A stretch of DNA of 64,000 bases from NCBI RefSeq assembly GCF_002831645.1, contig NZ_CP025117.1, positions 1,929,514 through 1,993,513 on the forward strand. The letters run 5' to 3'. Of the stretch, positions 1 through 64,000 are shown piece by piece. Each line of letters opens with the position of its first letter. Within the stretch, counting starts at the first letter, position 1. Made by a program: the position numbers and the translations under genes. The notes below the pieces were generated by a model. That model worked only from the letters and a program-made list of their open reading frames with translations, searched no databases and was not told the origin of the DNA. Source of the DNA: Olleya sp. Bg11-27 (GTDB lineage: Bacteria; Bacteroidota; Bacteroidia; Flavobacteriales; Flavobacteriaceae).

Positions 1-964
1 CGTGGTCACAAATGAGGATTTATCTAAAATGATGGATACTAATGATGAGTGGATTACAGAACGTACGGGGATAAAAGAAAGACGTTGGGTAGAGAAAGAC
101 TCTGGTGATACAACCGCTACAATGGGTGTTAAAGCTGCTAAACAAGCGATAGAACGTTCTGGAATAGATAAAGATGATATAGACTTTATCATTTTTGCAA
201 CCTTAAGTCCTGATATGTATTTTCCTGGTCCAGGTGTGCAAGTGCAACATGCTTTAGATATTAAAACAGTGGGTGCTTTGGATGTACGTAACCAATGTTC
301 TGGTTTTGTATATGCGTTATCTGTTGCCGATAATTTTATAAAAACGGGTATGTATAAAAACATATTGGTTATTGGTAGTGAGCTGCATTCAGGAGGTTTA
401 GATAAAACGACAAGAGGGCGTGGTGTAACTGTTATTTTTGGAGATGGTGCAGGAGCAGCAGTATTAACACGTGAAGAAGATAATAGTAAAGGTATTTTAT
501 CAACGCATTTGCATAGTCAAGGTGAACATGCTGAAGAGTTAGTTTTAGTAGCACCAGGAATGGGGAAACGTTGGGTGAGTGATATCCTTGCAGATAACGA
601 TCCAAATGACGAAAGTTACTTCCCGCACATGAATGGTCAATTTGTATTTAAAAATGCAGTCGTCCGTTTTAGTGAAGTGATTATGGAAGGTTTAGCAAAA
701 AACAATTTAGAAAAGGAAAACATTGATATGTTGATTCCGCATCAAGCTAATTTACGTATTGCACAATTTATACAAAAGCGTTTTGGATTAAGTGATGACC
801 AAGTGTTTAATAATATTATGAAATATGGTAATACAACTGCGGCCTCTATTCCAATAGCTTTATGTGAAGCCTGGGAAGAAGGTAAAATCAAAACAGGTGA
901 TAATGTTGTATTAGCTGCGTTTGGGAGTGGATTTACTTGGGGAAGTGTCATTATTAAATGGTAA
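1..964 (+). CDS. fabH: 3-oxoacyl-ACP synthase III (FabH), 5' truncated by window edge
   Basis: Thiolase-fold enzyme that condenses acetyl-CoA with malonyl-ACP to start fatty acid synthesis in the cytosol. The frame is open to the first base and the usual N-terminal strand is missing, so roughly 15-30 residues lie outside the window. Numbering from base 2, the catalytic triad is complete: Cys99 in NQCSGF, His247 in IPHQAN and Asn277 in YGNTTAAS. The glycine-rich GDGAGAAVL stretch of the family is also present. The gene ends at a strong terminator, so it is not cotranscribed with anything downstream. Its last ~52 codons also exist as a decayed copy 622 bases further on. Family assignment is secure; whether this is the only FabH of the genome cannot be told. 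Confidence 0.95.
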   Translation, partial: VVTNEDLSKMMDTNDEWITERTGIKERRWVEKDSGDTTATMGVKAAKQAIERSGIDKDDIDFIIFATLSPDMYFPGPGVQVQHALDIKTVGALDVRNQCSGFVYALSVADNFIKTGMYKNILVIGSELHSGGLDKTTRGRGVTVIFGDGAGAAVLTREEDNSKGILSTHLHSQGEHAEELVLVAPGMGKRWVSDILADNDPNDESYFPHMNGQFVFKNAVVRFSEVIMEGLAKNNLEKENIDMLIPHQANLRIAQFIQKRFGLSDDQVFNNIMKYGNTTAASIPIALCEAWEEGKIKTGDNVVLAAFGSGFTWGSVIIKW

Positions 965-1050
965 TTTAATACCTGCGCAGACAAAGAGTCTTAAAAAACA
1001 AAACAACTATATCTAAAGATTACTAGGTCCTAGGGCCTTGTAATGACATA

Positions 1051-1090
1051 AAAAAAAAGCCAGAAACATATATTATGTTTCTGGCTTTTT
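1051..1090. terminator. intrinsic terminator after fabH, copy 1
   Basis: A 13-bp stem (1058-1070 with 1074-1086, arm AGCCAGAAACATA) with a 3-base loop is flanked by A-run and T-run, so it can work in both directions. It lies ~87 bases after the fabH stop codon. Confidence 0.9.
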
Positions 1091-1295
1091 CAATTAACTA
1101 ACTACTTAAACTTAACTATATAAATCTCTTTCTTGTTTTTTGTTGTGAAGACTAATTCAAATAAAAATAATAAAACTGATTTACTGTCTTGTTACTATTA
1201 AGACGCATAAAAGTGTTTTTTATTACGCTGATAATCAATATTTAACGTCTTTTTAACAGTATTAAGGCCTTAAACAAAAAATGGTGTTAAAAAAA

Positions 1296-1330
1296 CAAAA
1301 TCCCTAAGCTGATCAGGCTTTTTTTTTATT
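1296..1330. other. decayed copy of the receptor-side terminator
   Basis: This is the unit-1 counterpart of the hairpin at 1913-1947. The loop TGATCAG and inner base pairs remain, but the right arm has been replaced by a plain T-run and the left arm carries changes, so no long stem can form. It is what would be expected of a copy that lost its job when the duplication separated it from the receptor gene. Confidence 0.7.
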
Positions 1331-1406
1331 TAGTAACTAACTTAAATACTAACTATTAACTGTTTGTTAGCTACTAAATAACCGATAGATGGTCGTATTT
1401 ATACTA

Positions 1407-1431
1407 TTATATAAATCCTCGACTGGATTTA
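1407..1431 (-). pseudogene. relic of the receptor gene 3' end
   Basis: The bases align with the last codons and stop of the minus-strand receptor gene (2026-2050). Read in that frame the tail would be KSSRGFI-stop instead of KSGGGFM-stop. Nothing of the gene precedes it on its own strand: the next bases belong to the fabH relic. It marks the inner junction of the tandem duplication. Confidence 0.8.
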
Positions 1432-1586
1432 ATACTATTATGAAATATGGTAATATAAGCGCTGCTTTTGTATCAATAGCATTATGTGAAGCCTGGTAAG
1501 AAGGTGAAATAAAAACAGATGATAATGTTGTATTAGCTGCGTTTGGGAGTGGATTTACTTGGGGTAGTGTAATTATTAAAAGGTAA
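1428..1586 (+). pseudogene. decayed copy of the fabH 3' end
   Basis: About 159 bases match the end of fabH at a constant offset of 622, including the final stop codon (962-964 matching 1584-1586). The copy has a premature TAA at 1497-1499 where fabH has GAA after the EAW codons, and several missense changes. It has no start codon or promoter of its own and is fused at its 5' end to the receptor-tail relic. Confidence 0.92.
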
Positions 1587-1671
1587 TTTAATACCTGCGC
1601 AGACAAGGAGTCTTAAAAAATAAAACAACTATTTCTAAAGATTACTAGGTCCTAGGGCCTTGTAATGGCAT

Positions 1672-1711
1672 AAAAAAAAGCCAGAAACATATATTATGTT
1701 TCTGGCTTTTT
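1672..1711. terminator. terminator, copy 2 of the fabH terminator
   Basis: It is the duplicate of the hairpin at 1051-1090 with the same AGCCAGAAACATA arm, preserved without arm mutations, A-run before and T-run after. Confidence 0.85.
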
Positions 1712-1912
1712 AACTAACTACTTAAACTTAACTATATAAATCTCTCTCTTGTTTTTTGTTGTGAAGACTAATTCAAATAAAAATAATAAAACTGATTTAC
1801 TGTCTTGTTATTATTAAGACGCATAAAAGTGTTTTTTATTACGCTGACTATTAGTGTTTAACGTGTATTTAACAGTGTTAAGGCCTTAAACAAAAAATGG
1901 TGTTAAAAAAAC

Positions 1913-1947
1913 AAAACCCCAAAGCTGATCAGGCTTTGGGGTTTTTA
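1913..1947. terminator. terminator of the TonB-dependent receptor gene
   Basis: A perfect 13-bp stem (1913-1925 with 1933-1945, core CCCCAAAGC) with loop TGATCAG is followed by a T-run on both strands. It lies ~80 bases past the stop of the minus-strand receptor gene and is the intact version of the broken hairpin near 1296-1330. Confidence 0.88.
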
Positions 1948-2025
1948 TCTAGCAACTAACTTAAACACTAACCATTAACTGTTTGTTAGCTACTAAATAA
2001 CCTCTAGATGGTATTGTTTATACTA

Positions 2026-4470
2026 TTACATAAATCCACCACCGGATTTAGTATCGTTGTCTCTTTGTTTTCTTGATTTAGCTCTGTATTTTCCACCACC
2101 AAAACGGTAAGATAAACGTGCTGAAATTTGTTGACTCTCCCAGTTAAACTGACCTTGTTGTAAATAAGGGGTTTGACCTTCAAATTGCGCATACATGGTG
2201 TCAAAAATATCATTATAACTTAAACTTAAACTGGCTTTGCCTTCTAAGAAGCTATAACGCATCCCTAAGTTGACCATTAACATGTCTTCCATTTCAAATT
2301 GTATGTTTTTGTTTTTTCCGCTGTACATTCCAAAAGCAGATAAGCTTAAGGCTTTAGTGACTTTAAAATTGTTAAAGGCTCTAACGTTCCAAACAATATT
2401 GTCAACTTTAACCGTGTTTAAAACAATGTTTTGGTTGGTGTCAAAAGATTCGGCAACACTTTTTTGTGTTTGAGAAAATAGATCAAAACTACTATTAATA
2501 CTCCACCATTTGGTTGGTCTATAATTTGATGATAATTCTACTCCGTAGGCAGACGAGTTGTCAAAATTTAAGTTTGTAAAAAATAGTCTGTTAACATCTG
2601 ATCTATCAATAAGGATGGCTTGTTGTATTTCGTCTTCAATAATTCTGTAAAATGCACCAGCAGTAATACTACCGTTTTTAAGTTGTCTTGTGTAGTTAGT
2701 TTCAATCGAGTTTGTAAACTGCGGACGCAACTCTTGATTTCCAAATTGAGAGATTAAAGGCGTACTCCATTCTGGTAAAGGATTAACTTGTCCAATACCT
2801 GGACGATCGACACGTCTACTATAGTTTAATTGAAACGAATTTTTATCTGATGCAGTGTAGGTTAAAAACGCTGAAGGATAGAGTCTAAAATAATCATTAT
2901 CAAATGGGATTGTCGTCTCTTCGTTTGAAGCTAAATCTTTTTTGAAAGCTTCCGAATCTACAGCAACAGTCTCTGCGCGTAATCCAACTTGATAACTCCA
3001 TTTGTCTAATGTTTTACCATAAGTAGCGTAAGCAGAATAAATATCTCGTGTATAATCAAAAGTAGTGGTTGTAGGGATGTAAACTCCAGATTGATTAGTT
3101 TCTCTCGCATCAGATTGATAAAAAATAGTGGTGTTAAACAAGCGGGCTTGTAAACCAAATTCTAATTTAGTCGTTTCGGATATAGGGTTACTATAATCTA
3201 GATTTATTGTAGAACTTTTTCTGTCTGTGTCTGTGTTCTCTATAAAGTTTGGTCGTTGTGAGCTAAAAAAGTTATTTCTAGAATCTGATAAACCATTATA
3301 TGTATTGTGATCAACCTCTAATTCTATACTATGTCCATCGTCATTAAAGTCATGCTTGTAGTTAAAATTGTATTGTTCAGAATCGTTTCCGTTATCATTT
3401 CTAGTATACTGAGATTCGTTTAAAGCTGCATTCGCTAAATAATTGATTTCAGAATCAACATTAACCCAACCATCAAATATATTTTGATTCGTAAATACAG
3501 AAATAGTGTTTCTATCATCCAAATAATAATCTAAACCGACTTTAAATAAATGGGATTTGTTGTTATTTAGAATTTCAAATTTTTGTTGAATATCTTGTTC
3601 CACTCTATTAATCTCTCCAAAATTGAAGTTTTTGGTGACACTATTATTGTAAGACCCATATAAATTGAATTTTCCATTTCGGTAATTGGCATCAATCGAG
3701 CTATTAAATTTAGCTTCTATGTCATGTGATAGCCCGATGTTTATATTTCCATTAAATCCTATTTTTATGTTTTTATGTAGTACAATATTAATAATACCAC
3801 TCATTCCTTCAGGGTTATATTTAGCAGATGGATTAGTAATTAATTCGATGCTTTTTATAGAAGAAGATGGGATTTGCTTTAGTAATTGTTCTGCAGGAAT
3901 GTTAGATAATTTACCATCGACCATAACTCTTACATTTTGGTTACCACGTAAACTAATAGATCCTGTTTGTTGATCAACACTTACAGAAGGTAAGTTGTTC
4001 ATAATCTCGCTAGCAGTCGCACCAGCAGTTTGTAAGTCTTTACCAATAGTAATTACTTTTCTATCTACTTTTTGCTGTATTGTTGAGGTTTCTGCAACTA
4101 TAGTCACTTCGTCTAGGCTAGTTGCTGCCTCTTCTAAATTAATAGTTCCTAAGTCTATAACTTTATTATCCTTAGTAATAACAATTGTTTTAGTCTGTGG
4201 TAAAAAGCCTAAATACTCGATAGTAATTAAATTAGTGCCTTCCGGGATTTGTGTGACTCTAAATTGCCCGTCATTATTTGTAATACCACCAGTTATTAGT
4301 TTATTGTTGGTGTCTTTTACAATGACGTTAACATAAGGTAAGGGTTGGTTAAGTGATACGTCTAATACATTACCAGTAACGGTTCCGATTCTGGGTAAAG
4401 CATTTGTTTTGTCTTGGGCCTGAATACTAAAGGTTAATAATAGTAAGGCAATGGTGATTAGTTTTTTCAT
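2026..4470 (-). CDS. TonB-dependent receptor with carboxypeptidase-like N-terminal domain
   Basis: Outer-membrane transporter-type protein of 814 residues. A Sec signal peptide (cleavage after IQA, residue ~18) is followed by a carboxypeptidase regulatory-like beta-sandwich (about 30-115), a TonB plug (about 130-230, with NQNVRVMVDGK) and a long beta-barrel rich in alternating aromatic residues, of the OMP_b-brl_3 type found in Bacteroidota. I see no clear TonB box. The substrate is unknown: no SusD partner or pathway genes are adjacent. The last ~9 codons are the part caught in the tandem duplication. The extreme C-terminus is basic then Gly-rich (KSGGGFM), which is unusual because barrels of this type often end in an aromatic residue. 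Confidence 0.9.
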   Translation of the reverse strand: MKKLITIALLLLTFSIQAQDKTNALPRIGTVTGNVLDVSLNQPLPYVNVIVKDTNNKLITGGITNNDGQFRVTQIPEGTNLITIEYLGFLPQTKTIVITKDNKVIDLGTINLEEAATSLDEVTIVAETSTIQQKVDRKVITIGKDLQTAGATASEIMNNLPSVSVDQQTGSISLRGNQNVRVMVDGKLSNIPAEQLLKQIPSSSIKSIELITNPSAKYNPEGMSGIINIVLHKNIKIGFNGNINIGLSHDIEAKFNSSIDANYRNGKFNLYGSYNNSVTKNFNFGEINRVEQDIQQKFEILNNNKSHLFKVGLDYYLDDRNTISVFTNQNIFDGWVNVDSEINYLANAALNESQYTRNDNGNDSEQYNFNYKHDFNDDGHSIELEVDHNTYNGLSDSRNNFFSSQRPNFIENTDTDRKSSTINLDYSNPISETTKLEFGLQARLFNTTIFYQSDARETNQSGVYIPTTTTFDYTRDIYSAYATYGKTLDKWSYQVGLRAETVAVDSEAFKKDLASNEETTIPFDNDYFRLYPSAFLTYTASDKNSFQLNYSRRVDRPGIGQVNPLPEWSTPLISQFGNQELRPQFTNSIETNYTRQLKNGSITAGAFYRIIEDEIQQAILIDRSDVNRLFFTNLNFDNSSAYGVELSSNYRPTKWWSINSSFDLFSQTQKSVAESFDTNQNIVLNTVKVDNIVWNVRAFNNFKVTKALSLSAFGMYSGKNKNIQFEMEDMLMVNLGMRYSFLEGKASLSLSYNDIFDTMYAQFEGQTPYLQQGQFNWESQQISARLSYRFGGGKYRAKSRKQRDNDTKSGGGFM

Positions 4471-4574
4471 TGTTTGATTGATTATTTGATTGATGTATTT
4501 TACTTCTATTATAAAGACGCCTTAATTTGTAAACTGTTACTGTATATTTATATTATTTTTAAATTTTAACAGTT

Positions 4575-4937
4575 ATGAGCAAAAAAACGTTAGTCCTTGG
4601 GGCATCACTAAAATTAGATAGATATAGTAATATTGCAATGCGCAAATTGGTTAAGTATGGCCATGATACGGTTGCTTTCGGGATGAAAGCAGGAGAAGTC
4701 GTAGGTGTTACTATTGATAAAGAATTACAACAGTATCAAGATCTAGATACTGTTACACTATATTTAAATCCAACACGACAAAAAGAGTATTACACTTATA
4801 TTATTGGATTAGATCCAAAGCGCGTGATTTTTAATCCAGGTACAGAAAACCCTGAGTTGTACGCCCTTTTAAAAGAAAATAATATCGATTTTGAAGTCGC
4901 TTGTACTTTAGTATTGTTGTCTACTAATCAGTATTAG
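4575..4937 (+). CDS. CoA-binding domain protein (YccU-like, short)
   Basis: Small protein of 120 residues that matches the Rossmann-like CoA_binding_2 domain over its full length (TLVLGAS at the N-terminus, then FNPGTENPEL near the end). Proteins of this family bind CoA or a related nucleotide; the physiological role is not known. It lacks the C-terminal parts of acetyl-CoA synthetase alpha subunits, so it is a stand-alone domain. It is divergent from the receptor gene and convergent with the symporter gene, whose 3' end it overlaps by 14 bases. Confidence 0.85.
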   Translation: MSKKTLVLGASLKLDRYSNIAMRKLVKYGHDTVAFGMKAGEVVGVTIDKELQQYQDLDTVTLYLNPTRQKEYYTYIIGLDPKRVIFNPGTENPELYALLKENNIDFEVACTLVLLSTNQY

Positions 4938-6408
4938 GTTTCGCTTTCGCGGAAATTAAAAGCAGTCCTATAAATGTTATCAAACCATTTAAAGGAAGAA
5001 TTTCCCAATGGAACACGTATTTCCCAATAAAACTATCAGGAAAGTTTACAGGTAATTCTGTAATAAAATAAGTGATTATAATAGACGCTAGTCCTACAAC
5101 CCAAGCAAAGTTGTCTTTAATAGAACGCTTGGTAAGTATTCCGAACGCAAACAAACCTAATAAAGGACCATAAGTAAAGGTGGCAAATTTAAATAGGTTG
5201 TCGACAACGCTACCTTCTAATTCATTAAAAATAATAACTACTACTACTAGTAATAAGGATACACCAATATGTACTTTTTTACGTAGTGGTTTTTGTTGTG
5301 CTAACGGTAATTTTTCAATATTTAAAAAATCAATAGAAAAAGAGGTCGTTAAAGACGTTAGTGCACTATCAGCACTACTGTAAGCTGCAGCAATTAATCC
5401 TATTAAAAAGGTGATTTGTAGTCCAAGACCTAAACCTTGGTTCATAGCTATTTCTGGGAATAATAGGTCTGTTCTTACTTTTCCATCTACAACTGGGATA
5501 GAGACCCCAAATTGTTCAGAATATATAAATAATAAAGCCCCTAAGGATAAGAATATTACATTAACAAAGACTAATAAAATAGACATGCTAAACATGTTTT
5601 TCTTAGCATCACTAGGATTTTTACAAGTTAGGTTTTTTTGCATCATATCTTGGTCTAAACCAGTCATAGCAATCGTTATAAATATACCTCCAATAAAGTA
5701 TTTCCAGAAATAGATTTTACTGTTTACATCATCAAAAAAGAACAACTGACTTTTAGCCTTAAAGCTAGCCTTGTTAAAAATCTCGGTAACGGACCACTCT
5801 AGTTTATTGACAATTAAAAATATAGCAACAATAACAGACGTTAGCATGGCTACAGTCTGAAGTGTATCTGTCCAAACAATGGTTTTAATACCGCCACGTT
5901 TAGTGTATAACCATATTAATGCAATAGATATGACTACGGTTAACCAAAACGGAACGTCTAAGGCTTCAAATACAATGTATTGCATGGCTAATGCTACTAA
6001 AAACAATCTAAAAGCTGCTCCGGTAACTCTGGATAATAAAAAGAAAAACGCACCAGTCTTATAACTAACCGTTCCAAAACGTTGCTCTAAGTATTGGTAA
6101 ATAGAGGTGACATTTAATTTGTAATACAATGGTAAAAGCACTAGAAGCACGATTAAATACCCAACAAAAAAACCAAACACACCTTGCATATAGGCAAACT
6201 GTTGTCCTTCAATCAAACCGGGAACCGATATAAATGTCACACCAGAAAGTGACGCACCAATCATCCCAAACGCAACAACATACCAAGGCGATTGCTTTTT
6301 GCCTTTAAAAAACACATCGTTAGAGTCGTCTTTTCCTGTAAAATATGAGATTAAAATTAGCACACCAAAATAGGCTGCTATTAATAATAGGATCTGTATA
6401 GAAGTCAT
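4924..6408 (-). CDS. sodium:solute symporter (SSS family)
   Basis: Inner-membrane protein of 494 residues with about 13 hydrophobic segments and the family signatures near the N-terminus (GASLSGVTFISVPG) and in the middle (GLDQDMMQKNL, SADSALTSL). It couples uptake of a solute to sodium; the substrate cannot be read from the sequence. The last residues (ISAKAKPNTD) are encoded by the 14-bp repeat found at three other places in the window, and look like an added tail. The gene stands alone and converges on the CoA-binding gene. Confidence 0.92.
   Translation of the reverse strand: MTSIQILLLIAAYFGVLILISYFTGKDDSNDVFFKGKKQSPWYVVAFGMIGASLSGVTFISVPGLIEGQQFAYMQGVFGFFVGYLIVLLVLLPLYYKLNVTSIYQYLEQRFGTVSYKTGAFFFLLSRVTGAAFRLFLVALAMQYIVFEALDVPFWLTVVISIALIWLYTKRGGIKTIVWTDTLQTVAMLTSVIVAIFLIVNKLEWSVTEIFNKASFKAKSQLFFFDDVNSKIYFWKYFIGGIFITIAMTGLDQDMMQKNLTCKNPSDAKKNMFSMSILLVFVNVIFLSLGALLFIYSEQFGVSIPVVDGKVRTDLLFPEIAMNQGLGLGLQITFLIGLIAAAYSSADSALTSLTTSFSIDFLNIEKLPLAQQKPLRKKVHIGVSLLLVVVVIIFNELEGSVVDNLFKFATFTYGPLLGLFAFGILTKRSIKDNFAWVVGLASIIITYFITELPVNFPDSFIGKYVFHWEILPLNGLITFIGLLLISAKAKPNTD
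4942..4955 (+). repeat. 14-bp repeat CGCTTTCGCGGAAA, copy 1
   Basis: Exact copy lying inside the 3' end of the symporter gene; on the minus strand it is read as Ser-Ala-Lys-Ala in the C-terminal tail. Unlike copies 2-4 it is preceded by T rather than G. Confidence 0.85.
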
Positions 6409-6695
6409 AGTCGTTATTTAACAAAGGCAAAATACAAAATTAGTCATTAGCTAAAAGCACATAAGGTCATAAGTATTTAAAGTTAACCGGAAAATGGAGG
6501 AGAGGGCAACGGTTAAATTTGCAGTAAGACATTTTTAAATAAGATTACGGTAGTCATAAATAAGGCACAATAAATAGGGGTTGTGTCATGAGTTTAATGG
6601 ACAGTAAAAAGAGGCTCCACATAGCAAGCGTTTTGTTAAAACAACTTTAACACTATTAAGATTTAAAATAAATTCGGAAAGTAACCGCAAAAGAC

Positions 6696-6703
6696 TAATT
6701 TTG
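6696..6703 (+). promoter_or_regulatory. -7 box of the recR promoter (TAATTTTG)
   Basis: The sequence matches the Bacteroidota -7 consensus TAnnTTTG. The recR ATG begins 7 bases after its last G, so transcription would start at or next to the start codon. The preceding 6409-6695 stretch shows nothing else I can name. Confidence 0.6.
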
Positions 6704-6709
6704 CAACTT

Positions 6710-7327
6710 ATGGAATTTTCTTCAAAACTTCTTGAAAACGCAGTAAATGAAATCTCGCAATTGCCAGGTATTGGTAAGCGTACAGCTTTGCGTTTAGCCT
6801 TGCATTTATTACGTCAACCTAAGGAACATACCCATGGTTTAAGTCAGGCCTTGAATACTATGGTTAACGATTTAAAACTCTGCGCTTCCTGTAATAATAT
6901 TAGTGATAACGAGTTGTGTGATATTTGCTCAAATCCATTGCGTAAAGCAGATGTTATTTGCGTAGTCGAAGATATTAGAGATGTTATGGCTATAGAAAAC
7001 ACGGCATCACATAAAGGATTATACCATGTTTTAGGAGGTAAAATATCGCCAATGGATGGTATTGGACCACACGACTTAAATATTACGAGTTTAGTTGAAA
7101 AAGTAAAATTAGGACATATTAAAGAGCTGATTTTTGCTTTAAGTCCAACGATGGAAGGCGACACGACTAACTTTTATATCTATAAACAAATTAAAGCGTT
7201 TAGTATCGAAACGTCTACTATAGCCAGAGGAATTTCGGTTGGAGATGAATTGGAGTATGCGGATGAAATTACTTTAGGACGTAGTATATTAAATAGAATT
7301 CCATTTGAATCTTCATTAAAATTATAA
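6710..7327 (+). CDS. recR: recombination protein RecR
   Basis: Part of the RecFOR pathway that loads RecA on gapped DNA. The 205-residue protein shows, in order, a helix-hairpin-helix ([17 protein letters not shown]), a C4 zinc finger (Cys58, 61, 70, 73: CASC...CDIC), a Toprim domain ([12 protein letters not shown] onward) and the C-terminal [10 protein letters not shown] motif. I chose the ATG at 6710 (MEFSSKLL) over an in-frame TTG at 6701, since the TTG lies inside the promoter -7 box. A glycosyltransferase gene follows after 6 bases, probably in the same transcript. Confidence 0.97.
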
Positions 7328-7333
7328 CTAACA

Positions 7334-8446
7334 ATGAAGCTCTCTATTATTATCTTAAATTACAATGTGCGCTATTTTTTAGAGTTGTGCTTGCAGAGTG
7401 TAGAAGCTGCAATTACAAATCTAGAAGCGGAGGTTATTGTGGTGGATAACAACTCTAAAGATGGTAGTTGTGCCATGATAAAGGATAAATTCCCGAATGT
7501 AATATTGATTGAAAATACAACTAATTTTGGGTTTTCAAAAGGTAATAATATTGGTGTGGCTCGTGCAAAAGGGGAGTATCTATGTATACTCAATCCTGAT
7601 ACTGTAGTGCCAGAAGATTGTTTTCAAGAGCTATTCGAGTTTTCTAAAATTAAAAATGATTTAGGGCTCTTTGCTTGTCGATTAGTCGATGGTAAAGGTG
7701 CTTTTTTACCTGAAAGTAAACGACAAATTCCGACACCAGGAGTCGCTATTAAAAAGGTCTTTGGTTTTGATAAATCGTATTATGTGTCGGATTTAAAATT
7801 AAATTCTACTGGTATTGTTCCTATTTTGGTCGGTGCTTTTATGATGGTTAAAAAAGAGGTATACCAAAACGTTGGTGGATTTGACGAAGACTATTTTATG
7901 TATGGAGAAGATATTGATTTATCCTATAAAATTGTAAAATCCGGATTTGATAATATGTATTACGGTCCCATAAAAGTGATTCATTTTAAAGGAGAAAGTA
8001 CATTAAAAAATAAGGAGTATGCTACTAGGTTTTATGGAGCGATGCAGGTTTTTTACAAAAAGCATTTTAAACGTAATCTAGCCTTTGATACCATAGTTTG
8101 GTTAGGTGTTAACGTTGCTAAGCATTTTAATAATAGCGCTTTCGCGGAAAAGCAGCCTGTTTTAAACTATACGTTAGTTTCAGATAAAAGCTATCCAGAT
8201 CTAGAAAATAAATTACCCAATACATTACATCAGGTTTCAGAAGTATCAAAAATTGAAGCAAATACTCAGGTTGTTTTAGATGCTAACTATTTAAGTTTCA
8301 AAACAATTATTGATACTGTAATAAATTCTGAAAAAAATAAAAATATTAGCTTTAGAATTCTTCCAAAAAACTCTAATTTTATGGTCGGAAGTGATTCGTC
8401 AAAAAGTAGAGGCGAAGTGCTTCACTTTAAAGCGCTTGTAAAATGA
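7334..8446 (+). CDS. glycosyltransferase family 2
   Basis: Cytosolic or membrane-associated GT-A fold enzyme of 370 residues that transfers a sugar from a nucleotide-sugar donor. Visible are the nucleotide-binding start (IILNYNVRYFLELCLQS), VVDNNSKDGS, the metal-binding NPDTVVPEDCF and the acceptor-site MYGEDIDLSYK. It most resembles rhamnosyltransferase-like GT2 enzymes, but acceptor and donor are unknown. About 90 residues follow the catalytic domain without a motif I recognise. Copy 2 of the 14-bp repeat is read in frame as SAFAEK just after the conserved part, at the start of this C-terminal extension. Confidence 0.88.
   Translation: MKLSIIILNYNVRYFLELCLQSVEAAITNLEAEVIVVDNNSKDGSCAMIKDKFPNVILIENTTNFGFSKGNNIGVARAKGEYLCILNPDTVVPEDCFQELFEFSKIKNDLGLFACRLVDGKGAFLPESKRQIPTPGVAIKKVFGFDKSYYVSDLKLNSTGIVPILVGAFMMVKKEVYQNVGGFDEDYFMYGEDIDLSYKIVKSGFDNMYYGPIKVIHFKGESTLKNKEYATRFYGAMQVFYKKHFKRNLAFDTIVWLGVNVAKHFNNSAFAEKQPVLNYTLVSDKSYPDLENKLPNTLHQVSEVSKIEANTQVVLDANYLSFKTIIDTVINSEKNKNISFRILPKNSNFMVGSDSSKSRGEVLHFKALVK
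8137..8150 (+). repeat. 14-bp repeat CGCTTTCGCGGAAA, copy 2
   Basis: Exact copy, preceded by G, within the glycosyltransferase gene and read as Ala-Phe-Ala-Glu between the conserved catalytic domain and the variable C-terminal part. Confidence 0.85.
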
Positions 8447-8480
8447 TGATGAATAAGTAGCAAAAGCTCTTATTTTTTAT

Positions 8481-8488
8481 TAATTTTG
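8481..8488 (+). promoter_or_regulatory. -7 box (TAATTTTG) upstream of the E2 gene
   Basis: It matches TAnnTTTG and lies 37 bases before the ATG, predicting a short 5' leader of about 30 bases. Confidence 0.6.
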
Positions 8489-8525
8489 CAATTCAACACA
8501 TTAAAAAGACTACTAAATTATTAAT

Positions 8526-9830
8526 ATGGCAAGATTTGAACTTAAGTTACCTAAAATGGGAGAAAGCGTTGCAGAAGCGACACTAACCTCATGGTTGAAA
8601 GAAGTTGGAGATACTATTGAAGCAGATGAAGCAGTTTTAGAAATTGCAACGGATAAAGTCGATAGTGAAGTACCAAGTGAAGTTGATGGCGTTTTAGTTG
8701 AAAAACTATTTAACGTGGATGATGTTGTACAAGTTGGTCAAACCATAGCAATAATTGAAACGGATGGTGATGCAGGTACAACTACCGAAGCACCTAAGAC
8801 TGAGGCTAAACCTAAAGCAGAAGTTGCAGCTCAAGAAGTGTCTAAAACGGTTGTTGCAGCAAAAGAGACTACGGAAGCTATTGCTTCTAGTGATGAACGT
8901 TTTTATTCGCCATTAGTGAAAAACATGGCTAAGGCAGAAGGTATCGCTCAATCAGAGTTAGATGCTATTGCTGGAACAGGAAAAGACGGTCGTGTTACTA
9001 AAAACGATATGATTACTTATTTAAAAGACAGAAGTAGTCAGCCTGAAAAAGCAGTTGCAGCACCTAGTGCTCCGGCAGCGAAAGCAGCACCAAAAGCATC
9101 GGCACCAGTAGCTGTGTCTGGCGGAGATGAGATTATAGAATTGACTAGAATGGGAAAAATGATTTCTCATCATATGGTACAATCTGTTCAAACTAGTGCA
9201 CATGTGCAAAGTTTTATAGAAGCAGATGTTACTAATATCTGGAATTGGCGTAAAAAAGTTAAAGATGGTTTTGCAAAGCGTGAAGGTCAAAATTTAACGT
9301 TTACACCAATTTTTATGGAAGCTATTGCGAGAGCATTACGTGAGTTTCCAATGATGAATATCTCTTTACAGGGTGATACTATCATTAAAAAGAAAAATAT
9401 TAACCTTGGTATGGCTGCAGCTTTACCAGATGGTAATTTAATTGTACCTGTTATTAAAAATGCGGATCAACTTAACTTAGTTGGTATGACTAAAGCGGTT
9501 AACGATTTAGCAGGACGTGCAAGAGATGGTAAGTTAACACCGGACGATGTACAAGGTGGTACATATACTGTAACTAACGTTGGTACTTTTGGAAGTATTA
9601 TGGGGACGCCTATTATTAATCAACCACAAGTAGGTATTTTAGCTTTAGGAGCAATACGTAAAGTCCCTGCTGTAATTGAAACTCCAGATGGTGATTTTAT
9701 CGGTATCCGTTATAAAATGTATTTATCACACAGTTATGACCATCGTGTTGTAAACGGTGCGTTAGGTGGTCAGTTTGTAAAAGCAGTTAAGGATTACTTA
9801 GAAGCTTGGGACAAGAATAGAGAAATCTAA
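8526..9830 (+). CDS. 2-oxoacid dehydrogenase E2 (dihydrolipoyl acyltransferase)
   Basis: Core acyltransferase of a 2-oxoacid dehydrogenase complex. The 434 residues contain one lipoyl domain (1-78, lipoylated Lys44 in ATDKVDSE), an Ala/Pro/Lys-rich linker, a peripheral subunit-binding domain (about 127-165, SPLVKNMAKAEGI...GRVTKNDM), a second linker and the catalytic domain (about 200-432). The active-site motif reads HRVVNG: His406 is present, but Asn410 stands where many family members have Asp (HRxxDG). The single lipoyl domain fits a branched-chain or 2-oxoglutarate complex better than a multi-lipoyl pyruvate E2, but the substrate is uncertain. No E1 or E3 gene is adjacent; it is a single-gene unit ended by a terminator. 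Confidence 0.92.
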   Translation: MARFELKLPKMGESVAEATLTSWLKEVGDTIEADEAVLEIATDKVDSEVPSEVDGVLVEKLFNVDDVVQVGQTIAIIETDGDAGTTTEAPKTEAKPKAEVAAQEVSKTVVAAKETTEAIASSDERFYSPLVKNMAKAEGIAQSELDAIAGTGKDGRVTKNDMITYLKDRSSQPEKAVAAPSAPAAKAAPKASAPVAVSGGDEIIELTRMGKMISHHMVQSVQTSAHVQSFIEADVTNIWNWRKKVKDGFAKREGQNLTFTPIFMEAIARALREFPMMNISLQGDTIIKKKNINLGMAAALPDGNLIVPVIKNADQLNLVGMTKAVNDLAGRARDGKLTPDDVQGGTYTVTNVGTFGSIMGTPIINQPQVGILALGAIRKVPAVIETPDGDFIGIRYKMYLSHSYDHRVVNGALGGQFVKAVKDYLEAWDKNREI

Positions 9831-9900
9831 AATGTTTTATATGGTATTCGGAGCGTAGCGAAGAATTTTAATATAGAATTAAATATGAAATAGAGTAAAA

Positions 9901-9930
9901 AAAAAGCACAATCTCAGGATTGTGCTTTTT
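9901..9930. terminator. terminator after the E2 gene
   Basis: Perfect 13-bp stem (9901-9913 with 9918-9930, core AGCACAATC) with a TCAG loop and T-run. The symmetric A and T runs would also let it serve the minus-strand gene that ends at 10040. Confidence 0.9.
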
Positions 9931-10039
9931 TTATGATTTATAGTTTTTACTTTAAAGTAAACAATAACACTAAAGCTATTTTTTTAATTTCAAACTAAAG
10001 TTTTTCAATGATTTAAAGAGTAAAGTGGTGTGATTTCAA

Positions 10040-10678
10040 TTAATTAAAACCTTCGCGTAAAGCTTGAATAAAGTCTTCTAAGCTTTTTATGTTATTGTAT
10101 AATTGATTCTCAATCTTTAAAATTGGAATATGATTAAACTCACTTTTTGGTTTTATAGCTTTAAATTCTGTGATGATTCGACTATAGTTTGTCGTATCTT
10201 GATCAAGATTATATTCTGTATAACTAATCTTGTTTTTTGTTAAAATGTGTTTAGCGTCGGGACATATAGTGCAGTTGTTTTTAGTGTAAAGTGTTACTGT
10301 TTTATTATGTAGTTCTTTGTCTAGTTTAAAGTCAATTATTTCAAAGTCTTTGTCTATTTCTAAAGCGTAAGAGACTTCATTAACGACTAATATATGCGTG
10401 TATTTTCCAGGTTTACCGTTTAATTTAACCATCGTTAAAACGCGGACACGACTGTTGCCTTTTATGGTTTGTAAAATAGGGCGTTCACTGCTGCGTCTAA
10501 AATCATTAGTGTCTACTTTTAAAAAGATATCGTATGATATAGAGTCGGTGTTTTCTATAAATAACTCATAACGTTTGCCTTTAATTTCTTCTTGGAGCTT
10601 GACATGCTTGTGTTCGTTTTGACCAAAAGCCGTCAGTGACAGTAAAGTTATAAGTATTAGAGTAAGGTGTCTTATCAT
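10040..10678 (-). CDS. exported protein with C-terminal glutaredoxin-like domain
   Basis: Protein of 212 residues. A signal peptide (cleavage near AFGQ, residue ~20) precedes ~105 residues of beta-rich sequence I do not recognise, then a thioredoxin-fold domain begins at about 128 (VTLYTKNNCTICPDAK) with the redox motif CTIC and the cis-proline region HIPILKI. The fold suggests thiol-disulfide chemistry in the periplasm, which is unusual because glutaredoxins normally act in the cytosol with glutathione, and this organism appears to use bacillithiol. The gene is monocistronic and divergent from the exonuclease gene. The exported-glutaredoxin reading rests on the signal peptide and CxxC motif only. 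Confidence 0.75.
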   Translation of the reverse strand: MIRHLTLILITLLSLTAFGQNEHKHVKLQEEIKGKRYELFIENTDSISYDIFLKVDTNDFRRSSERPILQTIKGNSRVRVLTMVKLNGKPGKYTHILVVNEVSYALEIDKDFEIIDFKLDKELHNKTVTLYTKNNCTICPDAKHILTKNKISYTEYNLDQDTTNYSRIITEFKAIKPKSEFNHIPILKIENQLYNNIKSLEDFIQALREGFN

Positions 10679-10718
10679 TTTTTAAAAGTATTACAAAGTA
10701 AAAGTAACAGATTAGAAT

Positions 10719-10726
10719 TATATTTG
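10719..10726 (+). promoter_or_regulatory. -7 box (TATATTTG) in the divergent region before the exonuclease gene
   Basis: Good match to TAnnTTTG, but ~100 bases upstream of the ATG at 10828, so a leader of about 95 bases is predicted. Confidence 0.5.
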
Positions 10727-10827
10727 CATAAATCATACCTAAATTTGTTTGGATATAGTAAAATGTAAAGCGTATTATTTTAATAACGCTTAATTCATTC
10801 AATGTCAGGTGTAAATCAACTTAAAAT

Positions 10828-11601
10828 ATGTCTTTAAATTTAACCAAGCCTATCTGTTTTTTCGATTTAGAAACTACTGGAATCAATATAACATCAGACA
10901 GAGTCGTAGAGATTTCTATATTAAAAGTATTTCCAAACGGAAATAAAGAAAGTAAAACATGGCTAGTTAATCCAGAAATGCCTATTCCGGCGGTAGTGTC
11001 TGCAATACATGGTGTAACTGACGAGAGAGTTGCCAACGAGCCTACTTTTAAACAATTAGCACCAGAAATTAGTGCTATGATTAAAGATGCCGATTTAGCA
11101 GGCTTTAATTCTAACCGTTTTGATATTCCGCTTTTAGCTGAAGAAATGTTGCGTGCAGAATTAGATTTTGATATGAAAGGTCGTGTTGCGGTGGATGTGC
11201 AAACTATTTTTCATAAAATGGAAAAGCGTACCTTAGGTGCAGCGTATCAGTTTTATTGTAATGAGAGTTTAGAAAATGCGCATACCGCCGAAGCGGATAC
11301 TTTGGCAACCTATGAGGTGTTAAAAGCGCAAGTAGAACGTTATGACGAATTAGAGAATGATACTAAATTTTTAGCCGAGTTTAGTTCTCACAGAAAATTT
11401 GCTGATTTTGCTGGTTTTATTGGATATAATAAAGAAGATAAAGAAGTGTTTGCTTTTGGAAAGCACAAAGGGAAGTTAGTCTTAGATGTTTTAGAAAAGG
11501 AACCAGGATATTTTGGTTGGTTACTTAATGCTGATTTTCCGTTGTACACTAAAAAAGTGTTGACAGCAATAAAGTTAAGTGCCTTGAATAATAAGTTTTG
11601 A
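10828..11601 (+). CDS. DnaQ-like 3'-5' exonuclease fused to a DUF3820 domain
   Basis: DEDDh-family exonuclease of 257 residues. Exo I is FFDLETTG (Asp13, Glu15), Exo II lies in NSNRFDIP, and Exo III is NAHTAEADTLAT with the catalytic His and Asp. The C-terminal ~50 residues (about 205-250, FAFGKHKGK...GYFGWLLNADF) match the small DUF3820 domain, which also occurs as a separate gene at 30927. It lacks the polymerase-binding tail expected of a true Pol III epsilon subunit, so a role in repair or RNA/DNA trimming is as likely as proofreading. The next gene starts 51 bases downstream. Confidence 0.9.
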   Translation: MSLNLTKPICFFDLETTGINITSDRVVEISILKVFPNGNKESKTWLVNPEMPIPAVVSAIHGVTDERVANEPTFKQLAPEISAMIKDADLAGFNSNRFDIPLLAEEMLRAELDFDMKGRVAVDVQTIFHKMEKRTLGAAYQFYCNESLENAHTAEADTLATYEVLKAQVERYDELENDTKFLAEFSSHRKFADFAGFIGYNKEDKEVFAFGKHKGKLVLDVLEKEPGYFGWLLNADFPLYTKKVLTAIKLSALNNKF

Positions 11602-11652
11602 TTGTTTGAGCGTTAACTGTTATCGTAAATTGAATAATAGAAAATACTGAAT

Positions 11653-12264
11653 ATGAAATTAATCTGCATAGGTCGTAATTATACAGACCACATTAAAGAG
11701 TTAGAAAACGAAAAGCCGACAGACCCTGTTGTTTTTATCAAATCTGATAATGCCATATTGTTAAAAAAGCAGCCCTTTTTTATTCCTGATTTTTCGGATG
11801 ATGTGCATTACGAAGTTGAAGTTTTAATTAAGATAAATAAACTGGGGAAGCATATAGATAAAAAATTTGCACATAAATACTATGACCAAGTAGGTTTAGG
11901 TATTGATTTTACCGCTAGAGATGTCCAAAAACAATTAAAAGATAAAGGATTGCCTTGGGAAAAAGCAAAATCTTTTGATGGTGCAGCGGTCATAGGTAAA
12001 TGGATTGATAAGACAGATTTTTCTGACGTGGACAATCTAAATTTTAGATTGGAAAAAAATTCAAGTGTGGTTCAAACCGCAAATACCAGCTTAATGTTGT
12101 GGAAAATTGATGAATTGATTGAATATGTGTCAAAATATTTTACTTTAAAGATCGGAGATATTATATTTACGGGAACACCTGCTGGTGTTGGTAAGGTTGT
12201 TGCTAACGATAAACTAAAAGGATTCCTTGAGGATAGAGAACTATTTTCAATAACAGTAAAATAA
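11653..12264 (+). CDS. fumarylacetoacetate hydrolase family protein
   Basis: Enzyme of 203 residues with the FAH fold: ICIGRNYTDHIKEL at the N-terminus, metal ligands in HYEVEVL, GIDFTARDVQ in the middle and FTGTPAGVG near the end. Family members hydrolyse, decarboxylate or isomerise 2-oxo or acylpyruvate compounds with a divalent metal; short forms like this are often acylpyruvases or oxaloacetate decarboxylases. The next gene begins on the base after its stop codon, so the two are translationally linked. The true substrate is unknown. Confidence 0.88.
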   Translation: MKLICIGRNYTDHIKELENEKPTDPVVFIKSDNAILLKKQPFFIPDFSDDVHYEVEVLIKINKLGKHIDKKFAHKYYDQVGLGIDFTARDVQKQLKDKGLPWEKAKSFDGAAVIGKWIDKTDFSDVDNLNFRLEKNSSVVQTANTSLMLWKIDELIEYVSKYFTLKIGDIIFTGTPAGVGKVVANDKLKGFLEDRELFSITVK

Positions 12265-12606
12265 ATGGAAATACACTACAAATTACATAGATTAAAAGAA
12301 TTAGCTGATAATGATCAAGAATTTTTATTAGCATTAGCTTCGACATTTATTGAAGAAGTTCCAGAAGACGCTAGAGTGCTAAAATTGGCTGTCGAGGATA
12401 AAAATTACCTACAAACGTATCAAACTGCTCACAAAATGAAGCCAACAGTTGATATGTTTGAATTAGGGATTTTGGATGATTTAATAGAAGTTCAAGATTG
12501 GGGTAAATTAGAACAGACAGAAAAGGATATTACAGATAAATTAAACACCGTATTAGTCGCTATTGATAGGGCAACTAACGAAATTATTGAAGATTTTAAT
12601 TTATAA
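12265..12606 (+). CDS. HPt (histidine phosphotransfer) domain protein
   Basis: Small helical protein of 113 residues. His56 in [12 protein letters not shown] is in the right context for the phosphorylated histidine of HPt domains, which relay phosphate between hybrid histidine kinases and response regulators. No kinase or receiver gene is adjacent. It sits between FAH hydrolase and cinA, starting right after one stop codon and sharing one base with the next start, so the three genes form one unit. The HPt call is good; the partners are unknown, and a structural role without phosphotransfer is possible. Confidence 0.78.
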
Positions 12607-13856
12607 TGAAAGCTGAAATAATTACTATTGGCGATGAAATTTTAATAGGTCAGATCGTTGACACAAATTCAGCCTTTATAGGGAAAGCATTAAACTCTAT
12701 CGGTGTATCTGTGTATCAAATCACGTCTATTCAGGATGAGGAAGCACACCTTTTAAAAGCATTTGCTGAGGCAGAAAATAATGCGGATATTATCATAATC
12801 ACAGGGGGATTAGGTCCTACTAAAGATGATATTACAAAGCATACGCTAACTAAATATTTTGACGACACTTTGGTTCAAAACGATGCGGTTTTAGAGCATG
12901 TGGAGCATCTGTTTAAAACATATATTAATCAACCCATATCGGAGATTAATAAAAAACAGGCATTGGTACCGTCTAAAGCCAAAGTGTTACATAATCAGTT
13001 TGGAACAGCACCAGGTATGTGGATTGAAAAAGGTGATAAAACCTTTATTTCGTTACCCGGCGTGCCTTATGAAATGAAGGCCTTGATAGAAATGGAAGTA
13101 CTTCCTAAGCTAGCCTTAAAATATAAACGTCCGTTTATAATTCATAAAACACTTTTAACTTACGGTTTAGGAGAAAGCACAGTAGCAGAGCGTATTGAGG
13201 CTATTGAAGAGGCTTTGCCTACACATATTAAATTGGCCTATTTGCCAAGTCTAGGAAGCGTTAGATTACGTTTATCGGGTATTGGAGAAGATGAAGCAGA
13301 GTTAGAACAGCAAATTCAAACGGAAGTTGATAAGATTTTACCGTTAATCAAAGATATTTTTGTTGGTTTTCAAGATAATAAAGAAGGATTAGAATTAATT
13401 ATAGGGAAACAATTAACGGCAAAAGGTCTAACTTTAGCTTTAGCAGAAAGTTGTACTGGTGGAAAATTAGCAGAACAATTTACATCGCATCCAGGAGCTT
13501 CTGCTTTTTTTAAAGGTGGAATTGTGAGTTATGCCACTCAGTCTAAAATTGACGTTTTAGGTGTTTCTGAACAGTTGATTAAGGAGCATTCTGTCGTTAG
13601 TTCTCAAGTTGCAATCGCTATGGCGACCAATGTTAGAGAAAAATTTAAATCAGATTTTGCAATTGCGACTACAGGTAATGCTGGACCATCAAAAGGAGAT
13701 TCTGATGCGGAAGTAGGAACCGTTTTTATAGCAATAGCTACAAAAGATGGCGTAGAGGCTCACGAATTTAGCATGGGAAACCATCGCGAAAGGGTGATAA
13801 ATAAAACAGTAAATAAAGCTTTCGAGTTGCTTCAAAAAGAAATTTTTAAAAATTAG
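12606..13856 (+). CDS. cinA: CinA family protein (nicotinamide-nucleotide amidase)
   Basis: Two-domain protein of 416 residues. The N-terminal MoCF-like domain (about 1-170: [27 protein letters not shown]) carries a putative pyrophosphatase activity, and the C-terminal CinA/PncC domain (about 255-410: [22 protein letters not shown]) deamidates NMN in pyridine-nucleotide salvage. The ATG overlaps the last base of the HPt stop codon. The name suggests competence, but nothing nearby supports that. The ribosomal protein genes that follow have their own promoter. Confidence 0.93.
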
Positions 13857-13889
13857 TTATTAACCTGTTGTTTAATAGTAAATAATTAG

Positions 13890-13897
13890 TATATTTG
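13890..13897 (+). promoter_or_regulatory. -7 box (TATATTTG) of the rpmB promoter
   Basis: It matches TAnnTTTG; a TTG at 13868-13870, 19 bases upstream, can serve as the -33 element. It drives rpmB, rpmG and the DUF4295 gene. Confidence 0.7.
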
Positions 13898-13937
13898 CAC
13901 CTCGATTTTTAATAACATATTTTAAAGTTATAAAGTA

Positions 13938-14174
13938 ATGTCAAGAGTTTGTGAACTTACAGGAAAGAAGGCAATGGTTGGAAACAACGTGTCTCACGCA
14001 AAGAATAGAACTAAGCGTACATTTGATGCTAATTTGATTAAAAAACGTTTTTATATTCCTGAAGAAGATAAGTGGGTAACTTTAAAAATATCTACATCAG
14101 CGTTAAAAACTATTAATAAAATCGGTATCTCTGCTACATTAAAAAGAGCAAGAGCTAACGGATTTGTAAAATAA
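13938..14174 (+). CDS. rpmB: 50S ribosomal protein L28
   Basis: 78 residues, full length for bL28. The N-terminus (SRVCELTGKKAMVGNNVSHA) and following NRTKRTF are diagnostic. First gene of the rpmB-rpmG-DUF4295 operon, 27 bases before rpmG. There is no zinc-binding cysteine set, so it is the Cys-minus type. Confidence 0.98.
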   Translation: MSRVCELTGKKAMVGNNVSHAKNRTKRTFDANLIKKRFYIPEEDKWVTLKISTSALKTINKIGISATLKRARANGFVK

Positions 14175-14201
14175 TTGCCCAAAAGGTAAAGTATAATAAT
14201 T

Positions 14202-14384
14202 ATGGCAAAGAGAGGTAATAGAGTACAAGTAATATTAGAGTGCACTGAGCACAAGGAGTCTGGACAGCCAGGAACGTCTCGTTATATTACAACGAAGAAC
14301 AAAAAGAATACTCCAGATAGAATGGAAATTAAGAAATTCAATCCTATCTTGAAGAAAATGACCGTTCACAAAGAAATTAAATAA
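14202..14384 (+). CDS. rpmG: 50S ribosomal protein L33
   Basis: 60 residues, typical of bL33 ([39 protein letters not shown]). It has only one cysteine, so it does not carry the four-cysteine zinc site found in some L33 proteins. It lies in the rpmB operon. Confidence 0.98.
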
Positions 14385-14419
14385 TATTCCTTTAAAGGGA
14401 TACTAAAACCATATAAGTC

Positions 14420-14572
14420 ATGGCAAAGAAAACCGTAGCATCTTTACAGACGTCGTCTAAAAGATTATCAAAAGCAATAAAAATGGTGAAGTCTCCAAAA
14501 ACAGGAGCTTACATGTTTGTAGAAGCAATCATGGCACCAGAATTTGTTAGCGATTTCATGAAAGACAAATAG
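14420..14572 (+). CDS. DUF4295 small ribosomal protein of Bacteroidota
   Basis: Short gene of 50 codons starting MAKKTVASLQTSSKRLSKAI and ending with FVSDFMKDK. It is the lysine-rich DUF4295 protein that follows rpmG throughout Bacteroidota. From memory, this family was identified as a genuine large-subunit protein (named bL38) in a Flavobacterium johnsoniae ribosome structure. The gene is 35 bases after rpmG and before a terminator, which fits membership of the ribosomal operon. Confidence 0.93.
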   Translation: MAKKTVASLQTSSKRLSKAIKMVKSPKTGAYMFVEAIMAPEFVSDFMKDK

Positions 14573-14594
14573 TCTTCAGAAATTTACAGTATAC

Positions 14595-14627
14595 AAAAGC
14601 TACTTTCTAATGGAGAGTGGCTTTTTT
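14595..14627 (+). terminator. terminator of the rpmB-rpmG-DUF4295 operon
   Basis: Stem of about 13 bp with two G-U pairs (left arm AAAAGCTACTTTC, right arm GAGAGTGGCTTTT), loop near 14608-14611, followed by a T-run. Confidence 0.8.
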
Positions 14628-14739
14628 GTTGTTAAAATATTACGTTACTTTACATTGTCATACTATGACAATGTAGCAGACCTTTAAATTAGGCGTTATA
14701 ATTGTAATAGGCTAATCAATAAAAACCAATAAAAACCAG

Positions 14740-15714
14740 ATGAGTTTTTTTAAAAAAATATTTTCTTCAGAGAAAAAAGAAACCTTAGATAAAGGTCTAG
14801 AAAAATCAAGCGCTAGTTTTTTAGGAAAACTAAGTAAAGCGGTTGCAGGAAAATCTAAAGTAGATGATGCGGTCTTAGATAATCTAGAAGAAATTTTAGT
14901 ATCTAGTGATGTCGGTGTTAGTACAACACTAAAAATCATTAACCGTATTGAAGATAGAGTTTCTAAGGACAAATATTTAGGGACTGACGAGCTTAATAAA
15001 ATTTTGCGAGAAGAGATCGCAGGATTATTATCTGAAACTAACTCTGGTGAAGATACAGAATATAAAATTCCAAAATTACCAAAACAAGCCGATGGGTCAA
15101 AAACACCATATGTTTTAATGGTCGTTGGCGTTAATGGTGTTGGTAAAACGACAACTATTGGTAAATTAGCATATCAATTTAAAAAGCAAGGCTTAAAAGT
15201 TGTTCTAGGGGCGGCAGATACATTTAGGGCTGCAGCAATAGATCAATTACAAGTATGGGCGGATCGTGTAGATGTACCTATGGTACGTCAAGATATGGGG
15301 TCAGATCCAGCATCTGTAGCATTTGATGCATTGGAGTCTGGTGTGACCCAAGACGCAGATGTTATTATAATTGATACTGCAGGACGTTTACACAACAAGA
15401 TTAATTTAATGAACGAGTTAACGAAGGTTAAGCGTGTCATGCAAAAAGTTATTGGGGACGCACCTCATGATGTTTTATTAGTTTTGGACGGTAGTACAGG
15501 TCAAAATGCTTTTGAGCAAGCAAAACAATTTACAGCGGCTACTGAAGTCACAACCTTGGCAGTAACTAAATTAGATGGTACAGCAAAAGGAGGTGTTGTG
15601 ATTGGTATTAGTGACCAATTTCAAATACCAGTTAAATATATTGGCGTAGGTGAGGGGATTGAAGACTTACAAGTGTTTAATAAGTTTGAGTTTGTAGATT
15701 CTTTCTTTAAATAA
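14740..15714 (+). CDS. ftsY: signal recognition particle receptor FtsY
   Basis: GTPase at the inner membrane that docks SRP-ribosome complexes at the Sec translocon. The 324 residues comprise a short charged N-terminus (no long acidic A domain) and an NG domain with G1 GVNGVGKTTTIGKLA, DTFRAAAIDQLQ, G3 DTAGR and G4 TKLDGTAKGG. It lies 167 bases after the ribosomal gene cluster and is followed within 2 bases by a small membrane protein gene. Confidence 0.97.
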   Translation: MSFFKKIFSSEKKETLDKGLEKSSASFLGKLSKAVAGKSKVDDAVLDNLEEILVSSDVGVSTTLKIINRIEDRVSKDKYLGTDELNKILREEIAGLLSETNSGEDTEYKIPKLPKQADGSKTPYVLMVVGVNGVGKTTTIGKLAYQFKKQGLKVVLGAADTFRAAAIDQLQVWADRVDVPMVRQDMGSDPASVAFDALESGVTQDADVIIIDTAGRLHNKINLMNELTKVKRVMQKVIGDAPHDVLLVLDGSTGQNAFEQAKQFTAATEVTTLAVTKLDGTAKGGVVIGISDQFQIPVKYIGVGEGIEDLQVFNKFEFVDSFFK

Positions 15715-15716
15715 TT

Positions 15717-16055
15717 GTGACATTTAATTTTGATAGGTTATTTAGGATTATAGCTGTTTTTATTGCCATTTATGCAATGGTAACTATAGGTCGTAATATT
15801 ATATTTGCTTTCAGTATTTATTTTAATACTGATAGCGAATTGGTGCCTCGCGAATTAATTTATTATCCTATATTTCCATTAGTTTTTATCATTCCTGTCT
15901 TTGGGTTTAGTTTATGGTATTCTTCGAAAAGTCTGCTTTCTGAAATAACAAATAAACCGCTTTTGCTAATACTATTGATTATCGCCTTATTTAATTTTTT
16001 CTATCCAGAAATGGTTTTCGATGGTATTTATAAATTTAATCCGTTTGGTCTTTAA
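15717..16055 (+). CDS. hypothetical small membrane protein, GTG start
   Basis: 112 residues with three hydrophobic segments (about 8-33, 48-68, 80-98) and no motif I recognise. The start is GTG, two bases after the ftsY stop codon, which suggests translational coupling. It converges closely (5 bases between stops) with the serine hydrolase gene. I treat it as real because of the clean membrane topology and tight spacing; the function is unknown. Confidence 0.65.
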   Translation: MTFNFDRLFRIIAVFIAIYAMVTIGRNIIFAFSIYFNTDSELVPRELIYYPIFPLVFIIPVFGFSLWYSSKSLLSEITNKPLLLILLIIALFNFFYPEMVFDGIYKFNPFGL

Positions 16056-16060
16056 GCTAT

Positions 16061-17134
16061 CTAATAAACAGCATTTATTTTTTCCCAAAGAGCAGTGTCA
16101 TAATTGGAGAGTGCAAAATTAGAAGCATCTGCAGCGTCTCCCATTCTAATAATAACTAAGTCTTTACTGGGGACAATGTATATTTTCTGATCATTTTTAC
16201 CTAAAGCACAGTACATATCGCTAGGTGCATTTGGAATTAATGTTCCAGAAAACTCAACTTGAGATTGTGGTAATTGAAAACTATTTTTACCATTCAACCA
16301 CCAAAGGTAGCCGTAAGCTTGATTATTGTTTTGAGACGTGTTAGTTGCTTCATTTAAAAATTGCTCTGATATAATTTGTGTGTCTTCCCAACGTCCGTTG
16401 GCATAAATTAATAATCCAAATCTAGCCATACTACGGCTAGTACTCCAATAAATATTCAAATCGTCAACCGCAATCCAAGCGCCAGTCATTCCAATGACGT
16501 CTTTTAAGTTGTCATTAAAATAAGTAGTCCAAGTCTGATTACTAGCTTGTGCAATAACATTTTGAAGCTTTAAATACACATTATGATAGGCCCAACGTGT
16601 TCCTGCATCTGCAACATATTGTAAGTTATTAGGTGTAAGCACCTCTCCTAAAGTATCATCCAAACCAGAACTCATCGATAATAACTGTTTACAGGTAATT
16701 AACGCCTCTTGTTCTAAAGTAGCACTGGTCCAACCTGTCCCTATATAATCAGATACTTTATTGTTTAGGTTTAGTAAGCCTTGGTTTTGCGCAATACCGG
16801 TTACAGTAGCGGTTAATGTTTTTCCTGCACTGGCCCAATACCATGGAGAGGTATCTGTATGGCCATTAAAATACTGTTCGTAGGCTATTTTTCCTTTATG
16901 TAAAATGATAAACGATTTAGTATTGGAGGCTTCCAAAAATAAATATAACTCATTTAATGCGGAAGAATTCCAATTTAAATCTGAAGTAGAAACAGTGTCC
17001 CAACTATTAGAATTTATTGGTGGAAAATAAACAGTAGTGGTTGTTTGATTTTCTCTTGGAGCAGGGGCGTTTTCGGAAGTACAACTAAAACAAAAGCAAA
17101 GTAGTAAACTAAGAAGGATTAGGAGTGGTTTCAT
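16061..17134 (-). CDS. beta-lactamase-fold serine hydrolase, lipoprotein
   Basis: 357 residues. The signal peptide ends in a lipobox (CFSC, Cys18), so the protein is probably anchored in a membrane on the periplasmic or outer face. The class C beta-lactamase / esterase B fold shows the nucleophile motif Ser102-Ala-Gly-Lys105 and the Tyr183-His-Asn185 motif. Such proteins hydrolyse esters, D-amino-acid peptides or related bonds; beta-lactam resistance should not be inferred. The gene stands alone, divergent from rimO. Confidence 0.88.
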   Translation of the reverse strand: MKPLLILLSLLLCFCFSCTSENAPAPRENQTTTTVYFPPINSNSWDTVSTSDLNWNSSALNELYLFLEASNTKSFIILHKGKIAYEQYFNGHTDTSPWYWASAGKTLTATVTGIAQNQGLLNLNNKVSDYIGTGWTSATLEQEALITCKQLLSMSSGLDDTLGEVLTPNNLQYVADAGTRWAYHNVYLKLQNVIAQASNQTWTTYFNDNLKDVIGMTGAWIAVDDLNIYWSTSRSMARFGLLIYANGRWEDTQIISEQFLNEATNTSQNNNQAYGYLWWLNGKNSFQLPQSQVEFSGTLIPNAPSDMYCALGKNDQKIYIVPSKDLVIIRMGDAADASNFALSNYDTALWEKINAVY

Positions 17135-17204
17135 GGTATCTGTATTTCTGTTTGACTAATATAAATCATAATGGTTTAATATCTGTTATATTAAAATTAG
17201 ATAG

Positions 17205-17212
17205 TATCTTTG
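17205..17212 (+). promoter_or_regulatory. -7 box (TATCTTTG) of the rimO promoter
   Basis: It matches TAnnTTTG and lies 18 bases before the rimO ATG, so the leader would be only about 10 bases. Confidence 0.65.
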
Positions 17213-17229
17213 CAGTCCAAAAATGAGGT

Positions 17230-18534
17230 ATGAGAACAAAGTCACTTAAAAAGAACAAAATCAACGTAATAACTTTAGGTTGTAGTAAAAACGTTTACGA
17301 TAGCGAAGTCCTAATGGGACAATTAAAGGCTAACGGAAAAGAAGTTGTGCATGAAGAGGAAGGTAATGTAGTCGTGATTAATACTTGTGGTTTTATCAAT
17401 AATGCCAAGGAGGAAAGTGTGAACACTATTTTAGAGTACATGCAAAAAAAGGAAGATGGAGAGGTTGATAAAGTATTTGTAACAGGATGTTTAAGCGAAA
17501 GATATAAGCCAGAATTACAAAAGGATATCCCTAATGTTGATCAGTATTTTGGAACTACAGAATTACCTGGACTACTTAAAGCTTTAGGCGCAGATTATAA
17601 ACATGAGTTAATTGGAGAGCGTCTAACAACGACTCCAAAAAATTATGCGTATTTAAAAATCGCAGAAGGTTGTGATAGACCTTGTAGTTTTTGTGCAATC
17701 CCTATTATGAGAGGAAAACACAAATCGACACCAATTGAAAATTTAGTTATTGAAGCTGAAAAATTAGCCGCTAATGGGGTTAAAGAATTGATTTTAATTG
17801 CTCAAGATTTGACATACTACGGTTTAGATATTTATAAAAAACGTAACCTTGCAGAATTACTTGAAAACTTAGTAAAAGTTGAAGGTATAGAGTGGATAAG
17901 ATTACATTACGCGTTTCCAACAGGTTTTCCGATGGATGTTTTAGATTTAATGAAACGTGAACCTAAAATTTGTAATTATTTAGATATTCCTTTACAACAT
18001 ATTAGTGACGATTTATTAAAAAGTATGCGTCGTGGTACTACAAAGGCGAAAACAACTAAATTAATAGAAGAGTTTAGAGCTATAGTTCCTGAAATGACTA
18101 TTAGAACGACATTAATTGTTGGGTATCCAGGCGAAACAGAAGCGCATTTTCAGGAGTTAAAACAATGGGTTAAAGACATGCGTTTTGAACGTTTAGGTTG
18201 CTTTACGTATTCTCATGAAGAAAACACACATGCTTATAAATTAGAGGACGATGTACCACAAGAGGTGAAGCAAGATAGAGCAAACCAAATTATGGAAATT
18301 CAATCTCAAATTTCTTGGGAATTAAATCAAGAAAAAATCGGTGAGACATTTAATGTCGTTATCGATCGTAAAGAAGGTACTTATTTTGTTGGTCGTACGG
18401 AGTTTGATAGTCCAGATGTAGATAACGAAGTGTTAATTGATGCAACTGAGACGTATTTAAAAACTGGAGAGTATTATAATATTAAAGTTACGGAAGCTGA
18501 AGACTTTGATTTGTACGGAGAATTAGTTAAGTAA
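17230..18534 (+). CDS. rimO: ribosomal protein S12 methylthiotransferase RimO
   Basis: Radical-SAM enzyme that adds a methylthio group to an aspartate of ribosomal protein S12. The 434 residues show the N-terminal UPF0004 domain with its three cysteines (LGCSKNVYDSE, NTCGF, VTGCL), the radical SAM CxxxCxxC cluster (CDRPCSFC), the C-terminal substrate domain and a TRAM domain at the end. The start at 17230 is preferred because it follows a well-placed promoter. Monocistronic, with an inverted repeat just downstream. Confidence 0.96.
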   Translation: MRTKSLKKNKINVITLGCSKNVYDSEVLMGQLKANGKEVVHEEEGNVVVINTCGFINNAKEESVNTILEYMQKKEDGEVDKVFVTGCLSERYKPELQKDIPNVDQYFGTTELPGLLKALGADYKHELIGERLTTTPKNYAYLKIAEGCDRPCSFCAIPIMRGKHKSTPIENLVIEAEKLAANGVKELILIAQDLTYYGLDIYKKRNLAELLENLVKVEGIEWIRLHYAFPTGFPMDVLDLMKREPKICNYLDIPLQHISDDLLKSMRRGTTKAKTTKLIEEFRAIVPEMTIRTTLIVGYPGETEAHFQELKQWVKDMRFERLGCFTYSHEENTHAYKLEDDVPQEVKQDRANQIMEIQSQISWELNQEKIGETFNVVIDRKEGTYFVGRTEFDSPDVDNEVLIDATETYLKTGEYYNIKVTEAEDFDLYGELVK

Positions 18535-18543
18535 TTGTTATTT

Positions 18544-18583
18544 AAAGTATACACACTACTAATTATTACAGTGTGTATACTTT
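18544..18583. terminator. inverted repeat after rimO, probable terminator
   Basis: Perfect 14-bp stem (arm AAAGTATACACACT) with a 12-base loop starting 9 bases after the rimO stop. Only a short T-run follows, so termination is likely but less certain than for the other hairpins. The remaining sequence up to 18731 shows nothing I recognise. Confidence 0.6.
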
Positions 18584-18731
18584 ATAATATTCAACTTATA
18601 AAAAGGAAGTGATTTGTAATGCAATTATAGCATCGGATTATACTACCGCTGACTGAAAGTAATACGTTGTTCTAAGTCAATAAATAAGAAAAACTTCAGA
18701 TTCAGCTTTCTCAAAACGGGGACTAGGATTA

Positions 18732-19568
18732 CTACGCTTTTTTCTCACCAAGAAATGGATCATACATCATAATAGCATGATTTTCTACAATCATTTTCTC
18801 CGTTATAGCATGTGGAGATGTAATAATTTTAAAAATCTGATTATGTCTGGAGTAACCACCCCAAAATTGCTGTTTAATTTGATGGTTTCTTTCTTCAACT
18901 TTAAAGGAGACCTTTAGTTTTTCTTTTGAAAATAATTCACCATTTAAATGCGTGTCATCCATCCATAACTTGATAACAAAGCTATTTTTTGTTTCATTTT
19001 TAATCTGCAAATCTATGTAGTTATAAGATAAAGTAGCCCCAGCTCCAAAAGGGACTTTTCTATTGATATCAGGAAAAACATCAAACCCATGTCTATAACG
19101 TTCTTTTACGGTTAACGGACTATGCGCAAAAATCCAAAATAAAAGATTTCCAAGTTGACAAAGACCGCCTCCTGTATCTTTATCAATTTTCCCACTCTTT
19201 AAAACTAACCCTTCTAAATAGCCTTTTCTTTTGGTAGGTCTACCAACTAGTTTCCACAGCGAAAAGTATTCATTAGGTTTAATTTCTATGTCATTTAAAT
19301 GTTGGATGGCAATTTTAAGATTGGTCCTTTTATTTTCTTGAAGATACATGTCCACATCTTTCAATGGTCTCAAAACTAAAGAACGATGTTTAAATACGGA
19401 ATGGTTACAACTAGAAGTAAAAGTTTGTTTTGAATAGGTTTTGTCAGAAAAGAACCAATCCCATTGTCGTTTAAGAATAAAGTATTCTTTCCCTAAAACT
19501 TGTCTTAATTGACCTCTTTGTATTGGTTTTTTTATTTCGTTCAAATTTGTTTTGTATTTATTGGGCAA
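18732..19568 (-). CDS. VanW family protein
   Basis: 278 residues matching the VanW domain: FSLWKLVGRPTKRKGY, the glycine/cysteine motif GGGLCQLGNLL (133-143), ERYRHG and FGAGATLSYNYIDL. The biochemical function of VanW is unknown even where it sits in vancomycin-resistance clusters; there is no vanA-like, vanH or regulator gene here, so resistance should not be inferred. The protein has no signal peptide or membrane segment, unlike many Gram-positive versions. It is isolated, and the 19569-19853 stretch upstream shows nothing beyond a weak -7-like TATATTTA on the other strand. Confidence 0.85.
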   Translation of the reverse strand: MPNKYKTNLNEIKKPIQRGQLRQVLGKEYFILKRQWDWFFSDKTYSKQTFTSSCNHSVFKHRSLVLRPLKDVDMYLQENKRTNLKIAIQHLNDIEIKPNEYFSLWKLVGRPTKRKGYLEGLVLKSGKIDKDTGGGLCQLGNLLFWIFAHSPLTVKERYRHGFDVFPDINRKVPFGAGATLSYNYIDLQIKNETKNSFVIKLWMDDTHLNGELFSKEKLKVSFKVEERNHQIKQQFWGGYSRHNQIFKIITSPHAITEKMIVENHAIMMYDPFLGEKKA

Positions 19569-19853
19569 TGGGTTGCTCTTATTTTTTATTTCATTTTAGC
19601 TCCATAAGGACAATATCAGGCATTTTAAGACTATATATAATTAAATATCCAGCGTTAAATTTAATTAATTTAAAACTATAAATAGTCGATGTATGACTTA
19701 AAAGTCATTCGATTTAATGTTAAACGAGTCTCTTGTTATAGCGGTTCTGATTAGTGTTTTAGGCCTGTTTTTATAATTGAATGATTTTAAATAAGATTTG
19801 TTTATAACCTCTAATAAAGTATATTTACAAAATATAATAAAAACCAATCAATA

Positions 19854-20384
19854 ATGAAAACACAAATTTTGAAAACAATTCTAGTCTCATGCTTTTTTAT
19901 GTTAACAGCTTGCGGAGGTGGTGGACCTGAAGGTGCAACAATAAAATTTTTAGAGAGTATGTACTCAGGAGATTTTGCAACAGCTAAAGAGTATGCAACT
20001 ACAGATACTAAATCAATGTTATCGATGTTAGAGTCTTTTGGGGCAAAAGATCAGTTTGCTGAAAAAATGGGAGAAGCAGATATGGATTTTGAAGTTGTGG
20101 AAACTAAAATTGATGGTGATAAAGCTGTTTGTACTGTAAAAATGACAAGTGGTAAAGAAGAAGGTGATCAAAACATGCCAATTAATCTTGAAAAAGTTGA
20201 TGGAAAATGGTTAGTGAGCATGGATAAAGAATCTATGAATAAAGAAGGTATGGGGAATCAGAGTAAAGAAACAGGTAACCCTGATTTAGAGTCTGATGAC
20301 GATATGGATTCTGAAGATGACATGGATTCTGACGATGATATGGAAGAAGAAATTATAGAAGAAGAAACTGAAGTTCAAGAGTAA
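19854..20384 (+). CDS. DUF4878-like lipoprotein with acidic tail
   Basis: 176 residues. The signal peptide ends in a lipobox (LTAC, Cys20) followed by GGGG, typical of surface or periplasmic lipoproteins. The NTF2-like domain (about 26-125) starts GATIKFLESMYSGDFATAKEY, as in DUF4878 proteins. The last ~35 residues are an acidic low-complexity tail made of DDDMDSED-like repeats, visible as short tandem repeats in the DNA at about 20295-20343. The stop codon abuts the next ATG, so it is coupled to the C92 peptidase gene. Confidence 0.85.
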   Translation: MKTQILKTILVSCFFMLTACGGGGPEGATIKFLESMYSGDFATAKEYATTDTKSMLSMLESFGAKDQFAEKMGEADMDFEVVETKIDGDKAVCTVKMTSGKEEGDQNMPINLEKVDGKWLVSMDKESMNKEGMGNQSKETGNPDLESDDDMDSEDDMDSDDDMEEEIIEEETEVQE

Positions 20385-21020
20385 ATGTTAAAAATAACTA
20401 TTAAAATTATACTAGTTATTAGTATTCTTTTTTTAGCATATAAATTTTTAAAAGACGATTCAAACCGACCGTATGAATCGTCTTTTTTGTATAAATTAAA
20501 TGCTAAGGAGAAGGCTAAACTTCAAAATGGTGACATTATTTTACGTCGCGGTTATGGTCTAGTCAGTACGATGATTTTAAAAATGATGAATGAAGATTAT
20601 GATGTGACACATCTTGGGATGGTCGTTCGGCAAAATGATACTTTAAAAATAGCACATGCATTATCTAGTAGTGTGTCTAATCAAGATGGTTTGCGTTTAC
20701 AAGCCATAGATTCATTTGTACATAATTCTCATGATCGCACAATACTAGTGACGCGATTAAAAAATATAGATTCGGTAAAACAGCAAAAAGTGATAAGTCA
20801 AATCGATTATTACTATAAAAAGCAATTACCTTTTGATCATAGTTTTAATTATAAAGACACTACAGAGCATTATTGTTCTGAATTAATATGGCGTATTTAC
20901 GAACATAATCTTAAAATATTGAAAGTATCTGATACCTTGACTGACGAGGAGAAATACAATACACTTCGTACATTTTACGATCCTAATTATTTTGATATTA
21001 TAATCAATCATCAACAGTAA
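20385..21020 (+). CDS. YiiX-like C92 papain-fold peptidase/amidase
   Basis: 211 residues with an N-terminal hydrophobic segment (about 4-20) that anchors or exports it. The permuted NlpC/P60-type fold is indicated by LQNGDIILRRGYG near residue 45, the histidine in THLGMVV and the catalytic Cys in HYCSELIW. Relatives cleave amide or ester bonds of lipids or cell-wall peptides, but the substrate here is unknown. It starts on the base after the lipoprotein stop codon, so the two products may act together in the envelope. Confidence 0.85.
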   Translation: MLKITIKIILVISILFLAYKFLKDDSNRPYESSFLYKLNAKEKAKLQNGDIILRRGYGLVSTMILKMMNEDYDVTHLGMVVRQNDTLKIAHALSSSVSNQDGLRLQAIDSFVHNSHDRTILVTRLKNIDSVKQQKVISQIDYYYKKQLPFDHSFNYKDTTEHYCSELIWRIYEHNLKILKVSDTLTDEEKYNTLRTFYDPNYFDIIINHQQ

Positions 21021-21081
21021 TAAAGTCGCAATTTCTAAAAATATAGACTGGCCCGAAAGGACAGTGCTGAAAAGTATTCTG

Positions 21082-22332
21082 CTATTCTTTTTTTAATTGC
21101 TTGCTAATTTTATTAATCGCATTTTCAATTGACTTTTCGGGCTCAATAATATTATATGCACCCCAGAAATCAGGATCAGAAAAACCAGAGGCTTTATTTT
21201 GTAAAATTGAATTTGGGCGTAATTTTTGTGTCTTAGTTTTTACTGTGTTTTCGTTGATTTCCCAATCAGTGATTGCCATTTCACTTTGCAAAGTATACTT
21301 ACTGTTAAACCAACGGTTTTTCCAGTTGACTTTAAATGTTAATATTATATTACTGTAACCAAAATACCATTTACCATCTTTGGTCCTGTAATTTACGCGA
21401 TAAGAGGCTTCGGTAGGATAGACGGTAGCAGTTAATGGTTTTTTTCTAACAAAAAGCTTTCCTGCTTCTTCTCTGTTTTCAACATTTAAATTATAACTAG
21501 CACTGGTCAAAGCACTGGTTTTTACATCAATGTAAAGCGTACCATAATACATTGGACTGCTTATAGTTTTCTTTTGAATAAAATTGACCACATAAACTAA
21601 CTTATTATCAATTTGAGTAGTACGTCCAAAGGTGAAGTCATAATTAGCCATCGTGTTGTTACTAAAAATAAATTTAGGATACTTGATCACATCTGTATAT
21701 AAACTACTAAAAGGACCACCTTGTAATTTTAGGGCAAGGGTGTCTAATCTAGCGTAATTAGTGTTTTTTCGCGCTTTAATAAGGGTGATGTCGTCACTTT
21801 TATTAGTTGTGTAGGATTGTTTTTTGATAGTGACTACAGCTTCCGATAGTGACGCATTTCTATTTCTTTTTTTTATGGTTTCTCTATAGAACCCAGTCAT
21901 AAAAATAGTTTCATTAAAATAATTATCACCCTTTAAGGCAAATGTTTTTTTTACTAATTCTGCTGCATCTTGTGGAGTAACTAAATCTATTTCTGCGAGT
22001 ACTGTTGGTGCTTGTTCTAAATAAATTGTCATGTTAGTTTTTAAATCTAACAATTTAAATTCTAGTTTTTGATAGCCTAAATAAGAGACTACTGCACTAT
22101 TATTTATAAGATTTTCTGGTACTTTAAGGCTAAATTCACCTTCACTATTAGAAACCGTACTAATATTGGATTTTGTTACTGTTAAGTCGGCTAGAGCAAG
22201 AGGCTTGTTAGTGTTTTTGTCTAATATTCGACCTTTAAACTCTTGCGTATTTTGTGCATAAGTAAAGAGGCAACTCATTAAAATTAAAAGGGTGGTTGTT
22301 AGTTTGATACTTTTATTAACTATTTGATTCAT
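21082..22332 (-). CDS. exported protein with carboxypeptidase-like regulatory domain
   Basis: 416 residues. A signal peptide (cleavage near TYAQ, residue 27) precedes a carboxypeptidase regulatory-like beta-sandwich (about 30-110: GRILDKNTNKPLALADLTVT, VSYLGYQ). The remaining ~300 residues are rich in beta strands and look like an outer-membrane-associated domain, but there is no TonB plug and the barrel is too short for a receptor. Function unknown. It is convergent with the C92 peptidase and divergent from bshC. Confidence 0.75.
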   Translation of the reverse strand: MNQIVNKSIKLTTTLLILMSCLFTYAQNTQEFKGRILDKNTNKPLALADLTVTKSNISTVSNSEGEFSLKVPENLINNSAVVSYLGYQKLEFKLLDLKTNMTIYLEQAPTVLAEIDLVTPQDAAELVKKTFALKGDNYFNETIFMTGFYRETIKKRNRNASLSEAVVTIKKQSYTTNKSDDITLIKARKNTNYARLDTLALKLQGGPFSSLYTDVIKYPKFIFSNNTMANYDFTFGRTTQIDNKLVYVVNFIQKKTISSPMYYGTLYIDVKTSALTSASYNLNVENREEAGKLFVRKKPLTATVYPTEASYRVNYRTKDGKWYFGYSNIILTFKVNWKNRWFNSKYTLQSEMAITDWEINENTVKTKTQKLRPNSILQNKASGFSDPDFWGAYNIIEPEKSIENAINKISKQLKKE

Positions 22333-22465
22333 GACTATAATTGTGTTAAGGGTTCACTGTCTCAATTTAATCAAAAGGGAACACTTTTCTGTAAGGTTTT
22401 ATGTTAATTTTAAGACATACTAAAGCGTAAACTGCCTTATCTTTACGCAAGATTCATCTGTAACT

Positions 22466-24067
22466 ATGCCAACACACTGTATTTCATTTAAAGACACTGG
22501 ATATTTTTCTCAATTAATTTGTGATTATTTAGCAGAAACTGAAACGTTAAAACCATTTTACAATAGGTTTCCTAATATCCAGAATTTTAAAGCCCAAATT
22601 AAAGAAAAGCAAGAGACGTTTAGGAATGACAATAGAAGTGTATTATTTAATGCACTTGAAGAGCAATACAAAATACTTGACACGTCAGAAGGAACACATA
22701 CTAATATTAAGTTATTAGCAGATAGTAAAACATTTACTATTACAACAGGGCATCAACTTAACTTATTTACTGGCCCGTTATATTTTTTACATAAAATTAT
22801 TTCGACCATAAACCTGACTAAGGAATTGAAAGTTGCTTATCCTGAGTATAATTTTGTGCCTATCTATTGGATGGCTTCGGAAGATCATGACTTTGAAGAA
22901 ATCAATTATTTTAATTTCAGAGGAAAAAAGATACGTTGGAATAAAGACGCGTCGGGAGCAGTTGGAGATTTAGATACAAAAGGTTTAAAAGAGGTTTTTG
23001 AATTATTTACTAAGGAGCTAGGTATTGGCACTAATGCTAAATATTTAAAAGCACTTTTTGAGAATGCCTATTTAAAACACGATAATTTAGCTGAAGCGAC
23101 ACATTATCTAGCAAATGGGTTGTTTGGCGAACAAGGTTTAGTGATTATCGATGCCAATAAAAAAGCATTAAAACAATTGTTTATTCCGCAAATCAAAAGG
23201 GAGTTATTTAATAACACATCTTTTGAGGCTGTAACTGAAACCTCAAAACAATTAAGTCAAGTTTCCGATAACTATAACATACAAGTTAACCCAAGAGAGA
23301 TTAACTTATTTTATATAACAAAGGACGTCAGAGAGCGTATTGTTTATGAGAATAACACCTATAAAGCTTTAAACACAAACGTTGTTTGGAGTAAAGATCA
23401 GATAGAAAAAGAAGTTCAAGAGCACCCTGAGCGTTTTAGTCCAAACGTTATTATGCGTCCATTATACCAGGAGGTGATATTGCCAAACCTGTGTTATATT
23501 GGTGGTGGTGGAGAACTAGCGTATTGGTTTCAATTACAGAGTAATTTTGAAGCTAATCAGGTCACATTTCCAATCTTATTATTACGTAATTCAGTTTTAA
23601 TAAAAACAAAACAACAAACGGAAAAGCTGGATAAATTAGGGATTTCTGATAAAGATTTATTCTTAAAACGCAATAGCTTTATTAACAAAAAGGTAAGAGA
23701 GATTTCAAATATAGATATCGATTTTTCTGAGCAAGTCAAACATTTAAAAGCACAGTTTAAGGACTTGTATGCGTTAGCAGAACAAACAGATCAGTCTTTT
23801 GTTGGAGCAGTAGCGTCGCAAGAAAAGAAACAAATCAATGGATTAGAGCATTTAGAAAAACGTTTGCTTACAGCTCAAAAACGTAAATTAAAGGATCAAG
23901 TCGCCCGTATGACCGCTTTACAATACCAATTGTTTCCAAATTATAGCTTGCAAGAACGCAACACCAATTTTTCGGAATTATATTTAGAATTTGGTTCGGA
24001 ATTAATACCTCATTTAATTAAAAATTTGAAACCTTTGCAAGGTCAATTTTTAATTGTTGAATTATAA
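22466..24067 (+). CDS. bshC: bacillithiol biosynthesis cysteine-adding enzyme BshC
   Basis: 533 residues, full length for BshC, which joins cysteine to GlcN-malate to make the thiol bacillithiol. Family hallmarks are TGHQLNLFTGPLYFLHKI, WMASEDHDFEEINYF and the PNVIMRPLYQEVILPNLCYI region, with a C-terminal coiled coil (about 450-510). Its presence implies that this bacterium uses bacillithiol rather than glutathione. A -7-like TATCTTTA at 22439-22446 lies 20 bases before the ATG. The PLP-enzyme gene begins 3 bases after the stop codon. Confidence 0.95.
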   Translation: MPTHCISFKDTGYFSQLICDYLAETETLKPFYNRFPNIQNFKAQIKEKQETFRNDNRSVLFNALEEQYKILDTSEGTHTNIKLLADSKTFTITTGHQLNLFTGPLYFLHKIISTINLTKELKVAYPEYNFVPIYWMASEDHDFEEINYFNFRGKKIRWNKDASGAVGDLDTKGLKEVFELFTKELGIGTNAKYLKALFENAYLKHDNLAEATHYLANGLFGEQGLVIIDANKKALKQLFIPQIKRELFNNTSFEAVTETSKQLSQVSDNYNIQVNPREINLFYITKDVRERIVYENNTYKALNTNVVWSKDQIEKEVQEHPERFSPNVIMRPLYQEVILPNLCYIGGGGELAYWFQLQSNFEANQVTFPILLLRNSVLIKTKQQTEKLDKLGISDKDLFLKRNSFINKKVREISNIDIDFSEQVKHLKAQFKDLYALAEQTDQSFVGAVASQEKKQINGLEHLEKRLLTAQKRKLKDQVARMTALQYQLFPNYSLQERNTNFSELYLEFGSELIPHLIKNLKPLQGQFLIVEL

Positions 24068-24070
24068 GTT

Positions 24071-25444
24071 ATGCATAAAATAGATTTAGATTTAGTCGAA
24101 ATGACGCTAGACGTCATGAAATATACCATCGATCGTATTTCAAAAACGGAAGATGTTATAGGTAAACCACAAAAAGCGGAAACTTTAAAAGCGTTAGTGG
24201 GAGAAACTGTAACGGACAAAGGTATTGGAGGAGAGACTGCTTTTAATCTATGGAAGCAACATTTAATGCATGCTAACGTAAAAATTGATCACCCACGTCA
24301 TTTAGCATTTGTACCTGCAGCACCAACCAGAGCCTCTATTTTATTTGATTTGGTAACATCCGCGTCAAGTATCCATGGTGCGTATTGGATGGAAGGTGCA
24401 GGAGGGATTTTTTGTGAGAACGAAGCCATGAAATGGATCGTATCACTAACCGGATTACCACAAGGTGCCTTTGGTGTTTTTACAAGTGGAGGTACAGCAG
24501 CAAACTTATCAGCAATTGTTACCGCACGTGAGTATTGGAGAAGTTTAAATGACGACAATAAAAACAGAAAAGGTTTAATCATTACGTCTATTGGTGCACA
24601 CTCGTCCATAAAAGCTATGGCTAAAGTGGTCGATGTTGATGTACTATTAGTCGATACAGAAGACCGTTTAAAAGGGACTGCATTACAGCAAACTATGGAT
24701 GGTTTGACAGTACACCAGAAGGAACGTTTGTTTGCAGTAGTGGCTACAGGAGGAACGACTAATGCAGGTATTATTGATGATTTAGAAGGGATTGCAGCGA
24801 TTTGCGAGGCAGAACACTTATGGTTGCACGTAGATGCAGCTTATGGTGGAGGGGCATTAGCAGCAGACTCAGTCAGACACTTATTTAAGGGTATTGAAAA
24901 AGCAGATAGTATTACTATCGATCCGCACAAATGGATGTTCTCTCCTTACGATTGTGGTGCTGTAATTTACAAACAACCCGAATTGGCTAAAAAAGCGCAC
25001 GCGCAAGAAGGCTCCTACTTAGATATTTTTAAAGATGAAGGGGCTCATGGTTTTAATCCAACAGATTACCAAATACAATTAACACGTCGTGTACGTGGTT
25101 TACCTTTATGGTTTAGCTTAGCTACACATGGTACGGATAGATATAAGCAAGCGGTAGAAAGAGGTTTGGAACTAGCAACCATTGCAGGACGGTTAATAAA
25201 AGAGATGGATCATGTCGAGTTGGTTAGAGCCCCAAGTTTATCATGTGTATTATACAGACGTAAAGGATGGTCGCCAGACGAGTACAGAGACTGGACATTT
25301 GCTAATCACGACAAAGGGTTTGCATTAGTAACACCAACCAAATGGAAAACAGGAGATAGTTTTGAGACTGTATCACGATTTTGTTTTATAAACCCCGATA
25401 CTACAGAGCAGGATATTAAAGCTATTTTGGAGTCTATGGAATAG
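24071..25444 (+). CDS. PLP-dependent group II decarboxylase
   Basis: 457 residues with the fold of aromatic-L-amino-acid / glutamate decarboxylases. The cofactor lysine is Lys287 in DPHKWMF, the PLP-nitrogen aspartate is Asp255 in HVDAAYGG, and the FTSGGTAANL loop is intact. The substrate amino acid cannot be assigned from motifs alone; a diaminobutyrate, aspartate or aromatic substrate is possible. Three bases separate it from bshC, so they are probably cotranscribed, but no step of bacillithiol synthesis is known to need this enzyme. Confidence 0.9.
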   Translation: MHKIDLDLVEMTLDVMKYTIDRISKTEDVIGKPQKAETLKALVGETVTDKGIGGETAFNLWKQHLMHANVKIDHPRHLAFVPAAPTRASILFDLVTSASSIHGAYWMEGAGGIFCENEAMKWIVSLTGLPQGAFGVFTSGGTAANLSAIVTAREYWRSLNDDNKNRKGLIITSIGAHSSIKAMAKVVDVDVLLVDTEDRLKGTALQQTMDGLTVHQKERLFAVVATGGTTNAGIIDDLEGIAAICEAEHLWLHVDAAYGGGALAADSVRHLFKGIEKADSITIDPHKWMFSPYDCGAVIYKQPELAKKAHAQEGSYLDIFKDEGAHGFNPTDYQIQLTRRVRGLPLWFSLATHGTDRYKQAVERGLELATIAGRLIKEMDHVELVRAPSLSCVLYRRKGWSPDEYRDWTFANHDKGFALVTPTKWKTGDSFETVSRFCFINPDTTEQDIKAILESME

Positions 25445-25559
25445 TGATTACAACTAATTTAAATAGGAATTATTTAAAATAGGAGACGGATTATTGCATT
25501 CGAAAAAATCCATTTGAGCGTACTTGGCGTATATTAATTGGATTTTAATTAATATTAGT

Positions 25560-26621
25560 ATGAAGCAATTATTTACTCTTTCAATTTTTCTTATTTCATT
25601 TTCAATTTTTTCTCAAACTAAAAACCTTTTAGTTTTTCATGAAACCAATGGTTATAGACATACGCAAGCTATAGAGGCTGGTATTCCTATGTTTCAAGAA
25701 TTTGCTTCTGATAATGGGTTTACAGTTATAGATTCTCAGGATTCTAGTGTGTTTTCAGAGCCTGATTTTTCAACTAATTATGATGCGGTAGTCTTTTTAA
25801 ATACTTCAGGAAATGATTTATTAACTGATGAAGAAAAAGTGGGTTTAGAAAACTTTATAGCTAGTGGAAAGGGATTTGTAGGTATTCATGCAGCGACGGA
25901 TACGTATATAGATGGCAGTTGGGATTTTTATAATCAACTTGTTGGTGGTATTGTACAAACAGGTCCAAATCATACCAGTAATAATTATAATGCCGACATG
26001 ACGGTTTTAGCAAGTCATGAGATTATCGATTTTTTAGGTCCAGTCGGAACGGTTTGGAATAAAAATGAAGAATATTATTATTGGGAATTGAATGGAGGAC
26101 AATTAAGTACCGATAATACAGTATTGTTAGAGGTTGAGCAAACGGGAAGTAATAGTTATGATTTAGCTAGGCCAATAACGTGGTATAAAGAGGCAATAAC
26201 TTATGATGATAATGGTGTCAGTACTAATTTATCAGGAATACGATCTTTTTATACTGCCTTGGGACATTTTGGAAATAATTATTCTGATAATAGTAATTTT
26301 AGAGAGATGTTAGAAAATGCTACGTTGTGGGCTTTGGGAGAAAACACATTGAGTATTGAAGACAGGAGTAAACCACTATTTAAAATCGCTCCAAATCCAG
26401 TACAATCGCAAACGTCTATCTATTTTGAAAATGCAACAGGAGCTGTTGGTATTAAATTATATAATATTTTAGGAAAAGAAGTGCTTTCAAAAACCATACA
26501 ACCATTACAGTTTAATGGCAGTGGTTATAGCTTGGATTTGTCAAGTTTTGATGCCGGGATTTATCTTCTGAAAATGACAACACAAACCGCTCAAAAAAGT
26601 ATAAAACTGGTCAAAATTTAA
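25560..26621 (+). CDS. secreted ThuA-domain protein with type IX sorting domain
   Basis: 353 residues from the ATG at 25560, chosen because it gives a clean signal peptide (cleavage near IFSQ, residue 19); an earlier in-frame start would spoil it. The ThuA-like domain (about 20-265: LVFHETNGYRHTQAIEAG, GFVGIHAATDTY) has a class I glutamine-amidotransferase-like fold and is often linked to carbohydrate metabolism. The last ~75 residues (FKIAPNPVQSQTS onward) are a type A C-terminal sorting domain, so the protein goes through the outer membrane by T9SS to the surface or medium. Confidence 0.9.
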   Translation: MKQLFTLSIFLISFSIFSQTKNLLVFHETNGYRHTQAIEAGIPMFQEFASDNGFTVIDSQDSSVFSEPDFSTNYDAVVFLNTSGNDLLTDEEKVGLENFIASGKGFVGIHAATDTYIDGSWDFYNQLVGGIVQTGPNHTSNNYNADMTVLASHEIIDFLGPVGTVWNKNEEYYYWELNGGQLSTDNTVLLEVEQTGSNSYDLARPITWYKEAITYDDNGVSTNLSGIRSFYTALGHFGNNYSDNSNFREMLENATLWALGENTLSIEDRSKPLFKIAPNPVQSQTSIYFENATGAVGIKLYNILGKEVLSKTIQPLQFNGSGYSLDLSSFDAGIYLLKMTTQTAQKSIKLVKI

Positions 26622-26701
26622 TTTTTTGTTAGTTGTTTTTTTTTGTTGAAAAAAATGAATAAAAATTTGTGTTTAGAATTAGTAATTTTCAAAGCAATTA
26701 G

Positions 26702-26709
26702 TATTTTTG
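26702..26709 (+). promoter_or_regulatory. -7 box (TATTTTTG) of the guaA promoter
   Basis: It matches TAnnTTTG; its last base is only 4 bases before the guaA ATG. If used, the transcript starts at or within the first codon, giving a leaderless mRNA. Confidence 0.55.
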
Positions 26710-26712
26710 TGC

Positions 26713-28245
26713 ATGCAACACGACAAAGTACTTATTTTAGATTTCGGATCGCAATACACACAACTAATTGCGCGCAGAGTTAGAGAGCTTAACATCTATT
26801 CCGAAATACACCCATTTAATAAACCACCAAAAAACGTAGACGATTACAAGGCAGTAATACTTTCTGGTAGTCCAATGTCTGTAAGATCGGAAGATGCTTT
26901 TCATCCTGACTTATCAGAGATTAGAGGCAAAAAGCCAATGCTAGCGGTCTGTTATGGTGCACAATATTTAGCACATTTTTCTGGAGGTGAAGTGGCCGAA
27001 TCAAACACACGTGAATACGGACGTGCCAATTTGAGTTTTGTGGAAGAGGATACCTTTTTCAAAAACATATCAGTAGGAAGTCAGGTGTGGATGAGTCATA
27101 GTGATACAATTAAAAATTTACCAACAAATGGTAAATTATTAGCCAGAACACATGATGTGAAAAATGCAGCTTTTAAAATTGAAGGAGAATCAACTTACGC
27201 TATTCAATTTCATCCAGAAGTATACCACTCTAAAGATGGTAAACAATTATTAGAAAACTTTTTAGTAGCTATAGCAAATGTAAATCCAGATTGGACACCA
27301 AATGCATTTGTACAAGAAACGGTTGACGACTTACAAGCAAAACTAGGAGACGATAAAGTTGTTCTAGGATTATCAGGAGGAGTAGACTCGTCAGTAGCAG
27401 CCATGTTACTGCACAAAGCAATAGGTAAAAACCTTTATTGCATATTTGTAAATAACGGCTTATTACGTAAAAACGAATTCACGGAAGTATTAGAACAATA
27501 CAAAGGGATGGGCTTAAATGTAAAAGGGGTTGACGCTTCGGCACGCTTTTTGGATGCCTTAGCAGGACTGAGCGATCCAGAAAAAAAGCGTAAAGCTATT
27601 GGTAATGCCTTTATCGAAGTGTTTGATCAAGAAGCAAATCTAATCGAAGATGTAAAATGGTTAGCACAAGGGACTATTTATCCAGATGTGATAGAAAGTG
27701 TAAGTGCAACAGGAGGACCAAGTGCAACAATAAAAAGTCATCATAATGTAGGTGGATTGCCCGACTACATGAAATTAAAAATTGTAGAGCCACTTCGCGC
27801 TTTGTTCAAGGACGAAGTAAGACGTGTCGGTGCAAGTATGGGTATGGATAAAGACCTTTTAGGACGTCATCCATTTCCAGGTCCAGGTTTAGCGATTCGG
27901 ATTTTAGGAGACATCACAGCAGAGAAAGTGCAAATTTTACAAGATGTAGATGCCGTGTTTATTAACGGATTACGCGACGCAGGATTATACGATAAAGTAT
28001 GGCAAGCAGGTGCTATTTTACTACCAGTAAATAGTGTAGGAGTGATGGGAGATGAGCGTACTTACGAAAAATGTGTCGCATTAAGAGCTGTAGAAAGTAC
28101 CGATGGTATGACGGCGGACTGGGTAAATTTACCATACGAGTTTTTACAAAAAACAAGTAACGATATAATAAACAAAGTAAAAGGCGTTAATAGAGTAGTG
28201 TACGACATTAGTAGTAAGCCACCGGCAACTATAGAATGGGAATAA
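26713..28245 (+). CDS. guaA: GMP synthase (glutamine-hydrolysing)
   Basis: Converts XMP to GMP. The 510 residues comprise a class I glutamine amidotransferase (1-195, nucleophile in AVCYGAQY, catalytic pair in HPEVYHS), an ATP-pyrophosphatase domain ([15 protein letters not shown]) and the C-terminal dimerisation domain ending PPATIEWE. I chose ATG 26713 ([16 protein letters not shown]) over an in-frame TTG six bases earlier because the shorter form matches the family N-terminus. Monocistronic. Confidence 0.98.
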
Positions 28246-28285
28246 TAAATTTCTTTGTAAAAAGGAATCTTATTTAATTAATAAA

Positions 28286-28388
28286 GTAGTGGAGTTTGGG
28301 CGTTACCACAAGGGGCGCGTCTTCCATTATATCTTTTTTTTGCCATATATGGCAGCAAAAAAAAGGATGCCACTACAACCGCTAACGC
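28286..28388. repeat. MITE/REP-like intergenic element with interleaved inverted repeats
   Basis: Between guaA and the LysM gene lies a more G+C-rich block with two sets of short inverted repeats: GTAGTGG (28286-28292) with CCACTAC (28370-28376), and GCGTTA (28300-28305) with TAACGC (28383-28388). The pairs interleave. A third, perfect 11-bp hairpin (28333-28343 with 28355-28365, T-run then GC) sits in the centre. It looks like a small non-autonomous repeat element of the kind scattered through flavobacterial intergenic regions. There is only one copy in this window. Confidence 0.6.
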
Positions 28389-28411
28389 AGTTTGAAACGT
28401 ATAAATAACAT

Positions 28412-30352
28412 ATGAAAAAATTAATATATATCTTTAGTCTAGTCGCTTTGTTCGGCTGTATTTCCGCGAAAGCGCAAAATTACAAGACACACAAAGTACA
28501 AGTTGGAGAAACAATAGAGCAGATTGCCACTAAATATAGTGTTACAAAATCACAGATTTATGCTTTAAATCCAGATGCTAGAAAGGATATTAAACCTAAT
28601 TCTGTTTTAATAATTCCAAACGATTCAGTAGTGCCTAACAGACCTTCTGTTTCTGAAGTTAAAACTTTAGAAGGGTTTAAAAAGCATAAAGTAAAGCGTA
28701 AGGAGACATTATATAGTTTAGCTAAAGAATATAATGTAGAGCAAGAGGATATTAAAAAACATAATCCAGATTTATACGCTAATAACCTACGTAAGGGAGA
28801 CAAAATTAAAATTCCTATTTATAAAGTAACCAAGGAAGTCGTCGAGGCAGAAGGAGTGACAACGTCTTACACCGTTAAACCTAAAGAAGGTAAATGGCGA
28901 ATTGCGTATCAATACGGAATTACTGTTCAACAATTAGAAGCTTTAAATCCTGATATGGAAGAGGTATTACAGCCAGGATCAGTGATTACGGTTCCTAATT
29001 TAGAAGTAGAAGAGGTTAAGGCTTTTGACGAAAAATATAGTTATTATACGGTTTTAAAATCGGAAGGTTTTTATAGACTAAAAGTAAAAACAGGTTTAAC
29101 ACAAGAACAGTTAGAAAAGTTAAACCCAGACTTGTTGACGATTGGTTTAAAGGAGGGCATGGTTTTAAAAATACCATTTGATGCTAATGTAAGATCGATC
29201 AACGAAGGTTCTGGACCTTTAGATGATGTGCGTTTAGAAACATCAGATTTAACATCTCGTAACTTAGATATAACAACTAAGCATATTGCAATTATGTTGC
29301 CTTTTAAATTAAATAAAATGGCTTCGGACTCAGTAAGTGATAATAAAAAGTTTATTACCGATGATCCTTATGCAAGTATATCATTGGATTTTTATTCTGG
29401 GGTTAAAATTGCTTTAGATAGCTTATCAACTTTGGGAGTTAATTTAAAAGTAGATGTGTACGATACAGAAAATAGAGAAAGTCAAGTGACGTCTTTGGTG
29501 CAATCAATTGCTTTTGATAGTGTACAAGCAGTTATTGGTCCGATAATGCCAAAATTATTTGATGTCGCATCAGCCTCTTTAAAAAGTAAAAACATTCCTT
29601 TAATCTCTCCAATTACTAAAACGGTTAATTTAAGTGGTAATGTCTTTCAGTCTAGACCATCAGAAGAATTAATGGAATCGACTTTACTTAATTATTTTAA
29701 AGCAGATAGTACCGCACATTTTATTATCGTGTCTGACATGAAAAATAAAGAGAAAGCGGAAACGCTTAAAAAAATATTTCCGAAAGCGTCTATAGTAATG
29801 TCTAGAAAAGTTAAAAAGACAGGTGCAGATTCTTACTATATTTTGGACAGTGATATGGTTAGCGTTTTAAAAAGTGGTAAAAACGTGGTGTTTTTAGAAA
29901 CCGCTAATCCAGGTTTTGTCTCTAACGTGTCTAGTATTTTAAATTCTAAAATAAAGCCAAGTATAGAGATTGTTTTAACCACGACAAACAAAAATAAAGC
30001 GTTTGAAGATGATGAGGTTAGAAACACACATTTGTCTAACTTAAGCTTTACTTATGCATCTATTAACAAGACTTTTAGTGAAAATGATGACAATAGTTTT
30101 ACAAAGCGTTATAAAACGTTGTATAATGAAACGCCAAACGACTATGCCGTTAGAGGATTTGATTTAACAATGGATGTTGTGTTAAGATTAGTAACATCAG
30201 AAGATTTATATTTATCTGTAAACGAGGCACCATTAACTACTTATGTTGAAAATAAATTTGCATACAAAAAGAAATTGTTCGGAGGGTATTTTAACAATAC
30301 AGTGTATTTGGTTAAATATCAAGACTTAAAAGTAGTCGAGATAGAACAATAA
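28412..30352 (+). CDS. LysM-repeat protein with periplasmic-binding-like domain
   Basis: 646 residues. The signal sequence is followed by four LysM modules at about 24-70, 88-134, 149-195 and 209-255 (each ending in a hydrophobic-Ile/Val-Pro step such as VLIIP, KIKIP, VITVP, VLKIP), which bind peptidoglycan. The C-terminal half (about 292-640: IAIMLPFKL, VIGPIMPKLFDVAS) resembles type I periplasmic ligand-binding proteins, as in LpoA-type regulators. A role in cell-wall synthesis or turnover is inferred. The signal region is odd: a possible lipobox (LFGC, Cys16) is followed at once by ISAKAQ, encoded by the 14-bp repeat, which could equally be a signal peptidase I site. Confidence 0.88.
   Translation: MKKLIYIFSLVALFGCISAKAQNYKTHKVQVGETIEQIATKYSVTKSQIYALNPDARKDIKPNSVLIIPNDSVVPNRPSVSEVKTLEGFKKHKVKRKETLYSLAKEYNVEQEDIKKHNPDLYANNLRKGDKIKIPIYKVTKEVVEAEGVTTSYTVKPKEGKWRIAYQYGITVQQLEALNPDMEEVLQPGSVITVPNLEVEEVKAFDEKYSYYTVLKSEGFYRLKVKTGLTQEQLEKLNPDLLTIGLKEGMVLKIPFDANVRSINEGSGPLDDVRLETSDLTSRNLDITTKHIAIMLPFKLNKMASDSVSDNKKFITDDPYASISLDFYSGVKIALDSLSTLGVNLKVDVYDTENRESQVTSLVQSIAFDSVQAVIGPIMPKLFDVASASLKSKNIPLISPITKTVNLSGNVFQSRPSEELMESTLLNYFKADSTAHFIIVSDMKNKEKAETLKKIFPKASIVMSRKVKKTGADSYYILDSDMVSVLKSGKNVVFLETANPGFVSNVSSILNSKIKPSIEIVLTTTNKNKAFEDDEVRNTHLSNLSFTYASINKTFSENDDNSFTKRYKTLYNETPNDYAVRGFDLTMDVVLRLVTSEDLYLSVNEAPLTTYVENKFAYKKKLFGGYFNNTVYLVKYQDLKVVEIEQ
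28461..28474 (-). repeat. 14-bp repeat CGCTTTCGCGGAAA, copy 3 (minus strand)
   Basis: Exact copy in reverse orientation inside the signal-peptide codons of the LysM gene, read as Ser-Ala-Lys-Ala just before Gln, i.e. at the predicted cleavage site. Confidence 0.85.
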
Positions 30353-30381
30353 TAGACCATAGGTTAACGTTTTTAAGGTGT

Positions 30382-30924
30382 ATGCTAAAGTATCTATTTA
30401 TGTTCGCTGGGTTTTTCTTATTGCAAAGCGATGCGATGGAAGAATTAGAATGGAATGCGAATTATAAATTATCATGGAGCGATTTTAAGGGACAGCCTAA
30501 TCCAGATACAGATGCAGTTGCGGTAACAGCATCAGGTATTACTTTTAGTTACTCATTACAACGACGAAATAAAAAAATAGAAGGCTTTAAAACTGTAGTT
30601 AAAGCCTTTTTTTATCCAGAACATTCATGGTGTAAGTCAGAAAAAGTCGATACGCATGTTTTGGGACATGAGCAGCTTCATTTTGATATTACCGAGTTAC
30701 ACGCTAGAATATTTAGAGCACGTATAACAAAGGTGGTGCTTAACGATAGTTTACCTCAAATATTTCAAGAGATGCATGATACTATTGATCTTGAATTAGC
30801 CGATATGCAGCATAATTACGATAGTGAAAGTGCGTATTCTATTAATGTTGAAGGACAAAAAAAATGGAAAGATAGTGTTGCTATCCGCCTAAAAGCGCTT
30901 GATAAATTTAAATCCAAAGGATAA
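30382..30924 (+). CDS. DUF922 putative metalloprotease
   Basis: 180 residues with a short hydrophobic N-terminus that may be a signal sequence. The DUF922 family signature includes LSWSDFKGQPNPDTDA and the zinc-protease motif HEQLH (HExxH) at about 97-101. Family members are predicted secreted or periplasmic zinc-dependent proteases, without a known substrate to my knowledge. It follows the LysM gene by 29 bases and precedes a DUF3820 gene by 2 bases, so all three may be one transcript. Confidence 0.8.
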   Translation: MLKYLFMFAGFFLLQSDAMEELEWNANYKLSWSDFKGQPNPDTDAVAVTASGITFSYSLQRRNKKIEGFKTVVKAFFYPEHSWCKSEKVDTHVLGHEQLHFDITELHARIFRARITKVVLNDSLPQIFQEMHDTIDLELADMQHNYDSESAYSINVEGQKKWKDSVAIRLKALDKFKSKG

Positions 30925-30926
30925 TT

Positions 30927-31163
30927 TTGCTACAACCAGATAAAGAGTTTCTAATTAAATTGGCACATACTAAGATGCCATTCGGAAAATATAAGGACCG
31001 TTTTTTAATAGATTTACCAGAATATTACGTGGTTTGGTATCATAACAAAGGTTTCCCAAAAGGAAAATTAGGAGAGATGCTAGATACTATTTATACCGTT
31101 AAACTTAATGGGTTGGAAGATTTAATTAGAAATATTAAGAAACAGTACCCGAAACCTAGGTAG
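30927..31163 (+). CDS. DUF3820 small protein, TTG start
   Basis: 78 residues, almost entirely a DUF3820 domain (MPFGKYKDRFLIDLPEYYVVWY, then GFPKGKLGEML). No ATG is suitably placed: the first in-frame ATG lies inside the conserved domain, so the TTG two bases after the DUF922 stop is the likely start. The same domain forms the C-terminus of the exonuclease at 10828-11601. Function unknown; the link to exonucleases suggests nucleic-acid-related work. Confidence 0.75.
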   Translation: MLQPDKEFLIKLAHTKMPFGKYKDRFLIDLPEYYVVWYHNKGFPKGKLGEMLDTIYTVKLNGLEDLIRNIKKQYPKPR

Positions 31164-31278
31164 GATTAGTTTTGTTGATTTTTATTTGGTACGTAGAACT
31201 TATGTTTTTTTGTTCTTAAATTGGTAAACCTTAAAGAAAAGGAAGACTTTGTAAATATATTTATTGTTGATATTTTTT

Positions 31279-32031
31279 TTAATACATTAAGTTCATAAGG
31301 TTTTCTGTTTCGTTTATTTTGTTTTTTAAATTGAGGTTTATTAATAGTTCAAAATAATCAATAAATGGATCCATATTATTTTCTTTTACTTTGGTTTTCA
31401 TATGTGTAAATTCATTTCGGATTTTATTCAATTCAAGTAATCTATTTACATTAAGTTCATATTCTTTATGGTTCTTTATATTTTTGATTTTTGGAATAAT
31501 AGTTTGTAGTTTACTCTTCAAGTTCCAGGTTCTTTCAATGATTTCTTTTCCGACTATTTCCTTTTTTTTGTTTTCTATCGTAAATGATTCTGGTATCAAT
31601 TCGTTAATATAGCACTCCACTGCCGAGATTAAAGCTGTAATTGTGCTAACCTTGTACATTATGAAAGTATGATATGTTTCATCTTTAACAATGTTTATTT
31701 TTGAATCGGATTCGGGTGACTGTTGTAAAACCATATCAATACATTTAGGGAAATGATTTAATATATCTGTAACTCGTTTTTCGAATTCATAAGCTTGACC
31801 TATAAATAAACTTGAGGGTTTAGGTATTTTTTCTGCATAGAATTTATTGTTATGAAATATCGGTACGATATAAGAAACTTTTGAAGTTTCTTGATTAATC
31901 ATTATTAACGTATTTCCTTTCTTAGCATTCTTCTTTTTACTTAAATCAAATGTTTTTTTTTCATTTGTTGAATTATTAACACTTTTCAATGCAGATTCTG
32001 AAAGTTTATACTCTAATGGTTTTGTTTTCAT
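31279..32031 (-). CDS. hypothetical protein with HEPN-like RNxxxH motif
   Basis: 250 residues, Lys/Asn-rich, without signal peptide or membrane segment. I do not recognise the N-terminal ~110 residues. The C-terminal half is helical and contains Arg205-Asn-Glu-Phe-Thr-His210, the R-x4-H arrangement of HEPN-type ribonucleases, flanked by helices as in that superfamily. It is a lone, AT-rich gene on the opposite strand between housekeeping genes, a typical position for an acquired defence or stress gene. The HEPN assignment is tentative: the RN(x)3H pattern is short and no partner nucleotidyltransferase gene is adjacent. Confidence 0.55.
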   Translation of the reverse strand: MKTKPLEYKLSESALKSVNNSTNEKKTFDLSKKKNAKKGNTLIMINQETSKVSYIVPIFHNNKFYAEKIPKPSSLFIGQAYEFEKRVTDILNHFPKCIDMVLQQSPESDSKINIVKDETYHTFIMYKVSTITALISAVECYINELIPESFTIENKKKEIVGKEIIERTWNLKSKLQTIIPKIKNIKNHKEYELNVNRLLELNKIRNEFTHMKTKVKENNMDPFIDYFELLINLNLKNKINETENLMNLMY

Positions 32032-32188
32032 TTGTTTGCTAGCTTATCTAATAAAAATGGTTCTATTAATCTCCAAACGAAGTTAACCCAAATAAACAAG
32101 AAAGTCAAGGTTGTCATTGGCTTGATAGAGTATTCCAAATTCTTCCAAAAATAAAACAGTAAACAGGATTAGTTTCAACTAAAAATTA

Positions 32189-32196
32189 TAAATTTG
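32189..32196 (+). promoter_or_regulatory. -7 box (TAAATTTG) of the pyrG promoter
   Basis: It matches TAnnTTTG, 20 bases before the pyrG ATG. Confidence 0.6.
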
Positions 32197-32207
32197 CAAG
32201 CGTTTAA

Positions 32208-33833
<1,626 letters not shown>

Positions 33834-33848
33834 GTGTCAATTTGACAC
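33834..33848. promoter_or_regulatory. perfect palindrome overlapping the yidC -33 region
   Basis: GTGTCAA-T-TTGACAC. Its right half provides a TTTG (33841-33844) 21 bases upstream of the yidC -7 box, so a protein binding here would cover the -33 element. It has no T-run and too short an arm to be a terminator. Confidence 0.5.
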
Positions 33849-33865
33849 CTATTTAAAAGTGGTCG

Positions 33866-33873
33866 TATATTTG
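33866..33873 (+). promoter_or_regulatory. -7 box (TATATTTG) of the yidC promoter
   Basis: It matches TAnnTTTG with a TTTG -33 element 21 bases upstream; together the best-formed promoter in the window. The ATG is 43 bases downstream. Confidence 0.7.
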
Positions 33874-33915
33874 ACTAATTAATTATTCCTCGAAAATAAG
33901 AGGAACCAGACAATT

Positions 33916-35826
33916 ATGGAAGAAAAAAAACTAGACGTTAAGTCGATAATAGGTTTTGTATTAATATTCGGAATCTTGTTATTCATGATGTGGCAAAACC
34001 AGCCAAGTGAAGAAGAAAGACTAGTACAAGAAGCAGAAAAGAAAACACAAATTGAAGCTAATAAAAAAGCGGAAGCTAGTGCACAAACAGAGACTAAAAC
34101 AACAACAGCTTTAGATTACGCTAAACCAACAGATTCTGCTCAAGTAGCAGCATTAAAATCTAAGATTGGGGCTTTTGCTTATTCTGCTGCAACATCAACT
34201 TTTAATGGTGATGCTTTAACGGTTAGTAACGATGTTTTAGAATTAAAGTTTAGCACCAAGGGAGGGCATTTATCTGAAGTAAAGCTTAAAAACTTTGTAG
34301 ATTTTGATTCTATTCCAATCTATTTAGTGAAAAATGGAAATGCGGTTTTTAATATCAACTTCCAGACAAACGATAATAGAACTTTAAATACAAAAGATTT
34401 ATATTTTCAACCGACAGTAAGCAAAAGTGGCGAAAACACGATTGTATCTATGAAGTTGAAAACTGCTGAGAATAAGTTTTTAGAATATAACTATGTGATT
34501 AAGCCTAAGCAATACATGGTTGATTTTACTATGAAATCTCAAGGCTTAGAAACAGCAATAAATACATCGGCTCCAATTAATTTAGAGTGGACTCAAAAAG
34601 CATATAGACATGATCAAAGTATTAGCTTTGAAAATAGATACACACGTTTAACATATCAGGCAGAAGGTGATGTTGATAAATTATCTCAAGGTGGAGATGA
34701 TGATGAGACGGAAGCTGATGTGGATTGGTTATCTTATAGACAACACTTTTTTAGTTCTATTTTAACGACGGACAAACCGTTTAAGAGCGTCGATTTTTCT
34801 TCTAAAAATTTAGTGGAAGATGAAGCTAAAGATTCTATTTTTACTAAACAGTTTTCTTCAAAAACAACCTTAGCTTTAAATGGAGCAAATATCAATAACA
34901 ACTTAAAGTTGTATTATGGTCCTACAGATAGTGAGATCTTAAAACAATACGATAATAACTTAGCCGAAAGTGTTCAATTTGGATGGGGAATTTTTGGTTG
35001 GATTAATAAGTATTTATTTTTCCCATTATTTGGTTTCTTAAGCTCATTCTTACCTTATGGTGTTGCCATTATTGTAATGACCATCTTAATTAAGTTAGCC
35101 ATGAGTTTTGTGCAGTACAAGCAGTACTTATCTCAGATGAAACTGAAGGTGTTAAAGCCAGAATTAGATGCTATTAGAGAGAAACACAAGGATAACAAAA
35201 TGAAAGCCCAACAAGAGACTATGGCGCTTCAAAATAAAGCGGGGGCAAGTCCTATGGCTGGGTGTTTACCAGCTTTAATACAAATGCCTGTATTTTATGC
35301 GTTGTTTATGTTTTTCCCAATTGCATTTGCTTTAAGGCAGAAAAAGTTTTTATGGGCGGAAGATTTATCATCTTATGATGTTGTAGCAGAGTTACCATTC
35401 CATATTCCATTATATGGAGATCACGTGAGTTTGTTCCCTATTTTAGCAGCAATCGCTATTTTCTTTTACATGAAGTTAACGACTGGTCAAAACCAAATGT
35501 CAGCGCCAACACAAGAAGGGATGCCTGATATGGCAAAGATGATGAAGTACATGATCTATTTTGCACCAATTATGATGCTTATCTTTTTTAACCAATATGC
35601 GTCAGGGTTAAGTTTATATTACTTTGTATCTAACTTAATTAGTATTGGTATTTTATTAGTGATTAAGAATTTTATTTTAGATGAAGATAAGATTCACGCT
35701 AATATTCAGGTTCAGAAAGCAAAACCTAAAAAGGAAAGTAAATTTCAGCAAAAAATGAAAACAATGATGGAGCAAGCTGAAAAACAAAAACAAGCGCAAG
35801 CACAGCAAAAGAATAAGAAAAAGTAA
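33916..35826 (+). CDS. yidC: membrane protein insertase YidC
   Basis: 636 residues. One N-terminal membrane anchor (about 11-27), a Lys/Ala-rich linker, a large periplasmic beta domain (about 75-350), then the conserved five-helix insertase core (LSSFLPYGVAIIVMTILIKL, AGCLPALIQMPVFYALFMFF, then ASGLSLYYFVSNL) and a basic, Gln/Lys-rich tail that contacts ribosomes. It inserts inner-membrane proteins alone or with SecYEG. Own promoter and own terminator. Confidence 0.97.
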   Translation: MEEKKLDVKSIIGFVLIFGILLFMMWQNQPSEEERLVQEAEKKTQIEANKKAEASAQTETKTTTALDYAKPTDSAQVAALKSKIGAFAYSAATSTFNGDALTVSNDVLELKFSTKGGHLSEVKLKNFVDFDSIPIYLVKNGNAVFNINFQTNDNRTLNTKDLYFQPTVSKSGENTIVSMKLKTAENKFLEYNYVIKPKQYMVDFTMKSQGLETAINTSAPINLEWTQKAYRHDQSISFENRYTRLTYQAEGDVDKLSQGGDDDETEADVDWLSYRQHFFSSILTTDKPFKSVDFSSKNLVEDEAKDSIFTKQFSSKTTLALNGANINNNLKLYYGPTDSEILKQYDNNLAESVQFGWGIFGWINKYLFFPLFGFLSSFLPYGVAIIVMTILIKLAMSFVQYKQYLSQMKLKVLKPELDAIREKHKDNKMKAQQETMALQNKAGASPMAGCLPALIQMPVFYALFMFFPIAFALRQKKFLWAEDLSSYDVVAELPFHIPLYGDHVSLFPILAAIAIFFYMKLTTGQNQMSAPTQEGMPDMAKMMKYMIYFAPIMMLIFFNQYASGLSLYYFVSNLISIGILLVIKNFILDEDKIHANIQVQKAKPKKESKFQQKMKTMMEQAEKQKQAQAQQKNKKK

Positions 35827-35847
35827 TTTTTATATATAAAACATATA

Positions 35848-35885
35848 AAGCTGTCTACTATAATTTTAGTTTGGCAGCTTTTTTG
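35848..35885 (+). terminator. terminator after yidC
   Basis: 9-bp stem (AAAGCTGTC with GGCAGCTTT, one G-U pair), A/T-rich loop and a following run of T. Confidence 0.75.
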
Positions 35886-35928
35886 TTATAACAAATTTAA
35901 AGTATTAACGTTTAGCCATTAGGCAGGA

Positions 35929-35942
35929 TTTCCGCGAAAGCG
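35929..35942 (-). repeat. 14-bp repeat CGCTTTCGCGGAAA, copy 4 (minus strand, intergenic)
   Basis: Exact copy 18 bases before the ATG of the MORN-repeat gene, the only one of the four copies outside a coding sequence. If the gene's mRNA starts upstream, the repeat is in its 5' leader. Confidence 0.85.
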
Positions 35943-35959
35943 CCATAAAATTTTTAAAA

Positions 35960-36643
35960 ATGAAAAAACTAATTATTCTATGTATTGTTTTAGTAACCAA
36001 TACTGTATTATTTGCACAAAATTTAAATCAGTTTGATGCTAATGGACAACGTCATGGACAATGGAAAAAGAACTTTAGTAAAACAAAAGTAGTAAGATAT
36101 GAAGGCACATTTGATCATGGCAAAGAAATAGGAACCTTTAAGTTTTACAAAAACATTGATAATAAACCAGTATTAACAGCAACAAAAGTATTTAATAGCG
36201 ATAATGATTTATCGCAAGTTGTTTTTTTTGCTAGTACCGGAAAAAAAATTAGTGAAGGTCAAATGCGAGGTCGTAACCATATTGGTAAATGGGTTATTTT
36301 TCATAATAAATCAGACCAAGTAATGACGGAGGAATTATATAACGATAAAGGAACGTTAGAAGGACAACGTTTAGTTTATTATTTAAATGGACAGGTGGCT
36401 GAGCGGGCGCAGTATCAAGATGGTTTGTTGCATGGCGAATCTAAGTGGTATGGGGAAAATGGGATGCTTATTAAAAGTATCACTTTTAAGTTAGATAAGT
36501 TTGATGGTGCTTATAAAACATATACTAAAGAAGGCTTAATTGCAACAGAAGGACAGTATAGAGATGATGTTAAATGTTGTATTTGGAAACGCTATAAGGC
36601 TGGTAAATTGGTAGAAGAAAAGGATTTGGATAAAAAAGGATAA
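35960..36643 (+). CDS. exported MORN-repeat (YwqK-like) protein
   Basis: 227 residues with a signal peptide (cleavage near LFAQ, residue 20). The rest consists of about six MORN_2-type beta-hairpin repeats (for instance GQRHGQWKKNF, GTFDHGKEIGTFKFY, GLLHGESKWYGENGML, GQYRDDVKCCIWKRY). Such repeats occur in many Bacteroidota envelope proteins. Databases sometimes call them 'YwqK antitoxin', but nothing here resembles a toxin-antitoxin pair. Function unknown. Confidence 0.8.
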   Translation: MKKLIILCIVLVTNTVLFAQNLNQFDANGQRHGQWKKNFSKTKVVRYEGTFDHGKEIGTFKFYKNIDNKPVLTATKVFNSDNDLSQVVFFASTGKKISEGQMRGRNHIGKWVIFHNKSDQVMTEELYNDKGTLEGQRLVYYLNGQVAERAQYQDGLLHGESKWYGENGMLIKSITFKLDKFDGAYKTYTKEGLIATEGQYRDDVKCCIWKRYKAGKLVEEKDLDKKG

Positions 36644-36664
36644 TGTAAATTAACGAACAAAATA

Positions 36665-36697
36665 AAAAACGCCTTAATACTATATTAAGGCGTTTTT
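36665..36697. terminator. bidirectional terminator between the MORN and fasciclin genes
   Basis: Perfect 15-bp stem (36665-36679 with 36683-36697, core ACGCCTTAATA) with a 3-base loop, A-run and T-run on both sides, centred between convergent genes. Confidence 0.93.
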
Positions 36698-36750
36698 CTA
36701 TGTCATCAAACTCTATTTATGCAATAGTAGTTTGTTAAAACATATGTATT

Positions 36751-37725
36751 TTATAATTGTGGCAATAATACGTTGTCTATAACATGTACAACACCATTTA
36801 CAGCTTGTATGTCCACTAATGTTGTTACTATATTACTAACTCTGTCATTTACATCTGTAAGGGTAAAAAGCGTAGCGTCTGCAGTAATATCACCTCCAAG
36901 CGTCGCTACTGGTCCTGTTGTTAACATAGACGTTTGTACATTAGCAGATACGATGTGATATGTTAAGGCAGCATCTACAGTTTCTGTCGCTAGGTCTGTT
37001 AGTGCAGTAATCTCTAATTCTACTAATAAGTCACCAAAAGCAGCATCTGTTGGTGCAAATACTGTAAATGGACCTGCTGTTGTATCTGATACAGTGGCAA
37101 TGTAAGGCACTGTTGGCATGCCTGAATCTGCATATTGTAAAGCTTCAACTAAGTTAGTTAATGCTGGATTTGTTGTTGCAAAAGTGGCTATAGTTGGTAA
37201 ATCTATTACGGCATCCACAACATGTACAATTCCGTTAGACGTAGAGATGTCTGCTATTGCAACACTTGATGTACCATTAAAAGTGACACCATCCGTTCCG
37301 TTCCAAAACAAGCTTAAATTTGTGCTATTCGGACCTGAAGCTAATGTATTGGTGTAGCCTGTCGCTCCTGTTAAATCTGAAGACATGATGTTTGTATCAT
37401 CAATAACATGATTTAATAAAATCTCTTTTAATACGTCATTTGGCACATCTGCAAGAGTGGCAAATCCTTTTGCTTGTAAAAATGTAGTAAAAGCGGCATT
37501 GGTTGGGGCTAGTACCGTGCGACTTCCTGAAGCCGATAAGTCGTCTACTAATCCAGCTTGTACAACAGCTTCTACTAAAATACTTAGGCTTGGAGTTGCT
37601 TGTGCGGTTTCGACAATGTTTAATTCTTGTGTTTCTGTCGGTGTTGTTGCATCGTCATCGTCACTACAAGACCATAATGTAACAAATGCTAAAAATACGA
37701 GGGATAAATTTTTGATTGTTTTCAT
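36751..37725 (-). CDS. fasciclin (FAS1) domain lipoprotein
   Basis: 324 residues. The signal peptide ends in a lipobox (LWSC, Cys20), followed by SDDDD, an acidic run like the surface-export signal of Bacteroidota lipoproteins. Two FAS1 domains follow (about 37-175 and 180-323), each with the family phrases VLAPTNAAF / VFAPTDAAF and GIVHVVDAV / GVVHVIDNV. FAS1 domains mediate adhesion, so a cell-surface or matrix role is likely. Monocistronic. Confidence 0.92.
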   Translation of the reverse strand: MKTIKNLSLVFLAFVTLWSCSDDDDATTPTETQELNIVETAQATPSLSILVEAVVQAGLVDDLSASGSRTVLAPTNAAFTTFLQAKGFATLADVPNDVLKEILLNHVIDDTNIMSSDLTGATGYTNTLASGPNSTNLSLFWNGTDGVTFNGTSSVAIADISTSNGIVHVVDAVIDLPTIATFATTNPALTNLVEALQYADSGMPTVPYIATVSDTTAGPFTVFAPTDAAFGDLLVELEITALTDLATETVDAALTYHIVSANVQTSMLTTGPVATLGGDITADATLFTLTDVNDRVSNIVTTLVDIQAVNGVVHVIDNVLLPQL

Positions 37726-37879
37726 AATAATTATTTTATGTTATTTTGTTTAACAAATCCATAAAAAGATTAAACATGAAGATTTAAAGATTTGTTAAAA
37801 TTTTTAAATATTTGTTTTTGAGATGGTTAGCATGATAATCCAAAGTGGGGTAATTGGTAATAAATTTTCAAGAAAGACT

Positions 37880-37887
37880 TATCTTTG
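37880..37887 (+). promoter_or_regulatory. -7 box (TATCTTTG) of the mnmA promoter
   Basis: It matches TAnnTTTG, 21 bases before the chosen ATG. It also argues against the longer reading frame that would start upstream at 37854. Confidence 0.65.
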
Positions 37888-37907
37888 CAGTCTATTTAAA
37901 TGTAGTC

Positions 37908-39098
37908 ATGAAAAAGAGAGTTATTGTTGGTTTGTCAGGAGGTGTAGATTCTAGTGTTGCTGCTTATTTATTACAGGAACAAGGATACGAGGTTATTGGT
38001 CTTTTTATGAAAAACTGGCATGATGACTCAGTGACTATTTCTGACGAGTGTCCTTGGTTGGATGATAGTAATGATGCGATGTTGGTTGCAGAAAAATTAG
38101 GGATTCCATTTCAAACAGTAGATTTAAGCGAGCAATATAAAGAACGTATTGTCGACTATATGTTTGACGAGTATGAAAAAGGACGTACTCCAAATCCGGA
38201 TGTATTATGTAATCGAGAGATCAAATTTGATGTTTTTATGAAAATAGCATTAGACTTAGGTGCCGATTATGTAGCAACGGGTCATTATTGCAGAAAAACA
38301 ACGATTATAAAAGACGGTAAAGAAGTACATCAGTTATTGGCTGGTCAAGATCCAAATAAAGATCAATCTTATTTTTTATGTCAATTATCTCAGGAGCAAC
38401 TGGCCAAAGCGTTGTTTCCAGTTGGTGAATTGTTGAAACCTCAAGTAAGAGCAATAGCAAAAGAACAAGAGTTGACTACCGCAGATAAAAAAGACTCACA
38501 AGGGTTGTGTTTTATAGGAAAAGTAAGATTGCCAGATTTTTTACAACAACAACTTAAACCAAAAGAGGGTGTTATTGTAGAAATACCAAGAGATAATGCA
38601 TTTTATAATGAAACAGTACCAAGCTTTAATTCTAAATTAGAAGCATTACAGTACCACTCAAGAAAGCCTAGTTATGAAGTGTCTCAAGGAAAAATAATGG
38701 GTAAACATCAAGGTGCGCATTATTTTACTAAAGGACAACGTAAAGGGTTAGCAGTTGGTGGAACAGTAGAACCATTATTTGTTATTGATACAGATGTAAA
38801 AGAGAATGTTATTTATACAGGTCAAGGAACATCTCACCCTGGATTATATAAAAGTGCTTTGTTTGTCACTAATGAAGAATTGCATTGGGTGCGAGAAGAT
38901 TTAACCTTAAAAATAGGCGAGACAATGTCCGTTTTAGCTAGGATTAGATATCGACAACCTTTAGAAAAGGCAACCTTACATAAAGTAGAATCAGGTTTGT
39001 ATGTCGAATTCGAAAATCCGCAATCGGCTATAACTGAAGGGCAGTTTGTAGCTTGGTATTTGGATGAAGAATTAGTTGGTTCAGGTGTAATTTCTTAA
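37908..39098 (+). CDS. mnmA: tRNA-specific 2-thiouridylase MnmA
   Basis: Adds sulfur to U34 of tRNA-Lys/Glu/Gln. The 396 residues carry the PP-loop [15 protein letters not shown], the catalytic cysteines in [12 protein letters not shown] and GLCFIGK, and the C-terminal beta domains. The ATG at 37908 ([12 protein letters not shown]) is chosen because an upstream in-frame start would place the promoter inside the gene. It precedes the secreted subtilase by 25 bases. Confidence 0.97.
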
Positions 39099-39123
39099 AT
39101 TGCAGTAACTAAATGTTACTGCT

Positions 39124-40758
39124 ATGAAACACGTTTACTTTTTAGTACTAGTAATTTATTCTTCTTGTTTGTGTGCTCAAGAGCATGCATGGGTCTATTT
39201 GGCGGATAAACCGGATAGTGTGACAGCATTAGCTAATCCTATTTCAATTTTAACTCAAAAGGCATTAGACAGGAAAGCGGCGCATAATGTCAGTGTGGAT
39301 TTTAGAGATGTACCTGTTGATGAAACTTATATTTCTTCAATAAAATCTCAAACAGGTATTACTGTAGTTTCAAAATCAAAATGGTTTAATGCCATACACG
39401 TTTTAGGAACACAGTCGGATATAAATGCATTAACAACAGTAACCGTTAATGGTACTTTAATTGTTAGCAGTATAGATTTTGCAGACAATGCTTTAGACGC
39501 ACGACCAAGTCAAAACCAAAATAAACACGATTTTGAATCTCGTTTAACAACCTTTAATTACGGTAGTGCTGCAAATCAAGTCGAAATGATAGGTGTAGAT
39601 GGTTTACACCAAAATAGTGATAGCTATACTGGAACAGGGATGACCGTTGCTGTTATAGATGCGGGTTTTCCTAGTGTAAATACGATGTCTGGTTTTCAGC
39701 GCTTAAGAGATGCTAACGGAATTTTAGGAGGTTATGATTTTGTCGATCGCAATACCGATGTCTATGCTTATACCGGTAATTCTCATGGGACTTGGGTGTT
39801 AAGTGATATGGCTGGTTTTATTCAAGATCAGTTTGTGGGTACCGCTCCTGATGCTGAATTCTATTTATTTAGAACAGAGAATGCAGCGACAGAAACACCT
39901 TTAGAAGAAAGTCTTTGGGTAGAAGCAGCAGAACGTGCCGATAGCTTAGGGGTCGATGTTATTAATTCGTCTTTAGGATACACCACTTTTGATAATCCTA
40001 ATTATAGTTATACGCCAGCTCAAATGGATGGAAACACAGCGTACATTACTAAAGGTGCCAATATTGCTTTCGAAAAAGGAATTTTAGTGGTTAACTCTGC
40101 AGGGAATTCTGGAGGAGGTAGTTGGCAGATTGTTGGGGCACCAGCTGATGCAGCAGGAGTTTTTAGTATTGGTGCTGTGCAAGCTAATGGTATTTATGCG
40201 TCATTTAGTAGTACAGGTAACAGTACGCAACCCACCCAAAAGCCTGATGTTGTAGCACAAGGTCAAGCCAGTTATGCTATAAATACTAATGATAATATTA
40301 TTACCTTAAACGGAACATCTTTTAGTTCGCCAATTTTAGCTGGAGGTATCGTATGTTTATGGCAAGCGTTACCCGCAAAGTCAAATGCAGAAATTATGCA
40401 ATTAGTGCGTGAGTCAGCTTCGCAATACAATACGCCAGACTATTTTTTAGGTTATGGTATTCCTGATTTAAGTTTAGCATTAGCAGACGGTTTATTATCA
40501 GTAGACGGTTTTGAAGATGAAAGTGCTACACTTAAAGTGTATCCTAATCCTGTAGCGGAACAATTAAACATACAATTGCCTAGTCGATTTGAAGACGCTA
40601 GCGTACGATTATATGATGTCTTAGGAAAGCAGGTCATGGACAGCAAAATAACAGCAATACATAAAAGTATAAATACATCCGCTTTATCTAAAGGCGTGTA
40701 TTTGCTTAAAATAGAAGCTAAAGATTTATCTGTCACTAGAAAGATTATAAAAAATTAA
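39124..40758 (+). CDS. secreted subtilisin-like protease (S8) with type IX sorting domain
   Basis: 544 residues. A signal peptide (cleavage near LCAQ, residue 19), a propeptide-like region (about 20-140), and the S8 catalytic domain with Asp179 (VAVIDAGF), His221 (GNSHGTWV), the oxyanion asparagine in NSAGNSG and Ser399 (NGTSFSSP). The last ~75 residues (LKVYPNPVAEQLN onward) form a T9SS type A sorting domain. An extracellular or surface protease, probably for nutrient acquisition or processing. This is an ordinary exported enzyme, unlike the signal-less subtilase at 59097. Confidence 0.95.
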   Translation: MKHVYFLVLVIYSSCLCAQEHAWVYLADKPDSVTALANPISILTQKALDRKAAHNVSVDFRDVPVDETYISSIKSQTGITVVSKSKWFNAIHVLGTQSDINALTTVTVNGTLIVSSIDFADNALDARPSQNQNKHDFESRLTTFNYGSAANQVEMIGVDGLHQNSDSYTGTGMTVAVIDAGFPSVNTMSGFQRLRDANGILGGYDFVDRNTDVYAYTGNSHGTWVLSDMAGFIQDQFVGTAPDAEFYLFRTENAATETPLEESLWVEAAERADSLGVDVINSSLGYTTFDNPNYSYTPAQMDGNTAYITKGANIAFEKGILVVNSAGNSGGGSWQIVGAPADAAGVFSIGAVQANGIYASFSSTGNSTQPTQKPDVVAQGQASYAINTNDNIITLNGTSFSSPILAGGIVCLWQALPAKSNAEIMQLVRESASQYNTPDYFLGYGIPDLSLALADGLLSVDGFEDESATLKVYPNPVAEQLNIQLPSRFEDASVRLYDVLGKQVMDSKITAIHKSINTSALSKGVYLLKIEAKDLSVTRKIIKN

Positions 40759-40805
40759 GCGAGAATACGTTTTAAGCCCTAAAATTAATATTCAACATTT
40801 TAATA

Positions 40806-41747
40806 ATGCAAAATAAAATAACAAGACTTTTCAATATTAAACATCCAATTATTCAAGCTGGAATGATTTGGAATAGTGGCTGGAAATTAGCCTCAGCAGC
40901 AAGTAATTCTGGAATACTAGGATTGATTGGTGCTGGAAGTATGTATCCAGATGTTTTAAGAGAGCACATTCAAAAATGTAAAAAAGCAACAGATAAACCC
41001 TTTGGTGTTAATGTTCCAATGTTATATCCTAACATTGAAGAGATCATGAACATTATCGTGGATGAAGATGTTAAGATTGTATTTACTTCCGCAGGAAACC
41101 CAAAAACGTGGACCAAATGGTTGCAAGATAAAGGGATAACAGTGGTGCATGTTGTTAGTAGTGTTAAGTTTGCTTTAAAAGCGCAAGCAGCAGGCGTGGA
41201 TGCTATTGTTGCAGAAGGTTTTGAAGCTGGAGGACATAATGGTCGTGACGAAACGACGACGCTAACTTTAATACCAATGGTCGCAGAGCAATTGGATATT
41301 CCACTAATTGCAGCAGGTGGTATTGCTACAGGAAAAGCGATGTTAGCTTGTCTTGTTTTAGGGGCCGATGGTGTGCAAGTCGGGAGTCGATTTGTAGCCA
41401 GTACAGAAAGTAGTGCGCATCAGGCGTTTAAGCAAGTTGTGGTTGACACTAAAGAAGGCGATACCCAGTTGACGTTAAAAGAATTAGCACCTGTTAGACT
41501 TATAAAAAATAAGTTTTATCAACAATTAGAGGACTTATATAAAACGAGTCCAACACCAGAACAACTAAAAGAGTTATTAGGTCGTGCACGTGCCAAAAAA
41601 GGGATGTTTGAAGGTGACTTAGAGGATGGCGAACTAGAGATTGGTCAAATAGCAGGATTAATTCACGATATAAAACCAGTTGCTGAGATTGTTAAAGATA
41701 TGGTTGCTGAGTTTGAGGAGGTAAAAAGGTGTATTGTTAAGCTTTAA
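40806..41747 (+). CDS. nitronate monooxygenase / FMN-dependent dioxygenase family protein
   Basis: 313 residues with the TIM-barrel NMO fold: HPIIQAGMIWNSGWKLA at the N-terminus, the FMN-phosphate region AAGGIATGKAMLACLVLGAD, VQVGSRFVAS, and the active-site AEGFEAGGHNGR. Family members oxidise nitronates or act as enoyl-ACP reductases of the FabK type. Substrate not assignable. The FkbM methyltransferase gene begins 30 bases downstream. Confidence 0.9.
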   Translation: MQNKITRLFNIKHPIIQAGMIWNSGWKLASAASNSGILGLIGAGSMYPDVLREHIQKCKKATDKPFGVNVPMLYPNIEEIMNIIVDEDVKIVFTSAGNPKTWTKWLQDKGITVVHVVSSVKFALKAQAAGVDAIVAEGFEAGGHNGRDETTTLTLIPMVAEQLDIPLIAAGGIATGKAMLACLVLGADGVQVGSRFVASTESSAHQAFKQVVVDTKEGDTQLTLKELAPVRLIKNKFYQQLEDLYKTSPTPEQLKELLGRARAKKGMFEGDLEDGELEIGQIAGLIHDIKPVAEIVKDMVAEFEEVKRCIVKL

Positions 41748-41777
41748 AGAGTCGAGGTTATACTGTTAATAATACAA

Positions 41778-42554
41778 ATGATATTAAAAAAAATAATATT
41801 TAAAGCTTCACAAATTAAATGGATTCCTAAGTGGGTGTATTTACTTGGTGTGTTTCAATATATTAAATTATTGTTTGGTCTTAAAAGCAAGACGCCCTAT
41901 TTAAAATTAAAACTGAAAGGTTATGATGCTAAGGTTTACTTAAGACCAAAGACGTCCGATTTTAAAATATTCAAACAAATTTTTATTGAAGAAGACTATA
42001 ACGTTCAATGTCCAAAAGAGGTTAATAATATTATAGATGCTGGCGCTAACTGTGGGTATTCCATAGTGTATTTTAAAAATAAGTTTAAAAAGGCTAGACT
42101 TATTGCTATTGAACCTGATCCTTCAAATATTGAGATTCTAAAAAAGAACACTGCACATTTTGAAAATGTATATATAGTGGAAGGCGGGCTTTGGAGTATA
42201 ACTACCGATTTAAAAATTTTAGATAAGAATGCTGGAAAATGGGCGTTTAGAGTAGTTGAAGCTTTAGATGATTCTAAAGAATTTAAAGGTTATAGTTTGG
42301 ATGCCATTATGTTAGAATATGATATTAAAACCATCGATATTTTAAAAATGGATGTGGAAGGTGCTGAAAAAGTGATTTTTGAACAAAATTATCAATACTG
42401 GTTATCCAAAACTAAATTTGGTTTTTTAGAGCTTCATGAAAATTATGCGCCGGGCGTTACCAATTTGGTTAATAACAGACTACATGCGTTAGATTTTGAA
42501 CAGTCCAAATCTGGTGAAAACTTAGTGTTTTCCAAGAGGTCTAATCTTAAATAA
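41778..42554 (+). CDS. FkbM family methyltransferase
   Basis: 258 residues. The SAM-binding motif I is IIDAGANCGYSIVYF, followed by the acidic ribose contact in AIEPDPSNIEIL and the family's DILKMDVEGAEKVIF motif. These enzymes O-methylate sugars or other small groups, often in surface polysaccharides; the substrate is unknown and no polysaccharide cluster is adjacent. Confidence 0.88.
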   Translation: MILKKIIFKASQIKWIPKWVYLLGVFQYIKLLFGLKSKTPYLKLKLKGYDAKVYLRPKTSDFKIFKQIFIEEDYNVQCPKEVNNIIDAGANCGYSIVYFKNKFKKARLIAIEPDPSNIEILKKNTAHFENVYIVEGGLWSITTDLKILDKNAGKWAFRVVEALDDSKEFKGYSLDAIMLEYDIKTIDILKMDVEGAEKVIFEQNYQYWLSKTKFGFLELHENYAPGVTNLVNNRLHALDFEQSKSGENLVFSKRSNLK

Positions 42555-42673
42555 GTACTTCAAACTAAAACCAAAAACACTACTTTTACGCAATCAATTA
42601 TATCTTGTATAAAAGTGTTTATTCTAAAGTTTAAACCCAAGGATATAATGCTATCGATGTAACACAATACTAA

Positions 42674-44056
42674 ATGGTTTTAAGTAATTACACTAAAGAA
42701 TTTAAATATAATTGGCAGCTTGCTGCGCCAGTAATGTTAGGTATGTTGGGACACACCTTTGTCAGTTTTGTAGACAACATTATGGTAGGTCAAATGGGGA
42801 CAGCAGAATTAGCTGCTGTATCCTTAGGGAATAGTTTTATGTTTATTGCCATGTCAATAGGTATTGGATTTAGTACAGCAATTACACCTTTAGTGGCAGA
42901 GGCTGATAGTGCTAACGATTTTGATAAAGGTAAATCGGCATTTAAACACGGTTTGTTTTTGTGTACCGTTTTAGGTGTTTTATTGTTTTTACTACTTTTA
43001 TTAGCAAAACCCTTAATGTATTTAATGAAGCAACCTATGGAGGTGGTAGAGCTGGCTATTCCGTATTTAGATTTGGTCGCTATTTCATTAATACCATTAA
43101 TTATATTTCAAGGATTTAAACAGTTTAGTGATGGTTTATCTTTAACTAAATATCCAATGTATGCTACCATATTAGCCAATTTAATTAACGTCTTATTAAA
43201 TTATTTATTGATTTTCGGGAAATTTGGGTTTCCAGAATTAGGAATTGTTGGAGCAGCATATGGGACTTTGGTCTCGCGTATTATAATGGTGTTTTATTTA
43301 TGGTGGTTATTAAAAGGACGCGAAAAATCAAAAGCTTATGTTACTAATATCAAATTTTTTGTATTAGAAAATGTAATGCTAAAAAAGATAATTAATTTAG
43401 GAACGCCAAGTGCTATGCAAATGTTTTTTGAAGTAGCTATTTTTACCGCTGCCATTTGGTTAAGTGGTTTATTAGGTAAAAACCCTCAGGCAGCTAATCA
43501 AGTGGCTTTAAATTTAAGCTCAATGACCTTTATGGTTGCTACGGGGCTAAGTGTTGCATCAATGATTAGGGTTGGTAATCAAAAAGGATTACATCAATAT
43601 TTAGAGTTACGTCGTATTGCCGTATCCTTATTTTTGATGGGCTTTATTTTTGCAGTTCTTTTCGCTTCTTTATTTTTGATATTTAATCAGTTTTTACCGC
43701 GATTATATGTCGATTTTGATGATGTAATAAACTTTAAAGATAATATGGAAGTGGTCACCATTGCATCACAATTATTAATTGCGGCAGCCGTATTTCAGAT
43801 TAGTGATAGTTTGCAAGTTGTTGCACTGGGGGCTTTAAGAGGGCTTCAAGATGTTACCATTCCTACCATTATTACATTTATCTCGTATTGGTTAATAGGG
43901 TTTCCAATAAGCTGGTATTTAGGAAAGGCAGAAGCCTATGGTAGCTTTGGTATTTGGTTAGGATTACTCGCTGGTTTAACATCAGCAGCTATTTTATTGT
44001 TTATACGTTTTAATTATCTAACTAAAAGGTTAATTTTGAACTCGGCTAATAACTAA
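42674..44056 (+). CDS. MATE family efflux transporter
   Basis: 460 residues with about 12 membrane helices and two MatE repeats (the first starting LAAPVMLGMLGHTFVSFVDN, the second around GTPSAMQMFFEVAIF). It exports cationic compounds using a sodium or proton gradient and resembles NorM-type members. A -7-like TACTTTTA at 42591-42598 is a weak promoter candidate. A small hypothetical gene and a PAP2 phosphatase gene follow closely. Confidence 0.93.
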   Translation: MVLSNYTKEFKYNWQLAAPVMLGMLGHTFVSFVDNIMVGQMGTAELAAVSLGNSFMFIAMSIGIGFSTAITPLVAEADSANDFDKGKSAFKHGLFLCTVLGVLLFLLLLLAKPLMYLMKQPMEVVELAIPYLDLVAISLIPLIIFQGFKQFSDGLSLTKYPMYATILANLINVLLNYLLIFGKFGFPELGIVGAAYGTLVSRIIMVFYLWWLLKGREKSKAYVTNIKFFVLENVMLKKIINLGTPSAMQMFFEVAIFTAAIWLSGLLGKNPQAANQVALNLSSMTFMVATGLSVASMIRVGNQKGLHQYLELRRIAVSLFLMGFIFAVLFASLFLIFNQFLPRLYVDFDDVINFKDNMEVVTIASQLLIAAAVFQISDSLQVVALGALRGLQDVTIPTIITFISYWLIGFPISWYLGKAEAYGSFGIWLGLLAGLTSAAILLFIRFNYLTKRLILNSANN

Positions 44057-44084
44057 CAGCCAAAAGCTAAAAGCTAAATACAAC

Positions 44085-44312
44085 ATGGAACTACCAAAAT
44101 ACATATTAGGCGATAATACAGATTTACCAAATGCAATCTTTGTAATTCATACTGAGTTTCCTAGATTTATAATTAATTTAGAAGATGATGAAGTAGAATG
44201 GTTTGAAGATTTTGACCAACACGATGAAAAGGAATTAGAAATGGAAACTGAAAATCTAATCATAGAAGCGACCGCTTTTTATGATAGAGAAGTAGCACGA
44301 TACGACCAATAA
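44085..44312 (+). CDS. conserved small acidic hypothetical protein
   Basis: 75 residues, strongly acidic in the middle (LEDDEVEWFEDFDQHDEKELEMETE), no signal peptide, no motif I can name. It starts 28 bases after the MATE gene and ends 4 bases before the PAP2 gene, so it is in an operon. The acidic, compact sequence suggests a cytosolic protein. Function unknown. Confidence 0.7.
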   Translation: MELPKYILGDNTDLPNAIFVIHTEFPRFIINLEDDEVEWFEDFDQHDEKELEMETENLIIEATAFYDREVARYDQ

Positions 44313-44316
44313 TTAT

Positions 44317-44892
44317 ATGTTAGAGCAATTAGTACAATACGACAAAGACCTTTTTTTATTCTTAAATGGATTAGGAACGACCACTTGGGATAGTTTCTGG
44401 ATGTTTTATACGGATAAAGTACACTGGATTCCATTTTATGGGATTCTAGCTTTTTTGATGTACAAACGCTCCAATACAAAAATGTTTGTATTAACTGTAG
44501 TCGTTATAGCGTTAATGATTTTGTTTACAGATCAAATTACAAACCTATTCAAAAATTTCTTGGTTAAACGTCCTAGACCTTGTCATGAGGATGATATAGT
44601 GCAATCTATGCGTTTGATTAAGTCTTGGTGTGGTGGTAAGTATGGGTATTTTTCTGGACATGCCAGTAACAGTATGGCAGTGGCTATCTTTTCAGGTTTA
44701 ATGTTGCGCTACAAATACAAGTATCTTATTTATGTATTAATTGTTTGGTCTATAGCTATGGCGTATAGTAGAATATATATTGGTGTACACTACCCATTAG
44801 ATGTGTTAAGCGGAATGTTATTTGGTGGACTATCAGGATTACTATTTTATAAGCTTGATAAGTATTTGCAATCAAGATTTGAGGTCAAGTAA
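44317..44892 (+). CDS. PAP2 family phosphatase
   Basis: 191 residues, about six membrane helices. The three phosphatase motifs are complete: KNFLVKRPRP, YFSGHASNS and SRIYIGVHYPLD. Inner-membrane enzymes of this type dephosphorylate undecaprenyl pyrophosphate or lipid phosphates, including lipid A phosphates. It converges with the lipid-modification-like operon on the other strand, their stop codons one base apart, so a shared role in envelope lipids is plausible but unproven. Confidence 0.92.
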   Translation: MLEQLVQYDKDLFLFLNGLGTTTWDSFWMFYTDKVHWIPFYGILAFLMYKRSNTKMFVLTVVVIALMILFTDQITNLFKNFLVKRPRPCHEDDIVQSMRLIKSWCGGKYGYFSGHASNSMAVAIFSGLMLRYKYKYLIYVLIVWSIAMAYSRIYIGVHYPLDVLSGMLFGGLSGLLFYKLDKYLQSRFEVK

Positions 44893-44893
44893 A

Positions 44894-46528
44894 TTACTTT
44901 TTTTTGAAGTAATAATACTTACTAATTAGTCTGTCTTTATATTGTTTGCTGTTCGGTTCACTTTCATTTAGATCGTAAGTGCCAAGTTGTTCAATAACAT
45001 AGGTTTTACTTATATTGTCCTGATCTTTTTGACTGATATCATTAGCTAGCACAACAAATTCAGAATCCGTTGGAAAGCCAAACACATTAGCTTTTTTAGT
45101 AATGCGCGGAATCTTTTCGCCATATTGCCAAATTGATTCGGGTGAAATATGATTGATATTATACAGGCGAATATTAGATTTTGTATTCTCCTCTAAAAGT
45201 CTCGAAATTGGCTTAAAATTATCACTAGTAAAGGTTTTTACTAATGGTAAGCCAAATAAGAAAATAGCGCTAAAAAAGGCAGTAGTTAATAAGAATACTG
45301 TTCTAATCTCTTTTTTTATTAATTGCGAAAGTATAGCCAATCCTAAAAGAAAAACAACTAGAGCAAATAGTATAAACTGAAATAGATTTGTACTTAATTG
45401 ATTTGCAAATTGAAAGTATAGTAAAAAAGGCGCAACAATTCCTATTAAAGCTATTAACCCAAAGTTGAAGTAGACAGGAATAGTTTCACGTTTGTCGGTT
45501 AGCGTCTTAAATGTTCTGATTAAATACTCAATATAAAAACCAATATTTAAAGCTAACGGAATTAAAACAGGCATTAAGTAACGGGATTTTTTCTCAGGAA
45601 TTATAGACAATAGTACTACTGCAAAAAGAGTCCATAACAGAGTAAATTTATAGGCTTTTAGGTTGATAACTCTTGTTTTTAAATACGGATATAATAAACT
45701 TATAAAAGCAGGTATTGTCCATAAGCCACTTTGTGTAAAAAAGCTCCAGTAATAATAAAATGGTCTAACATTATAACTCGTCCAATTACCTGTCTCTTTG
45801 CTTGTAATGGCGGCAAATGTTGTAGGGTCTTCCAATCTTACATAAAAATACCACCAACCACCAATAATAATGGCTAGTATTAATATGGTTATTATCGGTA
45901 AAACTTTTGTTTTGATATTTTTATATTTAAAACTGAAACCATAAGCTAATACAAAAGGTAATAGTAACGCATAAAAGCTAACAGGACCTTTACTTAATAT
46001 AGAGCAACCAATAAAGAATGCTGCAAAAAAAGCATGGTTCCAATATGTGTTTTCTGATTTAAAAAAGGTGAATAAATGATAAATTGCGACCATCATAAAG
46101 CCATGTGTGAAAATATCCCAAGGCGCTTCAATAGTAATACCAATAACATAAAAGGAGGTGATTAAAATCAAAGTGTTAATTATACTGTGAGCGCTACTTG
46201 TTAATATGGTTTTAGATAGTTTATAACTGTAACAGGCCAATACCATAATCATAATAATAGCTGGTAAGCGCATTCCAAAAACACTTTTCACACCAAATAG
46301 CAGTGCAGATATAGCAGTTAGCCAGGTTGGTAATGGTGGTTTTTCATAACGTGCTTCGCCATTCATGGTGGTTAATAACCAGTTATTATCCTGTATCATT
46401 TCTCTGGCAGTAATAAAATTACGAGCTTCCATGATAGTCACCTGTATGGTTTCTAAATTTGGTAATAACATGACTGCGATAATCAAACAAATAATAATAA
46501 GCGGATACTTTTCAAATAACTTAACCAT
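44894..46528 (-). CDS. GT39-type (ArnT-like) membrane glycosyltransferase
   Basis: 544 residues with about 12 membrane helices. Near the N-terminus is the metal/donor motif of the PMT/ArnT family (EARNFITAREM, then GEARYEKPPLPTWL). Such enzymes transfer a sugar from a polyprenyl-phosphate carrier to lipid A or a protein on the periplasmic side. It is the last gene of an operon with LAB_N and GT2 genes (8-base overlap with the former), a set consistent with making and using a polyprenyl-linked sugar. Sugar and acceptor unknown. Confidence 0.88.
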   Translation of the reverse strand: MVKLFEKYPLIIICLIIAVMLLPNLETIQVTIMEARNFITAREMIQDNNWLLTTMNGEARYEKPPLPTWLTAISALLFGVKSVFGMRLPAIIMIMVLACYSYKLSKTILTSSAHSIINTLILITSFYVIGITIEAPWDIFTHGFMMVAIYHLFTFFKSENTYWNHAFFAAFFIGCSILSKGPVSFYALLLPFVLAYGFSFKYKNIKTKVLPIITILILAIIIGGWWYFYVRLEDPTTFAAITSKETGNWTSYNVRPFYYYWSFFTQSGLWTIPAFISLLYPYLKTRVINLKAYKFTLLWTLFAVVLLSIIPEKKSRYLMPVLIPLALNIGFYIEYLIRTFKTLTDKRETIPVYFNFGLIALIGIVAPFLLYFQFANQLSTNLFQFILFALVVFLLGLAILSQLIKKEIRTVFLLTTAFFSAIFLFGLPLVKTFTSDNFKPISRLLEENTKSNIRLYNINHISPESIWQYGEKIPRITKKANVFGFPTDSEFVVLANDISQKDQDNISKTYVIEQLGTYDLNESEPNSKQYKDRLISKYYYFKKK

Positions 46529-47144
46529 TTTGTTGTTTTAGAATTAACAAATTTCTGATGTAAATAATCGCTCCTAAAGAGTGGCCCACTAATAATACAT
46601 AATCTACTCTAAATATAGCGTAGGTTAAAATTAATAGAGATCCTATTAAGCTTAACGCCCAAAATCCAAGAGGTAAAGAGGATTCTTTGTTTTTTTCAGA
46701 ATACATCCATTGGTATACAAAACGAAGCGTAAATACAGTTTGAGAAATAATACCTAATACTAAAAGCCATAATGGGATGGCTTGGTTTTTAAATAGCTTG
46801 ACCGTATCAATAGCATTATTATTAAAATAGAATAGTGTAATAAAAAGAGGCATCAATAGTAAAATCCATCTAATGCTAGTCGGAAAAGTTTTCCATTGGT
46901 TTTGCAGCTGTAAATTTCTTATATAGATATAGTACGTAAGACTTTGTCCCAACATGATTGCGAAATCATCACGTAAATACCCATAAATAAATAGTAAAAA
47001 CGAAGCGATTAAACTTAGCGTCCAAAATAAGGTTGGGGTGATGACGCGTTTTTGTTTCTCGCTAGTAATCCATTGGATAATTAAACGAGACGAGAATAAG
47101 GTTTGCGCTAAAAAACCAATGCTAAGTATAATCCAGTTGTTCAT
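46521..47144 (-). CDS. membrane protein with two LAB_N domains
   Basis: 207 residues, about six to seven membrane helices, made of two homologous halves that resemble the lipid-A-disaccharide-synthase N-terminal domain: FLAQTLFSSRLIIQWITSEK / TLFWTLSLIASFLLFIYGY in the first and ISQTVFTLRFVYQWMYSEKN / GFWALSLIGSLLILTYAI in the second. These domains occur with polyprenyl-sugar synthases and may handle the lipid carrier (flippase-like role proposed by context). It overlaps both neighbours (1 and 8 bases), so the three genes are tightly coupled. Confidence 0.85.
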   Translation of the reverse strand: MNNWIILSIGFLAQTLFSSRLIIQWITSEKQKRVITPTLFWTLSLIASFLLFIYGYLRDDFAIMLGQSLTYYIYIRNLQLQNQWKTFPTSIRWILLLMPLFITLFYFNNNAIDTVKLFKNQAIPLWLLVLGIISQTVFTLRFVYQWMYSEKNKESSLPLGFWALSLIGSLLILTYAIFRVDYVLLVGHSLGAIIYIRNLLILKQQNG

Positions 47145-47857
47145 TATTTTTGCTTAGCGACTTCGTAATTAATGTATTTTTTCTTCATCCATAAATAGGC
47201 AAAACAATCCATTAAAGGTCCTAAAAGTCTGTTCCAAACGCCAAATTTAGCTTCTCCAGCAACTCTAGGAAAGTGTTGTACGGTTATTTGTTTCGTTTTT
47301 CCGTTTTGTAACATAATCATGGCTGGTAAAAAACGGTGCAATCCTTTAAACATTGGAATACGTTTAGCATAATCTGTTTTGATTACTTTTAAAGGACACC
47401 CTGTGTCATCCATCCCGTCTTTTGTAAAAGCACGTCTAATACCATTAGCAATTTTAGACGACATGTTTTTTACAAAACTATCCTTACGGTTAGAACGAAC
47501 ACCGGTAACTAAATCGAATTCACCAATATGTTCTAGTAGCAGATTAAAGTCTTCGGGAGCTGTTTGTAAGTCAGAGTCTATATACCCAACCAGTTCAGTT
47601 GTTGTATAGTCAAAACCAGCTTTTATGGCAGCACTTAAACCGCGATTCTCTTTAAATAATATATAGTCGAAAGCGTCATGTTTGTTACAGATAGCTTCAA
47701 TTAATGTTTGACTTTTATCTTTTGAGCCATCATTAACAAATAATATTTTAGTTGTTTTGGTTGCTATCTGCGTGTAAGCTAATAATTCCTTTTCAACTCT
47801 TAGTAAATTATCTTCCTCATTATATACAGGAACGATGATGGTAAATTCGTAATTCAT
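47144..47857 (-). CDS. polyprenyl-phosphate glycosyltransferase (DPM1/ArnC-like GT2)
   Basis: 237 residues: GT-A start IIVPVYNEEDNLLRVEKEL, FVNDGSKDKS, then the metal-binding YIDSDLQTAPED, and a conserved GCPLKV region. It has no C-terminal membrane helices, as in soluble DPM1-type synthases. It probably loads a sugar onto undecaprenyl phosphate, which the LAB_N protein and the GT39 enzyme encoded next would then use. First gene of the operon, divergent from the epimerase. Confidence 0.88.
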   Translation of the reverse strand: MNYEFTIIVPVYNEEDNLLRVEKELLAYTQIATKTTKILFVNDGSKDKSQTLIEAICNKHDAFDYILFKENRGLSAAIKAGFDYTTTELVGYIDSDLQTAPEDFNLLLEHIGEFDLVTGVRSNRKDSFVKNMSSKIANGIRRAFTKDGMDDTGCPLKVIKTDYAKRIPMFKGLHRFLPAMIMLQNGKTKQITVQHFPRVAGEAKFGVWNRLLGPLMDCFAYLWMKKKYINYEVAKQK

Positions 47858-47951
47858 AAACCTATTTTAGTGCTACAAATGTATTGTTTTTTAGAGAATT
47901 GAAATTAGTATCGAAAAAAAATATGTTTCTTTGTAGTATAGAAATTCACTT

Positions 47952-48893
47952 ATGAAGATTTTAGTTACGGGAGCAGCAGGTTTTATAGGCTCTCACACAT
48001 GCGAACGTTTACACGATTTAGGTCATGATGTTGTTGGTTTAGATAATTTTAATGATTATTACAGCGTAAAGCTGAAAACCTTAAACGAAAAGGCGCTTTT
48101 AGAAAAAGGAATCAAGATTATTAATACCGATTTAAGAGATGTTAATCTAGGTGAAATCTTACCAAAAGATATTAACTATATTTTTCATTTTGCTGCACAG
48201 CCGGGTATTTCGGCAAGTTCAACTTTTGAAGATTATTTTACAAATAATATTATTGCAACCAAAAACTTAATTGATTATGCTTTAGAGTGTCAAAATTTAG
48301 AGTTGTTTGTAAATATAGGGACCTCTTCAATTTATGGATTGGAAGCAACCTTTCCAGAAAGTAAGGCACCAAAACCAGCATCGCATTATGGGGTTACTAA
48401 ACTAGCTGCAGAACAATTGGTATTACAAAAAAGTAGAGAGTTGCTGTTTAAAAGCTGTTCGCTGCGTTTATATTCTGTGATTGGACCAAGAGAACGTCCG
48501 GAGAAAATGTACACCAAATTAATAGCGTGTGCCTATAATGGAGAGTCTTTCCCATTATACGATGGAAGTGCATCACATTTACGTAGTTTTACCTATGTTG
48601 GAGATATCGTAGATGGTATTGTTAGTGTTATTGGTAATGATGCTAAAGTAGATGGCGAAATTATTAATCTTGGGACAGAAATAGAGCATACTACGCAAGA
48701 GGGTATTGAGGCAGTTGAGAAAGTTATTGGACAGTCTATAAAAATTGAGAACGTAAAAGCTAGAGTAGGAGATCAATTACGTACTAAAGCTAATATTGAT
48801 AAAGCTAGGCAATTATTAGATTATAATCCTCAAACTACTTTGCTAGAAGGAGTGAAAGCACAGGTAGCATGGTATAAGGCTAATTTTTTGTAA
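47952..48893 (+). CDS. NAD-dependent nucleotide-sugar epimerase/dehydratase
   Basis: 313-residue extended short-chain dehydrogenase. The NAD-binding motif is GAAGFIGSH (7-15), the catalytic set is Ser in NIGTSSIYG and the YxxxK motif YGVTK. The N-terminal stretch LDNFNDYYSVKLK resembles UDP-glucuronate 4-epimerases, so a UDP-hexuronate or UDP-hexose substrate is likely. It is divergent from the GT2/LAB_N/GT39 operon and could supply its sugar donor. Confidence 0.88.
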   Translation: MKILVTGAAGFIGSHTCERLHDLGHDVVGLDNFNDYYSVKLKTLNEKALLEKGIKIINTDLRDVNLGEILPKDINYIFHFAAQPGISASSTFEDYFTNNIIATKNLIDYALECQNLELFVNIGTSSIYGLEATFPESKAPKPASHYGVTKLAAEQLVLQKSRELLFKSCSLRLYSVIGPRERPEKMYTKLIACAYNGESFPLYDGSASHLRSFTYVGDIVDGIVSVIGNDAKVDGEIINLGTEIEHTTQEGIEAVEKVIGQSIKIENVKARVGDQLRTKANIDKARQLLDYNPQTTLLEGVKAQVAWYKANFL

Positions 48894-48936
48894 ACGTAAT
48901 GTGTAATAATTAACTATTCTTTTTAGAATTATAATT

Positions 48937-48978
48937 AAAAAAGGTAGATATATTTATATAAATATATCTACCTTTTTT
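48937..48978. terminator. bidirectional terminator between epimerase and alginate lyase genes
   Basis: Perfect 42-base palindrome: a 20-bp arm (AAAAAAGGTAGATATATTTA) and its complement around a 2-base centre, with A-run and T-run at the ends. It serves both convergent genes. Confidence 0.93.
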
Positions 48979-49017
48979 GATAAAGTATTCTATTACTATA
49001 TTAAGATTTTTGAGGTC

Positions 49018-51375
49018 TTAATTTTTTATAACTTTTTTAGATTCAATAATTTCACCATTTTCATTAAATAGCATAATTACGTATATTCCATCTTCAATAG
49101 TATTATCTAATACAACTTTATTATTAGAACTTATCTTTGATTTTTCATAGACTAATTTACCATAAATATTAAATATTTTTAAAGATTGTTTTTCTTTAGT
49201 GTCTGTATGGTTCTCTATTTTAACTGTTAAGTTAGTTTTAGATGAGTTAGTATAAGTCTTAATAGATGGTTGAACATTTCTATTTGATGATGTTGGTGAA
49301 AAATCAGGACCTTGCCCGTCAGTATAATCGGAGCCACTTCCATCAGTACATTTTGCTCTAATTTGCCATTCGTAAGTAGAACTTGTGTTGACATCTGTTA
49401 GCGTTACACTTCCTGTAGTAATACTATTTTTGTATCTCCAGTCAGAATCTCCTGTTTTTTTGTAACGTACATTATAATGATCTACGCTAGAATAGTAATC
49501 CCAGTTAAAAGTAACGGTATTGTTTGTAAGATTACTTATGTATAATCCTGTTGGTGTATCGCTACATGATGGTGTTATAGAAGTTTCATTTGACGACGTT
49601 GGTAAAAAGTCAGGACCTTGTCCATCAGAATAATTAGATCCAGATCCATCAGTACATTTCGCTCTAATTTGCCATTCGTAAGTAGAACTGGTATTAACAT
49701 CTGTTAATATTACACTTCCTGTATGGATACTATTTATATATCTCCAATCAGAGTCTCCTATTTTTTTGTAACGTACATTATAATGATCTACACTTGAAAC
49801 ATAGTTCCAATTTAAGGTAGCGCTATTGCTAGTTAAGTTGCTAATATTTAAGCCAGTTGGTGTGTCACTACAATTTGCTGAAGATGAATTTGATGTTGTT
49901 TTAAAGTTAGGTCCTTGTGCATCAGAATAATTAGATGCAGAGTCATCAGCACATTCAGCTATAATCTGCCACTCATAATCCGTGTCTTCATTCAAATTAG
50001 TTAACGTAACATTGCCTGCAGTAATTGAATATTTAAAACTCCAAGTAGTGTTGCCTACTTTTCTAAATCTCACGTTGTAATGGTCAATAGCGGTGTCAAT
50101 ATTCCAGTTTAAAGTAGCTTCAGTTGTTGAAACATTGGTTATAGTTAATCCTGAAGGAGCTATCGCATTACAAGTTGCACTTGTTACAGTGGTTATAAAG
50201 TTGGCCCCTTGAGCATCTGAATAGTTAGATCCAGATCCATCAGCACATTTAGCTCTGATTTGCCATTCGTAATCTGTATCAGTAGCAAGGTTGTTTAAAG
50301 TAATACTTCCTGTAGTTATAGAAGATTCGTTAATCCATGTAGTCGACCCAACCTCTTTATATCTTACATTGTAGTGGTCAATAGTAGTATTGTAATTCCA
50401 ACTTAACGTCGCTTGAGTACTAGACACATTAGAAACGGATAGTCCTGAAGGCGCTGTTGCATTACACGAAATTGGGGTTACAACACCTGCATCTGCGTGA
50501 TCGACATACATGTCATAAACAACGACTTCTCCATAGTTGTTAGGGTTATCTGTATCGTCTCCTTCTTTTGTTGGATTACTTTGTGTGTAATTACCAACTT
50601 TAAAGTAAGCATCATCATAATCAATATCCATTAATATTTCATTACCATTATCTTTTACTAAATAAGAAGAAGCATTTCCGCTTTGGTAAGCTGCTTTTAA
50701 ATTACCATCTTCACTATAATATACGTAATGTTTATCATCAAGTACTTCAAAAATAACCTCGTGCAAGGTCCCTAATGCGTAATTATTAGTTATCGTTACA
50801 TTACTTCTTAACTCACCGCCATTAAAACTTAAAAAAAGATGATCGTCTTCTAGTCTTACCACTAAAGCGTCATCAATTCCTTCCGATTTATTTCCATGAA
50901 TTTGTGTTGCGACTAACTGGTTTACATTAATAGGTAAGTGGGTTATTGCTTGTTTTACGTATATAACATGTCTACCTTCTGTTGTCCAGTATTTGTCAGA
51001 CTCGCCATCAATGTCTCTTTCTCTTAATTCAGATCGTATGTTTTTCGAATTAGGAGTCGTACCATTGTCAGAACGGACAGGAGCGTAAAATACGATACCA
51101 TCATTAGTAGAGTTTACATAATAAAATTCGTTGTTATCTTCTCCGCATAACGTTTTGTCTTCTTCGCTTGTTGGGTAAGTAATTTTCCATTGTTCGCAAT
51201 GTGGATACGTGGTATTATCTGATATGTTGGAATTCCATGCATTTAATAAGTCAGAGGGCACTAAATTAGATTGCGCTTTTACTTGACAAATAAATGTAGC
51301 AGAAAACAACATCCCAGTAATAAAAAATTGTAATAATCTTTCTTTGATTTTGGGTGTTTGTAAGTTTTGTTTCAT
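49018..51375 (-). CDS. secreted PL7 alginate lyase with four FN3 domains and T9SS sorting domain
   Basis: 785 residues. The signal peptide (cleavage near VKAQ, residue 35) is preceded by an unusually long basic N-region. The alginate-lyase domain (about 38-297) has the PL7 active-site motifs RSELRE (114-119), QIH (158-160) and YFKVGNYTQ (257-265), so it should cleave alginate by beta-elimination. Four fibronectin III domains follow (about 303-398, 400-494, 501-594, 603-696), then a T9SS type A sorting domain to the end. It is not in a polysaccharide utilisation locus: no SusCD pair or further lyases are adjacent. Confidence 0.93.
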   Translation of the reverse strand: MKQNLQTPKIKERLLQFFITGMLFSATFICQVKAQSNLVPSDLLNAWNSNISDNTTYPHCEQWKITYPTSEEDKTLCGEDNNEFYYVNSTNDGIVFYAPVRSDNGTTPNSKNIRSELRERDIDGESDKYWTTEGRHVIYVKQAITHLPINVNQLVATQIHGNKSEGIDDALVVRLEDDHLFLSFNGGELRSNVTITNNYALGTLHEVIFEVLDDKHYVYYSEDGNLKAAYQSGNASSYLVKDNGNEILMDIDYDDAYFKVGNYTQSNPTKEGDDTDNPNNYGEVVVYDMYVDHADAGVVTPISCNATAPSGLSVSNVSSTQATLSWNYNTTIDHYNVRYKEVGSTTWINESSITTGSITLNNLATDTDYEWQIRAKCADGSGSNYSDAQGANFITTVTSATCNAIAPSGLTITNVSTTEATLNWNIDTAIDHYNVRFRKVGNTTWSFKYSITAGNVTLTNLNEDTDYEWQIIAECADDSASNYSDAQGPNFKTTSNSSSANCSDTPTGLNISNLTSNSATLNWNYVSSVDHYNVRYKKIGDSDWRYINSIHTGSVILTDVNTSSTYEWQIRAKCTDGSGSNYSDGQGPDFLPTSSNETSITPSCSDTPTGLYISNLTNNTVTFNWDYYSSVDHYNVRYKKTGDSDWRYKNSITTGSVTLTDVNTSSTYEWQIRAKCTDGSGSDYTDGQGPDFSPTSSNRNVQPSIKTYTNSSKTNLTVKIENHTDTKEKQSLKIFNIYGKLVYEKSKISSNNKVVLDNTIEDGIYVIMLFNENGEIIESKKVIKN
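49288..50469 (-). repeat. four tandem FN3-encoding repeats (~300 bp each)
   Basis: Within the alginate lyase gene, four segments encode the same pattern (DHYNVR..., then DYEWQI / TYEWQI and SNYSDAQG / SNYSDGQG). Repeats 3 and 4 are much more alike than the others at both protein and DNA level, which points to recent duplication or gene conversion between them. Confidence 0.85.
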
Positions 51376-51698
51376 TTTGTAGGTTTTATTTGGTTTGAAG
51401 GATATACGATGAAAGTCTTATTTTGGATGATGAAATACTGTTTTTTGTTAATTAACGGAAAGGATGTATTAGCAATAGTATTAAACAATTTTAAATGTTT
51501 CGTGACTTAACCAGTTGTAAATGTCGATAATAAGTTCTTCTAGAAAATAAAAAAGACTAGTTATGTTCTGGTAGAAGAATAGGATGATTGTTAAAAAAAG
51601 TAATAAAGGGGTAATTAAAACCAATCATTTTGTAAACAATCTCTCCAAAATAAATTCTTAAATTTTTTTAGACTAAAAAAAGGATATGGTTGCAGGTT
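51376..51698. other. AT-rich intergenic stretch upstream of the alginate lyase
   Basis: It should contain the promoter of the minus-strand lyase gene, but I see no convincing TAnnTTTG box, hairpin, repeat or small gene in it. Confidence 0.5.
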
Positions 51699-51982
51699 TT
51701 ATGTTAACTCTTCTGAAACTAATTCTATTTTATTTCCGTTTTTATTAATTCTCCAAATCTGTAATCCATCAAACCTATTTCGTTTTACATCTTCAAAGTC
51801 AATTTTAACTTTATATAGTAATTCTGTAGGTTTACCTTGATTATCAAATTCTTCACTTAACTCATTATCGGAATCAATTCTGTTATAAGTTGAAATAATT
51901 ATTTGAAATTTGTTGTCTCTATTTTCTGAAGTGTAGATTTTGTCAGCAGATCTATTTTCTATCCGTTGCGTCGTATATTTAT
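51699..51982 (-). other. out-of-frame 3' coding remainder of the repeat-containing gene
   Basis: Downstream of the AACAG repeat the minus strand stays open for about 95 codons to a TAA at 51699-51701, with clearly protein-like sequence (for example ENRSADKIYTSENRDNKF and DNQGKPTELLYKVKIDFEDV) and no start codon of its own. It is in frame with the upstream gene only if the repeat is shortened by one unit or lengthened by two: ATG to this stop is 623 bases now and 618, a multiple of three, after losing five. Confidence 0.8.
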
Positions 51983-52321
51983 AACAGAACAGAACAGAAC
52001 AGAACAGAACATTGCGTTATATCCATGAATACAACCATCAAACAATAAAAACTTTTTATTTTTTGAAACATCAACCGCATAAATTTTAGATGGTGCAAAT
52101 TCGGTTTGCATAATTAGATTTTTATGCTTGGAATGACGTTGACCGTAATATTTTATACTGAAAAATATATCACCGGATTCTGTTTTTAATGCTCTTCTCC
52201 ATTTGTGTGAATGCAACTTTTTGGGATTAGCTATTTGTTTAACTTTCTTCTCAAAAAATGTTGGGCCTAAATTTTCATTTTGAGTAGTCTTCTCCTTTTC
52301 AAAGGTATCAAATAGTCCCAT
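51959..52321 (-). CDS. hypothetical protein, prematurely ended after an AACAG repeat (phase-off form)
   Basis: 120 residues as the sequence stands. The first ~103 residues (MGLFDTFEKEKTTQ onward) look like a normal cytosolic protein of unknown family. Then the translation enters the pentanucleotide repeat (reads FCSVLFCSV) and stops after 8 unrelated residues. The in-frame continuation would give 205 residues ending VSEELT. I have no function to offer. It lies 9 bases after a small membrane-protein gene on the same strand, probably in the same transcript. Confidence 0.7.
   Translation of the reverse strand: MGLFDTFEKEKTTQNENLGPTFFEKKVKQIANPKKLHSHKWRRALKTESGDIFFSIKYYGQRHSKHKNLIMQTEFAPSKIYAVDVSKNKKFLLFDGCIHGYNAMFCSVLFCSVINIRRNG
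51983..52010. repeat. pentanucleotide microsatellite (AACAG)5.6 inside a coding region
   Basis: 28 bases of perfect five-base repeat. On the coding strand it reads TTCTG repeats. Each gain or loss of a unit shifts the reading frame; only one phase in three gives the long protein. Confidence 0.95.
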
Positions 52322-52330
52322 GATTGAAAT

Positions 52331-52978
52331 TTAACTTGTTTTTGTTCGAATTAATGTTAACGCATTAGTTTTTTTTTTTTGAGCTGTGTAATTTAAAGGT
52401 ATAAAAACATTGTTTTCAGAGGTCTCAATTAGTTTTTCTAATAATTGTAGAATGTCGTCAACCTTATATTCTGTTGTTTTTATTGATATTTCACGTTTTG
52501 TTTTGAAATTAAGTTCTAAGTTTTTGCTAAAGCGATCATAGTGGATTTGAGTAAGTTCATTCAGATTTCTTTTTAGAACCCATCGTCTATTAACAATTAA
52601 TTGATTGCCATTGATGAAAATGGTATAAGGATTTTTTGATTTATAAATAAACCACATTATAGATTCAATAATAGGGGTTATCCATAAAATAAGTATTAAA
52701 TAATCATGATTTAAATAGAAGTCACTGAAAATTAAAAATTGAAATGTCAAAAATAGAGCTATTCCAATATCAAAAATAGAGATTGTTTTCTTCTGACTTC
52801 TAATTTTAAAATTAGAATCAAATGTTGTGTTGATAACAGAATATTCCCATACATAAAAGGTTATATACGTTAAAGTCATTAATAATACTTCTAAAGCAAT
52901 AGTATATTCACTCTTTAAAAATGTTACAGATAGACATAATCCAATTAATAATATTATGATTGTTACAGTGTACTTCAT
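52331..52978 (-). CDS. hypothetical membrane protein
   Basis: 215 residues with four hydrophobic segments (about 3-20, 26-44, 68-86, 92-110), then a soluble C-terminal part (about 115-200) with a PH-like alternation of strands (TIFINGNQLIVNRRWVLKRN, LNELTQIHYD). It resembles DUF-type bacterial PH-domain membrane proteins in outline only. Near the 3' end the gene runs through 12 consecutive A on the coding strand (KKK codons), so its last residues are exposed to slippage. Function unknown. Confidence 0.65.
   Translation of the reverse strand: MKYTVTIIILLIGLCLSVTFLKSEYTIALEVLLMTLTYITFYVWEYSVINTTFDSNFKIRSQKKTISIFDIGIALFLTFQFLIFSDFYLNHDYLILILWITPIIESIMWFIYKSKNPYTIFINGNQLIVNRRWVLKRNLNELTQIHYDRFSKNLELNFKTKREISIKTTEYKVDDILQLLEKLIETSENNVFIPLNYTAQKKKTNALTLIRTKTS
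52369..52380. repeat. 12-base T homopolymer near the 3' end of the membrane-protein gene
   Basis: On the coding strand it is A12, encoding part of QKKKT, 13 codons before the stop. Changes in length would alter the C-terminal ~13 residues. Confidence 0.85.
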
Positions 52979-53162
52979 TTAAATAGTTGTCAATTTGTAA
53001 TTGTTGTTACTCTTATATATATTAAATATCACAAATCCAAAGCAATAGTTTTTTTGCGGCATAATCAAACAGAATATCTAATAGCGATACACTACACTAA
53101 TCTCAACAAACAATCTGAGACAGCTAAAGGAGTAGTGTTATTGCTTTTAATAAGCTATTATT

Positions 53163-53807
53163 TCAATTAAGCTTAATGACCTTGTTTTTTATTGCATAAA
53201 GAACTAGTCCAATTCTGTTTTTTACTTCTAATTTATCAAATAAAACATCTCTGTAACCATCGATAGTTTTAGGGCTTAAAAACATTTTTGCAGCAATCTC
53301 TTTATAAGTTAATTCTGAGCAGACCAATTTTATAAACTCAATCTCTCTGTCTTTTAATTTTGGTTTTTTATTTGGGTCTTCGGTTAAGGAGTTTATTAAA
53401 ATATTAGAGACCTTTTTAGTGTGATAGTAGCCATTTATCATGACTTCGTTTAAAGTAAATTCTAACGTTTTTTTTTCGACATCTTTTAATAAGTAACCTT
53501 TTGCACCAGCTTTAAGCATTTTAATAATGCTTAGGTCATCGTCTACAACGGATAAAGCTATAACCTTAATATCAGGAAAATGGTCTTTTAAAAATTGTGT
53601 GGTTTCTATACCATTCATTATTGGCATATTAACATCCATTAATACTATATCTGGAGTATTGTTAGGCGTTTTTAATTTTGTAACTAACTCTTTTCCATTT
53701 TTACATAAATATAAAACCTCGAAATTATCAAAAGAGTTTACAAGTATGCTAATTGCTTGAGAAAGCAAAACATAATCTTCTACAATTACTACGCTGTAAG
53801 GTTTCAT
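53163..53807 (-). CDS. NarL/LuxR-type response regulator
   Basis: 214 residues. The receiver domain (1-120) has Asp58 as phosphorylation site (VLMDVNMP), an acidic pair VEDY near the start, and Lys in LLKDVEKK. The C-terminal LuxR-type helix-turn-helix (about 150-212) reads LTYKEIAAKMFLSPKTIDGY. Last gene of the lipoprotein-TM-kinase-regulator operon, overlapping the kinase gene by 4 bases. The obvious target is the divergent promoter region at 55876-56233. Confidence 0.93.
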   Translation of the reverse strand: MKPYSVVIVEDYVLLSQAISILVNSFDNFEVLYLCKNGKELVTKLKTPNNTPDIVLMDVNMPIMNGIETTQFLKDHFPDIKVIALSVVDDDLSIIKMLKAGAKGYLLKDVEKKTLEFTLNEVMINGYYHTKKVSNILINSLTEDPNKKPKLKDREIEFIKLVCSELTYKEIAAKMFLSPKTIDGYRDVLFDKLEVKNRIGLVLYAIKNKVIKLN

Positions 53808-54559
53808 CCTAATAGTTCTTTATAAAAAATTTGTAATTGGGTACCTTCATTTATTTTAGATGTAATGGTTGCTTCTGCATTTATTAGTTGCGCTCTTTTA
53901 ATAATGTTTTTAATACCCATTCCGTTAGGGATTTGTTCATTATTACTATTATTAAAACCTTGACCATTGTCTTTAGCTGTTATTTGTACAGTATTGTTTA
54001 GATATTGTATTGTTATCTCTAATGTGGTAGCTTTGGCGTGTTTGATTGTATTGGATAAAAATTCTTGAATAATTCTAAAAAAAACAATTTCTACTTCATT
54101 GTCTAAATGGACTTCATTACCTATTACATTTACTTTAGCCTTTAAGTATTCTAATTTATTTAGTCTGTCTGTTTCTTGTATAATGGCAGATACTAAAGAA
54201 CTATTTTTAAGCGTTTCTGGGCTTATAGACTTTGATAAGGCTCTAAGCTCTTTTAACCCTTTGTCTAAAGTTAGTAAAATATCTTCTTTATTAGTGCTGT
54301 TTTGAAGCTGAATTTTTGCTAAGGTTAGCAATTGTCCTATATTATCGTGTAATTCCCAGCTAATGTTTCTAAAGGTTTCTTCTCTTATTTCTATTTGTGT
54401 TTTTGCTATTTCTTGTCCAAAGCGTTTTTCAGAGTCTTTTTGTTTTAATATTAAGGTGTTTTTTCTTTTTTGAAATACAATAAAAAGTACTATTAGCATA
54501 ATACATAAAAACACTAGTATAAAAACTGCTATTAAAATTGCTTGTCCTTCTCGCTGCAT
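53804..54559 (-). CDS. sensor histidine kinase (HisKA_3 / NarX-type)
   Basis: 251 residues from ATG 54559 (MQREGQAILIAVF). An earlier in-frame start at 54580 would only add seven residues inside the preceding gene. One membrane helix (about 6-29), a short coiled coil, the HisKA_3 phosphoacceptor helix with His71 (SWELHDNIGQ), and an HATPase domain (N-box SNTIKHAK, G1 DNGQGF, G2 GMGIKNI). With almost no sensor domain of its own, it probably relies on the membrane protein encoded before it, whose gene it overlaps by 28 bases. Confidence 0.9.
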   Translation of the reverse strand: MQREGQAILIAVFILVFLCIMLIVLFIVFQKRKNTLILKQKDSEKRFGQEIAKTQIEIREETFRNISWELHDNIGQLLTLAKIQLQNSTNKEDILLTLDKGLKELRALSKSISPETLKNSSLVSAIIQETDRLNKLEYLKAKVNVIGNEVHLDNEVEIVFFRIIQEFLSNTIKHAKATTLEITIQYLNNTVQITAKDNGQGFNNSNNEQIPNGMGIKNIIKRAQLINAEATITSKINEGTQLQIFYKELLG

Positions 54560-55188
54560 ACAAAACCTATGATAAAACAAATGTTCATAATAATACTTAA
54601 AATATATTCTACCATAAATATACTTTGATAATTATCAAATTCTTCCCAATAATTTCTAATAATCCGTGTTGGTATTTTTCCAACAAAATAAAGTAATAGT
54701 CCAATGCTAATCCAAAACAGAAGGTTTTTTGATATGTATAGTATTTTATTACTGTTTAAAATGTCTAGAAAATAAAACGAAATACTAATAATTATAAAAA
54801 CAGCACCTACTATAAAAGGGATGGTTTGTATTTGAGTTAAATAATTTTGAAACCCAATATTTACTATAAAACTTAAAATGTAAAAAACAATAAAGTAGCT
54901 TATCCATTGTTTATGTTTTAATTTTTCAACATACTTTTTATAAAGGTAAAGTAAAAAAGTAAAATTGATTAGATGATAAATGTTATAAATAATAAAATTT
55001 GAGCCATACAAAGCATACCAATAACTACCAAAAAACTCAATTAAAACAATAAGCCAAAGTAAAATTAAGAAGTGTTTTAAATACGTGTACTTATATTTAA
55101 AGAAGTAAATTGAACCTATTATCGCTGTAATAAGTTCAATATACTTAACACTATGTTTTAAGTTTAAAAAAGAAATTTCTATTAGCAT
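54532..55188 (-). CDS. multi-pass membrane protein, putative sensory partner of the kinase
   Basis: 218 residues, almost wholly hydrophobic, with six to seven membrane helices and several aromatic residues and charges in the loops (SYWYALYGSN, NYWEEFDNYQ). I recognise no catalytic motif. Position between a lipoprotein gene (3-base gap) and a kinase lacking an input domain (28-base overlap) suggests it senses a signal in or across the membrane. Inferred from context only. Confidence 0.75.
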   Translation of the reverse strand: MLIEISFLNLKHSVKYIELITAIIGSIYFFKYKYTYLKHFLILLWLIVLIEFFGSYWYALYGSNFIIYNIYHLINFTFLLYLYKKYVEKLKHKQWISYFIVFYILSFIVNIGFQNYLTQIQTIPFIVGAVFIIISISFYFLDILNSNKILYISKNLLFWISIGLLLYFVGKIPTRIIRNYWEEFDNYQSIFMVEYILSIIMNICFIIGFVCSEKDKQF

Positions 55189-55191
55189 CGA

Positions 55192-55875
55192 TTAATCTTC
55201 TTTTTTTGGAGGTGGCGCAAGCTCTCCCTCATTTAAAATTGTACTAGTTAATTCCGTTTTGAATTTTGGTAAAAACGAAAAATTGAAACCTGCTTTTTGC
55301 TGTGTTTTTTGTGTTTTATAATATTTGTTTATTCTTTCTTTTTTATCCTGCGTATCATATACTAAAGACTCTAAAATGGTAAACTGACCTTTAATAGGGT
55401 TTGAATTATCATTTGGTTGTATTGCAAATGGTAAATGGTTTAAGGTTTTAAATTTTGATTTTGCAATTGCATTCTCTACCGTTGGAACAAAAAATACAGT
55501 TTGTTGATTTGCAAATTTATCAGAGGTTTTGTTGTTGTATCTACCCAAGTAGACTCTAATGCCAGATACGTTTTCTTTTGGATTTGCTTTTTGAATGGCA
55601 TCAATATAATTTATGTATTGTCTCATTTGATCTAAACTAAACCAAGCAAATTCTGTGTCTATAAACTGTTGATCTTTATAAATTTTTTTAAGCACAGGAT
55701 TAATCACCCGCTCTTTAAGTTGTTTTTCGGTATTAAACATATTTATAGCTTTTTCAATTTTCACGATTTGCTTTGGAGGTATTTCATTAGGCTTTTTATT
55801 CCCAAATTCGCAAGAATTAATTAGTAATATAACGGTTGCTAAAAATAAGAGTTTTAATGCGCTTAGTTTTTTCAT
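55192..55875 (-). CDS. lipoprotein, first gene of the sensory operon
   Basis: 227 residues. The signal peptide ends in a lipobox (INSC, Cys22). The mature part has no domain I know; it is mixed alpha/beta with an IRVYLGRYNNKT segment and a Pro/acidic C-terminus (APPPKKED). Together with the downstream membrane protein and kinase it may form an envelope sensor. The promoter must lie in the 55876-56233 region shared with the seven-gene operon. Confidence 0.78.
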   Translation of the reverse strand: MKKLSALKLLFLATVILLINSCEFGNKKPNEIPPKQIVKIEKAINMFNTEKQLKERVINPVLKKIYKDQQFIDTEFAWFSLDQMRQYINYIDAIQKANPKENVSGIRVYLGRYNNKTSDKFANQQTVFFVPTVENAIAKSKFKTLNHLPFAIQPNDNSNPIKGQFTILESLVYDTQDKKERINKYYKTQKTQQKAGFNFSFLPKFKTELTSTILNEGELAPPPKKED

Positions 55876-55933
55876 AATGTTTTGTAGTTTAAGGGTTTAG
55901 TTGTTGTACAAAGCTACATTTTTTAATTGCTTA

Positions 55934-55943
55934 TTTTACACTT
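55934..55943 (+). promoter_or_regulatory. TTTTACACTT site 1, candidate operator
   Basis: Exact copy of the 10-mer, about 60 bases upstream of the sensory operon's first ATG, in position to act on that promoter. Confidence 0.5.
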
Positions 55944-56043
55944 TATAAATTTTTGAAAAGACAGTATTTTTTTAATCTGCTTAAAATCAAGCAATTAAAT
56001 TGTTTGTTGAAATGTAATTAGGGTGTTTTTCCCCTTTGTTTGA

Positions 56044-56078
56044 AAGTGTAAAAACCAAGTGTTTTCCATTTTACACTT
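56044..56078. promoter_or_regulatory. inverted pair of TTTTACACTT sites, candidate operator
   Basis: AAGTGTAAAA (56044-56053) and TTTTACACTT (56069-56078) form a perfect 10-bp inverted repeat with 15 bases between. It is about 155 bases before the first ATG of the rightward operon, a plausible activator position. It could also fold as RNA, but it has no T-run for a terminator. Confidence 0.55.
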
Positions 56079-56233
56079 AAAAAGATAGAGTTATAAACCT
56101 AGTCTTATTTCGGTATTTATCCTCTCAATTTTATCCTAATATATCTTCAATTTTGTGAAGCAATAGTTGGAATTGCAAAGCGAAAACCGAAAAGCTTTAA
56201 AAGAGTAGGTAATTAATTAATCAATACATTAAA

Positions 56234-57103
56234 ATGAATCTTTATCAAGAAATTTATCATGGAGAATCATTCCATCAAGAGGATTTTTACGATGCAGCAC
56301 GTTATGTGTTTCATCAAGAATTATCTGAAGCAGCGCCAGAAGAAATAGACCAATATTTAATGGAGCGTATTAGTGGGATGACAGCCGAAGAAGCTGAAGG
56401 GTTTTGGAGCAGTTTAGGTAACGTAGCTAAAAAAGTTGGATCTGGAGTATTAAAAGTAGCATCTGTCGCTGCTCCAATTGCAGGTACAATAATAGGTGGT
56501 CCAGCTGGAGCTGCCATTGGTGGTTTAGCAGGTAATTTAGCTGGCGCTGGAGCTAAGGCATTAGACAGAGTCCCAAATTTTAGGTCTAGATCTGGTCGTC
56601 GTAGAAGAAGTAGGCCAACTAGAAGCAGACGGACAAGAAGTAGAAGAGGACGTAATGCTAGAAACCCAGAATTAAGACAAGCTTGGAATCAAACAAAGCA
56701 ATTTGCAGCTGGTGCTGGTAGAGCAGCTCTTAAAGGTGCTAGTAGGTATGCCGCAAATAATCCTGTGCAAGCAGCACATAGGCCAACTGGTCCAATTTTA
56801 GGTCAGAATTCTGCAGCAGTATTATCTAGTGTCATGAACAATCCTCAATTTAAAGCATTGCTTTTTGGAAGAGCAAACGGGCAAACTGAGTTTTACTCAG
56901 AAGATATTACAGAAAACGATTTTGATTATGTAGATATGGTAGAAACTATCAACTACTTAACTGAAGATATTATTGCAGAATATTATCAAGACGATTTATT
57001 AGATGATGATAGCTATTCAATTGACGAAGCAGGGGAATTAGTAGTGAATTACCCAGAAGACAGAATAGAACGAGTAGAAAGTTTTATTGAAGCGATAGCA
57101 TAA
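56234..57103 (+). CDS. glycine-zipper / Arg-rich / acidic protein, gene 1 of the seven-gene operon
   Basis: 289 residues, family not recognised. Order of segments: N-terminal helical part with aromatic-acidic repeats (1-60, EIYHGESFHQEDFYDAA), a hydrophobic Gly/Ala-rich stretch with GxxxG spacing (66-108, GTIIGGPAGAAIGGLAG) that could insert in a membrane, an Arg/Ser cluster (117-142) like nucleic-acid-binding or packaged proteins, an Ala-rich helix, and an acidic C-terminus (218-289) with the block YYQDDLLDDD. No signal peptide. The mixture of pore-like, basic and acidic parts suggests a structural or delivery protein. Inference only. Confidence 0.8.
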   Translation: MNLYQEIYHGESFHQEDFYDAARYVFHQELSEAAPEEIDQYLMERISGMTAEEAEGFWSSLGNVAKKVGSGVLKVASVAAPIAGTIIGGPAGAAIGGLAGNLAGAGAKALDRVPNFRSRSGRRRRSRPTRSRRTRSRRGRNARNPELRQAWNQTKQFAAGAGRAALKGASRYAANNPVQAAHRPTGPILGQNSAAVLSSVMNNPQFKALLFGRANGQTEFYSEDITENDFDYVDMVETINYLTEDIIAEYYQDDLLDDDSYSIDEAGELVVNYPEDRIERVESFIEAIA

Positions 57104-57114
57104 AAATAAACTAA

Positions 57115-57567
57115 ATGAATCCTTTATTAGAGTATATCAAGGCACAAAAGCCAGAATTAGCAGAAGTAATTACTGTTATAAACACCATGCAGTCTCAGCA
57201 ACAGGAAGACACAATAGATGTTACAAATACAGATCACATTCAAGACGATAATCTTATCCTTAATAACACTGTTAAAGATACACCAAATTCAAACCAAACA
57301 AAAGCTCTAAAAATGGAGATCTTAAAACTAAAACGATTGGTTAAGTTCTTAAAACAAGAAGTTATTAATGAATCAGAAATCAATCATGATTTTGCTTTAG
57401 CTGTTGGGGCCTGTACAGATTGTTTTGGGTGTGATGAAGACTGTAGTCACTGTAGTGGCAATGGTCAACCTGGCTTTTTTGTTCCTGATTTTATTCATTA
57501 TAAAGAGCTTATCATACCTGCTCAAAAAAAATACAATTTACACTTTAAGACAAATAACAATTATTAA
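57115..57567 (+). CDS. coiled-coil protein with five-cysteine knuckle, gene 2 of the seven-gene operon
   Basis: 150 residues, family not recognised. After a helical N-terminus and an Asn/Asp/Thr-rich linker comes a basic coiled coil (about 63-86, KALKMEILKLKRLVKFLKQE), then a compact cluster Cys100-x2-Cys103-x2-Cys106-x3-Cys110-x2-Cys113 followed by SGNGQPGFFVPD. The spacing fits a bound zinc or iron-sulfur cluster. No signal peptide, so the cysteines should be reduced at synthesis. 11 bases after gene 1 and 18 before gene 3. Confidence 0.78.
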   Translation: MNPLLEYIKAQKPELAEVITVINTMQSQQQEDTIDVTNTDHIQDDNLILNNTVKDTPNSNQTKALKMEILKLKRLVKFLKQEVINESEINHDFALAVGACTDCFGCDEDCSHCSGNGQPGFFVPDFIHYKELIIPAQKKYNLHFKTNNNY

Positions 57568-57585
57568 CAATTAAAATTTAAAATT

Positions 57586-58356
57586 ATGTATTATACAGAA
57601 GATTATTTTGACGACAGTTTATTAATAGAAGATTTATTAGACGACGGAATTTTTGACGAAGATTATTATGACGAAGATCTATTAGATGACGATTTATTAG
57701 ATGATGGCTATGGCGAGGATTTTGCTGAGAGAAGACGTCGTAGAAGAGGTAAGCGTTTTAAAAGATTGTCACCACGTATTAGTAGCAACGTAAAACAACG
57801 TTCTAATTTTGGTAAATCTGTTGCGGGTAATGTTAAGAATTATGTAACAAAAGCAGATTTAAAAATGGCTTTAAATAGCATTTCTAAAGATGTTAATGGA
57901 CTTAAAAGAACAGCTATTTCTAACAGTAAAACGCTAAAAGCTGTTGATGGTAAGTACTCTAATATTGTAAAAGATATTTCTAGAAAAGACGCTAATCAAA
58001 CTAAGGTTTTAAAAAATATGCAATCCATGAGTATGCTAGGTTCGATGCTTAATAAACCAAAGTTTGAAGAAGAAAATTTAATAGTAGAGTTTAAAGATGA
58101 TAAAGGGAATATTATAAACACATCAGAACATGGTACAGCAACCATTAAAGAAAAAGAAAATGATAAAACGATTAAGGTCGATCAAATGATGAGTATTTTA
58201 TTACCAATGTTATCAACTCAAGGTGATTCTGGTTCTGGAAAATCGTCAAATGATATGATGTTGCCATTGGTTTTAATGATGTCTCAACAAAATAGTGGAT
58301 CATCATCTTCTTCTGATATGATGTTGCCGTTAATTTTAATGATGTCAAACAAATAG
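57586..58356 (+). CDS. acidic/Arg-rich protein with Met-rich hydrophobic repeats, gene 3 of the seven-gene operon
   Basis: 256 residues, family not recognised. The first 46 residues are extremely acidic with DLLDD-type repeats (EDLLDDG, EDLLDDDLLDDGY), followed at once by ERRRRRRGKRFKR. The middle (about 85-150) is a coiled coil (KADLKMALNSISKDVNGLKR). The C-terminus has two near-identical DMMLPLxLMMS segments and a weaker third (MMSILLPMLS) separated by Gly/Ser linkers. It shares the YYxxDLLDDD block and the acid-next-to-Arg layout with gene 1. No signal peptide. A terminator-like hairpin follows. Confidence 0.78.
   Translation: MYYTEDYFDDSLLIEDLLDDGIFDEDYYDEDLLDDDLLDDGYGEDFAERRRRRRGKRFKRLSPRISSNVKQRSNFGKSVAGNVKNYVTKADLKMALNSISKDVNGLKRTAISNSKTLKAVDGKYSNIVKDISRKDANQTKVLKNMQSMSMLGSMLNKPKFEEENLIVEFKDDKGNIINTSEHGTATIKEKENDKTIKVDQMMSILLPMLSTQGDSGSGKSSNDMMLPLVLMMSQQNSGSSSSSDMMLPLILMMSNK
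58252..58347 (+). repeat. direct repeat encoding the Met-rich hydrophobic segments
   Basis: Two 33-base copies (58252-58284 and 58315-58347) both begin GATATGATGTTGCC and differ at only a few positions. They encode DMMLPLVLMMS and DMMLPLILMMS. Confidence 0.85.
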
Positions 58357-58366
58357 TCAGTCTTAT

Positions 58367-58418
58367 AAAAGGTGGTCTAAAATCTAGTTTAGCATTCTTT
58401 TTAACCACCTTTTTTATA
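58367..58418 (+). terminator. hairpin with T-run after gene 3, attenuator within the operon
   Basis: 10-bp stem (AAAAGGTGGT, 58367-58376, with 58404-58413), 27-base loop, then TTTTT. It lies in the only large gap (105 bases) of the seven-gene operon, so genes 1-3 may be made in excess over genes 4-7. Confidence 0.65.
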
Positions 58419-58461
58419 TCACAATTAAAATATTTATTTAATCCATTTAATACACATAGTC

Positions 58462-59091
58462 ATGTCGGAAATTAATAACCCCATTTGTAAAGACGAGTTA
58501 CTTTCTTTAAAAGAAGCAGTAACTTCAAATCCTAATTTTTTTCTTCAGTGGTTTATCCCCAAAAAAAGTGAAGAAGTAAAGGCTGAAATTGAAGAGAAGG
58601 AAACAGAAAGCACGACTCATTCAGATTCTATAAAAGATATTGCCAATCTGGTAAGTTCTATTAAAATATTCTTTGAAGAAGAAATCGAAAAAAATAAAGA
58701 GATACAAAAAGAATTTATTGAATTTATAAGAGGAAATGATGAGCCTTCTGTGGATTTGACAACATTTTTTAAGAAGTATAATTATGAAATTAAGCCTTTT
58801 TTTAAATCTTCAATTGAGAAAGAAATAACTTCTATTTCTGAAGGTGTAAAAGATGAAAAGTATATCGATAATTTAAAGCTTATCATTAAAAATAAAGATA
58901 AAAAATTAGTAGAAGATCATAAAAAATATATAAACCTGCTTGGAAAAGATTTTTTAAATAAAATAAAGTTCAAAGAAGATTTATCATTACGTGATCAATT
59001 ACACGTATCAAAAGTTTTAGGACATGTTTCTTCTTTTGTAAAGGAGGTAACATATTATACACCAGAAGAAACTAGTAATATAGAAGCTTAA
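58462..59091 (+). CDS. unknown charged helical protein, gene 4 of the seven-gene operon
   Basis: 209 residues, Lys/Glu-rich and predicted mostly helical, without signal peptide, membrane segment or motif I can name. The N-terminal part (LKEAVTSNPNFFLQWFIPKK) is the most distinctive. It precedes the subtilase gene by 5 bases and could be its partner or inhibitor, but nothing in the sequence shows that. Confidence 0.7.
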   Translation: MSEINNPICKDELLSLKEAVTSNPNFFLQWFIPKKSEEVKAEIEEKETESTTHSDSIKDIANLVSSIKIFFEEEIEKNKEIQKEFIEFIRGNDEPSVDLTTFFKKYNYEIKPFFKSSIEKEITSISEGVKDEKYIDNLKLIIKNKDKKLVEDHKKYINLLGKDFLNKIKFKEDLSLRDQLHVSKVLGHVSSFVKEVTYYTPEETSNIEA

Positions 59092-59096
59092 GTCTT

Positions 59097-60830
59097 ATGG
59101 ATTCCAAACTAAAACTGATTGTAAAAGGTAACCCAAAAGAAGAGCTACAGTTATTATTAAGGTTAAAAAGTGCAGATATCTATCCTAAAAAATGCAAGAT
59201 TATATCTCAGTTTCATGATGTTATTAGTTGTCGTATTTTAAGAAAAGATGTATTGTCTGTTTATGATGATCCTGCAACCTTTAGTTTAAAAGCACCTCAA
59301 GTTATTCCAGCACAGCTTTATAAGGATTCAAGATTTAATAATATTTTTTCTGAACAAATAAATCAAAAAATCCCAAAAACTATAAAAAGTAATGTGGTTT
59401 TTGGTATTGTTGATTTTGGATTTGATTTTACACATTCTAATTTTTTAGATAGTGATGGAGAAACAAGATTTGAGAAAATTTGGGTGCAACCCTCAAAACA
59501 AAAACAGAATAATAAGTATGGCTATGGTAAGATTTTTACAGGAGCAACTATAAATCAATCCTTAAAGACACCTTTACCATTTAAAGATTTAGGCTATCAT
59601 CCCGGTAAAAACGATTTTATGGGTAGAGGTATGCATGGGACGCATGTACTAGGAATAGCTGCTTCTTCTGGATATATAGGACCAAAAAGTATAGCCGGAA
59701 ATAGCCCAATTGTAGCAGTAGATATGGGGTCTAGTTATGTTAATGGATCGGATTTGTCTTTAGGCGATTCTGTTAAATTAATCGAAGGGTTAGATTTTAT
59801 TTTAAACCAAGCTGGACAAAGACCATGTGTTATTAATATGAGTTTAGGTGGGCATTGTAGTGATCATACAGGAAAAACTTTAGTTGAAATTGCATTAAAT
59901 AATATTGTTAAAAAAAGAGGTGGTACTGTTATTATACAAAGTACAGGGAACTATTTTATGGCTAATTGCCATCATGCTGGAATTTTAGAACAAGATAAAG
60001 TGGTTGATATCGAATGGAAATTTAAGGCTAGAGATAAATCGGCAAATGAAATTGAAATATGGTACGAAAACCAAGATAGAATAGCTGTAGAAATCTTGGA
60101 TGCAGATGGTAATGTTTTAGGGAAGTCAGAGCCTTTTGAGGATAGTATTGTTAATTATGATAATTCGCAAAATGGTGTGATCTTTCATAGGTTTAATGAA
60201 CCTAATTCTAGTAAAAATCATATTAATATTATTTTGTCAAAAAGACCCGAATCTAGGGTTTTATTTGTAAGACTAATAGGTCAAAGCATTAGTGATGGAG
60301 AGTATCATGCCTATATAGAAAGGGATGATGTAGGTCAATCCTGTTTTGCGACTCAAAATGTAAACACCAATTTTACAGTTGGATCTATATGTAATGCACC
60401 TTTAACAATTGCGGTTGGTGCTTATAACCAAAAGGTCAAATCTAAAAAGCCAATGTCTTTTAGTAGTGCAGGTCCAACAATTGATAGACGAATAAAACCA
60501 GAGATTTTAGCGGCAGGAAATAAAATTTTAGCAGCTAAATCTGCAAGTAAGTTTCAGCAAAAATCAAAGCAAGAATTAACCACAAAAAGTGGCTCAAGTA
60601 TGGCGTCTCCTTATGTTGCTTCATTGGCAGTTCATATACTCGAACATTTTCCAAAAATGAATATTTATGAGCTTAGACAATTACTATTTAATAGTTGCGA
60701 GCCATTAAAAGCAATGGACAGTACCATTGTAAATAAATCGGGATATGGAGTGATTAGCCCTCAAAAATTAAATAGATTAATCACATTAAAAAAGAAACAC
60801 TATGAGAACTATAAATCAACACAGATATAA
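59097..60830 (+). CDS. subtilisin-like protease without signal peptide, gene 5 of the seven-gene operon
   Basis: 577 residues. The complete S8 triad is visible: Asp106 (IVDFGFD), His180 (GRGMHGTHVLGI) and Ser501 (KSGSSMASP), with Asn285 in QSTGNY for the oxyanion hole. About 95 residues precede the catalytic domain and a ~115-residue insert (about 300-415) splits it before the serine, an arrangement also known in Csp-type subtilases. There is no signal peptide and no sorting domain, unlike the secreted subtilase at 39124. Its 3' end overlaps the next gene by 29 bases. Probably processes proteins of its own operon; that is inference. Confidence 0.88.
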   Translation: MDSKLKLIVKGNPKEELQLLLRLKSADIYPKKCKIISQFHDVISCRILRKDVLSVYDDPATFSLKAPQVIPAQLYKDSRFNNIFSEQINQKIPKTIKSNVVFGIVDFGFDFTHSNFLDSDGETRFEKIWVQPSKQKQNNKYGYGKIFTGATINQSLKTPLPFKDLGYHPGKNDFMGRGMHGTHVLGIAASSGYIGPKSIAGNSPIVAVDMGSSYVNGSDLSLGDSVKLIEGLDFILNQAGQRPCVINMSLGGHCSDHTGKTLVEIALNNIVKKRGGTVIIQSTGNYFMANCHHAGILEQDKVVDIEWKFKARDKSANEIEIWYENQDRIAVEILDADGNVLGKSEPFEDSIVNYDNSQNGVIFHRFNEPNSSKNHINIILSKRPESRVLFVRLIGQSISDGEYHAYIERDDVGQSCFATQNVNTNFTVGSICNAPLTIAVGAYNQKVKSKKPMSFSSAGPTIDRRIKPEILAAGNKILAAKSASKFQQKSKQELTTKSGSSMASPYVASLAVHILEHFPKMNIYELRQLLFNSCEPLKAMDSTIVNKSGYGVISPQKLNRLITLKKKHYENYKSTQI

Positions 60831-61644
60831 TGGGTATTCTAACGATAGTTTTGCAGAATTAAATAGCTCTAATGAGATAAAAGAAATTCAGCGATTTTTA
60901 ATCCAAAAAGGATATGATTTAGGACGTTGGGGAGCAGATGGCGATTTAGGACGAGATACCAAGCAAGCTATTTATGACTTTATTAAGTTGCAAAATGGAG
61001 GAAACCAACAACCCAATAATAATACACCAACAACACCATCTTCAACTACTAATTTAGTACGCGAGTTTAAATCTATTTTTAACCGTAAAAACTATGTGTT
61101 TCAAGACGACGAACTTAGATTAAATATTATTGGAATTAGAAATTTAGATGCCAATGCGGATTTATTTGATGACGAGTTAGTCGTTATTTGGAAAGAAAAC
61201 GGATCCTATAAAGTAAAACGTTATCCATTAACTACAGACCCGGGAAAAGGGTATTTAGGTAGTGTTATGATAAATCCAAAAGGGACGGCAATACTAAAGG
61301 CCGGACAATACAGAAATGCCTATAAGTTAGGATTACATAGAAGTAAATATATTGCTTTAGTGCAACGTAATGGACCCGTAACTGTTTATAGAGATAATAA
61401 TAAAAACGGAAGTTTAGATTTTATGATTGGAAATCAGGATAGTGGTTACTTTGGAATCAATATTCATAAAGCAGGAACCAATTCTGCACGAGTTAATAAA
61501 TGGTCTGCTGGTTGTCAGGTATTTAAAAGAGAAGCCCATTTTAACGAGCTTATTAGTCTTTGTAAAAAATCTGAACGTAAGTATGGAGCAGGTACTAAGT
61601 TTACCTATACGTTACTAGAAAAAAGAGGCGTGTCTATTTTATAA
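60802..61644 (+). CDS. peptidoglycan-binding protein with L,D-transpeptidase-like motif, gene 6 of the seven-gene operon
   Basis: 280 residues. A short leader (NGYSNDSFAELNSSNE) precedes a PG_binding_1 domain (about 24-66: EIQRFLIQKGYDLG, GADGDLGRDTKQAIYDF), a Pro/Thr/Asn linker, and a domain (about 85-278) in which His222 (INIHKAGTN) and Cys238 (WSAGCQVF) are arranged like the H...S-x-G-C active site of YkuD-type L,D-transpeptidases. Overall similarity to that family is weak, so another cysteine hydrolase is possible. No signal peptide. It starts inside the subtilase gene and ends 7 bases before gene 7. Confidence 0.78.
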   Translation: MRTINQHRYNGYSNDSFAELNSSNEIKEIQRFLIQKGYDLGRWGADGDLGRDTKQAIYDFIKLQNGGNQQPNNNTPTTPSSTTNLVREFKSIFNRKNYVFQDDELRLNIIGIRNLDANADLFDDELVVIWKENGSYKVKRYPLTTDPGKGYLGSVMINPKGTAILKAGQYRNAYKLGLHRSKYIALVQRNGPVTVYRDNNKNGSLDFMIGNQDSGYFGINIHKAGTNSARVNKWSAGCQVFKREAHFNELISLCKKSERKYGAGTKFTYTLLEKRGVSIL

Positions 61645-61651
61645 TTAAAAA

Positions 61652-62920
61652 ATGATGATAACAATATATAATTATCCAGAGATAAATGAACAGTATTTTG
61701 GAGAACTAAATACGAATCAGGAAGTTAGAAAGGTGCAACGATTTTTACAAGCAAGAGGTTATGATTTAGGAAGCTACGGAGTAGATGGCGATTTAGGACA
61801 AAAAACAAAGAAAGCTTTGTACGATTATTTTAAAGTACAAATTAATAGAGGAGGACATGTACCCTCTCAAGTTACACCTACCAATCCATCAGTAACACCA
61901 ATAAGTGGTTATAAATTAGATAGGTTTATAGCTGCACATGGTTTTAAAACGTTTAGTAACAGTAACCAGATTAATGCTTTTTTTGTACAGCTTACAGGAA
62001 AGGATTTCTGTACTTGGTTTAAAGATCAAATAGGTTATAAAGGCTTTTGGGGAAATATCACTTTTGAAGGTCGTTCAAGACATGGAAGAAGTATACCAAG
62101 AAGTAATTTTGCAACTCATCAAGATAATTTTAATCGTGTTTGGGATAATATTGCTTTAATATTTAATGGAAACCTAGGCAATCATTCAATAAATATTTTT
62201 CAGTTTTTCGCATTAGTAAGCATCATTATTAATGAAACGGGAGGGACGTTTACACCGATTAGCGAAAGAGGAACTTTGGCTTATACGTTTGGAACTAATA
62301 ACGGAAGGAAATCTTCTTATAACACAGCAGGTGGTAATGTAAACGCACGAGCTTTATTTAGAGATCAGGTGTTTTTAAATGCGCACAGAGGTTTAGCTTA
62401 TTATAATCAAGTCGCTAACACAACAAGCAGTGTTTGGGCTGGTACACAATATCCATCATCCTATCCAACAGATCCATCTGTTGCAGGAATTATTGCAGAA
62501 GCAGATTTTTACAAGTTTAGAGGTCGTGGTTTAATACAATCTACTTTTAGAAGTACTTATTCACGATTAATTGATTTTATAAGGACCTATTCAGGGACTA
62601 ATTCCACATTACTAAGTTATAAAAACAGATGGCACTCGTTAAATGACTCGGTTATTTTGTCTACAAGTAGAAACACAGATTGGGATGCCTTATTTTTAAA
62701 TTCTAATTTAGAATTTCCATGCTATGCAATTTATAATTTCCAACATAGACGAAATGATTTTTTAAATATTCTGCCAACCAAGTCTAAGTTAATTCAAGAA
62801 TCTACAGTAAGAAGTGGTAGTGGGTCTTTGTTTTATGTTGGCTATCGTGTTGGTGGTTCGCAAAGATACGGACGACTTTTAAAGAAACGTGTAATACAAA
62901 TGATAGAGACGTTAGCTTAG
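61652..62920 (+). CDS. peptidoglycan-binding protein with GH19/lysozyme-like domain, gene 7 of the seven-gene operon
   Basis: 422 residues. The N-terminus is paralogous to gene 6: leader NEQYFGELNTNQE and PG_binding_1 domain (about 23-64: KVQRFLQARGYDLG, GVDGDLGQKTKKALYDYF). The catalytic part (about 160-420) looks like a chitinase GH19/endolysin-type lysozyme fold, with a candidate acid Glu195 (INETGG) and the conserved loop FRGRGLIQSTFRSTY (289-303). It should cleave glycan strands, most likely peptidoglycan. No signal peptide. Last gene of the operon; no terminator is evident before the convergent meaB. Confidence 0.8.
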   Translation: MMITIYNYPEINEQYFGELNTNQEVRKVQRFLQARGYDLGSYGVDGDLGQKTKKALYDYFKVQINRGGHVPSQVTPTNPSVTPISGYKLDRFIAAHGFKTFSNSNQINAFFVQLTGKDFCTWFKDQIGYKGFWGNITFEGRSRHGRSIPRSNFATHQDNFNRVWDNIALIFNGNLGNHSINIFQFFALVSIIINETGGTFTPISERGTLAYTFGTNNGRKSSYNTAGGNVNARALFRDQVFLNAHRGLAYYNQVANTTSSVWAGTQYPSSYPTDPSVAGIIAEADFYKFRGRGLIQSTFRSTYSRLIDFIRTYSGTNSTLLSYKNRWHSLNDSVILSTSRNTDWDALFLNSNLEFPCYAIYNFQHRRNDFLNILPTKSKLIQESTVRSGSGSLFYVGYRVGGSQRYGRLLKKRVIQMIETLA

Positions 62921-62960
62921 TACTTTTCTTATTTAAGCAACAAAACATACTCTACTTTTT

Positions 62961-64000
62961 TTAAATTGATAACAAATAATCTGCAGCAGCAAAAGGCGTG
63001 GTTTGATTAGCTTCAATCAACGCAAGTTGCTTGTTTAGTTCTATTTTAATGTCAGGATTATTAAAAAAGACTGCTTTTAATTGTTCTTCAATGGTCTGTA
63101 GTAACCAAAACTTATTTTGTTCGGTACGTTTGGTATTAAAGTAGTTGTTCTGTTTGGTTAGAGTGATGTAATCGAAAATAACATCCCAGATGTCAGAGAT
63201 GCCCTCGTTAGTCAAAGCACTACATAAACTTACTTTAGGCTGCCAATCCGAGTCTTTTATAGGATACATATGTAAGGCACGGTTAAACTCGACTTTAGCT
63301 AATTTAGCACGTTTTACATTGTCTCCATCTGCTTTGTTAATGGCTATAGCATCTGCCATTTCAATAATACCACGTTTAATACCTTGCAGCTCGTCTCCGG
63401 CACCTGCCAGTTTTAAAAGCAGAAAAAAGTCAACCATACTATGTACAGCGGTTTCACTTTGCCCGACACCAACGGTTTCAATAATCACCGTGTCAAAACC
63501 TGCGGCTTCACAAAGGATAATAGTTTCTCGTGTTTTTCTGGCCACACCACCTAAAGATGTTCCAGAAGCGGATGGACGTATAAACGCATTGTTGTTTTTA
63601 ACCAAATCTTCCATTCTGGTTTTGTCACCTAGAATACTACCTTTAGTTATGCTACTACTCGGGTCCACAGCTAAGACTGCCACTTTTTTGTTTAAAGTGG
63701 TTAGATACGTTCCAAAAGCTTCAATAAAGGTGCTTTTTCCAACACCAGGCACACCGGTAATACCAATTCGTGTCGATTGGTTGGCATGTGGTAAGCAAGC
63801 TTTAATTATAGCATTAGCTTGCGCCGTATGTTTTGGATTTTTACTTTCTACTAAAGTAATGGCCTGACTTAAAGCGGTAATGTTTCCGTTTAAAATCGCG
63901 CTGACTAAATCCTTAGTGGTCCGTTGTAATCTACGTTTGGCTTTTAGTTTTAAAACAGCAGCTGCATTGGTCATTTCTGGAGAAGAAACGCCTTCAGTTT
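62961..64000 (-). CDS. meaB: methylmalonyl-CoA mutase-associated GTPase MeaB (ArgK family), 5' end outside window
   Basis: G3E-family GTPase that protects and loads adenosylcobalamin-dependent methylmalonyl-CoA mutase. Walker A is GITGVPGVGKSTF, then VLAVDPSSS, ETVGVGQSE and the base-specificity motif INKADGDN. An ATG at 63974 exists, but the frame stays open upstream to the window edge and encodes TEGVSSPE before it, a stretch I remember from flavobacterial MeaB N-termini. The true start is therefore probably beyond base 64000. No mutase gene is visible in the window. Confidence 0.93.
   Translation of the reverse strand, partial: TEGVSSPEMTNAAAVLKLKAKRRLQRTTKDLVSAILNGNITALSQAITLVESKNPKHTAQANAIIKACLPHANQSTRIGITGVPGVGKSTFIEAFGTYLTTLNKKVAVLAVDPSSSITKGSILGDKTRMEDLVKNNNAFIRPSASGTSLGGVARKTRETIILCEAAGFDTVIIETVGVGQSETAVHSMVDFFLLLKLAGAGDELQGIKRGIIEMADAIAINKADGDNVKRAKLAKVEFNRALHMYPIKDSDWQPKVSLCSALTNEGISDIWDVIFDYITLTKQNNYFNTKRTEQNKFWLLQTIEEQLKAVFFNNPDIKIELNKQLALIEANQTTPFAAADYLLSI

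What the first reader, a model, noticed from the sequence alone, without database searches (positions are those of the whole stretch)
56234..62920. Seven-gene operon of unknown type: pore-like, Cys-knuckle and Met-rich proteins with a signal-less subtilase and two cell-wall enzymes
Genes 1-3 are unlike any family I know: glycine-zipper/Arg-rich/acidic, coiled-coil with five cysteines, acidic/Arg-rich with hydrophobic Met-rich repeats. Genes 5-7 are a subtilase, an L,D-transpeptidase-like protein and a GH19/lysozyme-like protein, the last two with peptidoglycan-binding domains. None of the seven has a visible signal peptide, lipobox or T9SS domain, though two target peptidoglycan. This suggests release by lysis, a holin-like route through gene 1, or packaging into a particle. 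Seen: domains, order, spacing. Inferred: that the genes form one system for cell-wall attack, delivery or programmed lysis.
Basis: partly seen in the sequence, partly recalled or inferred. Interest (0 to 1): 0.88.

Follow-up and report, generated by a model that had tools for sequence, protein, structure and literature searches.

The report
Mobile cell-wall attack gene cassette
This bacterium carries an inserted seven-gene block in which three protein families missing from the libraries searched and a protease like those of spore germination, found in the same order in very different bacteria, sit with two cell-wall-cutting enzymes, so it may be an undescribed kit for releasing or triggering wall-breaking enzymes.

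Summary
The seven genes are real. They form a 6.7-kb same-strand block (56234-62920), inserted between a sensory operon and a meaB-like gene; one relative has an empty site, another an unrelated ORF there. The whole block recurs in Galbibacter orientalis. Its core (genes 1, 2, 3 and 5 around a variable slot 4) lies in the same order on plasmids of Cupriavidus, Gemmatirosa and Streptomyces; strict leave-one-out profiles give E 1e-4 to 3e-24, best background 0.16. Genes 1-3 match no Pfam, NCBIfam, PHROG or PADLOC family convincingly. Gene 5 is an intact subtilase closest to Csp germination proteases. Genes 6 and 7 share a PG-binding N-terminus and model as L,D-transpeptidase-type and GH19-type enzymes; elsewhere other cargo takes their place. 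A DUF805b RNA precedes gene 1. The sensory operon exists without the block. The module is rare: 1 of 395 phylum genomes. My best model: a Csp-like protease arms wall enzymes held by proteins 1-4, for programmed lysis or attack. Function and export route are untested.

The parts
56177..56211 (+). DUF805b RNA, a candidate cis-regulatory leader, 22 nt before gene 1
   Evidence: Rfam RF02914, 50.6 bits against gathering 35.6; also before gene 1 of G. orientalis (L023 4562-4596, 42.4 bits) and before an unrelated ORF in G036 (L052 4625-4658, 36.9 bits)
56234..57103 (+). gene 1: short acidic N-domain, Gly/Ala zipper (about 71-106), Arg-rich linker, acidic C-domain; candidate membrane-active or scaffold protein
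   Evidence: homologues in L023 (79%), L027, L028, L029; leave-one-out E 2e-14, 6e-20, 1.5e-5; no convincing family
57115..57567 (+). gene 2: coiled-coil-like region plus a four-Cys knuckle CxxCxG...CxxCxGxG
   Evidence: C100, C103, C110, C113 in 5 of 5 homologues; leave-one-out E 3e-24, 8e-24, 3e-13; no convincing family
57586..58356 (+). gene 3: acidic N-terminus, Arg-rich patch, 'YVT..DL' coiled-coil-like middle, short Met/Leu-rich hydrophobic repeats at the C-terminus
   Evidence: homologues L023 (77%), L027, L028, L029; leave-one-out E 6e-11, 1e-4, 3e-8
58462..59091 (+). gene 4: variable slot (charged, probably helical)
   Evidence: only 26% identical to the G. orientalis gene in the same slot, against 62-79% for the other six; the slot holds a PASTA protein in Cupriavidus (3.3e-9) and, below cut-off, a coiled-coil protein in Gemmatirosa
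59097..60830 (+). gene 5: subtilase (S8) with N-terminal extension and a long insert, closest to Csp germination proteases
   Evidence: PF00082 1.6e-30; D106, H180, N285, S501 invariant 5/5; profile matches Csp chains from the start of the catalytic domain to near the end, best 1.6e-47, CspB 4i0w_B 3.9e-39
60802..61644 (+). gene 6: PG-binding N-domain + L,D-transpeptidase/carboxypeptidase-type domain (about 100-277) shared with phages
   Evidence: H222, S235, G237, C238 in 39/39 rows; model: 29 of the top 30 VIA rows are such enzymes (names partly recalled), Z 5.8-8.9; 161 IMG/VR stretches
61652..62920 (+). gene 7: PG-binding N-domain + GH19/endolysin-like domain (about 100-422)
   Evidence: E195 and E205 in 12/12 rows; model: 12 of the top 13 VIA rows are titled endolysin, GH19 chitinase or the TseP effector, Z 7.1-9.8
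55192..55875 (-). flank, not core: divergent lipoprotein, first gene of a sensory operon (membrane protein 54532-55188, histidine kinase 53804-54580, response regulator 53163-53807; kinase, regulator and lipoprotein named by eye)
   Evidence: same operon without the block in G036, G045, G138
62961..63974 (-). flank, not core: meaB-like GTPase gene (named by eye) that marks the right border of the insertion
   Evidence: directly beside the sensory operon in G138 (195-bp gap) and near it in G036 (848-bp gap); window gap 7085 bp

Best explanation
A horizontally moving wall-attack cassette. SHOWN: an ordered core (genes 1, 2, 3, variable 4, subtilase 5) recurs in Bacteroidota, Pseudomonadota, Gemmatimonadota and Actinomycetota; cargo downstream of, or fused to, the subtilase differs, and in the window it is two PG-binding wall enzymes. 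INFERRED: proteins 1-3 (Gly-zipper, zinc-knuckle/coiled-coil, and Met/Leu-tailed coiled-coil) form a membrane- or scaffold-bound assembly, with gene 4 as the adaptable part. The subtilase is made as a zymogen in the cytoplasm. On a signal it matures and cuts or frees the PG-binding enzymes, as CspB is needed to do for the cortex hydrolase SleC. The enzymes then reach peptidoglycan through a lesion made by protein 1, or by lysis of a subset of cells, giving programmed lysis or release of wall-killing enzymes.
For: Whole block in G. orientalis. Genes 1-3 directly upstream of the subtilase in the same order in 3 of 3 plasmid records whose subtilase match covers at least 80% of gene 5; leave-one-out profiles. 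Empty-site comparison shows an inserted block. Gene 5: intact triad in 5 of 5; closest solved relatives are Csp germination proteases, aligned through the insert; CspB activity is essential for efficient cleavage of the wall hydrolase SleC (PMC3567191, passages). Cargo tied to the protease by repeated PG-binding domains: genes 6 and 7 here, two stretches behind the subtilase in Cupriavidus, and a PG-binding protein about 4.6 kb from the subtilase of Paenibacillus, with an M74-like stretch below cut-off. Folds of 6 and 7. No signal-peptide-like start in the seven by hydropathy.
Against: No experiment. No cleavage site or complex was tested. Gene 1 has no clear transmembrane helix by hydropathy (max 19-residue mean 1.5) and no holin family hit. 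The Gemmatirosa and Streptomyces proteins that I scanned show no PG-binding domain by Pfam, so wall attack may hold only for some cargo. Eight further loci with related subtilases lack genes 1-3, so this protease type also works in other settings. Genes 1 and 3 of the window find no plasmid match by plain tblastn; their link to the plasmid genes rests on profiles and gene order. Homology of the N-terminal extension to the CspB prodomain was not shown, and the top-ranked Csp chain lacks the catalytic His in the alignment printed, so the closest match is not to the active member.
Confidence: 0.4

Rival explanations
1. Holin-endolysin-type programmed lysis or type 10 secretion: gene 1 opens the inner membrane and genes 6-7 are endolysins that lyse the producing cell to release something else; the protease only matures them.
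For: Gene 6 and 7 catalytic domains are phage-lysis-type and lack signal-peptide-like starts; lytic T10SS release of cytoplasmic toxins is known (PMC10847048, abstract and section list).
Against: No holin or spanin family hit among the seven; no other exported toxin is recognised in the block; genes 2, 3 and 5 have no counterpart in such cassettes (recalled).
Confidence: 0.22
2. Anti-phage or abortive-infection system: infection triggers the subtilase, which unleashes the wall enzymes and kills the infected cell.
For: Patchy, mobile distribution; weak gene 5 similarity to defence subtilases (PADLOC subtilase 1.9e-14, IetS 1e-7); related subtilases lie near caspase/CHAT and phospholipase D-like genes.
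Against: The similarity covers only the generic subtilase domain; no partner ATPase above cut-off in the block; no PADLOC family for genes 1-3 beyond weak hits (0.004 at best).
Confidence: 0.15
3. Antibacterial effectors (genes 6-7) secreted by a separate machine such as a type VI system, with genes 1-5 as accessory or adaptor proteins.
For: Structural neighbours include type VI effectors (TseP, Z 9.8; Tlde1a, Z 6.0; Tlde1a as an effector is recalled); the PG-binding domain matches a solved 'Effector protein' 4nso, 1.3e-6.
Against: No recognised immunity or secretion gene in the block; a type VI system in the genome was not searched.
Confidence: 0.12
4. Degenerate phage, tailocin or extracellular contractile injection remnant.
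For: The gene 6 domain is common in phages.
Against: No structural phage family among genes 1-4 beyond weak hits (tape measure 0.023 on the Gly zipper), no PF04984 sheath match in the genome, and a core conserved across four phyla with an intact protease.
Confidence: 0.04

Closest known systems
Csp germination proteases (CspB) and their target SleC
   Same: Subtilase with a long insert between oxyanion Asn and catalytic Ser and an N-terminal extension; functionally tied to a peptidoglycan hydrolase.
   Different: Linked here to three undescribed proteins and to L,D-transpeptidase- and GH19-type enzymes; far below the NCBIfam CspBA/CspC cut-offs (101 against 1250 and 90 against 675 bits).
Phage holin-endolysin cassettes / type 10 secretion
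   Same: Wall enzymes of phage type without signal-peptide-like starts beside a Gly-rich hydrophobic protein.
   Different: No recognised holin or spanin; a protease and conserved unknown proteins are present.
Polymorphic toxin/effector systems with exchangeable cargo
   Same: Conserved core with variable downstream or fused domains and a protease (subtilisin is listed among processing proteases in PMC3482391, passages).
   Different: No trafficking domain of T5SS, T6SS, T7SS, PVC or Tc type was recognised in the seven by Pfam; core families have no name.
Phage-type domain of unknown function, PHROG 3000
   Same: Gene 6 residues 111-275 match at 6.7e-36.
   Different: Fused to a PG-binding domain and placed in a bacterial chromosome block.

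Membership tests
Csp-type subtilase | intact Asp-His-Ser triad plus oxyanion Asn (as in CspB) | tested here: met
   D106, H180, N285, S501 in 5 of 5
Csp-type subtilase | about 130-aa jellyroll insert in the protease domain | tested here: inconclusive
   213-216 residues between N285 and S501, and the profile aligns through the Csp insert in one stretch; fold of the insert not modelled
Csp-type subtilase | retained inhibitory prodomain | tested here: inconclusive
   105-143 residues precede the catalytic Asp but the match to Csp chains starts only at profile position 98
Csp-type subtilase | passes curated NCBIfam Csp models | tested here: not met
   101.2 against 1250 bits (CspBA), 90.1 against 675 (CspC); filed as relative, not member
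YkuD L,D-transpeptidase/carboxypeptidase | H...SxGC catalytic motif (motif recalled) | tested here: met
   39 of 39 rows
YkuD L,D-transpeptidase/carboxypeptidase | YkuD fold | tested here: met
   29 of the top 30 VIA rows are L,D-transpeptidases or L,D-carboxypeptidases (for Pgp2, Bd1075, Csd6, DpaA, Tlde1a and 1zat this is recalled); row 8, 4xxt, bears another title. Z 5.8-8.9, best at rmsd 4.0 over 129 aa; next unrelated row Z 3.0. Foldseek alone weak (E 0.089); no Pfam YkuD hit
GH19-like endolysin | two catalytic Glu (positions recalled) | tested here: met
   E195, E205 in 12 of 12
GH19-like endolysin | GH19/lysozyme-like fold | tested here: met
   12 of the top 13 VIA rows are titled endolysin, GH19 chitinase or TseP; the other (7r6s) is a putative phage protein. 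Z 7.1-9.8, best rmsd 3.2 over 181 aa; next Z 2.5. Foldseek E 0.056 at best; no Pfam GH19 hit
Contractile injection system / tailocin | sheath protein in the genome (PF04984) | tested here: not met
   0 matches in own genome; the same search rings in 3 of 14 controls
Contractile injection system / tailocin | tube, baseplate and AAA+ ATPase genes | not tested
   none among the seven above cut-off by Pfam, none by PHROGs; rest of genome not searched for them
Holin-endolysin cassette / T10SS | holin | tested here: inconclusive
   no PHROG holin hit; gene 1 max hydropathy 1.5 over 19 aa
Holin-endolysin cassette / T10SS | endolysin without signal peptide | tested here: inconclusive
   folds fit and no signal-like start by hydropathy; activity and signal not tested properly
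IetAS-type anti-phage subtilase system | partner ATPase beside the subtilase (recalled) | tested here: not met
   no ATPase family above cut-off among the seven (gene 4 has a BrxC_BrxD hit of 0.035, 13.5 against 22.2 bits)
Type VI secretion effector operon | VgrG/Hcp/PAAR link or immunity gene | not tested
   none seen by Pfam in the seven; genome not searched
DUF805b RNA (Rfam RF02914) | score above the curated gathering cut-off | tested here: met
   50.6 against 35.6 bits

The most novel reading that the evidence does not exclude
Genes 1-3 (with a variable fourth) and a Csp-like subtilase are the core of an undescribed, horizontally moving system, found so far in four phyla, that uses a protease switch to arm or release signal-less cargo. 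In the two Bacteroidota hosts the cargo is a pair of PG-binding wall enzymes, and a DUF805b RNA leader beside a two-component sensor controls when the switch is thrown.
Probability: 0.35. Interest if true: 0.87.

Novelty: categorically new. Interest (0 to 1): 0.7.

Why it matters
Three protein families without a convincing match in Pfam, NCBIfam, PHROGs or PADLOC turn out to be an ordered module shared by four phyla with an intact, Csp-like protease. If the protease arms wall enzymes, the zymogen logic of clostridial spore germination has a counterpart far outside the spore formers, and a route for moving signal-less lysins becomes testable with simple genetics. The block also gives the Rfam element DUF805b a concrete operon and a neighbouring sensor to test.

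Tried and rejected
Plain tblastn of genes 1 and 3 in plasmids and of gene 3 in phages gave no match at E 0.1. Gene 7 against phage records gave none at 1e-5. Viral scans with A7, A1, A5 and A8 gave no relatives. With the Cupriavidus rows as queries, gene 2 is found in 3 plasmid records (Cupriavidus, Gemmatirosa 2e-14, Streptomyces 0.02), gene 1 in 2, and the 809-aa protein only in Cupriavidus itself: the module is rare among sequenced plasmids too.

Gene 2 profile hits in G175 and G583 were checked and rejected: they lie in a tryptophan synthase alpha-like ORF and in a VWA-like ORF (names by eye). The weak Pfam/PHROG/PADLOC hits of genes 1-4 (E 0.004 or worse) look like low-complexity or coiled-coil matches; the PdsO hit of gene 1 (5e-4, 19.7 against 152 bits) covers the Gly zipper and Arg-rich stretch only. 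Single-gene hits elsewhere: gene 6 in 7 of 246 order genomes (own, 4 with the catalytic domain, 2 with the PG-binding part only), gene 7 in 2 of 149 (own, and a broken weak match), gene 5 at 1e-30 in 2 of 296 (own, and L026).

L026 (G582) shows a subtilase without the module in the 4.4 kb read. Gene 7 relatives on Nostoc and Rhizobium plasmids lack genes 1-3 by profile in the stretches read; the R. johnstonii one has a Tat-like start (by eye). The stretches with gene 6 relatives on Hymenobacter and Tolypothrix plasmids also lack them.

The idea that the sensory operon is inherited with the block was tested and dropped. Papers: no description of the module found in searches; one gave three papers naming Galbibacter orientalis (listing only); nothing on DUF805b in 126 and 134; nothing on 4nso in 99. 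The library holds open-licence papers only.


Full report
WHAT IS THERE. The window lies in a 4.31-Mb single-contig genome without a name; I take it to be of Bacteroidota because its closest named relative is Galbibacter (inference). Seven same-strand ORFs fill 56234-62920, with gaps of 11, 18, 105, 5, -29 and 7 nt. Genes 5 and 6 overlap. None of the seven starts with a signal-peptide-like stretch by hydropathy, whereas the divergent lipoprotein next door does. A dedicated predictor was not available.

THE BLOCK IS INSERTED. In the window the block separates a divergent lipoprotein (55192-55875, minus) from a meaB-like gene (62961-63974, minus; both named by eye), a gap of 7085 bp. In two relatives of the same family the same sensory operon and the meaB-like gene are neighbours: G138 with 195 bp between them, G036 with 848 bp that hold one unrelated 123-aa ORF (for G036 and G138, MeaB 71 and 78%, kinase 61 and 64%, regulator 68 and 78% identical to the window's). 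G045 has the sensory operon with another neighbour, and G072 ends at a contig border. Gene 1 was found only in the own genome among 149 family genomes (single-sequence search) and among 10 genus genomes; gene 3 in 1 of 395 phylum genomes (two-row profile); gene 2 in 3 of 395 with a five-row profile at E 0.01, of which two are false. So the block is rare and patchy, and the sensory operon does not need it.

THE BLOCK RECURS. A scan of named genomes, which finds close relatives only, gave one: Galbibacter orientalis. It carries seven ORFs in the same order, 79, 62, 77, 26, 76, 75 and 70% identical to genes 1-7. Gene 4 stands out as fast-changing. There too the lipoprotein and sensor genes lie beside the block, split by a transposase-like ORF. 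The right flank differs: no meaB-like gene is in the 21 kb read; the genome has one at G743 C1 2.20 Mb, while the contig of the block is 0.56 Mb long.

THE CORE CROSSES PHYLA. A tblastn of gene 5 in 72,556 plasmid records matched 25; three covered at least 80% of it: Cupriavidus oxalaticus, Gemmatirosa kalamazoonensis and Streptomyces canus (taxonomy). In 3 of these 3, ORFs like genes 1, 2, 3 and a variable fourth lie directly upstream of the subtilase, in the same order and strand. Profiles made from the two Bacteroidota rows alone find gene 2 in all three (6e-12, 5e-10, 7e-7; next, a false hit of 0.011), gene 3 in two (3.6e-5, 0.031), gene 1 only as a second Cupriavidus copy (4e-4) and gene 4 in none, among 1877 ORFs. 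Strict leave-one-out profiles, realigned without the target, recover all nine cases: gene 1 2e-14, 6e-20, 1.5e-5; gene 2 3e-24, 8e-24, 3e-13; gene 3 6e-11, 1e-4, 3e-8; the best ORF of the 18 other loci in that set scores 0.16 (3523 ORFs). Against this: with the Cupriavidus subtilase as query 12 of 25 records pass 80% coverage. I read 8 further subtilase loci of these plasmids (L030, L033, L136-L141), and 0 of 8 hold genes 1-3 by profile or by the CxxCxG motif; one of them, L137, is cut at the end of the record, so its upstream side was hardly seen. The remaining plasmid records were not read.

CARGO VARIES. In the window the genes after the subtilase are two PG-binding wall enzymes. In Cupriavidus the subtilase itself runs on into PG-binding domains, and a second locus on the other strand pairs a gene 1 copy with an 809-aa PG-binding protein. 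In Streptomyces the subtilase has a long extension and an M4 metallopeptidase follows. In Gemmatirosa the subtilase ORF is 2253 aa with a metallo-lactamase-like stretch below cut-off. Related subtilases without genes 1-3 lie by phospholipase D-like, caspase/CHAT, S53 and MBL-fold genes, or some kilobases from a PG-binding protein in Paenibacillus.

THE PARTS. Genes 1-4 have no convincing match in Pfam, PHROGs, PADLOC or NCBIfam. Gene 1 has a Gly/Ala zipper and recognisable end domains. Gene 2 has four invariant Cys in a CxxCxG...CxxCxGxG knuckle (it resembles half of a DnaJ-type zinc site, recalled). Gene 3 ends in short Met/Leu-rich repeats that become Leu-rich in Streptomyces. Gene 5 has an intact triad, and its profile finds Csp germination proteases first (best 1.6e-47, CspB 4i0w_B 3.9e-39, aligned from the start of the catalytic domain through the insert). 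The top-ranked Csp chain lacks the catalytic His in the alignment printed, so that best match is not to an active protease. CspB activity is essential for efficient cleavage of the cortex hydrolase SleC, and CspB has a jellyroll insert of about 130 aa and a retained prodomain (PMC3567191, passages).

GENES 6 AND 7. The N-termini are alike (54% over 67 aa). The gene 6 catalytic domain is widespread in phages: 26 phage records and 161 IMG/VR stretches (best 80 kept). An AlphaFold2 model on 39 rows (window, G. orientalis and 37 of the 80 viral loci; of the viral loci that I tried, six had a stop in the range and one was a duplicate; pLDDT 77.6) was compared by VIA with 993 chains: 29 of the top 30 rows are L,D-transpeptidases or L,D-carboxypeptidases (several names recalled; row 8, 4xxt, is titled otherwise), Z 5.8-8.9, then a drop to 3.0. 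Foldseek alone was weak (best E 0.089). Gene 7, modelled on 12 rows (window, G. orientalis and 10 of 12 viral loci; pLDDT 77.5), gives 13 top rows of 100 chains: 12 titled endolysin, GH19 chitinase or the effector TseP and one putative phage protein, Z 7.1-9.8, then 2.5; Foldseek best E 0.056. The tool warns that Z under 8 can be a common arrangement; the coherence of the lists and the drop after them carry the weight. Catalytic residues are invariant. Neither enzyme was assayed.

CONTROL. A DUF805b RNA (Rfam RF02914) lies 22 nt before gene 1, also before gene 1 of G. orientalis and, before an unrelated ORF at the same place, in G036. L051, L053, L054 and L055 have none above cut-off. A strict DNA pattern of the element is found in 2 of 104 genomes (own and G036), once each, at exactly these sites. 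So the leader sits between the sensory operon and exchangeable genes; whether the sensor acts on it is a guess.

MECHANISM. I propose a protease-armed wall-attack cassette: proteins 1-4 hold or position the machinery, the Csp-like subtilase is the switch, and genes 6-7 are the blades. The order, conservation, intact active sites and modelled folds are shown. Assembly, proteolytic activation, the exit route and the target (own cell, sibling or competitor) are inferred. Programmed lysis (T10SS-like; PMC10847048, abstract and section list), abortive infection, and use of another secretion machine remain open. No PF04984 sheath match is in the genome, which speaks against a contractile particle of that family.

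NOVELTY. No library names genes 1-3, and no paper in the searches made (59, 66, 68, 111, 112, 141) describes such a module; the library holds open-licence papers only, and my search words may have missed it. I rate it categorically new as a gene system, with moderate confidence because its function is untested.

Noticed in passing
window 56177-56211; L023 4562-4596; L052 4625-4658: DUF805b RNA leader precedes gene 1 here and in G. orientalis, and an unrelated ORF in G036, each time beside the same sensory operon: a possible regulated site with exchangeable genes.
   Followed up: partly
window 58462-59091; L023 6746-7438: Gene 4 is only 26% identical between two operons whose other genes are 62-79% identical: a fast-evolving slot, perhaps a target- or inhibitor-facing protein.
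   Followed up: no
L052 4678-5049: A 123-aa ORF without Pfam family takes the place of the seven genes in G036.
   Followed up: no
L027 3682-6653: Cupriavidus has a second gene 1 copy beside an 809-aa PG-binding protein on the opposite strand of the same plasmid region.
   Followed up: partly
L136, L138, L030: Rhizobial plasmids pair a related subtilase with a small ORF and a phospholipase D-like gene, with caspase/CHAT genes nearby; looks like another conflict system.
   Followed up: no
L020 8965-12981: Nostoc plasmid protein of 1338 aa carries the gene 7 domain at its C-terminus behind a large part without a Pfam family at E 0.01.
   Followed up: no
window 28309-28396 (minus): Flavo-1 sRNA candidate (Rfam RF01705, 44.1 bits, cut-off 42).
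   Followed up: no
L023 2590-3468: A transposase-like ORF (by eye) has split the sensory operon of G. orientalis between lipoprotein and membrane-protein gene.
   Followed up: no
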